Notes under the pieces: generated by a model | Database searches by the model: none | Told to the model about the DNA's origin: nothing | Seen by the model: the letters and a program-made list of their open reading frames with translations, nothing else | Position numbers and translations under genes: made by a program | From: Planctomycetota bacterium | GTDB taxonomy: Bacteria > Planctomycetota > B15-G4 > JADJEK01 | Assembly (NCBI GenBank): GCA_016213895.1 | Contig: JACQZJ010000078.1 | Location: forward strand, 51,689-90,260 | Direction: 5' to 3' | Length of the DNA: 38,572 nt | Shown here: positions 1 through 38,572 of the stretch, piece by piece | Layout of the letters: each line of letters starts with the position of its first letter | Numbering within the stretch: position 1 is the first letter of the stretch

Positions 1-809
1 GCACCGAGCAGCCCGGCCTGCACTTCAAGTGGCCCCTCGGCATCGAGAGCGCCGAGCGCGTCAAGGCGGACCGCGTCGAGAAGGAGGAGTTCGGCTTCCG
101 CACGCTCGAAGCCGACGTGCGCACGCGCTACTCGGCCAAGGACTACTCCGTCGAGTCGCTGATGCTGACCGGCGACCTCAACCAGGCGGACGTGGAGTGG
201 ACCGTCCAGTACAAGATCAAGGATCCGCGCGCCTACCTCTTCAACGTGCGCGACCCGCAGACCACGCTGCGCGCCATCTCCGAGTCCGCGATGCGCGCGG
301 TGGTCGGCGACCGCGGCGTCACCGAGGTCCTGACCGTGGGCAAGGCCGAGGTCGAGAGCGAGGCCGAGAAGCTGCTGCAGAGCATCCTCGACCAGTACCG
401 CGCCGGCATCCAGATCCAGCGCGTCAAGCTCCAGGACGTGTTCCCGCCGGAGCAGGTGAAGCAGTCGTTCACCGACGTCGAGGCCGCCAAGCAGGAGAAG
501 GAGGAGACCATCCTCATGGCTCAGCAGGGCTACAACCAGGAGATTCCCGCGGCCACGGGCTCGGCCCTCAAGCTGATCAGCGAGGCCGAGGGCTACAAGC
601 TCGACCGCGTCAACCGGGCGCGTGGCGAGGCGGAACGCTTCAGCGCCATCCTCGCCGAGTACCAGAAGGCGCCTCAGGTCACGCGCCGCCGCCTCTACCT
701 CGAGGCGCTCGCCGACCTCCTGCCGCGCGTGACCACGAAGGTCATCGTCGACGACGCCGTGACCGGCCTGCTGCCGCTCCTCGAGCTGGGCGGCGGGAAG
801 GGCAAGTAG
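1..809 (+). CDS. hflK: HflK, FtsH-protease modulator subunit (5' end outside window)
   Basis: The reading frame is open from base 3 and ends at TAG 807-809, so the N-terminus and its membrane anchor lie off the left edge. The visible part is the SPFH/band-7 domain ('TEQPGLHFKWPLGIE...') followed by the long charged alpha-helical tail typical of HflK ('AEGYKLDRVNRARGEAERF'). HflK pairs with HflC as a membrane-anchored cage around the FtsH AAA protease and modulates turnover of membrane proteins. It is followed after 2 nt by hflC, the standard order, so the two are almost certainly co-transcribed. Family identity is firm from sequence and context. The role is taken from the characterised family. 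Confidence 0.93.
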   Translation, partial: TEQPGLHFKWPLGIESAERVKADRVEKEEFGFRTLEADVRTRYSAKDYSVESLMLTGDLNQADVEWTVQYKIKDPRAYLFNVRDPQTTLRAISESAMRAVVGDRGVTEVLTVGKAEVESEAEKLLQSILDQYRAGIQIQRVKLQDVFPPEQVKQSFTDVEAAKQEKEETILMAQQGYNQEIPAATGSALKLISEAEGYKLDRVNRARGEAERFSAILAEYQKAPQVTRRRLYLEALADLLPRVTTKVIVDDAVTGLLPLLELGGGKGK

Positions 810-811
810 TC

Positions 812-1759
812 ATGGGCAAGGCGCTCTTCCTCATCCTCGTCGTGCTCGGCGTGGTCTTCCTGGCGGGCGGCTTCTACACGGTCCACGAGACCGAGCAGGT
901 CATCATCACGCGCTTCGGCGACCCGGTGTCCGGGCCGATCACCGCGGCCGGGCCGCACCTCAAGATGCCGTTCATCGACAGCGTGCGGCGCTTCGAGCGC
1001 CGCATCCTCGAGTGGGACGGCGACGAGAACGACATCGTCACGCGGGACAAGAAGACCATCCGCGTGGACACCACCGCGCGCTGGCGCATCAACGACCCGC
1101 TCAAGTTCCTGAAGAGCGTGCACGACGAACGCAGCGCCAAGAGCCGCCTGGACGACATCCTGGACGGGGCGACGCGGGAGTTCATCTCCAAGAACAACCT
1201 CATCGAGGCGGTGCGCGCCACCAACCGCGAGTTCGGTCCCGAGGAGGGCATCGACCTCGACCTGGGCGACGGCGCGGCGCGCCAGGAGACGATCACGGTC
1301 GGCCGCGACCGGCTCATCGCCAGCATCGTGGAGAACGCGCAGCGGAACGTCGCCGAGCTGGGCATCGAGATCGTCGACGTGCGCATCCGCCGCATCGACT
1401 ACAACGAGAAGGTGCGCCTATCGGTCTACGAGCGCATGATCGCCGAGCGCAACCAGATCGCGGACAAGTACCGCTCCGAGGGCCGTGGCAAGGCGTCCGA
1501 GATCGAGGGGAAGATGGAGAAGGAGCTGAAGCGCATCGAATCGGAGGCGTTCCGCCAGGCGGAGGCCATCCGCGGCGCGGCGGACGCCGAGGCCACCAGG
1601 ATCTACGCCGAAGCCTACGGCGCGAACGAGGAGTTCTACGCCTTCTACCAGACGCTCGAGACGTGCAAGAAGGCTCTCGGCGGCGGCACGACGACGATGG
1701 TGATGTCGAGCGGCAGCGACCTGCTCAAGTACCTCAAGGACCCGGGCACGGGCAAGTAG
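812..1759 (+). CDS. hflC: HflC, FtsH-protease modulator subunit
   Basis: 315 aa. The ATG at 812 lies 2 nt after the hflK stop, with a purine-rich GGAAGGG within the hflK end as ribosome site. Residues 4-22 form a single N-terminal membrane anchor ('ALFLILVVLGVVFLAGGFY'), followed by the SPFH domain ('VHETEQVIITRFGDP') and a C-terminal charged helix with 'ADAEATRIYAEAYGANEEFYAF', as in HflC. It should form the periplasm-facing HflKC complex that controls FtsH. Length is normal for the family. A GC-rich hairpin lies just after the stop (1778-1793). Confidence 0.95.
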   Translation: MGKALFLILVVLGVVFLAGGFYTVHETEQVIITRFGDPVSGPITAAGPHLKMPFIDSVRRFERRILEWDGDENDIVTRDKKTIRVDTTARWRINDPLKFLKSVHDERSAKSRLDDILDGATREFISKNNLIEAVRATNREFGPEEGIDLDLGDGAARQETITVGRDRLIASIVENAQRNVAELGIEIVDVRIRRIDYNEKVRLSVYERMIAERNQIADKYRSEGRGKASEIEGKMEKELKRIESEAFRQAEAIRGAADAEATRIYAEAYGANEEFYAFYQTLETCKKALGGGTTTMVMSSGSDLLKYLKDPGTGK

Positions 1760-1777
1760 GAGCGTCCCGCCCCGGGC

Positions 1778-1793
1778 GCGGCGCTCGCGCCGC
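1778..1793 (+). terminator. GC hairpin after hflC, possible terminator
   Basis: GCGGCGC (1778-1784) and GCGCCGC (1787-1793) form a perfect 7-bp stem 19 nt past the hflC stop. No T-tract follows, so intrinsic termination is only a possibility. It does separate hflC from the next gene, whose leader holds an AT-rich TATTTA (1828-1833) that may be a -10 element. Confidence 0.3.
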
Positions 1794-1872
1794 CGTAAAG
1801 AATCCGCGCGCGCGGGCCGAAGTCGACTATTTAAGGTAGGACACCCGGGCCGCCCCCGCAGCAGAGGATCCT

Positions 1873-3435
1873 TTGGCCAGACCGCGCGTCGTTCTCTTCC
1901 TGCCCTCCCGGGTCGATCCGGCCCTCGGCGACCTGCCGGCCGCGGACCTGCAGCCGCTCGAGCTCCTGCACATCGCCGCGCCGGCCGAGCAGGCCGGCTA
2001 CGAGGTCGTGCTCATCGACGCCATGACCGAGCCCAGCTACCTGAACCGGGTGGTCCAGGCATGCGCCGGCGCCGTGGCTTTCGGCTCTTCCTGCATCCTC
2101 GGCTACCAGATCTACGACGGAGCGCTCGTCGCCCAGGCGGTGCGCGCCGCGCATCCCGACCTGCCGATCTTCTGGGGCGGGTTCTTCCCCTCCTCGCTGC
2201 CGGAGCTCTTCCTGCGCTCCGGCTGCTGCGACGCGGTCTGCGTCGGCCAAGGGGAGATCACCTTCGTCGAGATGCTGCGGGCCGCCGCGGCCGCGGGCGG
2301 TCGCGGCCGGCTGCAGGCGGAGCTGGAGCAGGTCGACGGCCTGGCCCTGTGGCGCGACGGCGCCGTGCGCCTGCAGCCGCGCCGCAAGGTGGCGCCGCTC
2401 GACGAGCTGCCGCCGCCCGCCTTCCACCTCATCGACCTGGAGCAGTACTACGCGTTGAACGCGCGCTCGGCCCAGCTCGGCCGCCGCGTGCGCAACCGCC
2501 TGCCGCCGCCGGAGCCGTTCAAGTCGGGCAGGCCCTGCCGCGGCCTGTCCTACTTCTCCTCCTACGGCTGCCCCGAGCCCTGCAGCTTCTGCTGCTCGCC
2601 GCACATTGCCGGGCGGCGCTGGGTGGCGCTCGATCCGGACGTCCTGGTCGAGCGGCTAGTGGAGATCCACCGCGAGCACCCGTACGACATCATCCGCTTC
2701 CAGGACGCCAACTTCGGCGTGTCCGAGAAGCGCACGCGCCGCTTCTGCCAGGCGCTCATCGCCTCCGGCCTCGAGGTGTTTTGGAACGGCACGGTCGAGA
2801 TCCGCCAGATCTGCCAGTACTCGGAGGAGACCCTCGACCTGATGAAGCAGTCGGGCTGCCACCTGGCCTGGTTCGGCGCCGAGGCGGCGAGCGAGGAGAC
2901 GCAGCGGCTCATCAAGAAGAACATCAAGGAGGGGCAGACGGACGAGGCCATGCGCCGCATGCACGAGCGCGGCATCATGTCCGGCCTGACCTACATCATC
3001 GGCTACCCGGGCGAGAGCGCCGCGTCGATGCGCGAGACGATCCTGCACGCCGCCGAGATGAAGTGGAAGTACCCCTCGTGCTCGAGCGAGGTCTTCCCCT
3101 ACCGCCCCATCCCCGGCTCGGACTTCTGGCAGCCATCCATCGCCGCGGGCTACCGGCCGCCCCGCACCTTCGAGGAGTGGGGCCGCTGCTTCGACTACAA
3201 GTTCAACTCCTGGTTCGGACAGATCCCCGCGGACGTGCTCAGGCTGTGGCGGCGCTACACGATCATGGCGCCCTGGTTCGACGGCAACGCCGGCGGCCGC
3301 GGGCCGGTCTCGCGCCTCATCCGCCGCGCCGCCGGCTGGCGCCTGCGCCACGGCCGCTACGGCGCGCCGGTCGAGTTCAAGGCGTTCGACGTGTTCCGCC
3401 GCCTCGCGGGGGAGCGCGCGGCGAGCGTGCTCTGA
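1873..3435 (+). CDS. B12-binding-type radical SAM protein, tandem paralogue 1
   Basis: 520 aa. The start is TTG at 1873, supported by AGAGGA 5 nt upstream and by matching the N-terminus of the next two paralogues. Residues about 1-150 resemble the Rossmann-like cobalamin-binding domain of BchE-type enzymes ('PLELLHIAAPAEQAGYEV', 'WGGFFPSSLPE', 'GQGEITF'). The classical DxHxxG cobalamin motif is absent, so B12 binding is not proven. The radical SAM cluster motif CxxxCxxC is at C233, C237 and C240, with an extra Cys at 241, followed by 'FQDANFG' and 'GYPGES' core elements. Such proteins usually methylate or rearrange unactivated carbons. The substrate is unknown. It is first of three adjacent paralogues and its stop lies 9 nt before the next start, so an operon is likely. 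Confidence 0.85.
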   Translation: MARPRVVLFLPSRVDPALGDLPAADLQPLELLHIAAPAEQAGYEVVLIDAMTEPSYLNRVVQACAGAVAFGSSCILGYQIYDGALVAQAVRAAHPDLPIFWGGFFPSSLPELFLRSGCCDAVCVGQGEITFVEMLRAAAAAGGRGRLQAELEQVDGLALWRDGAVRLQPRRKVAPLDELPPPAFHLIDLEQYYALNARSAQLGRRVRNRLPPPEPFKSGRPCRGLSYFSSYGCPEPCSFCCSPHIAGRRWVALDPDVLVERLVEIHREHPYDIIRFQDANFGVSEKRTRRFCQALIASGLEVFWNGTVEIRQICQYSEETLDLMKQSGCHLAWFGAEAASEETQRLIKKNIKEGQTDEAMRRMHERGIMSGLTYIIGYPGESAASMRETILHAAEMKWKYPSCSSEVFPYRPIPGSDFWQPSIAAGYRPPRTFEEWGRCFDYKFNSWFGQIPADVLRLWRRYTIMAPWFDGNAGGRGPVSRLIRRAAGWRLRHGRYGAPVEFKAFDVFRRLAGERAASVL

Positions 3436-3444
3436 GAGGCAGCG

Positions 3445-4986
3445 ATGGCCAGGAAACGCGTCGTCCTGTTCCTTCCCTCGCGCGTCGACCCGAGCATCGG
3501 CGACCTGGCGTCCCCCGACCTCTTGCCCCTCGAGCTGCTGCACATCGCGGGCCCGGTGGAGAAGCTCGGCTACGAGGTGCAGGTCATCGACGCGCTGGTC
3601 GAGCCCGACTACGTGCGGAAGGTGCTCGCGGCGTGCGACGGCGCTCTCCTCTTCGGCGCCTCGTGCATCCTCGGCTACCAGGTGTACGACGGGTCGCTCG
3701 TGGGCCGGGCCGTGCGCCAGAGGTTTCCGCGGCTGCCGCAGGTCTGGGGCGGGTGGTTTCCCGGCTCGGTGCCGGAGCTGTACCTGCGGAGCGGCTTCTG
3801 CGACGCGGTGGCCATCGGCCAGGGCGAGGTCACGTTCGCCGAGCTGGTGCAGGCCGTCGACCACGGCGCCGACCTGGAGCGCGTCGCGGGCCTGGCGCTC
3901 TGGCGCGACGACGCGCTGCATCTCACGGCGCGGCGCGCGGTCGCCGCGATGAACGACCTGCCCGCGCCCTCGTTCCACCTCATCGACCTGCGTAAGTACT
4001 ACGACTTGGCGGGCAGGCAGGCGCCCTACGGCCGGCGGGTGCGCAACAAGCTGCCGAACCCTCTCGACGTGCCGCCGGATCAGGCGCTGCGCGGCCTGTC
4101 CTACTTCACCTCCTTCGGCTGCCCGGAGCCGTGCGAGTTCTGCTGCTCGCCGGGCGTTTCCGGACGCCGCTGGGTCTCCCTCGACGCCGACCTGCTCGTG
4201 GACCGCCTGCAGGAGATCCACCGCCGCCACCCGTTCGACGTGCTGCGCATCCAGGACGCCAACTTCGGCGTCCAGGAGAAGCGCACCGCGCGCTTCTGCG
4301 AGCGCCTCATCGAGTCGGGCATGCAGCTGCGTTGGAACGCCACCATCGAGATCAAGCAGGTCTGCCAGTACGCGGACGAGACCATCGAGCTGCTCAAGCG
4401 CTCCGGCTGCCACATGCTCATCACCGGCGCCGAGGCGGCGTCGGAAGAGACGCAGCGCATGATCAGGAAGAACATCAAGGAGGGCTGGACCGACCGCGCC
4501 ATCGGGCGCATGTACCGGGCCGGGATCCAGTTCGCCGTCACCTACATCATCGGCTACCCGGGAGAGAGCCCGGCGTCGATGTACGAGACCATCTACGAGG
4601 CGGCGGAGATGAAGACCAAGTACCCGACCTGCTCGTCGGAGGTCTTCCCCTACCGGCCGATCCCCGGTTCCACCTACTGGGAGCCGTCGGTCCAGGCCGG
4701 CTACCCGGTTCCCCAGGACTTCGAGCAGTGGGGCCGCTTCTTCGACTACAAGTTCAACTCATGGTGGGGCAAGGTGCCGCCCGACGTGCAGGAGGCGTGG
4801 AAGGTCTTCACCACGCTCGCCCCTTGGTTCGACGGCAACGCCGGCGGCAGGGGGCCGATCTCCCGCTACCTGAGGAAGCGCGCCGGCCACCGCCTGAGGA
4901 ACCGCCTGCTGCACCGGCCGTACGAGTTCTCCGCCTACGATCTCTTCCGGCGCGTGGCCGGCAAGAGGGCCGCGAGGCTGATCTGA
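3445..4986 (+). CDS. B12-binding-type radical SAM protein, tandem paralogue 2
   Basis: 513 aa, ATG at 3445 preceded by GAGAGG. It is closely similar to paralogue 1 end to end: the N-terminal 'RVVLFLPSRVDP', 'GASCILGYQVYDGSL' and 'WGGWFPGSVPE', the [4Fe-4S] ligands C226, C230 and C233 ('GCPEPCEFCCSP'), then 'IQDANFGV', 'NIKEGWTDRA' and 'APWFDGNAGGRGP'. The C-terminal segment after residue about 420 is conserved in all three copies and matches no domain I recognise. It probably arose by duplication of its upstream neighbour. Specific substrate is unknown. A combined pathway or alternative substrates for the three copies is inference only. Confidence 0.85.
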   Translation: MARKRVVLFLPSRVDPSIGDLASPDLLPLELLHIAGPVEKLGYEVQVIDALVEPDYVRKVLAACDGALLFGASCILGYQVYDGSLVGRAVRQRFPRLPQVWGGWFPGSVPELYLRSGFCDAVAIGQGEVTFAELVQAVDHGADLERVAGLALWRDDALHLTARRAVAAMNDLPAPSFHLIDLRKYYDLAGRQAPYGRRVRNKLPNPLDVPPDQALRGLSYFTSFGCPEPCEFCCSPGVSGRRWVSLDADLLVDRLQEIHRRHPFDVLRIQDANFGVQEKRTARFCERLIESGMQLRWNATIEIKQVCQYADETIELLKRSGCHMLITGAEAASEETQRMIRKNIKEGWTDRAIGRMYRAGIQFAVTYIIGYPGESPASMYETIYEAAEMKTKYPTCSSEVFPYRPIPGSTYWEPSVQAGYPVPQDFEQWGRFFDYKFNSWWGKVPPDVQEAWKVFTTLAPWFDGNAGGRGPISRYLRKRAGHRLRNRLLHRPYEFSAYDLFRRVAGKRAARLI

Positions 4987-5000
4987 GCGCGGCGGCGCGC

Positions 5001-5006
5001 TATACT
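5001..5006 (+). promoter_or_regulatory. TATACT, possible -10 element before radical SAM paralogue 3
   Basis: TATACT lies in the 53-nt gap between paralogues 2 and 3, 34 nt before the ATG. No good -35 hexamer is visible at the right distance. It may give paralogue 3 its own transcript. Confidence 0.25.
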
Positions 5007-5039
5007 GCGCGCTGACCGCGCGCGCCAGGAAGTTGACAG

Positions 5040-6668
5040 ATGAGCGACAGGAAGCGGGTCGTGCTGTACTACCCCGAGCGCGGGAATCCCGACCTCGGCC
5101 AGCCCTACAGCGCCGACCTGCTGCCGCTCGAGTTCCTGCATATCGCGGCGCCCGCCATGCAGCAGGGCTTCGAGATCGACGTCGTCGACTCGATGATCGA
5201 GGAGCGCCCGCACGAGGCGGTGCTGGCGCGCCTCCCCGGCGCGTTCGCCTTCGGCTCGACGTGCATCATCGGCTATCAGGTCGCGGACGGCGCTGCGCTC
5301 GCCAGGAAGGTGCGCGCGGCGCGCCCCGAGCTGCCGATCATCTGGGGCGGGTGGTTCCCCTCCGTGGCGCCGCAGCTCTACCTGTCCAGCGGCCTGGCCG
5401 ACGCCGTCTGCCTCGGCCAGGGCGAGGTCACCTTCAGCGAGTGGCTGTGCGCGCTGCGCGACGGCCGGCCGGCGACGCAGGTCCCGGGCCTGGCCTTGTG
5501 GGTCGACGGCCGGGTCGAGCGCACCGCTCCGCGCAAGGTGGTTCCGCTCGCCGACCTCCCGGAGCCGGTCTACGACCTCGTGCCCGTGGACAGGTACCTC
5601 GACATCCAGGAACGGCAGGCGCGGACCGCCAAGGTGCGCTACCGCTTCCCTGACCCGCCCGGCTTCAGCATGGAGAATCCCTACCGGGCGATCTCCTTCC
5701 TCAGCTCGTTCGGCTGTCCCGAGGACTGCTCCTTCTGCTGCTCTCCGGGAGTGACCGGACGGCGCTGGGTGGCGCTGCCGGCCAAGACCGTCGTCGACCG
5801 CCTGGAACGTCTGCGGCGCGCGCACGACTTCCACATCGTGCGCTTCCAGGACGCGAACTTCGGCGTCAATCCCAAGCGGGTGCGCGAGTTCTGCCAGGAG
5901 CTGCTGGCGCGCAGGCTGGACATCCTGTGGAACGCCACGATCGAGGTCGAGACGATCATGCGCATGGACGACGAGACGCTCGACCTCATGCGCGACTCCG
6001 GCTGCCACATGATGTGGGTCGGCGCCGAGACGGCCACCGAGAAGATGCAGGCCTACGTCCGCAAGCACATCAAGCAGGGACACGCGCGCCAGGCGATGGA
6101 GCGCATGTGGCGTCGCGGGGTCAAGATCGGCTTGTTCTGGATCATCGGCTATCCGAACGAGACCGAGGAGTCGATGCGCGCCACGCTCGACCTCGCGGCG
6201 GACATCAAGTACCACTTCCCGAACTGCACCTCGGAGGTGCTCCTCTTCCGGCCGCTGCCGGGCACGGTGTGCGCCGCGGACGCCGAGCGCGCCGGCTACG
6301 AAATGCCGCTCGACTTCGACACCTGGGGACGCATGGTCGAGTACAAGTTCGAGAACGCGACGTTCGACGCCCTGCCTCCCAGGATCCGGCGCGACTTCCA
6401 CCGCTACTCCTACCTGGTGCCGTGGTACGACGGCTTGGTGCGCGGCCGGTCGCCCTACAAGCGCTTCCTGCGGCACATGGCCGGACTGCGCCTCAAGCAC
6501 CAGTGGTACGGGCTGCCGCTCGAGTTCAAGCTGCACGACTGGGGCCGCCGCGCCCTCCAGGCGCTCGGCTTCGAGCGCCGCGCCCGGCTCGAGGCGCGCG
6601 CCGCGGGCGTGGCGCTGGAGGGGGCGGCGCCAGGCGCGGGCGGCGCAGAGCGCACGGCGGCGCGCTGA
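5040..6668 (+). CDS. B12-binding-type radical SAM protein, tandem paralogue 3
   Basis: 542 aa, ATG at 5040 with AGGAAG about 8 nt upstream. It is the most diverged of the three: 'RVVLYYPERGNPDLG' at the N-terminus, the cobalamin-domain-like 'LLPLEFLHIAAPAMQQGFE', CxxxCxxC at C226, C230 and C233 ('GCPEDCSFCCSPG'), 'FQDANFGVNPKRV', and 'IIGYPNETEESM'. The last 30 or so residues are Ala/Gly/Arg-rich and not shared with the others, a likely disordered tail. No Cys follows C234 in the way expected of auxiliary-cluster (SPASM) enzymes, so it appears to be a plain radical SAM enzyme. Function unknown. Paralogy with the two upstream genes is clear by eye. Confidence 0.85.
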   Translation: MSDRKRVVLYYPERGNPDLGQPYSADLLPLEFLHIAAPAMQQGFEIDVVDSMIEERPHEAVLARLPGAFAFGSTCIIGYQVADGAALARKVRAARPELPIIWGGWFPSVAPQLYLSSGLADAVCLGQGEVTFSEWLCALRDGRPATQVPGLALWVDGRVERTAPRKVVPLADLPEPVYDLVPVDRYLDIQERQARTAKVRYRFPDPPGFSMENPYRAISFLSSFGCPEDCSFCCSPGVTGRRWVALPAKTVVDRLERLRRAHDFHIVRFQDANFGVNPKRVREFCQELLARRLDILWNATIEVETIMRMDDETLDLMRDSGCHMMWVGAETATEKMQAYVRKHIKQGHARQAMERMWRRGVKIGLFWIIGYPNETEESMRATLDLAADIKYHFPNCTSEVLLFRPLPGTVCAADAERAGYEMPLDFDTWGRMVEYKFENATFDALPPRIRRDFHRYSYLVPWYDGLVRGRSPYKRFLRHMAGLRLKHQWYGLPLEFKLHDWGRRALQALGFERRARLEARAAGVALEGAAPGAGGAERTAAR

Positions 6669-6725
6669 GGACTGGCCACGGGCGGCGGTTGCGCGCCGCA
6701 TCAGCCGCACCGGGATGGAGCGGCT

Positions 6726-6743
6726 GGCGAGCCGCGGCTCGCC
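6726..6743. repeat. Perfect 18-bp palindrome after radical SAM paralogue 3
   Basis: GGCGAGCC-GC-GGCTCGCC is a perfect inverted repeat 58 nt past the stop of paralogue 3. It could fold as a hairpin that ends or stabilises the upstream transcript. No T-tract follows. Confidence 0.5.
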
Positions 6744-6776
6744 TCCGGCCAGGTCCCGGACGCGCATCGGCTCCCA

Positions 6777-6888
6777 GCGATCAGCCTCGGAGCGCCCTGC
6801 TCGCTTCGCCCAGGCGGGCTGAGCCCCTCCCCCTTCACGGCGATCAGCCGCGGAGCGCCCTGCTGGCGCTCCGCCGGCTGCATCGCCG
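6777..6888. repeat. Imperfect direct repeat (63-bp period), also present near 12612
   Basis: GCGATCAGCC then CGGAGCGCCCTGCT begins at 6777 and again at 6840. The second copy continues into GCTCCGCCGGCTGCATCGCCG, and this tail recurs with one mismatch at 12643-12664. The copies are intergenic, suggesting a dispersed genomic repeat. Confidence 0.55.
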
Positions 6889-6910
6889 ACCAAGCAGATC
6901 ATCCAATTTC

Positions 6911-6980
6911 TGAGAACAATCCTCACCTTCCTTGACGAAAGGGTCTATACTCCCACCGTCTTTGTTGAGAGTGGTTCTCA
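6911..6980 (+). promoter_or_regulatory. Two Fur-type boxes bracketing a -10 element upstream of feoA
   Basis: TGAGAACAATCCTCA (6911-6925) and TGAGAGTGGTTCTCA (6966-6980) both fit the 7-1-7 Fur-box pattern TGAtAAT-N-ATTaTCA in its GAGAAT/ATTCTC variant. Their centres are 55 bp apart. TATACT (6946-6951) lies between them as a likely -10. The second box ends 22 nt before the feoA ATG. Iron-loaded Fur (or a functional analogue) would cover the promoter and repress feoAB. The boxes are seen in sequence. The regulator is inferred from family knowledge. Confidence 0.75.
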
Positions 6981-7002
6981 TTCCAAGTTAGCCTGAGCGA
7001 GC

Positions 7003-7230
7003 ATGACGACGCTGGACAGCCTTGCATCCGGATCCGAAGCCCTCCTCCAGGAGATCGGCGGCTCCCGCCCCTTCCAGTGCCGGCTGATGGAGATGGGTCT
7101 CCTCCCCGGCACGCGCGTGCGCCTGGTGCGCAGGAACGACGTGGGCGGCATCGTCGAGCTCAGGGTGCGTCGCTCCAGCGTCACGCTGCGCATGGGTGAG
7201 GCCAGCCACCTCACCGTTTCCCCGATCTAG
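7003..7230 (+). CDS. feoA: FeoA, ferrous iron transport accessory protein
   Basis: 75 aa, the normal size of a stand-alone FeoA. It has the SH3-like beta-barrel core with 'RLMEMGLLPGTRVRLVRR' and 'ELRVRRSSVTLRMGEASHL'. FeoA is a small cytoplasmic partner of the FeoB ferrous iron permease. It lies just downstream of two Fur-type boxes and upstream of feoB. Its TAG stop (7228-7230) is in the same reading frame as feoB, with only 17 sense codons between stop and the feoB start, so a single base change would produce a FeoA-FeoB fusion of the kind known in some bacteria. Confidence 0.93.
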   Translation: MTTLDSLASGSEALLQEIGGSRPFQCRLMEMGLLPGTRVRLVRRNDVGGIVELRVRRSSVTLRMGEASHLTVSPI

Positions 7231-7269
7231 CATCTCACCCCCAGGCCGCGTCCCGCACCGGCCGGCCAC

Positions 7270-7284
7270 GGAGGGCCTCCCCTG
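7270..7284 (+). promoter_or_regulatory. Shine-Dalgarno site and CTG start codon of feoB
   Basis: GGAGGG (7270-7275) lies 6 nt before CTG 7282-7284. Between the feoA stop and this point the feoB frame has no ATG, GTG or TTG. The first such codon afterwards (GTG 7366) lies inside the G domain, past the essential P-loop. CTG is therefore the best-supported start. Confidence 0.65.
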
Positions 7285-9477
7285 CGCCGCTCGGTCGTCA
7301 TCGCCGGCAACCCCAACACCGGGAAGAGCACGGTCTTCAACCAGCTCACCGGCGGCCACGCGCGCGTGGGCAACTACCCGGGCATCACCGTGGGACAGCA
7401 CCGCGGCCGCATGCGCCTGCCGGACGGCGGCCGGGCGCGCGTCCTGGACTCGCCCGGCACCTACAGCCTGTCGGCCCGTTCCGCGGACGAACAGGTCGCG
7501 GTGGCCGCCATCGCCGGACTCCCTCCGCACCCACGGCCCGACCTCGTGGTCGTCGTGGTCGACGCGACCCAGCTGGTGCGCAACCTGTATCTCGTGCTGC
7601 AGGTGATCGAGCAGCACGTTCCGGTCGTGGTCGCGCTGAACATGACGGACATGCTGGCCGGAAGCGGCCAGGAAGTCGACGCCGCGGAGCTCGCGCGCGC
7701 GCTCGGCGTGCCCGTGGCGCCCATCGTGGCGCGCAGCGGCCATGGCATGGAGGAGCTGCGTGCCGTGATCGCGGCGGCGCTCGCCCACCCTGAGGGAGCG
7801 CGCGCGAGCTGGCGCTTCGTGCCGGAAGAGCCGCGCCTGGTGGCGGACATCGACGCCGTGGCGGCGCTCGTCCCGGAGGAGTGGTGGCACGGCGAGCCGG
7901 TGCGGCGGCGCGCCCTCGCCCTCTGGTCGCTGCTCTCGCTCGACGAGGACGACGAGCTGACGGACGTTCCGCGCGCGCTGCGCGACGCGGTCGGCGCGCG
8001 CCGCGCGGCGGCGCACGCCGCCTTGCGCAGCATCGAAGGCGAAGTCGTCGCCGGCCGCTACCGCTGGATCGAGGAGCAGGCGCCGCGCTTTCTCAAGCAG
8101 GTGCGCGAGGTGACCACGTTCAGCGAGCGCATCGACCGCGTCCTGCTCAACCCGCTCTTCGGCTTCGTCCTCTTCGTCGCGCTCATGACCCTGCTCTTCC
8201 AGGCGCTCTTCCTCGGAGCCGACCCGCTCATCTCCCTCATCGAGGACGGATTCGCCTGGCTCGGTGCGCGCTCCGCGGCCCTTCTGCCCGAGGGCCTGCT
8301 GGCCGACTTCGTCGTCAACGGGTTGATCGGCGGCGTCGGCGCCTTCGTGGTCTTCTTGCCCCAGATCCTCCTGCTCTTCCTGTTCCTCGGCATCCTGGAG
8401 GACTGCGGCTACATGGCGCGCATGGCGGTGGTCATGGACCGCCTCATGAAGGCGGTGGGACTGCACGGCCGGGCCTTCGTCCCCATGCTCTCGGGCTTCG
8501 CCTGCGCCGTGCCGGCGATCATGGCCACGCGCACCATGGAGCGCAACCGCGACCGCCTCCTGACCATGATGATCATTCCGCTCATGACCTGCTCGGCGCG
8601 GCTGCCGGTGTACGGTCTGCTCATCGCCGCCGTCTACCCTCCCGGCGCTTCCCAGCCGTTCGCCCAGGGGACGCTGCTTGTCTGCATGTACGTGTTCGGC
8701 GCGGGCACGGCGCTCGCCGCCGCCAGCGTGCTCGGCCGCACCGTGTTCAAGGGGCCGAGGATCCCGCTGCTCATCGAGCTGCCTCCCTACCGCCTGCCGC
8801 ACTGGCCGACCATCCTGCGCACGCTCTTCGAGCAGTGCCGGGACTTCGTGCAGAAGGCGGGCACCATCATCCTGCTCTGCTCCGTCGCCATGTGGCTCCT
8901 GCTCAACTTCCCGAGAGACGCCGCGGCCGAAGCCGGGCGGCGCGCGCGCAGGAGCGCGCTCGAGAGCGCCCTCGCCGCGGCCCCGGACGAGGCACGGCGC
9001 GCGGACCTGCGCGCGCGCCTGGAGGAGGCGAGCGCGCAGGCGGCGAGCGAGCGGGCGCGCGACAGCTACGCCGGACGGCTCGGCCGCCTGCTCGAGCCGC
9101 TCATCGCCCCGCTCGGCTTCGACTGGAGGATCGGCATCGGCATCGTCGGCTCGTTCGCCGCGCGCGAGATGTTCGTCGCCACCATGGGCGTGGTCTACGG
9201 CGCGGGCGAGGAGGCCGACGAGCACACGCCGGCGCTGCGCGAGCGCCTGCAGGACGCGCGCCGCGCGGACGGCCGCGCGGTGTTCACTCCCCTGGTCTGC
9301 CTGGCGCTGCTCGTCTTCTTCGCCCTCGCCTGCCAATGCATGAGCACGCTGGCGGTGGTCTATCGCGAGACGCGCTCCTGGCGCTGGCCCGCGCTCCTCT
9401 TCCTCTACACCGCGCTCCTCGCCTGGAGCGCCGGCCTCCTCGTCTACCAGGGCGGACGCCTGCTCGGGCTGGCGTGA
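7282..9477 (+). CDS. feoB: FeoB, ferrous iron permease with G-protein domain
   Basis: About 731 aa if started at CTG 7282. That start places the P-loop 'GNPNTGKS' at residues 9-16, as in other FeoB proteins. Further GTPase motifs are switch I 'GNYPGITV', G3 'DSPG' and G4 'NMTD'. The membrane part carries the two gate motifs as repeated core helices ('LEDCGYMARMAVVMDRLM', 'GCAVPAIMATRT'-like 'FACAVPAIMATRTMERNRD', and 'GSFAAREMFVATMGVVYG'). It imports Fe(II) across the inner membrane. A charged, Ala/Arg/Glu-rich stretch (nt about 8930-9070) between late membrane helices is longer than I would expect and may form a coiled coil. No FeoC is seen downstream. Confidence 0.93.
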   Translation: MRRSVVIAGNPNTGKSTVFNQLTGGHARVGNYPGITVGQHRGRMRLPDGGRARVLDSPGTYSLSARSADEQVAVAAIAGLPPHPRPDLVVVVVDATQLVRNLYLVLQVIEQHVPVVVALNMTDMLAGSGQEVDAAELARALGVPVAPIVARSGHGMEELRAVIAAALAHPEGARASWRFVPEEPRLVADIDAVAALVPEEWWHGEPVRRRALALWSLLSLDEDDELTDVPRALRDAVGARRAAAHAALRSIEGEVVAGRYRWIEEQAPRFLKQVREVTTFSERIDRVLLNPLFGFVLFVALMTLLFQALFLGADPLISLIEDGFAWLGARSAALLPEGLLADFVVNGLIGGVGAFVVFLPQILLLFLFLGILEDCGYMARMAVVMDRLMKAVGLHGRAFVPMLSGFACAVPAIMATRTMERNRDRLLTMMIIPLMTCSARLPVYGLLIAAVYPPGASQPFAQGTLLVCMYVFGAGTALAAASVLGRTVFKGPRIPLLIELPPYRLPHWPTILRTLFEQCRDFVQKAGTIILLCSVAMWLLLNFPRDAAAEAGRRARRSALESALAAAPDEARRADLRARLEEASAQAASERARDSYAGRLGRLLEPLIAPLGFDWRIGIGIVGSFAAREMFVATMGVVYGAGEEADEHTPALRERLQDARRADGRAVFTPLVCLALLVFFALACQCMSTLAVVYRETRSWRWPALLFLYTALLAWSAGLLVYQGGRLLGLA

Positions 9478-9516
9478 CGCTCCACGCGCGCCCGCATGGC
9501 GCCCCGCGCTCGCATC

Positions 9517-9525
9517 TGATATGCT
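9517..9525 (+). promoter_or_regulatory. Extended -10 element upstream of M28 peptidase gene
   Basis: TGA-TATGCT fits an extended -10 (TGn-TATAAT). It lies 47 nt before the ATG and 40 nt after the feoB stop. No clear -35 is present, which extended -10 promoters tolerate. Confidence 0.35.
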
Positions 9526-9572
9526 CACTGTGCGTCCCGGCCAAGCCTTCGTTTCCCCCGACGGAGACCGAC

Positions 9573-12104
9573 ATGCCCTCCCTGCGCAGCGGACTGCTAC
9601 TCCCGCTTCTCGTCTCGATGTCCCTGGCCGCCGCCGCCCGGGGCGGCTCGATCATCGCGATCCGAGGGCCGCTCGCGCCCGGCGCGCACCAGCAGCTCGC
9701 GCGCGTCTGCGACTTCTACGGCGACTTCGGCGTGATCGCCGTGGCCGAGGGAAGCCCCGCGGCCGCGGCCGGACTCAAGCGCCTCGGCTACGACGCGGTC
9801 GCTGTCGGCCCGTGGCGGGACGCCATGCTCCTCTACGTGTCCGAGCCGGCGTTCGTCCCGGCCGGAGCGAGCGTGCTCCTCCGCCACCGCGCGCAGGTGC
9901 TCTTCTTCGTCACCGGCGAGCCGCTCAGCGCCGGAATGATGGGAGCCCCGATCGCGGTGCGGCGCGCGCCGTGGCGCGCCGGGCCGGGCTTCAGCCCTGC
10001 CCCGGGCGGCGCGCTCAAGGCCCTGAGCGCGGATCCGACCATCGCCGCGCTCGTGTCCCAGGTGAGCAAGGCGAACATCCAGGCCACGGTCACGCAGCTT
10101 GCGTCCTATCACACGCGCCGCGCCGACCAGCCCACGGCGACACAGGCCAAGAACTGGCTCGTCCAGCAGCTCCAGGCCATCCCCGGCCTGACCGTGACGA
10201 CCGAGACCTTCAGCTCGAGCTACGTGCCCAACATCATCGCAGAGCTTCCCGGCACGACTCACCCTGAACGCATCGTCGTGCTCGGCGGGCACTACGACTC
10301 GATCAACGGCTCCGGAGCAACCCTGGCCGCTCCGGGCGCTGACGACAACGCCTCCGGGTCGGCCGGCGTGCTCGAGGCGGCGCGCGTCCTCGCCCAAGGG
10401 CAGTTCGAGAACACCGTGCGCCTCATGCTGTTCAGCGCCGAGGAGTTCGGCCTGGTCGGCTCCTCTCACGACGCCGGCCAGCTCGCCGCGGGCGGCGCCC
10501 AGGTGGTGGGCATGCTGTGCCTGGACATGATCGCCTACCGCCAGGCGGGCGACACGCCCGATCTCGACCTCGCCACGAACTCCACCGACCCGGCCCTGAC
10601 CCAGTTCTGCAGCGACGCGGCGGCCGCCTACGTGCCTGCGCTGCCGGTCGTCACCGGCGTGCTCACCGCGGGCACCTCCGACCACGCGTCCTACACCAGC
10701 AACGGCTTCCCCGCCGCCTTCCTCTTCGAGGACCTCGACCACTACTCGCCCTACATCCACAGCGCGAACGACCTCGTCGGCACGAGTGCCAACGACTTCG
10801 ACCTCGCCCAGAGGATCACGCAGGTGGCGGTGGCCGCGGCCGCGGAGCTCGCTCAGCCCGTGGACATGACCATCGCGCACGCGCCGCTCGGCGACACCAC
10901 GGACGCGGGAGGGCCCTACCCCTTGGCCGCGACCGTGACCTCGCTCACGGCGAGCAGCGTGGCCGCCGTCGCGGCGCATTACCGCGTCGACGGCGGCGCC
11001 TTCCAGACGCGCGCGCTCATCCGCTCGGCCACGCCCGACCTCTGGGTCGGCACGCTGCCCGGCGTCTCGCCCGCGGGCATGGTCGAGTACTACCTGCTGG
11101 CCACGGACAGCGGGGGAAAGACAGAGTGGTCCCCCGAGGCGCTCGCCCCGGGCGACGAACTCTACGGCTTCACCGCCGGGAATAAGATCACGATCGCGAG
11201 CTACGACTTCGAGGCCGGCAACGACCAGGGCTGGACGCACGTCAACCTCTCCGGCAGCTACGGCGACCAGTGGCAGCGCGCCAATCCCTCGGGCTCCAAC
11301 TCCGCCTCCGACCCGAATCAGGCGTATTCCGGCCTGAACGCCTGGGGCACGGACCTGTCCGCGTCGGGCTCTGACGGCCTGTACGAGCCGAGCTGCTCCG
11401 GAGAGCTGCGCTCCCCCATCGTCAACTGCTCGGCCGCGAGCCAGGTGCGCCTGCAGTTCCGGCGCTGGCTCTCGGTCGAGAGGGGTATCTACGACCAGGC
11501 GGCGATCCGCGTGAACAACACGGTGATCTGGCAGAACGACTCGGCCGCTGACCACATCGACACGGGCTGGCAGCTGCACGACCAGGACATCTCGGCGCAG
11601 GCGGCCGGCAATCCCTCGGTCCAGGTCAAGTACCGCATGACCGCGGACGGCGGCCTGGAGTTCGGCGGCTGGAACATCGATGACTTCCAGCTCTTCTCCC
11701 TGCAGGCGGGAGTCGTCCCCGACCTCGTCGCCTCGGACTCCTACCTGCCAGCCGCGCAGGGCGGGCAGATCGACTTCGCGCTCGACGCGGGCGCGGCCCA
11801 GGCCGGCAGGATCTACGTCCTCGCCATGGGCATCACCGGCACCTCCCCGGCCACGGTGATCGACGGGACCGCCATCCCGCTGGTCTTCGACCCGGTCACG
11901 CAGATCGGCTTCGCCTTCCTCAACTCCGCGGCCTTCCAGAACTTCGCCGGCGTCCTCTCCCCGCTCGGAACGGCCTCGGCCAAGCTCCTCCTGCCCGGCA
12001 TCGGCGATCCGGCGCTGCCCGGGCTCAAGCTCTACTTCGCCGCCTTCACCGTGGCGCCGGTCTCCTATGCGTCCAATCCAGTCACGGTCGAGTTTGGATT
12101 GTAG
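9573..12104 (+). CDS. Secreted M28-family zinc aminopeptidase with C-terminal beta-rich modules
   Basis: 843 aa. The ATG at 9573 follows a GGAG and begins a signal peptide (residues 1-24, 'LLLPLLVSMSLAAAARG'). All M28 co-catalytic zinc ligands and catalytic acids are in place: H240 and D242 in 'GGHYDS', D257 in 'GADDNASG', E290/E291 in 'SAEEFG', D318 in 'CLDMIAY' and H396 in 'PYIHSAND'. After the peptidase (to about residue 430) comes a region with 'YYLLATDSGGKTEWSP', then a MAM/jelly-roll-like domain ('YDFEAGNDQGW' to 'GGWNIDDFQLF'), and a final beta-sandwich-like module of a kind I associate with exported proteins of planctomycete-like genomes (memory, not a search). Likely degrades peptides outside the cytoplasm. 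Possibly surface-attached. Confidence 0.88.
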   Translation: MPSLRSGLLLPLLVSMSLAAAARGGSIIAIRGPLAPGAHQQLARVCDFYGDFGVIAVAEGSPAAAAGLKRLGYDAVAVGPWRDAMLLYVSEPAFVPAGASVLLRHRAQVLFFVTGEPLSAGMMGAPIAVRRAPWRAGPGFSPAPGGALKALSADPTIAALVSQVSKANIQATVTQLASYHTRRADQPTATQAKNWLVQQLQAIPGLTVTTETFSSSYVPNIIAELPGTTHPERIVVLGGHYDSINGSGATLAAPGADDNASGSAGVLEAARVLAQGQFENTVRLMLFSAEEFGLVGSSHDAGQLAAGGAQVVGMLCLDMIAYRQAGDTPDLDLATNSTDPALTQFCSDAAAAYVPALPVVTGVLTAGTSDHASYTSNGFPAAFLFEDLDHYSPYIHSANDLVGTSANDFDLAQRITQVAVAAAAELAQPVDMTIAHAPLGDTTDAGGPYPLAATVTSLTASSVAAVAAHYRVDGGAFQTRALIRSATPDLWVGTLPGVSPAGMVEYYLLATDSGGKTEWSPEALAPGDELYGFTAGNKITIASYDFEAGNDQGWTHVNLSGSYGDQWQRANPSGSNSASDPNQAYSGLNAWGTDLSASGSDGLYEPSCSGELRSPIVNCSAASQVRLQFRRWLSVERGIYDQAAIRVNNTVIWQNDSAADHIDTGWQLHDQDISAQAAGNPSVQVKYRMTADGGLEFGGWNIDDFQLFSLQAGVVPDLVASDSYLPAAQGGQIDFALDAGAAQAGRIYVLAMGITGTSPATVIDGTAIPLVFDPVTQIGFAFLNSAAFQNFAGVLSPLGTASAKLLLPGIGDPALPGLKLYFAAFTVAPVSYASNPVTVEFGL

Positions 12105-12228
12105 TCTCTCTGACTGCGCGGGGCTTTCAGCGCATGCAAGGAAGCTCAAGCCGCGGCGCGTTCATTGCAGCGGCGCGCGTTGCGCGAGGACGATGCAATC
12201 GCCGGCGCGCGCGGGAGCGTGAGGAAAT

Positions 12229-12265
12229 GTGAAGCCCGGCGCCAGCCCAGAGCACCGGGCTTCAC
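12229..12265. repeat. Strong orphan hairpin, 11-bp perfect stem
   Basis: GTGAAGCCCGG (12229-12239) pairs perfectly with CCGGGCTTCAC (12255-12265) across a 15-nt loop. It lies 124 nt past the M28 stop. No T-tract follows on either strand. It may end the M28 transcript through Rho or belong to a small structured RNA. Confidence 0.6.
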
Positions 12266-12486
12266 GAGTGAAAGCCGGTCATTCGCGGCCGCCGTCCGCG
12301 CTGGGGATGCGCGGCGGCGGCGCGCGCTGAAAGACCGACCGTCCACCAGAGTCGGAGCCGGCGGTAGCCCAGCACGCCGGCCCCGCGCTGCCCCTGGAGG
12401 ACCCCTTCATGCGGGTCGTTTCTACGGCGGCGCGCGCGCGCTGTTGGCGTGACGCACTCGTGTTTCACGACTTTTCTTGCGCCAGC

Positions 12487-12518
12487 CGCCAGCGCTGCCG
12501 TGCGCTGCGGCGCTGGCG
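12487..12518. repeat. Inverted repeat with 8-bp arms
   Basis: CGCCAGCG (12487-12494) and CGCTGGCG (12511-12518) are perfect inverted arms separated by 16 nt. Function unknown. In sequence this GC-rich a chance occurrence is possible. Confidence 0.35.
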
Positions 12519-12611
12519 TCGAAAACTCGGACGGAGGCGCGCGCGGCGTCGAGCGCGATCGGCTCTGGACGCTGGCGATCCCGCTGGATTGCGACAACGC
12601 TCTCGCTGCCG

Positions 12612-12664
12612 GCGATCCGCCGCGGGCGGCTCGCCCGGCTGGCGCTTCGCCGGCTGCATCGCCG
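12612..12664. repeat. Second locus of the 6840-6888 repeat
   Basis: GCGATC-CGCCGCGG followed by GGCGCTTCGCCGGCTGCATC repeats the layout of 6840-6888, with near-identity over the last 25 nt (one mismatch). Confidence 0.5.
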
Positions 12665-12684
12665 CAGCATCGCGCCAAGCCAAG

Positions 12685-12714
12685 TTGAATACCCCGCCCG
12701 GACTACCGTATGAT
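12685..12714 (+). promoter_or_regulatory. Sigma-70-like promoter for the DoxX gene
   Basis: TTGAAT (12685-12690) and TATGAT (12709-12714) are separated by 18 nt and lie 35 nt upstream of the ATG at 12750. This is one of the best -35/-10 pairs in the window. Confidence 0.55.
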
Positions 12715-12749
12715 CCGGCGCGTTCTCCATTCCAGGAGGTCCCTCAGCC

Positions 12750-13205
12750 ATGGCCATGACCGGTCCGAGCCGCGTTGGTCCCTTGATTCTGCGCCTGGCC
12801 GCGGGCGCGGCCCTCGTCTACCACGGCTACCAGAAGCTCTTCGGAGCCGAGCCTTTCGACGCGTTCGTCGAGAAGGTGCGCGGCCTCAACCTGCCGCTCG
12901 CTGGCGCGGCGCCGCCCGAGATCCTCGCGCATGTCGCGGCCTGGGGAGCGCTCGCCGGCGGCGCCCTGCTCATTCTTGGATTCGTGACCCGCTTCGCCGC
13001 GCTGGTCAACGCCTGCACCCTCGTGGTGTGCATCTGGAAATGCTGCCTGGGAGCCGATCTTCTCGCCGGCATCCGGACGAGCTACGCCTATCCCGCGGGC
13101 TACGAGTATCCGCTCCTGCTGCTCGCCGCGGCGCTGGCGCTCGTCTTCACGGGCCCGGGAACGCTCTCCATCGACGGGATCCTGGTGGGACGCAGAAGGC
13201 AGTAG
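12750..13205 (+). CDS. DoxX-family inner-membrane protein
   Basis: 151 aa, ATG at 12750 with AGGAGG (12734-12739) upstream. Four hydrophobic segments are visible: 'LILRLAAGAALVYHGYQKLF' (the conserved first DoxX helix), 'AWGALAGGALLILGFVTRFA', 'ALVNACTLVVCIWKCCLG' and 'YPLLLLAAALALVFTGPG'. The final 'GTLSIDGIL' resembles the 'GxxSLD' end of DoxX proteins. The family is linked loosely to thiol and redox homeostasis. The precise role is unknown. Transcription converges with hrpB, the two stops being only 15 nt apart. Confidence 0.85.
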   Translation: MAMTGPSRVGPLILRLAAGAALVYHGYQKLFGAEPFDAFVEKVRGLNLPLAGAAPPEILAHVAAWGALAGGALLILGFVTRFAALVNACTLVVCIWKCCLGADLLAGIRTSYAYPAGYEYPLLLLAAALALVFTGPGTLSIDGILVGRRRQ

Positions 13206-13220
13206 GCAGGAGCGCGGCTT

Positions 13221-15749
13221 CTAACCTCCGCGCCGCGGCAGAGGCCGCGCCGTGGGCGCGGCGGAGAGGGGATCCTCGGGCCAGGGGTGGCGCGGATAGC
13301 GGCGCGCCAGCTCGCGGCGCTCCTTCGGGTAGAGAGTCCTCCAGAAGCTCTCCAGGTCCGAGGTGACCTGGACGGAGCGGCCGTTCGGCGCCAGGAGATC
13401 CAGCGCCACCGCGACCCGTCCAGCCGCGATCCTCGGCGACGCGCACGCTCCGAAGAACTCCTGCAGCCGGGCCGAGACGAGCGGCGGCTGGCCGGCGCGG
13501 TAGGTGACGCGCGCCGCACGGCCGGACGGCAGGCGCAGGCGCTCGGGAACGAGAGCGTCGAGCCGGGCGGCACCCGGGCCGAGCACGGCGAGGAGCGCCT
13601 GCTCGATGGGCGCGTCCTTGATCTCGGCCACGCTCGTCCTGTTGCGGCACAGGCTCGCCACCGCTTCCGCGAGCCGCTCGTCCGAGACTTCGGGCAGGCC
13701 GAGCTCGGGCAGCGCGGAACGTAGGCACTCCACGCGCAGGAGCAGCCGCTCGAGCCCGCCCGCGCGCAGCGCAGCCAGGAAGCGCGGATGGGTCGCGGCC
13801 TGCGCCAGGAGCAACGCGGCCTCCTCCGGATCCGGCCGCGCCGCGCGCGCCTCGTGCAGCACGAGGTCGAGATAGAGCTCGCGCCGCCACCTCTCGGCCT
13901 GGCCGCGCTCCTCGTTCCAGACGGTGATCTCCTCGGTGCGCAGAGCCTCGGGGAAGAGCTCCGCGAGCCAACGTTCCTCGATGGCGCTCGCCACGCGGCA
14001 GCGCGCCTGGCGGCCGGCGCCCGCCTCGACCGCGTCCAGGACGACCAGGAACTCGGCGTCCCGCACCGAGCTCTGCGCAACGATCTCGATGGCGTGGCCC
14101 CCCACCATGACCGCCTCGGCGCTGCCCGGGCCGCGCCGGCGCGCCACCCGGTCGGGATGCCCCGCGAGCACGCAGCAGAGCAGGTCGTCCTCCGCCGGCG
14201 CGGCCCTCTGGCGGCCGCCCGCGAGGCGCTCGAGCTGGCGCGCCTCCCGATCCACGGCAAGCGCCGCGCGCGCGTCCAGGCCGAAGCTCTCCGCCATGGA
14301 GCGGTCGAAGCGCGCGGCGCGCAGCTCGAGAAACAGGTCGCGCAGTTCGAGGAGGTCGGACCTCCCGGAGGCGGGAGCGGGCCGGCTGGAGCGCAGGCGC
14401 GAGGAAGAGAGCGCCGCGAGCAGCGCGCCGTCCCGCACGCAGCCGCGCGTCTCTGCCTCGAGCAGCATGCGGCCGAGGCGGGGATGGACGGGCAGCCGCG
14501 CCAGGCGCCGGCCCAGGGCGGTGAGGCTCGAGCCGCCCGGCGCGAGGGCGCCGAGCAGGCGAAGGAGCGTCTCGGCGCGTTCCACGGCCGCGCGCGGCGG
14601 CGGCGTGAGCCATCGGAAGGCGAGCGCGTCGCGGCAGCCGAAGGCGCGTAGCGCGAGCAACGCCTCGCACAGGTCGAGGCGCAGCACCTCGGGCTCAAGC
14701 GCGTCCAGCATCTCGCGCTCCTCGCCCTTGGTGTAGAGGCGCAGGCAGCGGCCCGGCCCCTGGCGGCCAGCGCGGCCGGCGCGCTGTTCGGCCGAGGCGC
14801 GGGTGATGCGCTCCAGCACGAGGCGATCGACGCCGGAGCGCGCGTCGTGGCGCGGCACGCGCGCCAGCCCGCAGTCGATCACCAAGCCGATGCCGTCCGC
14901 CGTCACCGAGGTCTCGGCCACGTTCGTGGCGAGCACCACGCGCGGCCGCGGCCCGCGGCAGAGCGCCAGGTCCTGCCGCTCGAGCGGCAGCTCGCCGAAG
15001 AGCGGCAGCACGTCGAAGCCGAGCGCGCGGCCCAAAGGCTCGAGGTCACCCGCGGCGCGCAGGATCTCGCCTGTCCCCGGCAGGAAGACCAGGGCGCCGC
15101 AGGGCAGTGTCCCGCCGGCCTGGTCGATGGCGCGCCGCAGGGCGCGCGCCGCGCGCTGGGCGCTGTCGCCCTCCTCGCGGCGCTCGGCGTGCTCGATCGC
15201 CACCGGGTGCGGCCGCCCCGGAACGTGCAGCGCCTCGGCGCCGAGCACGGAAGCGACCTGCGCGCAGTCGAGGGTGGCCGACATCACGACGAGGCGCAGG
15301 TCGGGGCGCAGCGCCTCCTTGATCTCGCGCACCATCCCGAGACCCAGGTCGGCGTGCAGGCTGCGCTCGTGAAACTCGTCGAACACCACGGCGGACACGC
15401 CGAGAAGCTCCGCATCCTCCAGCAGCAGCCGGGTGAGCAGCCCCTCGGTGAGAAACAGCAGGCGCGTCTCCTTGCTGGAGACATCCTCGAAGCGCACGCA
15501 ATAGCCCACCTCGCCGCCAAGCCGCCCTCCCCTCTCCTCCGCCACGCGCCGCGCCGCGAGCCGCGCGGCGATGCGCCGCGGCTCGAGCACGAGCACGCGG
15601 CCGCCGCCGGCCAGGCACGCGTCGACCAGCGCGGCCGGCACGCGCGTGGTCTTCCCTGAGCCGGGCGGCGCCTGCAGCACGAGGTCGCGCCCGGCGCGCG
15701 CGGCCGCCACGATACGCGGCAGGTGCTCGTCGATGGGCAGTGGTTCCAT
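13221..15749 (-). CDS. hrpB: HrpB, DEAH-type ATP-dependent helicase
   Basis: 842 aa, the usual HrpB length. Walker A is 'APPGSGKTTRVP' near residue 30, motif Ia 'LEPRRIAARLAARRVAEE', motif II 'DEFHERSLHADLG' (DEFH, normal for HrpB), motif III 'MSATLD', motif V 'VLATNVAETSVTADGIG', and motif VI 'EQRAGRAGRQGPGRC'. Ratchet/OB-type domains and the HrpB C-terminal domain follow ('RVAVALDLLAPNGRSVQVT', 'LARRYPRHPWPEDP'). It is a cytoplasmic RNA/DNA helicase of unsettled physiological role. It stands as a single gene on the minus strand, divergent from the esterase gene. Confidence 0.95.
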   Translation of the reverse strand: MEPLPIDEHLPRIVAAARAGRDLVLQAPPGSGKTTRVPAALVDACLAGGGRVLVLEPRRIAARLAARRVAEERGGRLGGEVGYCVRFEDVSSKETRLLFLTEGLLTRLLLEDAELLGVSAVVFDEFHERSLHADLGLGMVREIKEALRPDLRLVVMSATLDCAQVASVLGAEALHVPGRPHPVAIEHAERREEGDSAQRAARALRRAIDQAGGTLPCGALVFLPGTGEILRAAGDLEPLGRALGFDVLPLFGELPLERQDLALCRGPRPRVVLATNVAETSVTADGIGLVIDCGLARVPRHDARSGVDRLVLERITRASAEQRAGRAGRQGPGRCLRLYTKGEEREMLDALEPEVLRLDLCEALLALRAFGCRDALAFRWLTPPPRAAVERAETLLRLLGALAPGGSSLTALGRRLARLPVHPRLGRMLLEAETRGCVRDGALLAALSSSRLRSSRPAPASGRSDLLELRDLFLELRAARFDRSMAESFGLDARAALAVDREARQLERLAGGRQRAAPAEDDLLCCVLAGHPDRVARRRGPGSAEAVMVGGHAIEIVAQSSVRDAEFLVVLDAVEAGAGRQARCRVASAIEERWLAELFPEALRTEEITVWNEERGQAERWRRELYLDLVLHEARAARPDPEEAALLLAQAATHPRFLAALRAGGLERLLLRVECLRSALPELGLPEVSDERLAEAVASLCRNRTSVAEIKDAPIEQALLAVLGPGAARLDALVPERLRLPSGRAARVTYRAGQPPLVSARLQEFFGACASPRIAAGRVAVALDLLAPNGRSVQVTSDLESFWRTLYPKERRELARRYPRHPWPEDPLSAAPTARPLPRRGG

Positions 15750-15823
15750 CGCCCAAGAGCGTAGCTCGCGGCGGCGCGCCGATGCGCACCCGTTCCGCGT
15801 GACGTGGCTTTCCGCTATTCCTC

Positions 15824-16426
15824 ATGATCGTGAGCGACGCCCTGCTTCCCGCCGTCGAGACCGAGACCGGACGCGACCCGCAACACGCCGTCATCTGGCT
15901 GCACGGGCTAGGCGCCTCGGGCTACGACCTCCTGCCCCTGGTGCCGTTCCTGCGGCTGCCGGACGGCCTGCCCGTGCGCTTCGTCTTCCCCCACGCGCCG
16001 CGCATGCCGGTGACCATCAACTCCGGAATGGTCATGCCGGCGTGGTTCGACATCCGCCAGGTCCACCTCGAGCGGCGTCACGACGAAGCCGGCATCCGGC
16101 GCTCTGCGGCGCAGGTCGGCGCGGTCGCGCTCTACCTGGCCCTTCGCCATCCCGAGCCGCTCGCCGGCCTGGCCGCGCTCTCCACCTACCTGGTGCTCGA
16201 GGACACGCTTGCGGCCGAGCGCGCAGTAGGAAACCGCGGCCTTGCCGTGTTCCAGGCGCACGGCGCGCTCGATCCCATGGTCGACGTCGCGCTCGGGAGA
16301 AGCACGCGCGACCGCCTACGCGCACTCGGTCACGAGGTCGCATGGCACGAGTACACCATGCGCCACGAGATCCGCGAAGAAGAGGCGCGGGACCTGGGCG
16401 AGTGGATCACCGCGCGCTTCGGTTAG
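15824..16426 (+). CDS. Carboxylesterase/phospholipase-type alpha/beta hydrolase lacking the nucleophile segment
   Basis: 200 aa. Family signatures are clear: 'IWLHGLGASGYDLLPLVPFL', 'RFVFPHAPRMPVTINSGM', 'LSTYLVLEDTL', the acid region 'FQAHGALDPMVD' and the histidine region 'YTMRHEIREEEARDLGEWI'. The family normally carries, between 'GIRRSAAQV' and 'AVALYLALRHP', about 25 residues ending in the nucleophile elbow GFSQG. Here Q97-V98 runs straight into G99-A100-V101 (nt 16112-16126), so the catalytic Ser is missing while the frame is kept. Normal family length is about 220-225, consistent with loss of about 75 nt. The product is probably inactive as an esterase. An assembly deletion is the main alternative. 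Confidence 0.8.
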   Translation: MIVSDALLPAVETETGRDPQHAVIWLHGLGASGYDLLPLVPFLRLPDGLPVRFVFPHAPRMPVTINSGMVMPAWFDIRQVHLERRHDEAGIRRSAAQVGAVALYLALRHPEPLAGLAALSTYLVLEDTLAAERAVGNRGLAVFQAHGALDPMVDVALGRSTRDRLRALGHEVAWHEYTMRHEIREEEARDLGEWITARFG

Positions 16427-16436
16427 CAGCGCGCGC

Positions 16437-17486
16437 CTACTCCAGCGCCTCCGCGAGGGTCCGCGACCCGACGACTCGGTCGATCCAGCGCTCGAGAGTC
16501 GGAAGATCCGCAGCCTGGATGCGTGCCAGAGATGCGCTGTCCAGCTCGCCGAAGCGCAGCCGCAGGAACCGCACGAGCCCCTCCCTCATGCCCTCCTGGC
16601 GGCCTTGTTCAAGCCCTTGTTCGAGCCCTTGTTCGAGGCCTCGTTCGACGCCTCGTTCGAGACCCTCTGCACGACCTTCCTGGCGACCCTCGGCCCTTAG
16701 CTTCTCTGCCAGGTTCATAACCGTCTCCTCGACCTCTGGGCTCGCGTGCGCGCGTGCGCACAGCGCCTTCATTCCGGCCTCTGTCACGCACTCGCCGCGC
16801 GCCTCGTACAGGTAATTTAGCAGCATCTCGAAGGCCCGCAAACCCGAGCGCTCGTTGAGCAGCCGCTCAAACAGCTCGCCCCACTCGAGCATGCACGCCT
16901 GGAAGTCCGGCGCATGGACGTTCCTCAGCGCGAGCACCGCGAGCAGCGCCAGGGCCGGCTCGATCGCCAGCCTCGCCTTCAGCTCGGCATCCGTGAAGCG
17001 CGACAGGTCGATCAACACGATGCGGAACTCGGGCACGTGCTCCCGGAATGCGCCGCGCCACGCTGCTCCCTCCGGCATCAGCTCGGAGAAACGCTCTGGC
17101 GCCGACCACGGCCGTTCGCCGTGGTAGAGCACCACCGGCAGGATGAGCGGCAGCGTCTTGGCGTTGGGGTTCCCCCGAAACCACCTTTCCCAGATCCGCA
17201 CCTCGGCACTCAGGAGGCGCCACGGCATGACCGGGTCCGGCGTGCTCTGGTGCTCGAAGAGCACGTAGAGGAGCGCGGCATGCTCTCCCATGCGGACCGA
17301 GAAGAGCAGGTCGGTGATGCGCTCGGCGAGCTTCTCGTCCACGAAGCTGCCGGGCACGAGCCTGAGGGTCGCGAAGTCGACGTGCCTGCAGAGATCCTGC
17401 GGCAGGAGGTTCCTGAGCAAAGCTCTGGCTTGCGGCGCTTCCGAGAATACCGCCTTCACCAGTTTGTCGTGCGGCTGGCCGGTCAT
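16437..17486 (-). CDS. Rpn-family PD-(D/E)XK nuclease / PF04754-type protein, copy 1
   Basis: 349 aa from the ATG at 17486 ('MTGQPHDKLVKAVF'). The frame extends 25 codons further upstream, but the paralogue at 20427-21431 begins at the equivalent Met. The nuclease core shows 'FVDEKLAERITDLLFSV' and 'LLYVLFEHQSTPD', giving the Asp and the ExQ-like residues of the PD-(D/E)XK fold. The C-terminal part has 'EETVMNLAEKLRAEGRQEG' followed by a four-residue repeat (ERG/EQG units) encoded by 12-bp DNA repeats. Characterised Rpn proteins are DNA endonucleases that promote RecA-independent recombination. Some act in phage defence. It diverges from the ECF sigma gene. Confidence 0.85.
   Translation of the reverse strand: MTGQPHDKLVKAVFSEAPQARALLRNLLPQDLCRHVDFATLRLVPGSFVDEKLAERITDLLFSVRMGEHAALLYVLFEHQSTPDPVMPWRLLSAEVRIWERWFRGNPNAKTLPLILPVVLYHGERPWSAPERFSELMPEGAAWRGAFREHVPEFRIVLIDLSRFTDAELKARLAIEPALALLAVLALRNVHAPDFQACMLEWGELFERLLNERSGLRAFEMLLNYLYEARGECVTEAGMKALCARAHASPEVEETVMNLAEKLRAEGRQEGRAEGLERGVERGLEQGLEQGLEQGRQEGMREGLVRFLRLRFGELDSASLARIQAADLPTLERWIDRVVGSRTLAEALE
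16602..16661. repeat. Five tandem 12-bp repeats inside Rpn copy 1
   Basis: Units such as CCCTTGTTCGAG and GCCTCGTTCGAC are repeated five times in register and encode LEQG/VERG-type four-residue units. They can expand or contract without frameshift. Confidence 0.75.
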
Positions 17487-17592
17487 GGCATCCTGCACGG
17501 ACGAGCCGAACGCCAGGGGGTTACATGCGAAATCGGCGGTCGCCGCGATCCCCGCCTTCACCGCCTCGGCGCGGCAGCGCGCGACATGCGTC

Positions 17593-17607
17593 GAATCCCC
17601 GGGATTC
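17593..17607. promoter_or_regulatory. Perfect 7-1-7 inverted repeat, candidate operator
   Basis: GAATCCC-C-GGGATTC lies in the 171-nt divergent region between Rpn copy 1 and the ECF sigma gene, 50 nt before the sigma ATG. Dyad symmetry and position suggest a dimeric repressor site. No known family is recognised. Confidence 0.45.
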
Positions 17608-17657
17608 CGCCAAGAACTCCGCGCGCGGCGCCGTTTCCTGGTACGGATGCGCGTGCG

Positions 17658-18278
17658 ATGACCGAACCGACGGACGCTGACCTGCTGCGCTCCTGGCGAA
17701 GAGGAGACGCAACCGCCTTCGCGGCGCTCGTGGACCGCTACCAGGGGCCGCTCCTCGCCTTCGCGCGCTTCCTGCCCTGTGGGGCGAGCGGCGCCGAGGA
17801 CGTGGTCCAGGAGGTCCTCTTGCGCCTGGCCCGGAACCCGCCCGAGCTTCCCCGGGAGACCGCGGAGGAACAGCGCCCGCCGGAGGCGCGCCTCGCCTCC
17901 TGGCTGTATCGCGTCACGAGGAACTGCGCCATGGAACAGGTGAGAAGCGACGCGCGCCGGCGCATCAGGGAAGAGCGCACGGCGCCCCGGGAAATGCTGG
18001 AGGGCGGTCCGCCGGCCATCGAGCAGGATGACACGCGCCGCGCCGTGGAAGAGGGTCTGCTCGCGCTCGCCGAGGACCAGCGCGAGGCGCTCGTGCTCAG
18101 GCTCTTCGGCGAGCGGAGCTACCGGGAGATCGCCGAAATCACCGGCCAGAAGGCCGGCACCGTGGCCTGGCTCATCAGCGAGGGGTTGAAGACGCTGTCG
18201 CGGCGCCTGGCGCCGCTTCTCGATCTGGAGCCGGCTCGCCGCGAGCGCGTCGCCGGCCTGACAGGAGAAACGTCATGA
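17658..18278 (+). CDS. ECF-type RNA polymerase sigma factor (paired with anti-sigma/VWA gene)
   Basis: 206 aa, ATG at 17658. Sigma region 2 covers about residues 20-100 ('FAALVDRYQGPLLAFARFL', 'AEDVVQEVLLRLARNPP', 'ASWLYRVTRNCAMEQVRS') and region 4 residues 134-185 ('EDQREALVLRLFGERSYREI', 'TGQKAGTVAWLISEGLKTL'). No region 3 is seen, as expected for an ECF factor. Its TGA overlaps the ATG of the next gene (ATGA, 18275-18278), so translation is probably coupled. Such pairing usually means the downstream membrane protein holds the sigma factor inactive until a signal arrives. Confidence 0.9.
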   Translation: MTEPTDADLLRSWRRGDATAFAALVDRYQGPLLAFARFLPCGASGAEDVVQEVLLRLARNPPELPRETAEEQRPPEARLASWLYRVTRNCAMEQVRSDARRRIREERTAPREMLEGGPPAIEQDDTRRAVEEGLLALAEDQREALVLRLFGERSYREIAEITGQKAGTVAWLISEGLKTLSRRLAPLLDLEPARRERVAGLTGETS

Positions 18279-20405
18279 ACCAGCAGAACAACAACGACGA
18301 CCTTCACGTCAAGCTGTGCGCGGCGCTCCTCGACGAGCTGCCGGACGAGGAGCGGCGCTTCGTGGAGCAGGCGCTCGCGGCAGACCCCGGACTCAGGGCC
18401 GAACGCGACCGGCTCCAGGCCACGATCGGGGCCGTGCGCTCGGCCTTCCCGCGGCCGGCCGCCCTGCCGGACCACTTGCGGGCCGCCCTCAGCGCCGCGG
18501 CCGAGCAGCGCGCCGCGACCCGGCCGAAACTCGCCCGCAGGCGCTTCGCCGTGGCGTGCTCGGCGCTCGCGGCGAGCGTGCTGGTGGCGAGCGCCGTGTA
18601 CCTGGCGTACGAACCTGCCGAGGCGCCTGCTCCCCGGCCGGCGCCAGGCGCCCAGGCGCCCGCGTCCGTGACGTGGGCCGCCAGCTCGCACGCCACCTTC
18701 TCTGTCGCCAACGACTCGCCATACAACCTGCCCTGCGGACCAAGAGATCAACTGGCGCAGGCCGCGGCAGGCGCCAAGAGCAGCGTGGTGTTGCTCGCTG
18801 CGGATTGTTCCTTGAGATCCGACAGTGTCGAGGTACTGCCTGCCCCGGCCCCGAATCCCGCGCCAGCCGAGCTCGATTCCGAAACCCAGCGCCTGCTACA
18901 GGAATTCGGCTACGTCGGATCAGGGTGCTTGACAGTTGCCGCACAGCCGCCCGACACCGCCGCCAGCATCCTCGAAAGCTGCCGCCGCCTCCCGGGCGAG
19001 ACGCCGTCCATGATGTACTTCCGCTTCTGGGGCGACAATCCGTTCGAGCTGGCGAGCCTGGACAACCTGTCCACCTTCGGCGTGGACGTGGACACCGCGA
19101 GCTACGCCCTCGCCAGGAACTACCTGACGCGCGGCCTGATCCCGGAGAAGGCCCAGGTGCGCACCGAGGAGTTCGTGAACTACTTCCGGCCGGACGTGCC
19201 GCCACCCCAGGACGGCGTCTTCGCCCTGCACCTCGAAGCCGCACCGAGCCTCTTCGGCGGCGAGAACCGCTGGCTGCTGCGCGTGGTGCTGCGCGCGCGC
19301 GAGACGCCGCCCGCGGAGCGGCCGCCGCAGAACATCACCTTCGTCATCGACACCTCGGGCTCGATGGCGCAGGAGAACCGCCTCGAGCTGGTGAAGCACG
19401 CCCTGCGCCTCTTGCTGACCGAGCTCAAGGAGCACGACCGCGTCGCCATCGTGCGCTTCAGCACGGACGCCTCCCTCGTCCTGCCGCTCACCTCGGTGCG
19501 GGAACGCGCGCTCATCGAGGAGAAGCTCTTCGGCCTGGCGCCGCAGCAGAGCACCAACGCCGCCGCCGGGCTCGCGCTCGGCTACCAGCAGGCGCTCTCC
19601 GGCTTCGACCCCGAGGCGCGAAACAGCGTGCTGCTCCTCTCGGACGGCGTGGCCAACACCGGCGTCACGGACCACGAGCAGATCACGCGCGACGCCGCGG
19701 AATACCGCGCCAAGGGCATCGCGCTCAACACCGTGGGCGTGGGCATGGGGAACCACAACGACGTGCTCCTGGAGCAGCTCGCCGACCGCGGCGACGGCAC
19801 GTGCTGCTACGTGGACACCCCGCAAGAGGCCAAGCGCGCCCTGGTCGATCGCTTCAGCGGCGCCTTCGTGCCCGGGGCGCGGGAAGCCGGCACCCGGGGC
19901 CGAGCCCGGCTCGCTCGCGACGGCGCGCGTGCGCCACCTGCCGCCGCGCGGCCAGGTGGGCGAGGCCGCAGAGATCGAGCAGTCCCTCGCGACCGCCGCG
20001 GTCCAGGCCTCCTACGACCAGGGCAGCTCGGGCTACCGGCGCTCGGTGCTGGTCGCGCAGTTCGCCGAGTTCCTGCGCCGCAGCAGCCACGCCCAGGGCG
20101 ACTCCCTCGACCTCCTGGTGCACGAGGCGCTGAAGCTCGACCAGGAGCTTGGCGACCCCGAGTTCAGCGAGTTCGCCGCCCTGGCCGACGCCTCGCGCGA
20201 GCTGATCCTGAAGGGCCTGCCGCAGGACGATCCCCTCGCCCAGGCGATCGACGCGGTGCACAAGAACGCCGTGCTCCGGGCCGAGATCACCGACCTGGCG
20301 CGCGGCGCGGATCGCACCTTGCTCGAACAGCTCGAGGAGGAGAACCGCCGCCTCGAGAAGAAGCTCGAGGAGCTGCTGGCGGAGCGGCTGCGCGCCGGCA
20401 GGTAG
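18275..20405 (+). pseudogene. Anti-sigma / YfbK-type von Willebrand factor A protein, frameshifted with internal loss
   Basis: Translation from ATG 18275 gives an anti-sigma-like cytoplasmic part (residues 1-85, no zinc-binding CxxC), a membrane helix (91-111), the YfbK-type N-terminal domain ('FWGDNPFELASLDNLSTFGVDVDTASY' region) and a VWA domain with an intact MIDAS (D359, S361 and S363 in 'DTSGSM', the Thr of 'QSTNAA', and the Asp of 'LLLSDG'). After 'DRFSGAFVPGARE' (E codon 19883-19885) the frame becomes nonsense. The conserved C-terminal sequence ('LATARVRHLPPRGQVGEAAE', 'SYDQGSSGYRRSVLVAQFAE', 'LDLLVHEALKLDQELGDPEF') resumes in the next frame from about 19887 to TAG 20405. By memory of E. 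coli YfbK roughly 60-70 residues between these parts are missing, so a deletion of length 3n+2 fits. The frame that starts at 18275 stays open to 20662 but with non-protein-like sequence. Confidence 0.8.
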
Positions 20406-20426
20406 AGGTTCCCCCTCCCCTCGCAG

Positions 20427-21431
20427 CTACGCCAACACGTCGCCGAGCATGCGGGATCCCAGGACGCGATCGAGCCACGCCTGCAGGGTGCGGAGGTCCG
20501 CTCCCTGGATGCGCGCCAGGGCCGCGGCGTCCAGCTCGCCGAAGCGCAGGCGCAGCAGCCGGAGGAGGCTCTCCCGGGCTTCCGCCTCGCGGCCCTCCTG
20601 GCGGCCCTCAAGGCGGCCCTCAAGGCGGCCCTCGGCTCTCAGCTTCTCCGCGAGGTTCATGACCGTCTCCTCGGCCTCCTGGCTCGCGTGCGCGCGCGCG
20701 CACAGGGCCTTGAGGCCTTCCTGCGACACGCTCTCGCCGCGCGCCTCGAACACATAGTGTACCAAAGTCTCGAGAGCCCGCAGACCCGTCGGCTCCGCCA
20801 TGAGGCGCACGAGCAGTTCGGGCCAGTCCAGCAAGCGCGCCAGCAGATTCGAATCCCGGCAGTTTCTTAGCAGGAGCAAGGCCAGCGCCCCGAAGACCGC
20901 CCCCGCCCCGCCCACGACGCGCGCCTTGATCTCGTCGTCCGTCATGCCCGACAAGTCCGCGAGCAGGAAGCGGAACTCGGGCAGGTACGGGGCGAGGGCC
21001 TCCCGGGAGCCCGCGCCGCGCTGGATCATCTCGGACAGGCGGATCGGCTCGTTCCACGGCTCAGCGCCGTGGTAGAGCGCCAGCGGCAGGATGGGAGGAA
21101 GCAGCTCCTTTGGGTTCTGTCGCAGCCACGCCTGCCAGATGCGCCCCTCCGTGCGGAGGAAGCGCAGGGGCATGGCGCGATCGGGCGTGCTCTGGTGCTC
21201 GAAGAGCACGTAGATGAGCGCTCGTTCCTGGTCCATCTCGACCTTGAAGAGCAGGTCCGTGATGACTTCCGTGAGTTCCTCGTCCACGAAGCTGCCGGGC
21301 ACGAGCTGCAGGGTGCTCGCGTCGATGCGCGCGCGGATGTCCCGCGGCAGGAACGTGTCGAGCAGGAGGACGGCCTGGCGCGCGTCCGAGAAGACCGCTT
21401 TCACGAGCCGGTCGTGCGGCTGGTTCGTCAT
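20427..21431 (-). CDS. Rpn-family PD-(D/E)XK nuclease / PF04754-type protein, copy 2
   Basis: 334 aa from the ATG at 21431 ('MTNQPHDRLVKAVFSDARQA'). It is collinear with copy 1: 'LVPGSFVDEELTEVITDLLF', 'ALIYVLFEHQSTPDRAMPLR', 'PLALYHGAEPW', 'CARAHASQEAEETVMNLAEK', and the same C-terminal 'RLRFGELDAAALARIQGADL'. The low-complexity linker is shorter (RLEGRLEGRQEG). The two copies bracket the sigma/VWA pair, both on the minus strand. No terminal inverted repeats or target duplications were seen, so the copies are paralogous genes rather than parts of a recognisable transposon. Confidence 0.85.
   Translation of the reverse strand: MTNQPHDRLVKAVFSDARQAVLLLDTFLPRDIRARIDASTLQLVPGSFVDEELTEVITDLLFKVEMDQERALIYVLFEHQSTPDRAMPLRFLRTEGRIWQAWLRQNPKELLPPILPLALYHGAEPWNEPIRLSEMIQRGAGSREALAPYLPEFRFLLADLSGMTDDEIKARVVGGAGAVFGALALLLLRNCRDSNLLARLLDWPELLVRLMAEPTGLRALETLVHYVFEARGESVSQEGLKALCARAHASQEAEETVMNLAEKLRAEGRLEGRLEGRQEGREAEARESLLRLLRLRFGELDAAALARIQGADLRTLQAWLDRVLGSRMLGDVLA
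20589..20636. repeat. Four tandem 12-bp repeats inside Rpn copy 2
   Basis: GCGGCCCTCCTG, GCGGCCCTCAAG (twice) and GCGGCCCTCGGC lie head to tail and encode EGRL/EGRQ units at the position of the copy 1 repeats. Confidence 0.7.
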
Positions 21432-21582
21432 GGCATTCCACCGGGGCGTTCTTGCCGCCCGCGATGGACGGGGCGCACGGCCGGGGGTTACAGCAAAGCG
21501 AGGGGCCAGAGCGGGAACCCCCCCCGGCAAGTGTGCTGCCGGCGGCCGTGCGCCTCGGCCACGGCCATCCTCGGCGCAGGTG

Positions 21583-21610
21583 TTGGAACGTGCGCCGGGC
21601 CGTGTATCCT
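21583..21610 (+). promoter_or_regulatory. Sigma-70-like promoter for RND adaptor gene
   Basis: TTGGAA (21583-21588), a 16-nt spacer and TATCCT (21605-21610) lie 55 nt before the GTG start at 21666, in the region divergent from Rpn copy 2. Confidence 0.5.
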
Positions 21611-21665
21611 CCAGCGGACCGCGCCCGAACGGAAGCGACGCATTGCCGCGCGGCCGGAGGAGACC

Positions 21666-22760
21666 GTGAACGCCCGCACCATCTTGCTCGTCCTGCGCCG
21701 CGCCCTCGTGGCGCTGGTCTTCACCGCAATCACCGTGCTGCTGATCCTCTGGCTCGCGGGCGCGTTCGAGGAGAAGATCGACGACCGGGACGCGGCCGCG
21801 ACGCAAGAGGCCGCGCCGGGCCGGCCGGCTGGCGAGGCGCCGCTCGCCGCGGCGCGCCTGCTGCGCGTGCCGCGGATCGAGACCGCATCCGGCTCGGTCG
21901 AGGCCGTGCGCCGCACCGTGCTCGCCTCGCGCCTCCTCTCCACGGTCAAGGACATCCCCATCTCGGCCGGCCAGCGCGTGGAGAAGGGCGCGGTCCTGGT
22001 GACGCTCGACGCCGTTGACCTCGAGGCCCGCCTCGAGCAGGCGCGCGCCGCGCTTGCGGCAGCAACGGCCGAGTCCGAGCAGGCGCGCGTCGATTTCGAG
22101 CGCGCCGAGAAGCTCCGCGAGCAGGACGTGATCAGCGACGCCGAGTACGACAAGGTGAAGACCCGGCTCACCACGGCCGAAGCGCAAATGCAGCGCGCCA
22201 CGCAGCAGCGCGACGAGACACAGAGCACGCTCGGCTACGCCACGCTCCTTGCCCCCTTCTCCGGAGTGGTGGTCGACAAGCTGGTCGAGGCGGGCGACAC
22301 GGTCACGCCCGGCCAGGCGTTGCTCTCGCTCTACGATCCGGCGCACATGCAGCTCGTGGCGAACGTGCGCGAGTCGCTGGCGCGCCGCCTGAAGGTGGAC
22401 GACCTCATCGACGTGCGCATCGACGCGCTCGACCTCGACTGCCAGGGCCGCATCAGCGAGGTCGTGCCCTCGGCCGACGCCGCAAGCCGCACCTTCGAGG
22501 TCAAGGTCACCGGCCCCTGCCCGCCGGGCGCCTACGGCGGCATGTTCGGCCGCCTCAAGATCCCCCTCGACGAAGAGGAAGTCCTCGTGATCCCGCGCAC
22601 GGCCGTGCGCCAGGTCGGGCAGATGACGCTGGTGGACGTGGCCGAGGGCGGCCTGCTGCGCCGCCGCGCGGTGCAGCTCGGGCGCGAGTTCGGCGCCGAC
22701 GTCCAGGTGCTCTCCGGCCTGAGAAGCGGCGAGCAGGTCGCGCTCTCGGCGGGCCCCTGA
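21666..22760 (+). CDS. RND efflux periplasmic adaptor (membrane fusion protein)
   Basis: 364 aa from GTG 21666, chosen for GGAGGAG (21656-21662) just upstream and the immediate start of a membrane anchor ('LLVLRRALVALVFTAITVLL'). The lipoyl half-motifs ('SRLLSTVKDIPISAGQRVEK' and 'LLAPFSGVVVDKLVEAGDTV') flank an alpha-helical hairpin ('LEQARAALAAATAESEQARV', 'YDKVKTRLTTAEAQMQRATQ'). A beta-barrel and membrane-proximal domain follow. It links the inner-membrane pump to an outer-membrane channel. No TolC-type channel is in the window. The permease ATG lies 2 nt after its stop, so the two form an operon. Confidence 0.92.
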   Translation: MNARTILLVLRRALVALVFTAITVLLILWLAGAFEEKIDDRDAAATQEAAPGRPAGEAPLAAARLLRVPRIETASGSVEAVRRTVLASRLLSTVKDIPISAGQRVEKGAVLVTLDAVDLEARLEQARAALAAATAESEQARVDFERAEKLREQDVISDAEYDKVKTRLTTAEAQMQRATQQRDETQSTLGYATLLAPFSGVVVDKLVEAGDTVTPGQALLSLYDPAHMQLVANVRESLARRLKVDDLIDVRIDALDLDCQGRISEVVPSADAASRTFEVKVTGPCPPGAYGGMFGRLKIPLDEEEVLVIPRTAVRQVGQMTLVDVAEGGLLRRRAVQLGREFGADVQVLSGLRSGEQVALSAGP

Positions 22761-22762
22761 GG

Positions 22763-25700
22763 ATGGCGGCCATGGACGCGAAGCACTCCACTTCCAGCCA
22801 GGAACCGGCCAGCCCGGGCGGCAAGCACACCTGGACCGACGCCATCGTCGGCGTCTTCCTGCGCTCGAACCTCTCCCTCGTGCTCCTGCTGCTCGCGGTG
22901 GCCGCGGGCGCGGCGGCGCTCTCGGTGACGCCGCGCGAGGAGGACCCGCAGATCGTCGTGCCGCTCGCCGACGTGCACGTCAGCTTCCCCGGCCACTCCG
23001 CGCACGAGGTCGAGCAGCTCGTCGCCACGCCGCTCGAGCGCCTTCTCTACGAGATCGACGGCGTCGAGCACGTCTACTCCATGTCGCGCCAGGACCAGGC
23101 CATCGTCACGGTGCGCTTTCGCGTGGGCGAGGATCGCGAGCGCAGCCTGGTCAAGATCTACAAGCGCATCGACGAGCACGTCGATCTCGTGCCGCCGGGC
23201 GTGGCCGGCTGGGTGGTCAAGCCCATCGAGATCGACGACGTGCCGATCGTCACGCTGGCGCTCCGGAGCGGCACGGCCGACGCGCACGCGCTCCGCCGCG
23301 TGGCCGAGGAGGCGGCGGCGCGCCTCGCCTCCGTGCCGGACGTGTCGCGCACCACCATCACCGGCGGCGAGCCGCGCGCCGTGCACGTCTACCTCGAACC
23401 CGACCGCCTCGACGCTCACGGCCTCGCGCCCCTCGAGGTGGAAGAGGCCCTCCGCGAAGCGAACGTCACGCTCTCCGCCGGCGCCTTCGACCGCGACGAC
23501 CGCGCGCGCCAGGTCGAGGCGGGCAGCGCCTTCGCTCGCCCCGAGGAGCTCAACGACCTCGTGGTCGGCGTCTCCGGCGGCGCCCCGGTCTTCTTGAAAG
23601 ACGTGGCGCGCGTCGCGGACGGGCCGGCAGAGATCGAGAGCTACGTGCGCCACGGCTTCGGGCCGGCGCGCGGCTTCGCGGCGCGGCCGGGCTCGCCGGG
23701 CACGCTCATCGGCGCGCCGGCGGGCGGCGCAACGGGCGGCGGCGCCGCGCCCGCGGTCACCATCGCGCTCGCCAAGAAGAAGGGCACGAACGCGGTGCGC
23801 GTGGCAAACGCAGTGCTCGCGGCCGCGGCCGAGCTGAAGCGCGACCTGCTGCCGGACGACGTCGAGCTGGTGGTGACGCGCAACTTCGGCCAGACCGCCA
23901 ACGACAAGGTCAACGAGCTGATCGAGGCGCTGGCCGTGGCGGTGTTCATCGTCATCGCCCTCCTGACGCTCGGCCTGGGCTGGCGCGAGGCGCTCATCGT
24001 GGCGCTCGCCGTGCCGGTGGTCTTTGGCCTGACGCTCGCCGTCAACTTGTTGTTCGGCTACACCATCAACCGCGTCACGCTGTTCGCGTTGATCCTCTCC
24101 ATCGGCCTGCTGGTGGACGACCCGATCGTCGACGTGGAGAACATCACGCGCCACTTCGCGCTCAGAGGCCGCGCCACGCGCGAGGTCGTGCTCGAGGCGA
24201 TCGCCGAGATCCGGCCGCCGCTGATTTCGGCCACGCTCGCGGTGATCGTCTCGTTCCTGCCCATGTTCTTCATCACCGGCATGATGGGCCCGTACATGCG
24301 CCCCATGGCGGTGAACGTACCCGTGGCGATGTTCATGTCGCTCTTGGTGGCCTTCACCATCACGCCCTGGCTGTCCTACCACCTGCTGCGCGGCCGCTTC
24401 CGCCAGGGCCGGGGCGAGGCGCCGGCACACGGCGGCGAGCCCGACGCGGTGGAGCTCAGGCGCTCGCTCCTCTACCGGTTCTTCCGGCCGCTCATGGCGC
24501 CGATCCTCGCCTCGCGGCGGCGCGCCTGGTCGTTCCTCCTGGTCTTCGGCCTGCTCACCGCCGCGGCCGCGGCTCTCGCCGCGCTGCGCGCCGTGCCGCT
24601 CAAGATGCTGCCCTTCGACAACAAGAACGAGCTCTTGCTGGTGCTCGACTACGACGAAGGCACGACGCTGGAGCGCGCCGACGCGGCGACGCGCGCGTTC
24701 GAGGAGTATCTCGCCGCGGTGCCCGAGGTCACGGACTGCACCTCCTACGTGGGCCTCGCCTCGCCCATGGACTTCAACGGCCTGGTGCGGCACTACTACC
24801 TGCGCCGCGGCCCGAACGTGGCCGAGATCCGCGTCAACCTCGTGGGCAAGCGAAACCGCGAGACACCGAGCCACGCCATCGGCCTGCGCCTGCGGCCCGA
24901 GCTGCAGCGGATCGCCGCGGAGAACGGCGCGCGCCTCAAGCTGGTGGAGCTGCCGCCCGGGCCGCCAGTGATCGCAACCCTCGTCGCCGAGGTCAGGGGC
25001 CAGGCCGACTCGACCTACGACGAGCTGGCCGAGGCCGCGCGCGTGGTGCGCCTCCGCCTCGAGGCGGAGCCGGGCGTGGTCGACACGGACGACACCGTGG
25101 AAGCCGCGCAGGAGAAGCTGGTCTTCGTCACCGACAAGGAGAAGGCCGCCTTGAACGGGGTCGCGGTGGCGGAGATCGCGCGCACCCTTGAACTCGCGCT
25201 CTCCGGCGCGAGCGCGGGCACGCTGCGCCTGCCGGGCGAGCGGCATCCGCTCGAACTCTTGCTGCGCCTGCCGCGCGCGCTGCGCTCCGGCAGCGCCGAC
25301 CTGTCGCGCTTGCGCGTCACTGGGCGAGACGGCACGCTCGTGCCGCTCCTCGAGGTCGGACGCTGGGAGAGCGCGACCGTCGACCGGACGATCTACCACA
25401 AGGACCTCGAACGCCTGGTGTACGTGTTCGCCGAGATCGCGGGCCGGCCGCCGGCGGACGTGGTCATGGACGTCCAGGCCGACCGCTCGGACGAGCCGGT
25501 CGCGGGCGGCGTGGCCGCGGCCGTGCCCCTGCCGCTCGGCGGCCGCACCTTCCTCGAGAACGGCGGCGGCGTAGCCTGGAGCGTGCCCGCGGAGATCGAG
25601 GTCGGCTTCTCCGGCGAGGGGGAATGGAACATCACGCTCGACGTGTTCCGCGACCTGGGGCTGGCCTTCGCCGCGGCGCTCTTGGCGATCTACGTCATCC

Positions 25701-26185
25701 TGGTGGCGCAGACCGGGTCGTTCATGGTGCCGGTGGTGGTGATGCTCGCCATCCCGCTGACCATCCTCGGCATCATGCCGGGCTTCTGGCTCTTGAACGC
25801 CCTGTTCGCCGGCTCAAGCGGCGGCTTCGCCGATCCGGTGTTCTTCACCGCCACCGGCATGATCGGCATGATCGCGCTCGCCGGCATCGTCACGCGCGAC
25901 GCGATCATCCTGGTGGACTTCATCCACCTGTCCTTGAAGCGCGGCCGCACGCTCTTCGACGCCATCATGGAAAGCCGCGTGGTGAGGCTCAGGCCGATCC
26001 TCTTGACCTCGGCCACGGCCATGCTCTCCGCCGTGCCGATCACCATCGACCCGATCTTCTCCGGGCTCGCCTGGGCGCTCATCTTCGGGCTCCTGGCCTC
26101 GACGATCTTCACCCTCTTCGTCATCCCGGTGAGCTACTGGCTGCTCTACGAGCGGCGGCTGCGCGGGGCGTCGCAGTCGCCTTGA
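22763..26185 (+). CDS. RND-family efflux permease
   Basis: 1140 aa. It has the AcrB-type layout: TM1 near residues 32-53, a periplasmic porter domain ('QIVVPLADVHVSFPGHSAHE', 'RLLYEIDGVEHVYSMS'), TM2-TM6 with the TM4 proton-relay Asp pair D452-D453 in 'GLLVDDPIVDVENI', the loop 'VSFLPMFFITGMMGPYMRP', then the second repeat and final helices ('GMIALAGIVTRDAIILVDFI', 'LRPILLTSATAMLSAVPITI'). The 'DDPIVDVEN' variant is, as far as I recall, normal for this efflux subfamily. An Ala/Gly-rich insert sits at about residues 305-330. The substrate cannot be told from sequence. Confidence 0.92.
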   Translation: MAAMDAKHSTSSQEPASPGGKHTWTDAIVGVFLRSNLSLVLLLLAVAAGAAALSVTPREEDPQIVVPLADVHVSFPGHSAHEVEQLVATPLERLLYEIDGVEHVYSMSRQDQAIVTVRFRVGEDRERSLVKIYKRIDEHVDLVPPGVAGWVVKPIEIDDVPIVTLALRSGTADAHALRRVAEEAAARLASVPDVSRTTITGGEPRAVHVYLEPDRLDAHGLAPLEVEEALREANVTLSAGAFDRDDRARQVEAGSAFARPEELNDLVVGVSGGAPVFLKDVARVADGPAEIESYVRHGFGPARGFAARPGSPGTLIGAPAGGATGGGAAPAVTIALAKKKGTNAVRVANAVLAAAAELKRDLLPDDVELVVTRNFGQTANDKVNELIEALAVAVFIVIALLTLGLGWREALIVALAVPVVFGLTLAVNLLFGYTINRVTLFALILSIGLLVDDPIVDVENITRHFALRGRATREVVLEAIAEIRPPLISATLAVIVSFLPMFFITGMMGPYMRPMAVNVPVAMFMSLLVAFTITPWLSYHLLRGRFRQGRGEAPAHGGEPDAVELRRSLLYRFFRPLMAPILASRRRAWSFLLVFGLLTAAAAALAALRAVPLKMLPFDNKNELLLVLDYDEGTTLERADAATRAFEEYLAAVPEVTDCTSYVGLASPMDFNGLVRHYYLRRGPNVAEIRVNLVGKRNRETPSHAIGLRLRPELQRIAAENGARLKLVELPPGPPVIATLVAEVRGQADSTYDELAEAARVVRLRLEAEPGVVDTDDTVEAAQEKLVFVTDKEKAALNGVAVAEIARTLELALSGASAGTLRLPGERHPLELLLRLPRALRSGSADLSRLRVTGRDGTLVPLLEVGRWESATVDRTIYHKDLERLVYVFAEIAGRPPADVVMDVQADRSDEPVAGGVAAAVPLPLGGRTFLENGGGVAWSVPAEIEVGFSGEGEWNITLDVFRDLGLAFAAALLAIYVILVAQTGSFMVPVVVMLAIPLTILGIMPGFWLLNALFAGSSGGFADPVFFTATGMIGMIALAGIVTRDAIILVDFIHLSLKRGRTLFDAIMESRVVRLRPILLTSATAMLSAVPITIDPIFSGLAWALIFGLLASTIFTLFVIPVSYWLLYERRLRGASQSP

Positions 26186-26207
26186 CGCAGCCGGAGGGGA
26201 GGCCGGT

Positions 26208-26296
26208 GAGCGGAGCGATCGCAGCCGTTTCCCCGGCCTCTGGGGCCGGATCGCGACTCCCGGTGCATCGCGTGCGCGACGAACGCGCAGAGGCTC
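26208..26296 (+). repeat. Dispersed intergenic repeat, copy A
   Basis: Begins GAGCGGAGCG, then GCAGCCGTTTCCCC and CGCGACTCCCGGTGCATCGC. The 39 nt at 26252-26290 match the reverse complement of 34981-35019 with two mismatches. It lies in the 137-nt gap between the RND permease and lrgB stops, which converge here. Confidence 0.7.
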
Positions 26297-26322
26297 TACG
26301 AGGTGTAGGCCGCGCGGGCGCG

Positions 26323-27033
26323 TCAAGAGGCGGCGATCAGAGGATCGAACGCGTGCAGCAGGAGCGGGGCGAGCACCGCGGTGGCGATGCCGTTCAGACA
26401 GAGGGCGAGGCCGCTCATCGCCTCCTCGAGCGTGCCTTCCTCGGCGGCGCGCGCCGTGCCGATGCCGTGCGCGGCCGCGCCGAGCGCGAGGCCGAAGGCC
26501 AGGCGGCTCCGCACGCCCGCCAGGCGCAGGAACCACGGACCGATCACCGCGCCCAGCACTCCGGTGGCGATGACGATGGCCGCGGTGAGCGCCGGGATGC
26601 CGCCGAGCTCCTCGGCGATCCCCATGGCGATGGGCGTGGTCGCGGATTTCGGCGCGAGCGACAGGACCACGGCGCGCGAGGCGCCAAGGAGCGCCGCGAT
26701 GCCCGCGGCGGAGAGCACGCCGGTCGCGCCGCCGGCGAGGATGGCGGCGGCGATGGCGCGCACGTTCCGCCGCACGTCGCCGAGCCGCTCGTACAGGGGC
26801 ACGGCGAGCGCCACCACGGCCGGGCCGAGGAAGAAGCTGATGATGCGCCCGCCCGCGAAGTAGGTCTCGTACTCGATACCCGTGGCGAGAAGGAAGAGGA
26901 TGAGCGCGGCGATCGAGAGCAGCACGCTGTTGAGGAAGGCGTGGCGCCAGCGCGCGTAGGCGCGCGTGGCGAGCTGGTAGACGCCGAGCGTGAGCGCGAT
27001 GCTGAAGACCGGGGACTCGAACAGGCTGCTCAC
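26323..27033 (-). CDS. lrgB: LrgB/CidB-family membrane protein
   Basis: 236 aa from a GTG at 27033 that overlaps the lrgA stop (GTGA), so translation is coupled. The open frame extends further upstream but that part lies over lrgA and is shadow. Signatures include 'ALTLGVYQLATRAYARWRH', 'FLGPAVVALAVPLYERL', 'VVLSLAPKSATTPIAMGIAE', 'LGGIPALTAAIVIATGVLGA' and 'AAHGIGTARAAEEG', all hallmarks of LrgB. About seven membrane segments. With LrgA it forms a holin-like export system linked to murein hydrolase control, death/lysis and metabolite transport (pyruvate or glycolate in some bacteria). Confidence 0.93.
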   Translation of the reverse strand: MSSLFESPVFSIALTLGVYQLATRAYARWRHAFLNSVLLSIAALILFLLATGIEYETYFAGGRIISFFLGPAVVALAVPLYERLGDVRRNVRAIAAAILAGGATGVLSAAGIAALLGASRAVVLSLAPKSATTPIAMGIAEELGGIPALTAAIVIATGVLGAVIGPWFLRLAGVRSRLAFGLALGAAAHGIGTARAAEEGTLEEAMSGLALCLNGIATAVLAPLLLHAFDPLIAAS

Positions 27034-27377
27034 GACGCGCCTCCGCGGCGCTCCAGGAACTCCGCCACGCGGCCGGTCACGGCGAGCACGAGAAGGGTGC
27101 TCAGCACGGTCGCGCCGGCGATGGCCAGGAACTCCGCGCGCAGCAGGTCGAAGTAGAGGATCAGGCCCACGCCCGGCGGCACGAAGAAGAGCCCGAGGTT
27201 CTTCGTGAGGAGGTCCGCGCAGGGCTTGACCTGCTCGAGGCGCACGGCCTTCAGCCCGAGGGCCAGGGTCAGGAGGATCATGCCGATGACGCTCCCGGGC
27301 ACGGGCACGCCGAGGCCGCGCGCGACCGCCTCGCCGAGGAACAGGAAGAGGAAGATGACGAACAGGCTGCCGGCCAT
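27030..27377 (-). CDS. lrgA: LrgA/CidA-family holin-like protein
   Basis: 115 aa, ATG at 27377. Four hydrophobic segments: 'SLFVIFLFLFLGEAVARGLG', 'PVPGSVIGMILLTLALGLKA', 'LGLFFVPPGVGLILYFDLLR' and 'AIAGATVLSTLLVLAVTGRV'. The family motifs 'PGSVIGMILL' and 'LLTKNLGLFFVPPGVG' are intact. It lies upstream of and overlaps lrgB, the usual order. No LytSR-type regulator genes are in the window and no clear promoter was found in the 95 nt upstream. Confidence 0.92.
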   Translation of the reverse strand: MAGSLFVIFLFLFLGEAVARGLGVPVPGSVIGMILLTLALGLKAVRLEQVKPCADLLTKNLGLFFVPPGVGLILYFDLLRAEFLAIAGATVLSTLLVLAVTGRVAEFLERRGGAS

Positions 27378-27472
27378 GCGCGCTCCCGCGGAGTTTCTTG
27401 AGCCGCGTCCAGGGTGCACGCATGATGCCGTCCGGCCGCGCTGAACTCCATTGTCGCGGCGACCCGCGCCGG

Positions 27473-28540
27473 TCAGTCCGGGAAGAGCATGCCCTGGGCC
27501 GGTCCCGGCCGGCGGAAGTGCGCAGAGGACAGCTCGATTCCGCCGTCCTCGCGGAATCCGGCCTTGTGGCGCGCGAGCAGGAAGAGCGACTCGATCTCGT
27601 TGGCGAAGACGCCCTCGCCGCGCATCCTGTGGCCGAAGCGCGCGTCGGTCAGGCGGCCGCCGCGCATGTCGCGGATGCGGTGGAGCACCTTGGTCCTGCG
27701 CTCGGGCAGGTGCTCCTCGAGCCAGCGCTCGAACAGGTCCGCCACGCCGAACGGCAGGCGCACCACCTGGTAGCCGGCGGAGCGCGCGCCCGCCTTCCGC
27801 GCCGCGGCGAGGAGGTCCGGCAGCTCGTGGTCGTTCAGGCCCGGGATCACGGGCGCGGCCATGACCGAGACCGGCACTCCCGCGCCCGCGAGCGCCGCGA
27901 TCGCCTCGATGCGCTTCTCCGGCCGGGCCGCGCGCGGCTCGAGGATCCCGGCGAGCGCGGCGTCGAGCGTGGTGATCGAGAGCGCGACGCGCGCCGCGCC
28001 GATGGCCGCGAGCCCGGCGAGCAGGTCGAGGTCGCGCGTCACCACCGCGCCTTTCGTGCACACCTCCACCGGGTTCCGGAACTCGGCCAGCACCTCGAGG
28101 CAGCGGCGCGTCAGCCCGAGCGTTCTCTCGATCGGCTGATAGCAGTCCGTGACGCCGCTCAGGTTGACCGGCTCGGGCCGCCAGCTCTCCTTCATCAATT
28201 CGCGGCGCAGGAGCTCGGGCGCGTCCTCCTTCACCATGATCTTCGACTCGAAGTCGAGCCCGGCGGAGAAGCCGAGGTACTCGTGGTACGGCCGCGCATA
28301 GCAGTAGATGCAGCCGTGCTCGCAGCCGCGGTAGGGGTTGACGCTCACCGTGTAGGGCAGGTCCGGGCTGTCGTTCCAGCTCAGGATGGAACGCGAGGCG
28401 TCGCGGAAGAAGCGCGTGCGCGGGAGCGGCGCCTCCTCGTCAAGCACGTCCTGATCAGGGACGAACTCGATCTCGTCGAAGCGGCATTTCGGGTTCTCGC
28501 CCGTGCCGCGGCCGTGGATCGCACGCTCGCCTCGCTTCAT
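27473..28540 (-). CDS. PA0069-type radical SAM protein (SPL-like, COG1533), SOS-controlled
   Basis: 355 aa. The ATG at 28540 has AGAGGAGG 7 nt upstream. The open frame extends further, but the extra part is shadow. The radical SAM motif CxxxCxxC is in 'GCEHGCIYCYARPYHEYLG', with 'NPYRGCEHG' as in the PA0069 family and its relative spore photoproduct lyase. Further family motifs are 'GVTDCYQPIERTLGLTRRCL', 'VCTKGAVVTRDLDLL', 'APVIPGLND' and 'GYQVVRLPFGV'. The C-terminus has 'DARFGHRMRGEGVFANEI'. A LexA-type direct repeat (28579-28593) overlaps its likely promoter. Spore photoproduct lyase reverses UV thymine dimers. A DNA-repair role here is inference from regulation and family kinship. Confidence 0.88.
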   Translation of the reverse strand: MKRGERAIHGRGTGENPKCRFDEIEFVPDQDVLDEEAPLPRTRFFRDASRSILSWNDSPDLPYTVSVNPYRGCEHGCIYCYARPYHEYLGFSAGLDFESKIMVKEDAPELLRRELMKESWRPEPVNLSGVTDCYQPIERTLGLTRRCLEVLAEFRNPVEVCTKGAVVTRDLDLLAGLAAIGAARVALSITTLDAALAGILEPRAARPEKRIEAIAALAGAGVPVSVMAAPVIPGLNDHELPDLLAAARKAGARSAGYQVVRLPFGVADLFERWLEEHLPERRTKVLHRIRDMRGGRLTDARFGHRMRGEGVFANEIESLFLLARHKAGFREDGGIELSSAHFRRPGPAQGMLFPD

Positions 28541-28568
28541 GGCGGACCTCCTCTGGCCGCTGACGCCC

Positions 28569-28593
28569 ATCCTAGTGCGTTCGTGTTTCGTTC
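28569..28593 (-). promoter_or_regulatory. LexA-type box GTTC-N7-GTTC with -10, radical SAM gene
   Basis: On the plus strand GTTCGTGTTTCGTTC spans 28579-28593. Read toward the gene it is GAAC-N7-GAAC, followed after 4 nt by TAGGAT (28574-28569), a plausible -10, 28 nt before the ATG. The same direct repeat precedes lexA and imuA. The divergent ECF sigma gene starts 107 nt on the other side and might also be affected. Confidence 0.75.
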
Positions 28594-28699
28594 GCAAAGG
28601 AGTGTGGACTTCTCGCCAATGCGCCGCCCGCGCGCCGCCTGGCATGGCGCGGCTGAGGCGCGTACGCTTGGGGACGTCCTTCCCGGCGCGAGATGATCG

Positions 28700-29296
28700 A
28701 TGCCCGACATTCCGCAGGACACCGTCGCTGTCCTCGCCGCCGCCTCGGCTGGCGATCCGGCCGCGAGGAACCGGCTGTTCGAGATCGTGTATCGCGAGCT
28801 GCATTCCCTGGCCCACCGCGCCATGCGGGGAGAGTCGCCGCGGAACATCCTCCAAACCACGGCCCTCGTCCACGAAACGTACCTCCGCCTCGTCCCGGGA
28901 GACGACGCGCGCTGGGAGGGCCGCGAGCACTTCTTCCGCGCCGCGGCGCGCGCCATGCGCGGCATACTCGTCGACGAGGCGCGCGCGCGGCGCGCGACCA
29001 AACGCGGCCAAGGGAGGGCGCATCTCTCCCTCGAGGCGTGCTGCGAGCCGCCTGACGCGTCCGGCCGCCTCGCCGTCGACGACCTGGAGGAGCTGGACCG
29101 GGCCCTGGAGAAGCTAAGAGGAGAGGCCGGCGATGACCGCATGGCCACGGTCGTGGAGCTGATGTTCTTCGCCGGCCTGACCCAGGAGCAGGCCGCGGAG
29201 GTCCTGGGGGTCTCGAAGGGCACCGTGCGCCGGGACTGGGAGTTCGCCAAGGCCTGGCTGCGGCGCGAGATGACCGGCGGCGGTGCAAACGGTTGA
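28700..29296 (+). CDS. ECF sigma factor of the PF07638 (Sigma70_ECF) type
   Basis: 198 aa, ATG at 28700 with only a weak ribosome site. The sequence 'LQTTALVHETYLRL' (residues 51-64) and 'FFRAAARAMRGILVDEARAR' (78-97) are signatures of this subgroup, followed by region 4 ('VVELMFFAGLTQEQAAEVLG', 'VSKGTVRRDWEFAKAWLRRE'). These factors are abundant in Planctomycetota and Acidobacteriota and are commonly found with Ser/Thr kinases, which fits the kinase about 1.4 kb away. No anti-sigma gene is adjacent, so kinase-based control is likely but unproven. It converges with the beta-helix gene across a strong hairpin. Confidence 0.9.
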   Translation: MPDIPQDTVAVLAAASAGDPAARNRLFEIVYRELHSLAHRAMRGESPRNILQTTALVHETYLRLVPGDDARWEGREHFFRAAARAMRGILVDEARARRATKRGQGRAHLSLEACCEPPDASGRLAVDDLEELDRALEKLRGEAGDDRMATVVELMFFAGLTQEQAAEVLGVSKGTVRRDWEFAKAWLRREMTGGGANG

Positions 29297-29332
29297 CCCG
29301 CCGTTCGCGCTCCGCTTGCGCCAACGGCGGGT
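29296..29332. terminator. Convergent-gene hairpin, likely bidirectional terminator
   Basis: ACCCGCCGTT (29296-29305) and AACGGCGGGT (29323-29332) form a perfect 10-bp stem. The 17-nt loop can form an inner GCGC/GCGC stem. It starts at the last base of the ECF stop codon and lies 22 nt from the beta-helix stop. No T-tract. Confidence 0.55.
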
Positions 29333-29354
29333 CCGCCGGTGCGTGAAGGACGTG

Positions 29355-30596
29355 TCACTCCAAGATCATCGAGTACACGTTCGTCAACCGGTCGCCGACC
29401 AGCGCCTGCAGGACGATCCGGTACGGGCCGGGAGTGGGTGGAAGCGTCATGGGGAGCGAGAACAGCCCCTGCGCGTTGACGGGTCCCAGGAGAACGGACT
29501 GCTGGACCGGCGGCGCGATGTGCCAGTACCCGTACGTCGTGGGGACGGGGTACGGGTACGTGTCGAGGCCGACGAACAGCTGGAACCAGCTGCGAGGAGT
29601 CGCCGTCACCTTGACCTGGACCACGCCGCCTGGAACGGTGTCGCCGATCACGTACAGGTGGCGGTAGAACTGGTCGGCGCCCACGTCCACGATGCCCACG
29701 CCGCTGCGCGGGTCGTCCTCGAAGTCGTGGAGCGGCATGCCCACCGCGTACGTGTTGCCGTGGTACCGGCACGGCGAGTTGTTGGCGATGTGCAAGTCCC
29801 CGTTCGGCCGGTCCACGAACACTGGATCGTAGGTGAAGTTACCGACGCCGCCGCCGGCCCAGACCGACACGCAGCAGTAGTTGACGTCGGCGTTGCTGGA
29901 CGTGTCCTCGTAGATGTCGGCCCAGCCCTGGTTCTGGTAGACGATGGTGTTGGTGATCGCCGGGAAGGAGTTGGACAGACAGTCGATCGCGCCGTGCAGG
30001 GTGGTCTTGTTGTCGGTGATGGTGTTGTTCACGATGTTCGGCGAGGACTCGGCGCAGTAGATGGCGCTGCCGCCGTAGTAGGTCTTGTTCCTGGTGATGA
30101 CGTTGTTGGCGATCAGGGGGCACGACTTGTCGACCATGTGGATCCCCGGCGCACGAGTCGCGGTGTGCGACTGGCTCTTGGTGATAAGGTTGCTCAGGAT
30201 CGTGGGCGACGCGTGCTTGATGTAAATGCAGCTCTTGGAGTAGGAGACGCTGCTCTTGGTGATGGTGAACCCTTCCAGCACCGAGTGGTCGTCGTTCAGG
30301 AACGTGACGATGTCCGCGCTCTGTCCCTTGGTCAGAATGGTCTCGGCGGGCGCGAGGTCGTGGGTCCAGTAGTAGCCGTCCACGTCGCTCCGCACCGTGA
30401 TCGCCCGGTGGTCGAAGACGATATCATTCGCGGGCTCCGTGTAGGTCCCGGGCCGCACCAGGATCACGTCGCCGTCCGCGGCCGTGTCGATCGCGTTCTG
30501 CAGCGTCAGAAACTGGTCGGGGTAGATCCAGTAGGCCTGCGAGAAGGCGGCCGCCTGGAACGCCAGCAGCAGGAAGAGCGCAATCAGGATCCTCAT
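29355..30596 (-). CDS. Exported right-handed beta-helix repeat protein
   Basis: 413 aa with a signal peptide (residues 1-20, 'RILIALFLLLAFQAAAFSQA'). The start of the helix is 'TLQNAIDTAADGDVILVRPG', then short Asn/Ile-rich rungs typical of parallel beta-helices ('PTILSNLITKSQSH', 'CPLIANNVITRNKTYYGGSA', 'SPNIVNNTITDNKTTLHGAI'), followed by 'VDVGADQFY', a common exit motif. The last 100 residues form a beta-rich domain ('PGGVVQVKVTATPRSWFQLF', 'GPYRIVLQALVGDRL'). Probably extracellular, binding or cleaving a polysaccharide, but no catalytic residues were identified. Codon use looks less GC-extreme than its neighbours. It follows the kinase gene by 84 nt on the same strand. Confidence 0.8.
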   Translation of the reverse strand: MRILIALFLLLAFQAAAFSQAYWIYPDQFLTLQNAIDTAADGDVILVRPGTYTEPANDIVFDHRAITVRSDVDGYYWTHDLAPAETILTKGQSADIVTFLNDDHSVLEGFTITKSSVSYSKSCIYIKHASPTILSNLITKSQSHTATRAPGIHMVDKSCPLIANNVITRNKTYYGGSAIYCAESSPNIVNNTITDNKTTLHGAIDCLSNSFPAITNTIVYQNQGWADIYEDTSSNADVNYCCVSVWAGGGVGNFTYDPVFVDRPNGDLHIANNSPCRYHGNTYAVGMPLHDFEDDPRSGVGIVDVGADQFYRHLYVIGDTVPGGVVQVKVTATPRSWFQLFVGLDTYPYPVPTTYGYWHIAPPVQQSVLLGPVNAQGLFSLPMTLPPTPGPYRIVLQALVGDRLTNVYSMILE

Positions 30597-30615
30597 GGCT
30601 GTCCTCCGTGTACGA

Positions 30616-30637
30616 GGTCCCGCGCCATTGCGGGACC
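30616..30637 (-). terminator. Hairpin between kinase and beta-helix genes
   Basis: GGTCCCGC and GCGGGACC form a perfect 8-bp stem around a 6-nt loop. It lies 43 nt after the kinase stop and 19 nt before the beta-helix ATG (with GGAGG between), so it may be an attenuator or leader structure rather than a simple terminator. No T-tract. Confidence 0.45.
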
Positions 30638-30680
30638 GGGTGCTTTCCGAAAGCCAAGGCGGAGAACCGCGATCCCGGTG

Positions 30681-33257
30681 CTAACGGATTCCGACTTTTC
30701 CCGTGGCGAGATCGGCTGCCGGGCGCACGCCGAAGGAGTCGAACCGTCCACTCCCGTCGTTCGTGAACCGAGCCGCGGACCGGCAAAGCGAGGTGTTGCA
30801 GTCCCAGGAGCCTCCCCGGAAGGCCCGGAGGACCGAGTCCTCCGAGTCCCACGCGGAACCGTCGTTCGGGGCTCCCTCGTAGGAGTTCTTATCCGTGGAG
30901 TCCTGACACCATTCGGAGAGGTTGCCCTGCATGTCGTGCAAGCCGAACGGGTTCTGACGAAAGGACCCGACCGGCGCGTGGGTGACGTAGCCGTCGTCCA
31001 GCCAGTCCTCGAATCCCCAGTCCAGGACCCCGCCGAACCTCATCAGGAACTGGTCGGCGAGGTTCGCCGCTCCCGCGAGGCTCTCCTTCTCGTCGCCGCT
31101 CCACCACACCGTGGAAGTGCCCGCGCGGACCGCGTACTCCCACTCCGCCTCGGTGGGAAGGCGGAGCCCCAGGTTGCCGAGAACCTGCGCCGCCTCGTTC
31201 CAGGTCACCTGCTCGACGGGATGCAGCGGGGTCACCTTCTTGCCGCCGTACTCGTCGCCCGGCCGGTACGCGCTCGGGTTGCTGCCGGTGAAGCGCAGCC
31301 ACTGGCCCTGGGTCATCTCATACTTGGAAAGCAGGAAGGGGCGAACGGTCACGGCATGGACCGGTCCCTCGATGGGGCGCGCCTGCGGATCGACGTTCGG
31401 GGAGCCCGCGGGCTCGGCCTCGCTGGGCGGCCTGCCGCCCATGTCGAACGCTCCTCCCGGCAGCAGGACGAACACCAATCCGGTCTCCTCGGTGATGAGG
31501 AGCTTCCCGTCAGGTCCCCTCTCGGGCACGGCGCCCGTCTGGATGTGGGCGAACTCCCAGAGGCCCGAGCCCGGGTCCGGGCCGAGGGGAACCAGGCCGA
31601 GCTGGGGAGCGAGCCCGAGACCGTCGTAGCGCGGGCAGGCGCCGCGGTCGGCGATCGAGGCGATGGCGGCGTCCCAGCGCGCCGCCTGCTGCACGATGCT
31701 CCGGTCGTGCACCGTCTTCGCGAAGGCCAGGCGCTCCTCGACCCGCCGCAGCGTGCCCGACTCGGCGCTGGACAGGGCCAGCAGGCCCTTCACCAGCTCG
31801 CTCAGCACCTCGTGGCGCCACTCGCTCTCGGCGCTTCGAAACGCCGGCGCGCCGTCCGCGGCCAGGGGGGCCGAGGCGCGCAGGGCGGCCAGGTTCTGCT
31901 GGTGGACCTCCAGCCGCACGAGCAGGAAGCGCGCCCGGTCGATCCAGTCCTCTATCCGCGGGACCATCTCCGGCGCCGCGGGCCAGAGCCGCTGCGCCTC
32001 GGCCTCGAGGTCGGAAAGCAGCTTGACGTCGGACAGGCGGCGGATCTCCTCGTAGCGGGCCTGCGCGCGCGGATAGGACCAGAGGACGACGTAGCCGAGG
32101 AAGCCAAGGAGGGGCAGGACCGCGGCGACGACGGCCGTCGCCACGACCGGCCTGCGCCGGATCCGGCGCCAGGAGCGGGTCAAAACGCCGGCGGGCCGCG
32201 CCAGGATCGGCTCGCCGCGGGCCACGCGGCCCAGGTCCTCGGCGAAGAGCGCCGCGGTCTGGTAGCGCCGCGAGGGCTCCTTCTCCATGGCGGTGAGGAT
32301 GACGGTCTCGAGGTCGCGGGTCACGGACGGGTTGAGGCGCCGCGGCGCCACGGGCTCCTCCTCCAGGATCTGGCGGAAGACCTGCTCCGTGGTCTCGCCC
32401 TCGAAGGGAACGCGCCCGCACACCGCCTGGTAGAGGGTGACGCCGAGCGAGTACACGTCAGTGCGCGCGTCGATGGCGTGCTTCGTGCCGCGGAGCTGTT
32501 CCGGCGCGGCGTAGTGCGGAGTGCCGCGGAACTCGCCGGAGAGCGTCATGAAGGCGAGGTTCTGGTGACGCGCCACGCCGAAGTCCATGACCTTGGCTCG
32601 CCGCCCGTCCTCCACGCGGATGTTCGACGGCTTGACGTCCCGATGCACCACGCCCGCGGAGTGCGCCACGTGCAGGGCGCTGGCCACGTCGCCGGCCCAG
32701 CCGAGCAGCGCGGTCAAGGGGACCTTGTCGCCGCCGCCGGCGGCCACGCGCAGGATCTGGTCCAGGTCCTGGCCGGGCACCAGCTCCATGGCGAAGTAGC
32801 ACACGCCGCCTTGTTCGCCGCCGCTGTACACGGTCACGATGTTCGGGTGGCGCAGCCGCGAGACCACCTCCATCTCGCGCCAGAAGCGCGCGCGCGCCTC
32901 GGGAGACCCGGCCAGCTCCGGCCGGATGATCTTCAAGGCCACCTCGCGACCGATGGGCTCCTGGCGGGCGAGGTAGACCGCGCCCATGCCGCCGGCGCCG
33001 ATGCGGCGGAGCAGCCGGTACTCTCCGAGCCGCTCGAACGGCAGGCCCGGCTCCGCCTGCGCCGCGCCGGGGAATTCGGCCGGCCGCGCGAAGAAGGCGC
33101 TCGCCTCTGCGCCGGCTCCGAGCAGCGCCTCCACCTGCTCGAGGAGAGCGGGCTCATCGCGGCAAGCCTCGGCGAGGAACGCCTTGCGGCCCGCCTCGTC
33201 CCGCTCGAGGGCCGCGAGGTACAGGTCCTTCAGTCTCTCCTGACGTTCCTGCGTCAT
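30681..33257 (-). CDS. Transmembrane Ser/Thr protein kinase with C-terminal FGE-sulfatase domain
   Basis: 858 aa from the ATG at 33257, preceded by GGCGGAGG. The N-terminal 1-75 segment is helical ('RKAFLAEACRDEPALLEQVE'). The kinase domain spans about 78-345 with all active residues: glycine loop 'IGAGGMGAVYLA', K109 in 'VALKI', H205-R206-D207 in 'VVHRDVKPSN', D225-F-G and 'YAAPEQL'. One membrane helix (about 370-393) leads to a coiled region and then, from about residue 597, a formylglycine-generating-enzyme-like sensor domain ('VFVLLPGGAFDMGG', 'LRLPTEAEWEYAVRAGTST', 'FGLHDMQGNLSEWCQDS', 'FRGGSWDCNTSLCRSAARF'). A receptor kinase with an external domain is implied. The ECF factor nearby is a candidate partner. 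Confidence 0.93.
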   Translation of the reverse strand: MTQERQERLKDLYLAALERDEAGRKAFLAEACRDEPALLEQVEALLGAGAEASAFFARPAEFPGAAQAEPGLPFERLGEYRLLRRIGAGGMGAVYLARQEPIGREVALKIIRPELAGSPEARARFWREMEVVSRLRHPNIVTVYSGGEQGGVCYFAMELVPGQDLDQILRVAAGGGDKVPLTALLGWAGDVASALHVAHSAGVVHRDVKPSNIRVEDGRRAKVMDFGVARHQNLAFMTLSGEFRGTPHYAAPEQLRGTKHAIDARTDVYSLGVTLYQAVCGRVPFEGETTEQVFRQILEEEPVAPRRLNPSVTRDLETVILTAMEKEPSRRYQTAALFAEDLGRVARGEPILARPAGVLTRSWRRIRRRPVVATAVVAAVLPLLGFLGYVVLWSYPRAQARYEEIRRLSDVKLLSDLEAEAQRLWPAAPEMVPRIEDWIDRARFLLVRLEVHQQNLAALRASAPLAADGAPAFRSAESEWRHEVLSELVKGLLALSSAESGTLRRVEERLAFAKTVHDRSIVQQAARWDAAIASIADRGACPRYDGLGLAPQLGLVPLGPDPGSGLWEFAHIQTGAVPERGPDGKLLITEETGLVFVLLPGGAFDMGGRPPSEAEPAGSPNVDPQARPIEGPVHAVTVRPFLLSKYEMTQGQWLRFTGSNPSAYRPGDEYGGKKVTPLHPVEQVTWNEAAQVLGNLGLRLPTEAEWEYAVRAGTSTVWWSGDEKESLAGAANLADQFLMRFGGVLDWGFEDWLDDGYVTHAPVGSFRQNPFGLHDMQGNLSEWCQDSTDKNSYEGAPNDGSAWDSEDSVLRAFRGGSWDCNTSLCRSAARFTNDGSGRFDSFGVRPAADLATGKVGIR

Positions 33258-33570
33258 GGTCCGCCTCCGCCAAGTCCACTGGAGGACACGATACTGGCCG
33301 GACCTGGCGAGCCACCAGGCGAGGCGTTCGAATCCGAGGTCGCCGGCAGAGAAGGCGTGGCGCAGGTTCGGGGCTTCGACCTTCTGTGTGGGCAGCTGAT
33401 CGAGCTTGTTGCGGCGTTCCTCCAACGCCAGAGGCTGCAGGCTCCCGATTTCGACGCGTCCTCCTTGGGGGCTCAGGGAAACCGCGCTCCGCCCGCGCTT
33501 TCGGGGGCACGGCCGCGCGTCCCTTCACCGCGGGGCTGCGCTCGCCGGTTGTCCGAGCGACGCAGTTCGC

Positions 33571-33602
33571 GCGCCCGCCCCTTCGAAGTGGAGGGCGGGC
33601 GC
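33571..33602. repeat. Orphan hairpin, perfect 10-bp stem
   Basis: GCGCCCGCCC (33571-33580) pairs with GGGCGGGCGC (33593-33602) around a 12-nt loop containing TTCGAA. It is more than 300 nt from either flanking gene start. Confidence 0.55.
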
Positions 33603-33925
33603 TCCAGGACCGATGTGCTTGAGGAGGGCCGGGGAGTCTCCCAGCCTATGCGGCGTTACCCACACGCAAGGTTGAAGCCGCACTATCGATCCGCGCTACC
33701 GACACGAGGACGGGCACGACCGCTGCCCTTCCTGGCGCTGCTCCTGACGGCCTGGCGCGCGCGCGACCGCGCGACGCATTGCGCTCGTCGCCCTGGCCTT
33801 CACTCTGCGCCACGCCCTGGCCGCCATTCGCATCGACGCGGCGGCCGAGCACCCGTCCTACTCCGTGCTCAGCAGCGCAGATGCTGCGAAGGTGCAGGAG
33901 AGCACCGATTCCGCGATTCACTGTT

Positions 33926-33952
33926 GTTCGCTTTTCGTTCGGCGGCTATTCT
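33926..33952 (+). promoter_or_regulatory. LexA-type box GTTC-N7-GTTC and -10 upstream of lexA
   Basis: GTTCGCTTTTCGTTC (33926-33940) is followed by TATTCT (33947-33952), a likely -10, 34 nt before the ATG. Its position implies autorepression of lexA. Confidence 0.8.
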
Positions 33953-33986
33953 CGTCTCGCGTGAAGTCGTTGCAGAAGGGACCGCC

Positions 33987-34628
33987 ATGACCCTGCCGAT
34001 CTCGCGCCGACAAATGGGGCTTCTGAACGCCTTCCGGGCCTTCGTGCGCACGCACGGCCGCACGCCGAGCGTGCGCGAACTCGGGGCCCTCCTCGGCCGC
34101 TCGGCCTCGACCGTCCACCAGACGCTCTCCGCCCTGGCCAGGAAGAAGCTGCTGGTGAACGGGGGAGGAGCCCACGGCTGGCGGCTCGGCGAAACAGCCC
34201 TGGATCAGGCCGCGCAACAGGCCGCGGCTCTCGAGCCGCTGACCGAGATGCTGCGCGTTCCCATCCGCGGCGCCATCGCCGCCGGCCGTCCCATCGAGGC
34301 GATCGACGATCCGCAGGACGCGCTCCTCCTTCCCCGCGATCAGGTGCGGGAGGGCACGTATGCGCTCCGCGTCCAGGGCGACAGCATGCGCGAGGACCAC
34401 ATCCTCGACGGCGACATCGTGCTCGTGGAGCCGCAGCCCAAGGTCGAGGACGGCGAGATCGCCGTGGCCCTGCTCGAGGACGGCACGGCCACGCTGAAGC
34501 GCGTCTATCGCGATGCGCGGCGCCGCAAGATCCGCCTGCAGCCGGCCAACGGCGCGATGAAGGCGCTCCTCGTCGACCAGGTCGAGATCCAGGGCAAGGC
34601 CGTCGGCATCTACCGCAAGCTCGGTTGA
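33987..34628 (+). CDS. lexA: LexA, SOS-response repressor
   Basis: 213 aa, ATG at 33987 after AGAAGGGA. The N-terminal winged helix-turn-helix reads 'RTPSVRELGALLGRSASTVH'. The autocleavage machinery is complete: the scissile A99-G100 bond in 'GAIAAGRP', the nucleophile S133 in 'VQGDSMRED' and the general base K171 in 'TATLKRVY'. On RecA-filament activation it cleaves itself and releases SOS genes. The direct-repeat operator just upstream and the same site before imuA and the radical SAM gene define its probable local targets. A much longer open frame passes through this gene from 29283, but it is shadow upstream of this ATG. Confidence 0.95.
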   Translation: MTLPISRRQMGLLNAFRAFVRTHGRTPSVRELGALLGRSASTVHQTLSALARKKLLVNGGGAHGWRLGETALDQAAQQAAALEPLTEMLRVPIRGAIAAGRPIEAIDDPQDALLLPRDQVREGTYALRVQGDSMREDHILDGDIVLVEPQPKVEDGEIAVALLEDGTATLKRVYRDARRRKIRLQPANGAMKALLVDQVEIQGKAVGIYRKLG

Positions 34629-34631
34629 GGC

Positions 34632-34650
34632 GCCTCGCCCCTGCCGAGGC
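34632..34650 (+). terminator. Small hairpin just after lexA
   Basis: GCCTCG and CGAGGC pair around a 7-nt loop starting 3 nt past the lexA stop. No T-tract follows immediately. Confidence 0.35.
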
Positions 34651-34750
34651 CCGAGCCCCTGGTCCTTCTCCGTAAGGCTCTTTCATCCTCAACTCTCTGC
34701 CGGTTTACCGGCGCACCCTTGACCGCGAGCATCGAGGCGAACCGCGCGCT

Positions 34751-34800
34751 GAGCGGAGCGGCGTTTCCCTGGTGGAGGGTGCGGCCGCGACGGCATCCCG
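34751..34800 (+). repeat. Dispersed intergenic repeat, copy B
   Basis: Begins GAGCGGAGCGGCGTTTCCCT and continues to CGGCCGCGACGGC. The first 22 nt match copy F (reverse complement) with a single-base indel. Confidence 0.55.
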
Positions 34801-34868
34801 CCCCACATCACGTATGTTGGAACGTCCAGGATGGCGTCCTCTCGGCCTGAGCTCGGCTGAAGCCGCGA

Positions 34869-34910
34869 GGCGGAGCAGCGTTTCTCCGGGAGAGGACGCG
34901 GCCGCGACGA
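34869..34910 (+). repeat. Dispersed intergenic repeat, copy C
   Basis: GGCGGAGCAGCGTTTCTCCG then GCGGCCGCGACGACG parallels copy B about 118 nt away in the same orientation. It is more diverged and lacks the 3' half. Confidence 0.45.
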
Positions 34911-34975
34911 CGTTCCACTCTCACCTCCCGTGCCTTCACCACACCGAACCGCCGGCATCGCCGTGCGCCTCGACG

Positions 34976-35062
34976 AGCCGCTGCTCGTTCGTCGCGCACT
35001 CGATGCACCGGGAGTCGCGCTGCCGCGTCCGGCCCCGGAGAAACGGCTGCGACGCCGCTCCG
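34976..35062 (-). repeat. Dispersed intergenic repeat, copy D
   Basis: Reverse-complement copy of A. The 39 nt at 34981-35019 differ from A at two positions, and AAACGGCTGCGA (35041-35052) matches A's other half. Confidence 0.7.
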
Positions 35063-35106
35063 CACCACGCCACGACATCGGTCTAGGCTACGGCCGCTGC
35101 AACGCG

Positions 35107-35200
35107 CCGCTCCTCCTTCCTCGCGCACGGCCTGCACCGCAAGTCGCGCATCCAAGTCGCGCATCCGTCCCCGAATCCAGGGAAACGGCCGCTCCGCTCC
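35107..35200 (-). repeat. Dispersed intergenic repeat, copy F
   Basis: On the minus strand it begins GGAGCGGAGCGGCCGTTTCC and later has CGGATGCGCGACTT, GCGGTGCA and GTGCGCGA in the same order as copy A. It contains an internal 13-bp tandem duplication. Confidence 0.5.
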
Positions 35201-35223
35201 TCCCACATTTTTCTCTTCCCATT

Positions 35224-35245
35224 GTTCGTATTTTGTTCGTATACT
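35224..35245 (+). promoter_or_regulatory. LexA-type box GTTC-N7-GTTC and -10 upstream of imuA
   Basis: GTTCGTATTTTGTTC (35224-35238) is followed by TATACT (35240-35245), 11 nt before the imuA ATG. The operator sits directly against the -10, so bound LexA should block the imuA-imuB-dnaE2 transcript. Confidence 0.8.
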
Positions 35246-35255
35246 CTCATCTGCC

Positions 35256-35894
35256 ATGACTACCCTCTCCACTGACATCCCCTCCCTCGACTCCCTCCTT
35301 CCTGACCACGGCCTGCCCCGCGGCAGCCTGATCCAGCTCTCCGGTACCCCCTCCTGCGGCAAGACCGCCCTCGCCTTCGCCCTGATCGCCGCGGCCCAGC
35401 GCCGCAACGAAGACGCCGCCTTCATCGATCCGCGCCGCGCCTTCTTCGCGCCCGCGGCGCAGGCCGCGGGCATCGACCTCGACCGCCTGCTCCTGGTGCG
35501 CCCGCCGCCTCCTCTTGACGCGCGCGACGCCACGGCCGGCCTGCGCGTCCTCGATCACCTGCTGCGCAGCAAGGGCTTCCCGCTGATCGTCCTCGACCTG
35601 TCCGGCGAGTGCCTCGCGCCGCCCCTCCACCGCCTGTTCCGCGTGGGGCGTCTGGCCAAGGTGAGCGAGACGATCGCCCTGCTCATCACCGAGTCCGCGC
35701 CCGGCGAGCCCTCCCTCGGCTCCGCCATCGCGCTGCGCCTGGCCGTGGCGCGCAGCGGCTTCTCCTTCGTGCCGCGCGCGCAGACGCCCTTCTCGCTCGG
35801 CGGCTCGCGCGTGACCGTCGAAATCAGGAAGAGCAAGTTCGGACCGCCCGGCGGCCGCGCCGACCTCGATCTCCTTCCAGGCAGGACGAGTTGA
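35256..35894 (+). CDS. imuA: ImuA, RecA-like SOS mutagenesis protein
   Basis: 212 aa, ATG at 35256. It is a RecA-fold protein with 'GLPRGSLIQLSG' and an apparently complete Walker A 'GTPSCGKT' (residues 30-37), 'DLDRLLLVRP', and a Walker-B-like hydrophobic strand 'FPLIVLDLSGE'. The C-terminal 'VEIRKSKFGPPGGRADLDL' resembles the RecA/ImuA end. It is the first gene of the SOS cassette imuA-imuB-dnaE2 that performs error-prone translesion synthesis. Whether this version hydrolyses ATP is unknown. The imuB start is 22 nt downstream. Confidence 0.85.
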   Translation: MTTLSTDIPSLDSLLPDHGLPRGSLIQLSGTPSCGKTALAFALIAAAQRRNEDAAFIDPRRAFFAPAAQAAGIDLDRLLLVRPPPPLDARDATAGLRVLDHLLRSKGFPLIVLDLSGECLAPPLHRLFRVGRLAKVSETIALLITESAPGEPSLGSAIALRLAVARSGFSFVPRAQTPFSLGGSRVTVEIRKSKFGPPGGRADLDLLPGRTS

Positions 35895-35916
35895 GGACGC
35901 TGAGGAAGGAGGATGC

Positions 35917-37440
35917 GTGCGCGAACCGGCCGGTCTGCCCGGCGAAGCCTTCCCCGCGCGGCGCACGGCCTGCGCGTTCGTGCCGGGCTTTTGCGCCGCG
36001 GCGCACGCACGCGCCGACCCCGCGCTCGCGGGCGCGGCGTTCGCCGTGGCCGGACGGCTGGAGAAGCGCGACCTGGTCTCGGCCGCCTCGCCGCAGGCGC
36101 TCGCCGCCGGGGTGAAGATCGGCATGACCGCGGCGCAGGCGCTCGCGGCCTGCTCCGCGCTCTGCCTCCTGCCCGAACAGTCGGATCTCGAGGAGCAAGC
36201 GCTCGCCGAGCTGACCGAGGCCCTGAGGAGCGTGTCTCCGGCCGTGGAAGCGGCCGGGAACGGCCTGTTCCACCTCGATCCGCGCGGCCTGTCGCGGGTG
36301 CACGGCGACGAAGCAACGATCCTCGAGCGCATGGTCGCGGTCGTGTCGCGCCTTGGCTTCCCGGACGCGCGCGCCGCCGTGGCCGACACGCGCTTCGCCG
36401 CCTGCGCCGCGGCCGCCTGCGCCGAGTCGCCCACCACGCTGGTCCCGCCGGGAGAGACGCGCGCCTTCCTCGCGCCGCTGCCCCTCGACCTCCTGCCCCT
36501 CTCGCAAGAGAACCTCGAACGCCTGCGCGCCCTGGGCCTCAAGACCCTGGGAGAGTTCGCCGCCCTGCCCGCGGCCTCGGTCGAGGTGCGCTACGGCCTC
36601 GAGGGCGTCCGCGCCCACCGCCTGGCGCGCGGCCTGGACAGCGAGCCGCTGGCGCGCACGCCGGAGATCGAGGAGATCGCGGAGACCTTCGAGCTGGAGG
36701 TTCGCATCGACGGACTGCAGCAGCTCGCCCCGATCCTCGAGACTCTTCTCGACCGCGTGCTCCCTCGCCTCGACGGCCGCGGCGCCCTCGGAGTCGAGGC
36801 CGCGTTCCTCCTCGACGACGGCAAGACCGTCGAGGTGCTCGCCGAGCCGGCCGCGCCCTGCGCCGACCAGAAGACGCTCCTCACGCTCCTCTCCCTCGAG
36901 ATCGAACGTACCGCCTTCTCCGCGCCGGTGGTCGAGGCGACCGTGCGCGTGCTGGCCGCGGCGCCGCGCGTTGCCGAGCAGGGCAGCCTCTTCGCGCGCC
37001 GTTGCGTCGATCCGGGGCGCGTGCAGCGCGTGCTGGCGCGCCTGCGCTCGCTCTGCGGCGCAAACGCGCTCCTGCACCCGAGCGTTCGCGCCGCGCACCG
37101 GCCCGAGGCGCGCACGGCGCCGTCCGCGACTCCCGGCCGTGGAGCAGCAGAGCCCGACCCGCAGCCCGCGCTCCCCCTCTCTCCCGCCCTGCGCCTGCTC
37201 GATCCGCCCGCGCCCGCCCGCGTGCGCCTGCGCCAGGGCCGCATCCTCTCCTTCGCGCTTTCCGGCCAGCCGCCGCTCCTGGTGCGCCTGCGCTTCGGCC
37301 CCTGCTGCCTCTCCGGCGAATGGTGGGAGCGGCCCTTCGCGCGCGACTACTTCGCGGTCGTCACCGCTGGCCACGGCTGGTACTGGCTGTATCGCGACCG
37401 CGCCACCGGCTCCTGGTACGTGCACGGGGTGTTCGACTGA
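35917..37440 (+). CDS. imuB: ImuB, catalytically inactive Y-family polymerase homologue
   Basis: 507 aa from GTG 35917, with AAGGAGG directly upstream. An ATG at 35913 is in another frame. The Y-family layout is recognisable ('RRTACAFVPGFCAAAHARAD', 'GVKIGMTAAQALAACSAL', 'FAACAAAACAES', 'LRALGLKTLGEFAALPAASV'), but the metal-binding acidic residues expected near the N-terminus and in the SxDE motif are replaced ('AAGNGLFHLDPRGL'), as in other ImuB proteins. Two possible beta-clamp-binding peptides are QGSLF (355-359) and QPALPLS (416-422). ImuB acts as the hub linking ImuA, DnaE2 and the clamp. Its TGA overlaps the dnaE2 start (TGATG). Confidence 0.92.
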   Translation: MREPAGLPGEAFPARRTACAFVPGFCAAAHARADPALAGAAFAVAGRLEKRDLVSAASPQALAAGVKIGMTAAQALAACSALCLLPEQSDLEEQALAELTEALRSVSPAVEAAGNGLFHLDPRGLSRVHGDEATILERMVAVVSRLGFPDARAAVADTRFAACAAAACAESPTTLVPPGETRAFLAPLPLDLLPLSQENLERLRALGLKTLGEFAALPAASVEVRYGLEGVRAHRLARGLDSEPLARTPEIEEIAETFELEVRIDGLQQLAPILETLLDRVLPRLDGRGALGVEAAFLLDDGKTVEVLAEPAAPCADQKTLLTLLSLEIERTAFSAPVVEATVRVLAAAPRVAEQGSLFARRCVDPGRVQRVLARLRSLCGANALLHPSVRAAHRPEARTAPSATPGRGAAEPDPQPALPLSPALRLLDPPAPARVRLRQGRILSFALSGQPPLLVRLRFGPCCLSGEWWERPFARDYFAVVTAGHGWYWLYRDRATGSWYVHGVFD

Positions 37441-38572
37441 TGGCCGCGGACGCGACGCCTCCCTACGCCGAGCTGCACTGCCACTCGAACTTCTCCTTCC
37501 TCGAGGGCGCCTCGCACGTCGAGGAGCTGGTCGCGCGGGCGAAAGAGCTCGGCTATTGCGCCCTGGCCCTCACCGACCGGGACGGCGCGTACGGCGCGCC
37601 CGCCTTCCACCAGGCCGCGGCCGAGGCCGGCCTGAAGCCGCTTCTCGGCGCCGAGGTGACGCTCGCCTCGGGCCACCACGTCACGCTGCTCGTCAAGGAC
37701 GCCCGCGGCTGGTCGAACCTGACGCGCCTCTTGACGCGCGGGCGCATGCGCGAGGAGAAGGGCCGCTCGACGGTCACCTTCGAGGAAGCGGCCGCCTGCG
37801 CGCCCGGGCTCATCGCGCTCTCCGGCTGTCGCCGCGGGGAAGTGCCCGCGCTCCTCCTCGGCGACGACGCAGAGGGAGCCGCGGCCGCAGCCGCGCGCTG
37901 GCGGGACGCCTTCGGCCAGGACGGCTTCTACCTCGAGCTTGAGGACCACCTGCTCGAGGAGGACGAGCGCTTGAACGCGCGCCTCGAGTGGCTCGGCCGC
38001 GCGCTCGGCGTGCCGCGCGTGGCCACGGGCAACGCCCACTTCGCCGCGCCCGCCGGCCGGCGCCTGCAGGACGTGCTCACCGCCGTGCGCCACCGCACCG
38101 ACCTGGACCGCGCCGGCACGCTTCTCTTCCCCAACGGCGAGCGCTTCCTCAAACCAATCGCGGACGTCGCGCGCCGCTTCCGCCGCTTCCCCGGCGCGGT
38201 GCGAAGAAGCGCGGCCGTCGCCGAGCAGTGCGCCTTCTCGCTCGGCGAGCTGTCCTACCGCTTCCCCGCCTTCGCCGTGCCGGCAGGAGAGACGCCCTTC
38301 TCCTACCTGCATCGCCTGGTGCACGAGGGGGCGCGGCAGCGCTACCGGCCGCTCACTCCCAAGGCCGCCATGCAGATCGCCCGCGAGTTGGACGTCATCT
38401 GCCGCCTCGACCTGGCCGGCTACTTCCTCATCGTCTGGGACATCGTGCGCTTCGCCCGCGAACAAGGAGTCCTCTGCCAGGGGCGCGGCTCGGCGGCCAA
38501 CTCCGCGGTCTGTTATTGCCTGGGGATCACCGCCGTCGACCCGGTGCGCATGGGCCTGTTGTTCGCGCGTTT
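37440..38572 (+). CDS. dnaE2: DnaE2, error-prone DNA polymerase III alpha-type subunit (3' end outside window)
   Basis: Open from ATG 37440, overlapping the imuB stop, to the window edge: 377 codons visible of roughly 1000-1100 expected. It begins with the PHP domain ('YAELHCHSNFSFLEGASHVE', 'ALALTDRDGAYGAPAFHQAA', 'ATGNAHFAAPAGRRLQDVLT') and continues into the polymerase palm region ('DLAGYFLIVWDIVRFAREQG', 'CQGRGSAANSAVCYCLGIT'). It is the catalytic polymerase of the ImuABC translesion system and is probably SOS-induced from the imuA promoter. Confidence 0.95.
   Translation, partial: MAADATPPYAELHCHSNFSFLEGASHVEELVARAKELGYCALALTDRDGAYGAPAFHQAAAEAGLKPLLGAEVTLASGHHVTLLVKDARGWSNLTRLLTRGRMREEKGRSTVTFEEAAACAPGLIALSGCRRGEVPALLLGDDAEGAAAAAARWRDAFGQDGFYLELEDHLLEEDERLNARLEWLGRALGVPRVATGNAHFAAPAGRRLQDVLTAVRHRTDLDRAGTLLFPNGERFLKPIADVARRFRRFPGAVRRSAAVAEQCAFSLGELSYRFPAFAVPAGETPFSYLHRLVHEGARQRYRPLTPKAAMQIARELDVICRLDLAGYFLIVWDIVRFAREQGVLCQGRGSAANSAVCYCLGITAVDPVRMGLLFAR

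Follow-up and report, generated by a model that had tools for sequence, protein, structure and literature searches.

The PA0069-type radical SAM gene studied here is preceded by a LexA-type box, and the sequence evidence makes SOS control of this gene in its lineage very likely. The gene lies in a stretch of Planctomycetota DNA of 38,572 nucleotides (the window), together with lexA and genes for translesion synthesis. Its product is unlikely to be a canonical spore photoproduct lyase (SPL), because the hydrogen-donor cysteine of SPL is absent. We favor, with a little more than even confidence, an SOS-induced radical SAM enzyme which acts on damaged DNA and is not a true SPL.

The gene is located at positions 27473 to 28540 on the minus strand and encodes a protein of 355 amino acids with a CxxxCxxC motif at C73, C77 and C80. 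These radical SAM cluster cysteines were invariant in 60/60 aligned sequences. The protein passed the curated cut-off of the family model NF033668 (rSAM_PA0069) with 446.5 versus 360 bits, covering positions 2–341 of 348. This agrees with the PA0069-type identity proposed in the original prediction, whose range of 27473–28593 comprises the gene together with its box. Radical_SAM (PF04055) was the sole Pfam match at E 0.001. The second-best NCBIfam match was the Rv2578c family (NF038135), a sister radical SAM family, with 210 bits and below the cut-off of 430. The Rv2578c-family gene is an SOS gene in mycobacteria. The orthologue of genome G014 (L068, C107:4636-6699) is split at the radical SAM cysteine motif by an open frame of approximately 1 kb, flanked by the profile matches 8–83 and 79–352, and the insertion looks like an intein. 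Copies broken by stops or frame changes were observed in one alphaproteobacterial (G131) and one gammaproteobacterial genome (G234). Hence, a gene of this family can be lost.

The box of the original prediction was confirmed: GTTCGTGTTTCGTTC is located at positions 28579 to 28593 (plus strand), 38 nt before the ATG, and reads GAAC-N7-GAAC on the strand of the gene. It belongs to the direct repeat class GTTC-N7-GTTC. A pattern scan of this promoter found neither the E. coli type (CTGT-N8-ACAG) nor the GAAC-N4-GTTC type. Inspection by eye revealed the promoter-like hexamers TTGCGA (28592–28597) and TAGGAT (28569–28574) on the minus strand (28569–28597). They are 17 nt apart and below the scan threshold, and the box sits in their spacer. 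A consensus promoter scan with its stricter threshold reported no promoter at this gene. In the orthologue of G001, a relative of the window's genome, the hexamers TTGCGA and TAGAAT were seen by eye at equal spacing. A ribosome-binding-like AGGAGG, also found by eye, precedes the ATG at positions 28547–28552 (minus strand). LexA bound to the GTTC-N7-GTTC box would cover the promoter spacer.

Two further boxes of this type are present in the window. The first, GTTCGCTTTTCGTTC (33926–33940, plus strand), precedes lexA (33987–34628, plus strand), which encodes a protein of 213 amino acids passing the TIGR00498 cut-off. The second, GTTCGTATTTTGTTC (35224–35238, plus strand), precedes an imuA-like gene (35256–35894, plus strand) for a RecA-fold protein whose match to NF033429 (ImuA) is under the cut-off of that family. 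An imuB-like gene with an IMS domain (35917–37440, plus strand) follows, and a dnaE2-like error-prone polymerase gene (37440–38572, plus strand) extends past the end of the window. The region between the PA0069 gene and lexA (28700–33425) contains an ECF sigma factor gene, a gene for a beta-helix protein and a long open reading frame read as a Ser/Thr kinase. The ECF sigma factor gene (Sig-70_X6; 28700–29296, plus strand) is divergent from the PA0069 gene and starts 107 nt from its box. PADLOC gave no match, leaving a role as a defence system unsupported. Upon DNA damage, RecA-stimulated cleavage of LexA would free the PA0069 gene, lexA and imuA-imuB-dnaE2. Judging by the fold model and the invariance of the CxxxCxxC motif, the enzyme would then generate a 5'-deoxyadenosyl radical from SAM at a [4Fe-4S] cluster and would most likely use this radical to reverse or process a DNA lesion.

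The predicted structure places the protein close to SPL. An AlphaFold model calculated from 60 aligned sequences reached a pLDDT of 92.8 and a pTM of 0.91. The best solved folds retrieved with Foldseek were all SPL (E about 1e-7), and structural comparison gave Z scores of 18.9–19.2 for SPL over 266–274 residues, followed by NifB with 15.1. For 4FHG a Z score of 19.2 and an rmsd of 3.5 were obtained over 266 aligned residues; sequence identity to SPL as the nearest fold was 15%. A sequence profile searched against the PDB barely detected SPL (E 0.097). A profile comparison with proteins of the SPL family, most of which came from Actinomycetota genomes, yielded 95.9%, and the T-D motif of PA0069 was aligned with the S-D motif of SPL. 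Kinship to SPL, as originally proposed, was thus upheld by fold and by profile comparison; it did not extend to the donor cysteine. Two chained alignments place Gly129 of the PA0069 protein at the donor position C140 of SPL. Consequently, the likeness to SPL is not enough to assign photolesion reversal to this protein. Residue C133, which follows the T-D motif, was considered as an alternative donor and rejected as not general: 25 of the 60 sequences have Cys at this position, and 29 have Pro. Residue C147 is Cys in 44, and the only invariant cysteines are the three of the cluster. Further invariant residues include H75, Y79, H86, K104, D132, Y134, K163, R261 and R305.

These data bear on two other readings of the protein. 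It may be SOS-controlled and act on RNA, a nucleotide or a protein within the stress response instead of damaged DNA, which we regard as rather unlikely. The mixed fold neighbors below SPL (NifB, PFL-AE, lipoyl synthase and viperin), the lack of invariant cysteines outside the cluster and the lack of a repair gene as operon partner (see below) would fit such a substrate. However, SPL scored about 4 Z units above every other fold, and the gene shares its predicted regulation only with lexA and translesion polymerase genes. A true SPL that serves vegetative cells, for instance once they have dried and been exposed to UV, we consider improbable. The best fold match is SPL, and one report describes a UV-induced SPL in the non-spore-former Curtobacterium, citing spore photoproduct formation in dried cells (PMC12029717). 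The SPL relay is given as C141-Y99-Y97 in another paper, where one clostridial SPL carries the cysteine elsewhere (PMC5368176). The missing C140 therefore argues against SPL-type chemistry without excluding it. The exchange of C140 for Gly129 and the variability of C133 and C147 nevertheless speak against a true SPL, as does the failure of the protein to match the SPL Pfam model PF20903 at E 0.001.

The raw pattern GTTC-N7-GTTC occurred 103 times in the 5.5-Mb genome, compared to 54 times for a reversed control. Since it is so common, this short pattern alone is weak evidence. The longer 16-mer GTTCGNNTTTYGTTCG, which fits the lexA and imuA boxes, matched exactly at three places in 5.5 Mb, each inside the window: before lexA, before imuA and, as the third, before PA0069. 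Its loosened form GTTCGNNTTYYGTTCG matched the genome exactly four times, before these three genes and before a second lexA. In a scan of the window with a matrix built solely from sites of three related genomes, the PA0069 site ranked third (23.2), behind lexA and imuA; the next site scored 15.2. The PA0069 gene belongs to a very small set of LexA-type sites in this genome. The second LexA-type gene whose box is exact (L034 1501-2265, on contig C136 of the window's genome G000) lies 165 nt after the start of that box and is divergent from a nadB-like gene; a counterpart is present in G001 (L233, contig C211).

The 16-mer GTTCGNNTTYYGTTCG was then searched in G000, in its genus and family relatives G001–G003 and in G009. 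The box was present upstream of the PA0069 orthologue in 4/4 genomes of the family (G000–G003). These four genomes contain 15 exact sites at 15 places, and 13/15 precede SOS-type genes or the PA0069 orthologue: lexA (4), a lexA paralogue (2), imuA/imuB (4) and the PA0069 orthologue (4), with one site of G003 counting twice. The remaining two sites are near a Y1-transposase-like gene and a glutamine synthetase gene. In G003 the PA0069 orthologue (C822:1801-2844, minus strand) and lexA (C822:2956-3573, plus strand) are divergent with one common box between them, and in G001 both genes share a contig, with about 6.7 kb between them. When the upstream DNA of the orthologues from the four genomes, which represent three genera, was aligned, the box was the only solid invariant block. 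It is very improbable that the box is accidental or belongs to the divergent ECF sigma factor gene alone: despite the many raw matches in this GC-rich genome and the short distance to the ECF gene, an accidental origin is contradicted by the rarity of the 16-mer, its conservation in the family and the matrix rank, and in one of the four genomes the other neighbor of the box is lexA. Also recA was considered as a co-regulated gene. It was dropped, since G000 and G001 have no comparable site before recA (best scores −2.3 and 3.5) and the site in G003 is weak (5.6); in G002 no recA was found above the cut-off.

For a scan of the phylum, a matrix was derived from nine sites, none of them before PA0069, and 23 upstream regions of Planctomycetota PA0069 orthologues were scored, leaving out G014, with its detached N-terminal part, as well as weaker or partial orthologue matches. 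The regions of G000–G003 and G009 scored 22.4 to 27.7, whereas the background of 405 windows did not exceed 13.6. Among the 18 scored orthologues outside the family and G009 none had a strong site. Weak scores were obtained for G046 (12.2) and G054 (11.6), weaker ones for G015 (7.0) and G057 (7.1), and nothing for the rest. G005 and G007 lack the box before the PA0069 orthologue, although their LexA belongs to the same clade as that of the family.

This clade, comprising LexA of G000–G003, G005, G007 and G009, was recovered with an SH-aLRT value of 99 in a quick tree of 40 LexA-type proteins, in which eight alphaproteobacterial LexA proteins formed a separate clade (SH-aLRT 100). GTTC-N7-GTTC precedes lexA in 7/7 members of the Planctomycetota clade (L165, L166, L188, L169, L170 and L167 in G001–G003, G005, G007 and G009, respectively, in addition to the window). 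The alphaproteobacterial box has the same direct-repeat core and spacing, whereas LexA of the window's lineage falls outside the alphaproteobacterial clade. Because the identical motif occurs with separate LexA clades, it looks convergent, and on this one quick tree the operator appears to have been reached twice. By eye, AGACAAA-type sequences were noticed before the LexA-type genes L184, L192 and L194 (G016, G054 and G037), each followed by an imuA-like gene; this is apparently another operator. According to a published study, Planctomycetes have a LexA that makes no use of the E. coli motif (PMC3108266). Our literature search found no description of a Planctomycetota LexA operator, which is added by the present analysis.

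In a wider survey, LexA-type boxes before PA0069-family genes were sought at the best 80 of 595 loci, a selection by score and not at random. After L119 was dropped because of a cut N-terminus, 79 loci were scanned for exact matches to any of four known LexA patterns, in a stretch that begins 250 nt upstream of the match start and ends 30 nt downstream of it. Such a pattern was found at 29/79 of these best-scoring loci. By taxon, it was present at 12/15 alphaproteobacterial, 6/6 Pseudomonas, 4/4 Burkholderia/Paraburkholderia and 1/6 other gammaproteobacterial loci. PA0069 itself belongs to the LexA regulon of P. aeruginosa. A literature search yielded no paper linking PA0069 with LexA or radical SAM. 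A search of 142 alphaproteobacterial genomes gave 68 over the cut-off. Of the 30 best-scoring loci, which were fetched, 24 carried the box, in forward orientation at 23 and in reverse at 1; the remaining sequence of these same loci gave an expectation of 0.14. Among laboratory species, Caulobacter vibrioides gave a match in the family search. Among 229 gammaproteobacterial genomes 72 were over the cut-off; CTGT-N8-ACAG was found at 2/30 fetched loci. One further locus of these 30 (L298) carries TTAGTAATAATACTAA, the Xanthomonas-type operator. The outcome that would have refuted the original prediction, orthologues consistently lacking the box, did not occur in the family of G000–G003 (4/4) or in Alphaproteobacteria (24/30), but most other Planctomycetota orthologues and 28/30 gammaproteobacterial loci had no recognizable box. 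LexA control of PA0069 genes, as predicted from these boxes, is lineage-bound, strong in some groups and absent or unrecognized in others. A conserved operon partner was not detected among the near neighbors at the loci of the first survey (genes within a gap of <500 nt): 26/142 were on the same strand within 80 nt, and these belonged to scattered Pfam families, the most frequent accounting for 2/26.

One and the same orphan radical SAM gene keeps a LexA operator even where the operator itself has changed, which is strong evidence for a role in the DNA damage response. A bolder reading, which we hold to be less likely than not, is that PA0069-type enzymes represent a widespread, inducible branch of direct DNA lesion reversal outside sporulation, active in vegetative cells. 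They would rely on radical SAM chemistry but not on the cysteine relay of SPL, and their target would be a lesion for which enzymatic reversal is not yet known. Under this reading, the link to LexA in this lineage would be plainer for the PA0069 gene than for recA, and LexA would have arrived independently at the alphaproteobacterial direct-repeat operator. PA0069 thereby offers a testable enzyme family for the question whether DNA lesions are directly reversed by radicals outside spores.

For several phyla, the literature already places radical SAM proteins of the SplB kind under SOS control. SOS-regulated splB/COG1533 genes were described in Alpha- and Betaproteobacteria (PMC3323433), and the Pseudomonas boxes found here go beyond the statement on Gammaproteobacteria in that paper. 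Further reports mention SOS-regulated SplB (COG1533) in several species and in Bacteroidetes (PMC8565304), a radical SAM protein in the Gram-positive SOS core and in an EMSA-tested Balneolaeota regulon (PMC7739468), the radical SAM gene vnz_31145 in Streptomyces LexA data (PMC9380542) and SplB-like genes in operons with ImuB-C (PMC3765255). The suggested DNA repair role is partly supported: it gains from the SOS control seen at the sequence level and from the SPL fold, loses by the missing SPL cysteine, and is as an idea already in print. Added here are the conservation of the box at the family level, the very small set of sites, the assignment to the PA0069 subfamily and the missing SPL cysteine; the convergence of the operator with that of Alphaproteobacteria is likely a further addition.

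Compared to SPL (PDB 4FHC-4FHG, 4RH0 and 4K9R), the PA0069 protein has the radical SAM cluster motif and the nearest fold in common, but carries Gly in place of the donor cysteine, and its gene has LexA-type control instead of sporulation control. The published splB/COG1533 genes likewise encode SplB-group radical SAM proteins under LexA and share their regulons, as here, with lexA and error-prone polymerase genes. They come from other phyla with other motifs and are mostly called 'SplB' or 'radical SAM protein', whereas the present gene is pinned to the PA0069 subfamily (NF033668) in a Planctomycetota host.

Follow-up and report, generated by a model that had tools for sequence, protein, structure and literature searches.

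The window, i.e., the whole stretch of 38,572 bases that was analysed, contains exactly three copies of the direct repeat GTTC-N7-GTTC, at 28579-28593, 33926-33940 and 35224-35238, all of which are written on the + strand. These copies, treated here as predicted LexA operators, lie among the following features:

27473..28540, - strand: PA0069-type radical SAM gene (SplB-like), NCBIfam NF033668, 446.5 bits against a cut-off of 360
28569..28597, - strand: promoter-like TTGCGA-17-TAGGAT overlapping operator 1, with TAGGAT at 28574-28569; read by eye, unscored in the consensus scan
28579..28594, + strand: predicted operator 1, GTTCGTGTTTCGTTCG, which reads CGAACGAAACACGAAC towards the radical SAM gene
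28700..29296, + strand: ECF sigma factor gene, divergent neighbour (TIGR02999, 192.8 bits), probably not the target of operator 1
33924..33952, + strand: promoter-like TTGTTC-17-TATTCT overlapping operator 2, with TATTCT at 33947-33952; read by eye
33926..33941, + strand: predicted operator 2, GTTCGCTTTTCGTTCG, a site found at all seven LexA-b genes
33987..34628, + strand: lexA-b, TIGR00498, 137.3 bits against a cut-off of 110.95, with Pfam domains and aligned with E. coli LexA
35224..35239, + strand: predicted operator 3, GTTCGTATTTTGTTCG, abutting the -10-like TATACT (35240-35245); the identical 16-mer stands ahead of imuA in the related genome G001
35256..35894, + strand: imuA (RecA-like), Pfam RecA 58.3 bits; NF033429 ImuA 49.6 bits, below the cut-off of 150
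35917..37440, + strand: imuB (Y-family polymerase-like), Pfam IMS 55.7 bits, with orthologues in relatives
37440..38572, + strand: start of dnaE2, translation AELHCHSNFSFLEGASH..., identified by eye; its frame overlaps the imuB stop and is cut by the end of the window and contig

The cassette behind operator 3 thus runs in the order imuA, imuB and the start of dnaE2, with an ImuA below the NCBIfam cut-off and a dnaE2 that is partial at the contig end. The LexA-b protein combines a winged-helix DNA-binding domain with an S24 peptidase domain, above the curated cut-off (Pfam, TIGR00498), and its alignment with E. coli LexA leaves the Ala-Gly cleavage site and the catalytic Ser and Lys intact, as is also the case in LexA-a, the product of a second lexA gene on another contig; both genes have a predicted operator at their own promoter. 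A third LexA-like match in the genome (L107, G000:C39:23329-23532) consists of the DNA-binding domain only. Between the radical SAM/ECF pair and lexA-b, a Ser/Thr kinase fused to an FGE-sulfatase domain is encoded on the - strand (window 30681-33425).

The positions of the three sites, as given in an earlier note on this DNA, were confirmed, and the sites share a longer motif, given that all of them extend into GTTCG and have a T-rich spacer, which yields the fuller form GTTCG-NN-TTT-Y-GTTCG. The bare 8-base core GTTC-N7-GTTC is in slight excess in the window (shuffle mean 0.67; three or more in 4 of 100 shuffles), while GTTCGNNTTTNGTTCG has three matches in the window and none in 100 shuffles. 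One orientation had to be corrected: seen from the radical SAM gene, whose ATG is at 28540 on the - strand, operator 1 reads GAACGAAACACGAAC, i.e., it is oriented opposite to the other two. The plausible -10 that the earlier note had placed beside each site was also found, as TAGGAT, TATTCT and TATACT, respectively; only the imuA promoter passed the consensus promoter scan, and the other two were identified by eye. An operator that overlaps or abuts the promoter hexamers is the classic layout for repression by the blocking of RNA polymerase. At imuA, TATACT ends 10 bases before the ATG (window 35240-35256), and the transcript may be leaderless or near-leaderless. The ECF sigma gene was also considered as the target of operator 1 and was set aside, given that the conserved partner of this site is the radical SAM gene and that the related genome G003 has lexA-b in the place of the ECF gene.

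In the genome of 5,503,723 bases, GTTCGYNTTTYGTTCG has three perfect matches, all inside the window, and the sole single-mismatch match to the fuller motif is GTTCGCCTTCCGTTCG, at C136:17215 on another contig, approximately 165 bases upstream of the start of lexA-a (matched at C136:17386-17976). The bare GTTC-N7-GTTC, with 103 matches, was rejected as a genome-wide test for being too unspecific. These counts come from pattern searches, and matrix scoring was limited to the listed matches and the loci fetched from this genome. With a matrix derived from 11 sites of the family, the four operators reached 26.6-32.7 bits and the next best of the fetched loci 19.3 bits, a gap which expresses likeness and not proof of function, given that the matrix was built partly from the same four sites; this runner-up and the others examined are inside long open frames. 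In this draft of 218 contigs, which is 95.5% complete and could be missing additional operators, four predicted operators are clear of the background, at lexA-b, imuA-imuB-dnaE2, the PA0069-type radical SAM gene and lexA-a. The earlier view of a local regulon was nearly right, as three of the sites are in the window, but the fourth is at the second lexA on another contig. A genome scan, one of the checks named in the earlier note, placed the fuller motif at these promoters only, and no site was found at recA here, although the sister family has one; the outcome that the note had named as counter-evidence thus holds in part.

A frame of 26 codons, MKRNILGRDGAAALAMTIILALLLFL, is located between the fourth operator and lexA-a (L106, 8279-8359, own contig C136), and the copies in this genome and in G001 differ, by eye, in one residue and several silent changes. 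Small frames of 24-41 codons, each encoding a single hydrophobic stretch and provided with a ribosome-binding-like site, stand directly ahead of the planctomycete-type lexA at 10 of 113 promoters, where 0.05 are expected, and a similar small frame is present at 1 of 183 control genes. The other loci with a small frame upstream of lexA are L102, L079, L082, L101, L113, L181, L186, L192 and L193.

The assignment of SOS operators to lexA, imuA and the radical SAM gene is supported by related genomes, in which each of the sites is conserved (G000 is the genome under study and G001 is from the same genus). In G001, lexA-a, lexA-b and imuA each have a T-rich GTTCG-N6-GTTCG site, and a fourth lies in the interval that separates the radical SAM gene from the ECF gene. 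In G002, a site is present at each of lexA-b, imuA and the radical SAM gene, and in G003 a single site is common to the divergent lexA-b and radical SAM genes. In G009, which belongs to another family, GTTCGTATTTTGTTA is present near the radical SAM gene with one mismatch (by eye). The direct repeat, with a spacing of exactly 7 bp, marks every one of the seven LexA-b promoters found in two families of the order, against 0.075 expected. The repeat could in principle be a feature of chance or of promoter composition, without any LexA binding, as the bare core is common, with its 103 genome matches, but this explanation is scarcely credible, given that the fuller motif occurs at no other promoters of the genome and stays with the same genes across genera.

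The behaviour of recA, one of the genes at which the earlier note would have counted a lack of motif enrichment against its reading, divides by family. No operator site was found at recA in G000 and G001, and a degenerate GTTCGTAGAACGTTAG is present at recA in G003, whereas all four of the sister-family genomes checked have one: GTTC-N7-GTTC precedes recA in G005, G007 and G009, and in G011 a recA-like frame is preceded by a 16-mer and flank identical to those of G007. A looser pattern, GTTC-N5-TCGTTCG, also has many matches in that family beyond recA and lexA-b, with downstream genes that could not be tied to SOS. The operator is thus a property of the order, and the genes under it changed between families; in G000 and G001, the regulon lacks a usual core gene.

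The earlier note had judged that the window does not look alphaproteobacterial, which agrees with the lineage of the host. Among named relatives, the closest is a metagenome assembly recorded as Phycisphaera mikurensis (Planctomycetota), whose LexA is 90% identical. A search for FtsZ/tubulin (PF00091) had no match in six genomes (G000 and five relatives), against matches in 13 of 14 controls. The absence of FtsZ is expected for Planctomycetota. A planctomycete-like assignment is supported by the name of the nearest relative and the missing FtsZ. As a planctomycete marker, PF07587 was uninformative, with no match in any control, and L037 (Phycocomes) had been wrongly taken as a planctomycete, being alphaproteobacterial.

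The GTTC-N7-GTTC operator is that of the alphaproteobacterial LexA, as described for Caulobacter crescentus (PMC9578287 Table 1), and the sites described here resemble it in the half-site GTTC, the direct repeat, the 7-bp spacing and the place at lexA promoters, but differ in the flanks and the spacer. The eight alphaproteobacterial lexA sites examined are of the form GTTCTA-N4-(T/C)GTTC, with T after the first GTTC, whereas those of the order are mostly GTTCG-N2-TTT-(C/T)-GTTCG, with a T-rich spacer and mostly G in that position, except at recA, where it is T. The recognition-helix regions also differ between LexA-b and the alphaproteobacterial proteins (ASTVHQTL against SKSGIHRLI).

Phylogenetically, LexA-b forms a single clade of seven, with a support of 100, in two families of the order. 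A sister relationship of LexA-b and LexA-a was rejected (AU p = 0.0085, careful tree), LexA-a being placed elsewhere, and in a quick tree LexA-b was placed with LexAs from other phyla, within a large group that includes those of Alphaproteobacteria, E. coli and B. subtilis, the latter two represented by reference sequences. In this quick tree, the alphaproteobacterial proteins are a separate clade with a long branch; a clade of these with LexA-b is absent from the free tree, but was not rejected when forced in the careful tree (AU p = 0.245). The phylogeny, which the earlier note had named as a check, hence separates LexA-b from LexA-a and neither supports nor rejects its joining with the Alphaproteobacteria.

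Given these data, an alphaproteobacterial descent of LexA-b, which would have entered the order with its GTTC-N7-GTTC operator, can be weighed. The common half-site and spacing, the forced clade that was not rejected and the position of LexA-b away from LexA-a and among other phyla are all compatible with such a descent, and there is a precedent in Acidobacterium capsulatum, whose LexA and GTTC-N7-GTTC operator are reported as acquired from Alphaproteobacteria, according to a citing statement in PMC7739468. This descent is nevertheless improbable, in view of the separate alphaproteobacterial clade, the unlike sites and recognition-helix regions, and the presence of LexA-b in two families, so that any transfer would be old. 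The repeat also occurs at ordinary planctomycete lexA promoters: of 95 further lexA promoters from the phylum, seven have the direct repeat at 7 bp, against 0.77 expected, which is the top value among spacings 0-15, although the enrichment is moderate, as spacings 8 and 11 reach five each. These sites, one of which is GTTCGCCTTTTGTTC, are at lexA genes of other than the LexA-b type in families f37, f45, f4, f21 and f59. Because some ordinary planctomycete lexA promoters bear the repeat, a lineage that shares the operator type fits better than a recent acquisition. Of the two options in the earlier note, the sharing half is well supported, by the seven LexA-b promoters, the recA of the sister family and these ordinary promoters, while acquisition from Alphaproteobacteria gains little from sites that differ and a tree that neither joins nor splits the two groups decisively.

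Taken together, the four sites very probably define a small SOS regulon that serves mutagenic translesion synthesis and has two LexA repressors and a single operator type. In undamaged cells, a LexA dimer would sit on the direct repeat GTTCG-N6-GTTCG, over the core promoter, and block RNA polymerase; following DNA damage, RecA filaments would trigger the self-cleavage of LexA at the Ala-Gly bond, which would release lexA-b, the imuA-imuB-dnaE2 cassette for mutagenic translesion synthesis, the PA0069/SplB-like radical SAM gene and lexA-a, the last together with the gene of a 26-residue membrane peptide ahead of it. The sites, their rarity and conservation and the intact catalytic residues of LexA are observed; binding, repression and damage induction are inferred, the damage-induced release from the LexA family itself.

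The protein most likely to bind is LexA-b, since each of its seven orthologues comes with the site, and LexA-a may share the sites. The reverse arrangement would have LexA-a, the ordinary LexA of planctomycetes, as the principal binder of the four sites, or both proteins as binders, with LexA-b as a second repressor feeding the same regulon. It would account for the site at the promoter of lexA-a in G000 and G001 and for the repeat at lexA genes that are of other types and come from several further families (the seven of 95 promoters, against 0.77 expected). This arrangement is rather unlikely, given that the draft genomes G002 and G003 yielded LexA-b only, with the sites still present, and that the repeat is missing from most promoters of the LexA-a type.

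Within the order, the LexA that adjoins the mutagenesis genes differs between lineages. In G007 and G011, imuB adjoins an E. coli-type LexA. The lexA of this type has CTGT-N8-ACAG upstream in G011 (L080) and G005 (L085), and a weaker CTGT-N8-ACAC in G007 (L083). In G009, imuA and imuB are beside a third LexA type, with CCAGAC-N4-GTCTGG upstream; this perfect palindrome precedes the third type both at L120 (G009), 7068, and at L122 (G016), 6435. LexA-b is also present in G005, G007 and G009, and its presence with an E. coli-type LexA in G005 and G007 means that a single genome can hold several types of LexA and of operator.

Cassettes of imuA-imuB-dnaE2 linked to lexA are known in Pseudomonas putida and Xanthomonas. 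These bacteria also provide the precedent of two LexA regulons (PMC9578287), and the present case is similar in having a lexA gene beside the mutagenesis cassette and a second LexA elsewhere. On the other hand, their two LexAs have different operators, whereas here one operator is found at both lexA promoters, and within this order the cassette-linked LexA varies (LexA-b here, the E. coli type in G007 and G011, and the CCAGAC-N4-GTCTGG type in G009). The operator of Bacillus subtilis, CGAAC-N4-GTTCG (PMC9578287 Table 1), has the half-site GTTCG in common with the present one, but is an inverted and not a direct repeat. In the open literature on LexA in Planctomycetes/Planctomycetota, no described LexA operator was found for the phylum; one paper states that the E. 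coli motif is not the one used by its LexA, and says no more. The regulon is one of a known kind, in a lineage for which no operator description was found in that literature.

A broader reading is advanced tentatively, as a serious possibility that falls short of probable: the Planctomycetota may have a direct-repeat operator of their own, independent of the Alphaproteobacteria, which two unrelated LexAs share in a small mutagenesis regulon that lacks recA in this genus, and the lineages of one order may have swapped the LexA of the cassette among at least three LexA and operator types. If the regulon proposed above is right, the phylum would gain a testable SOS operator, and there would be an extra case for the question of how many times LexA evolved the reading of direct repeats. 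Related genomes in which the LexA beside a mutagenesis cassette changes type would also become available as a set. Finally, the finding points to a putative membrane peptide linked to lexA, and made with it, in bacteria without FtsZ.
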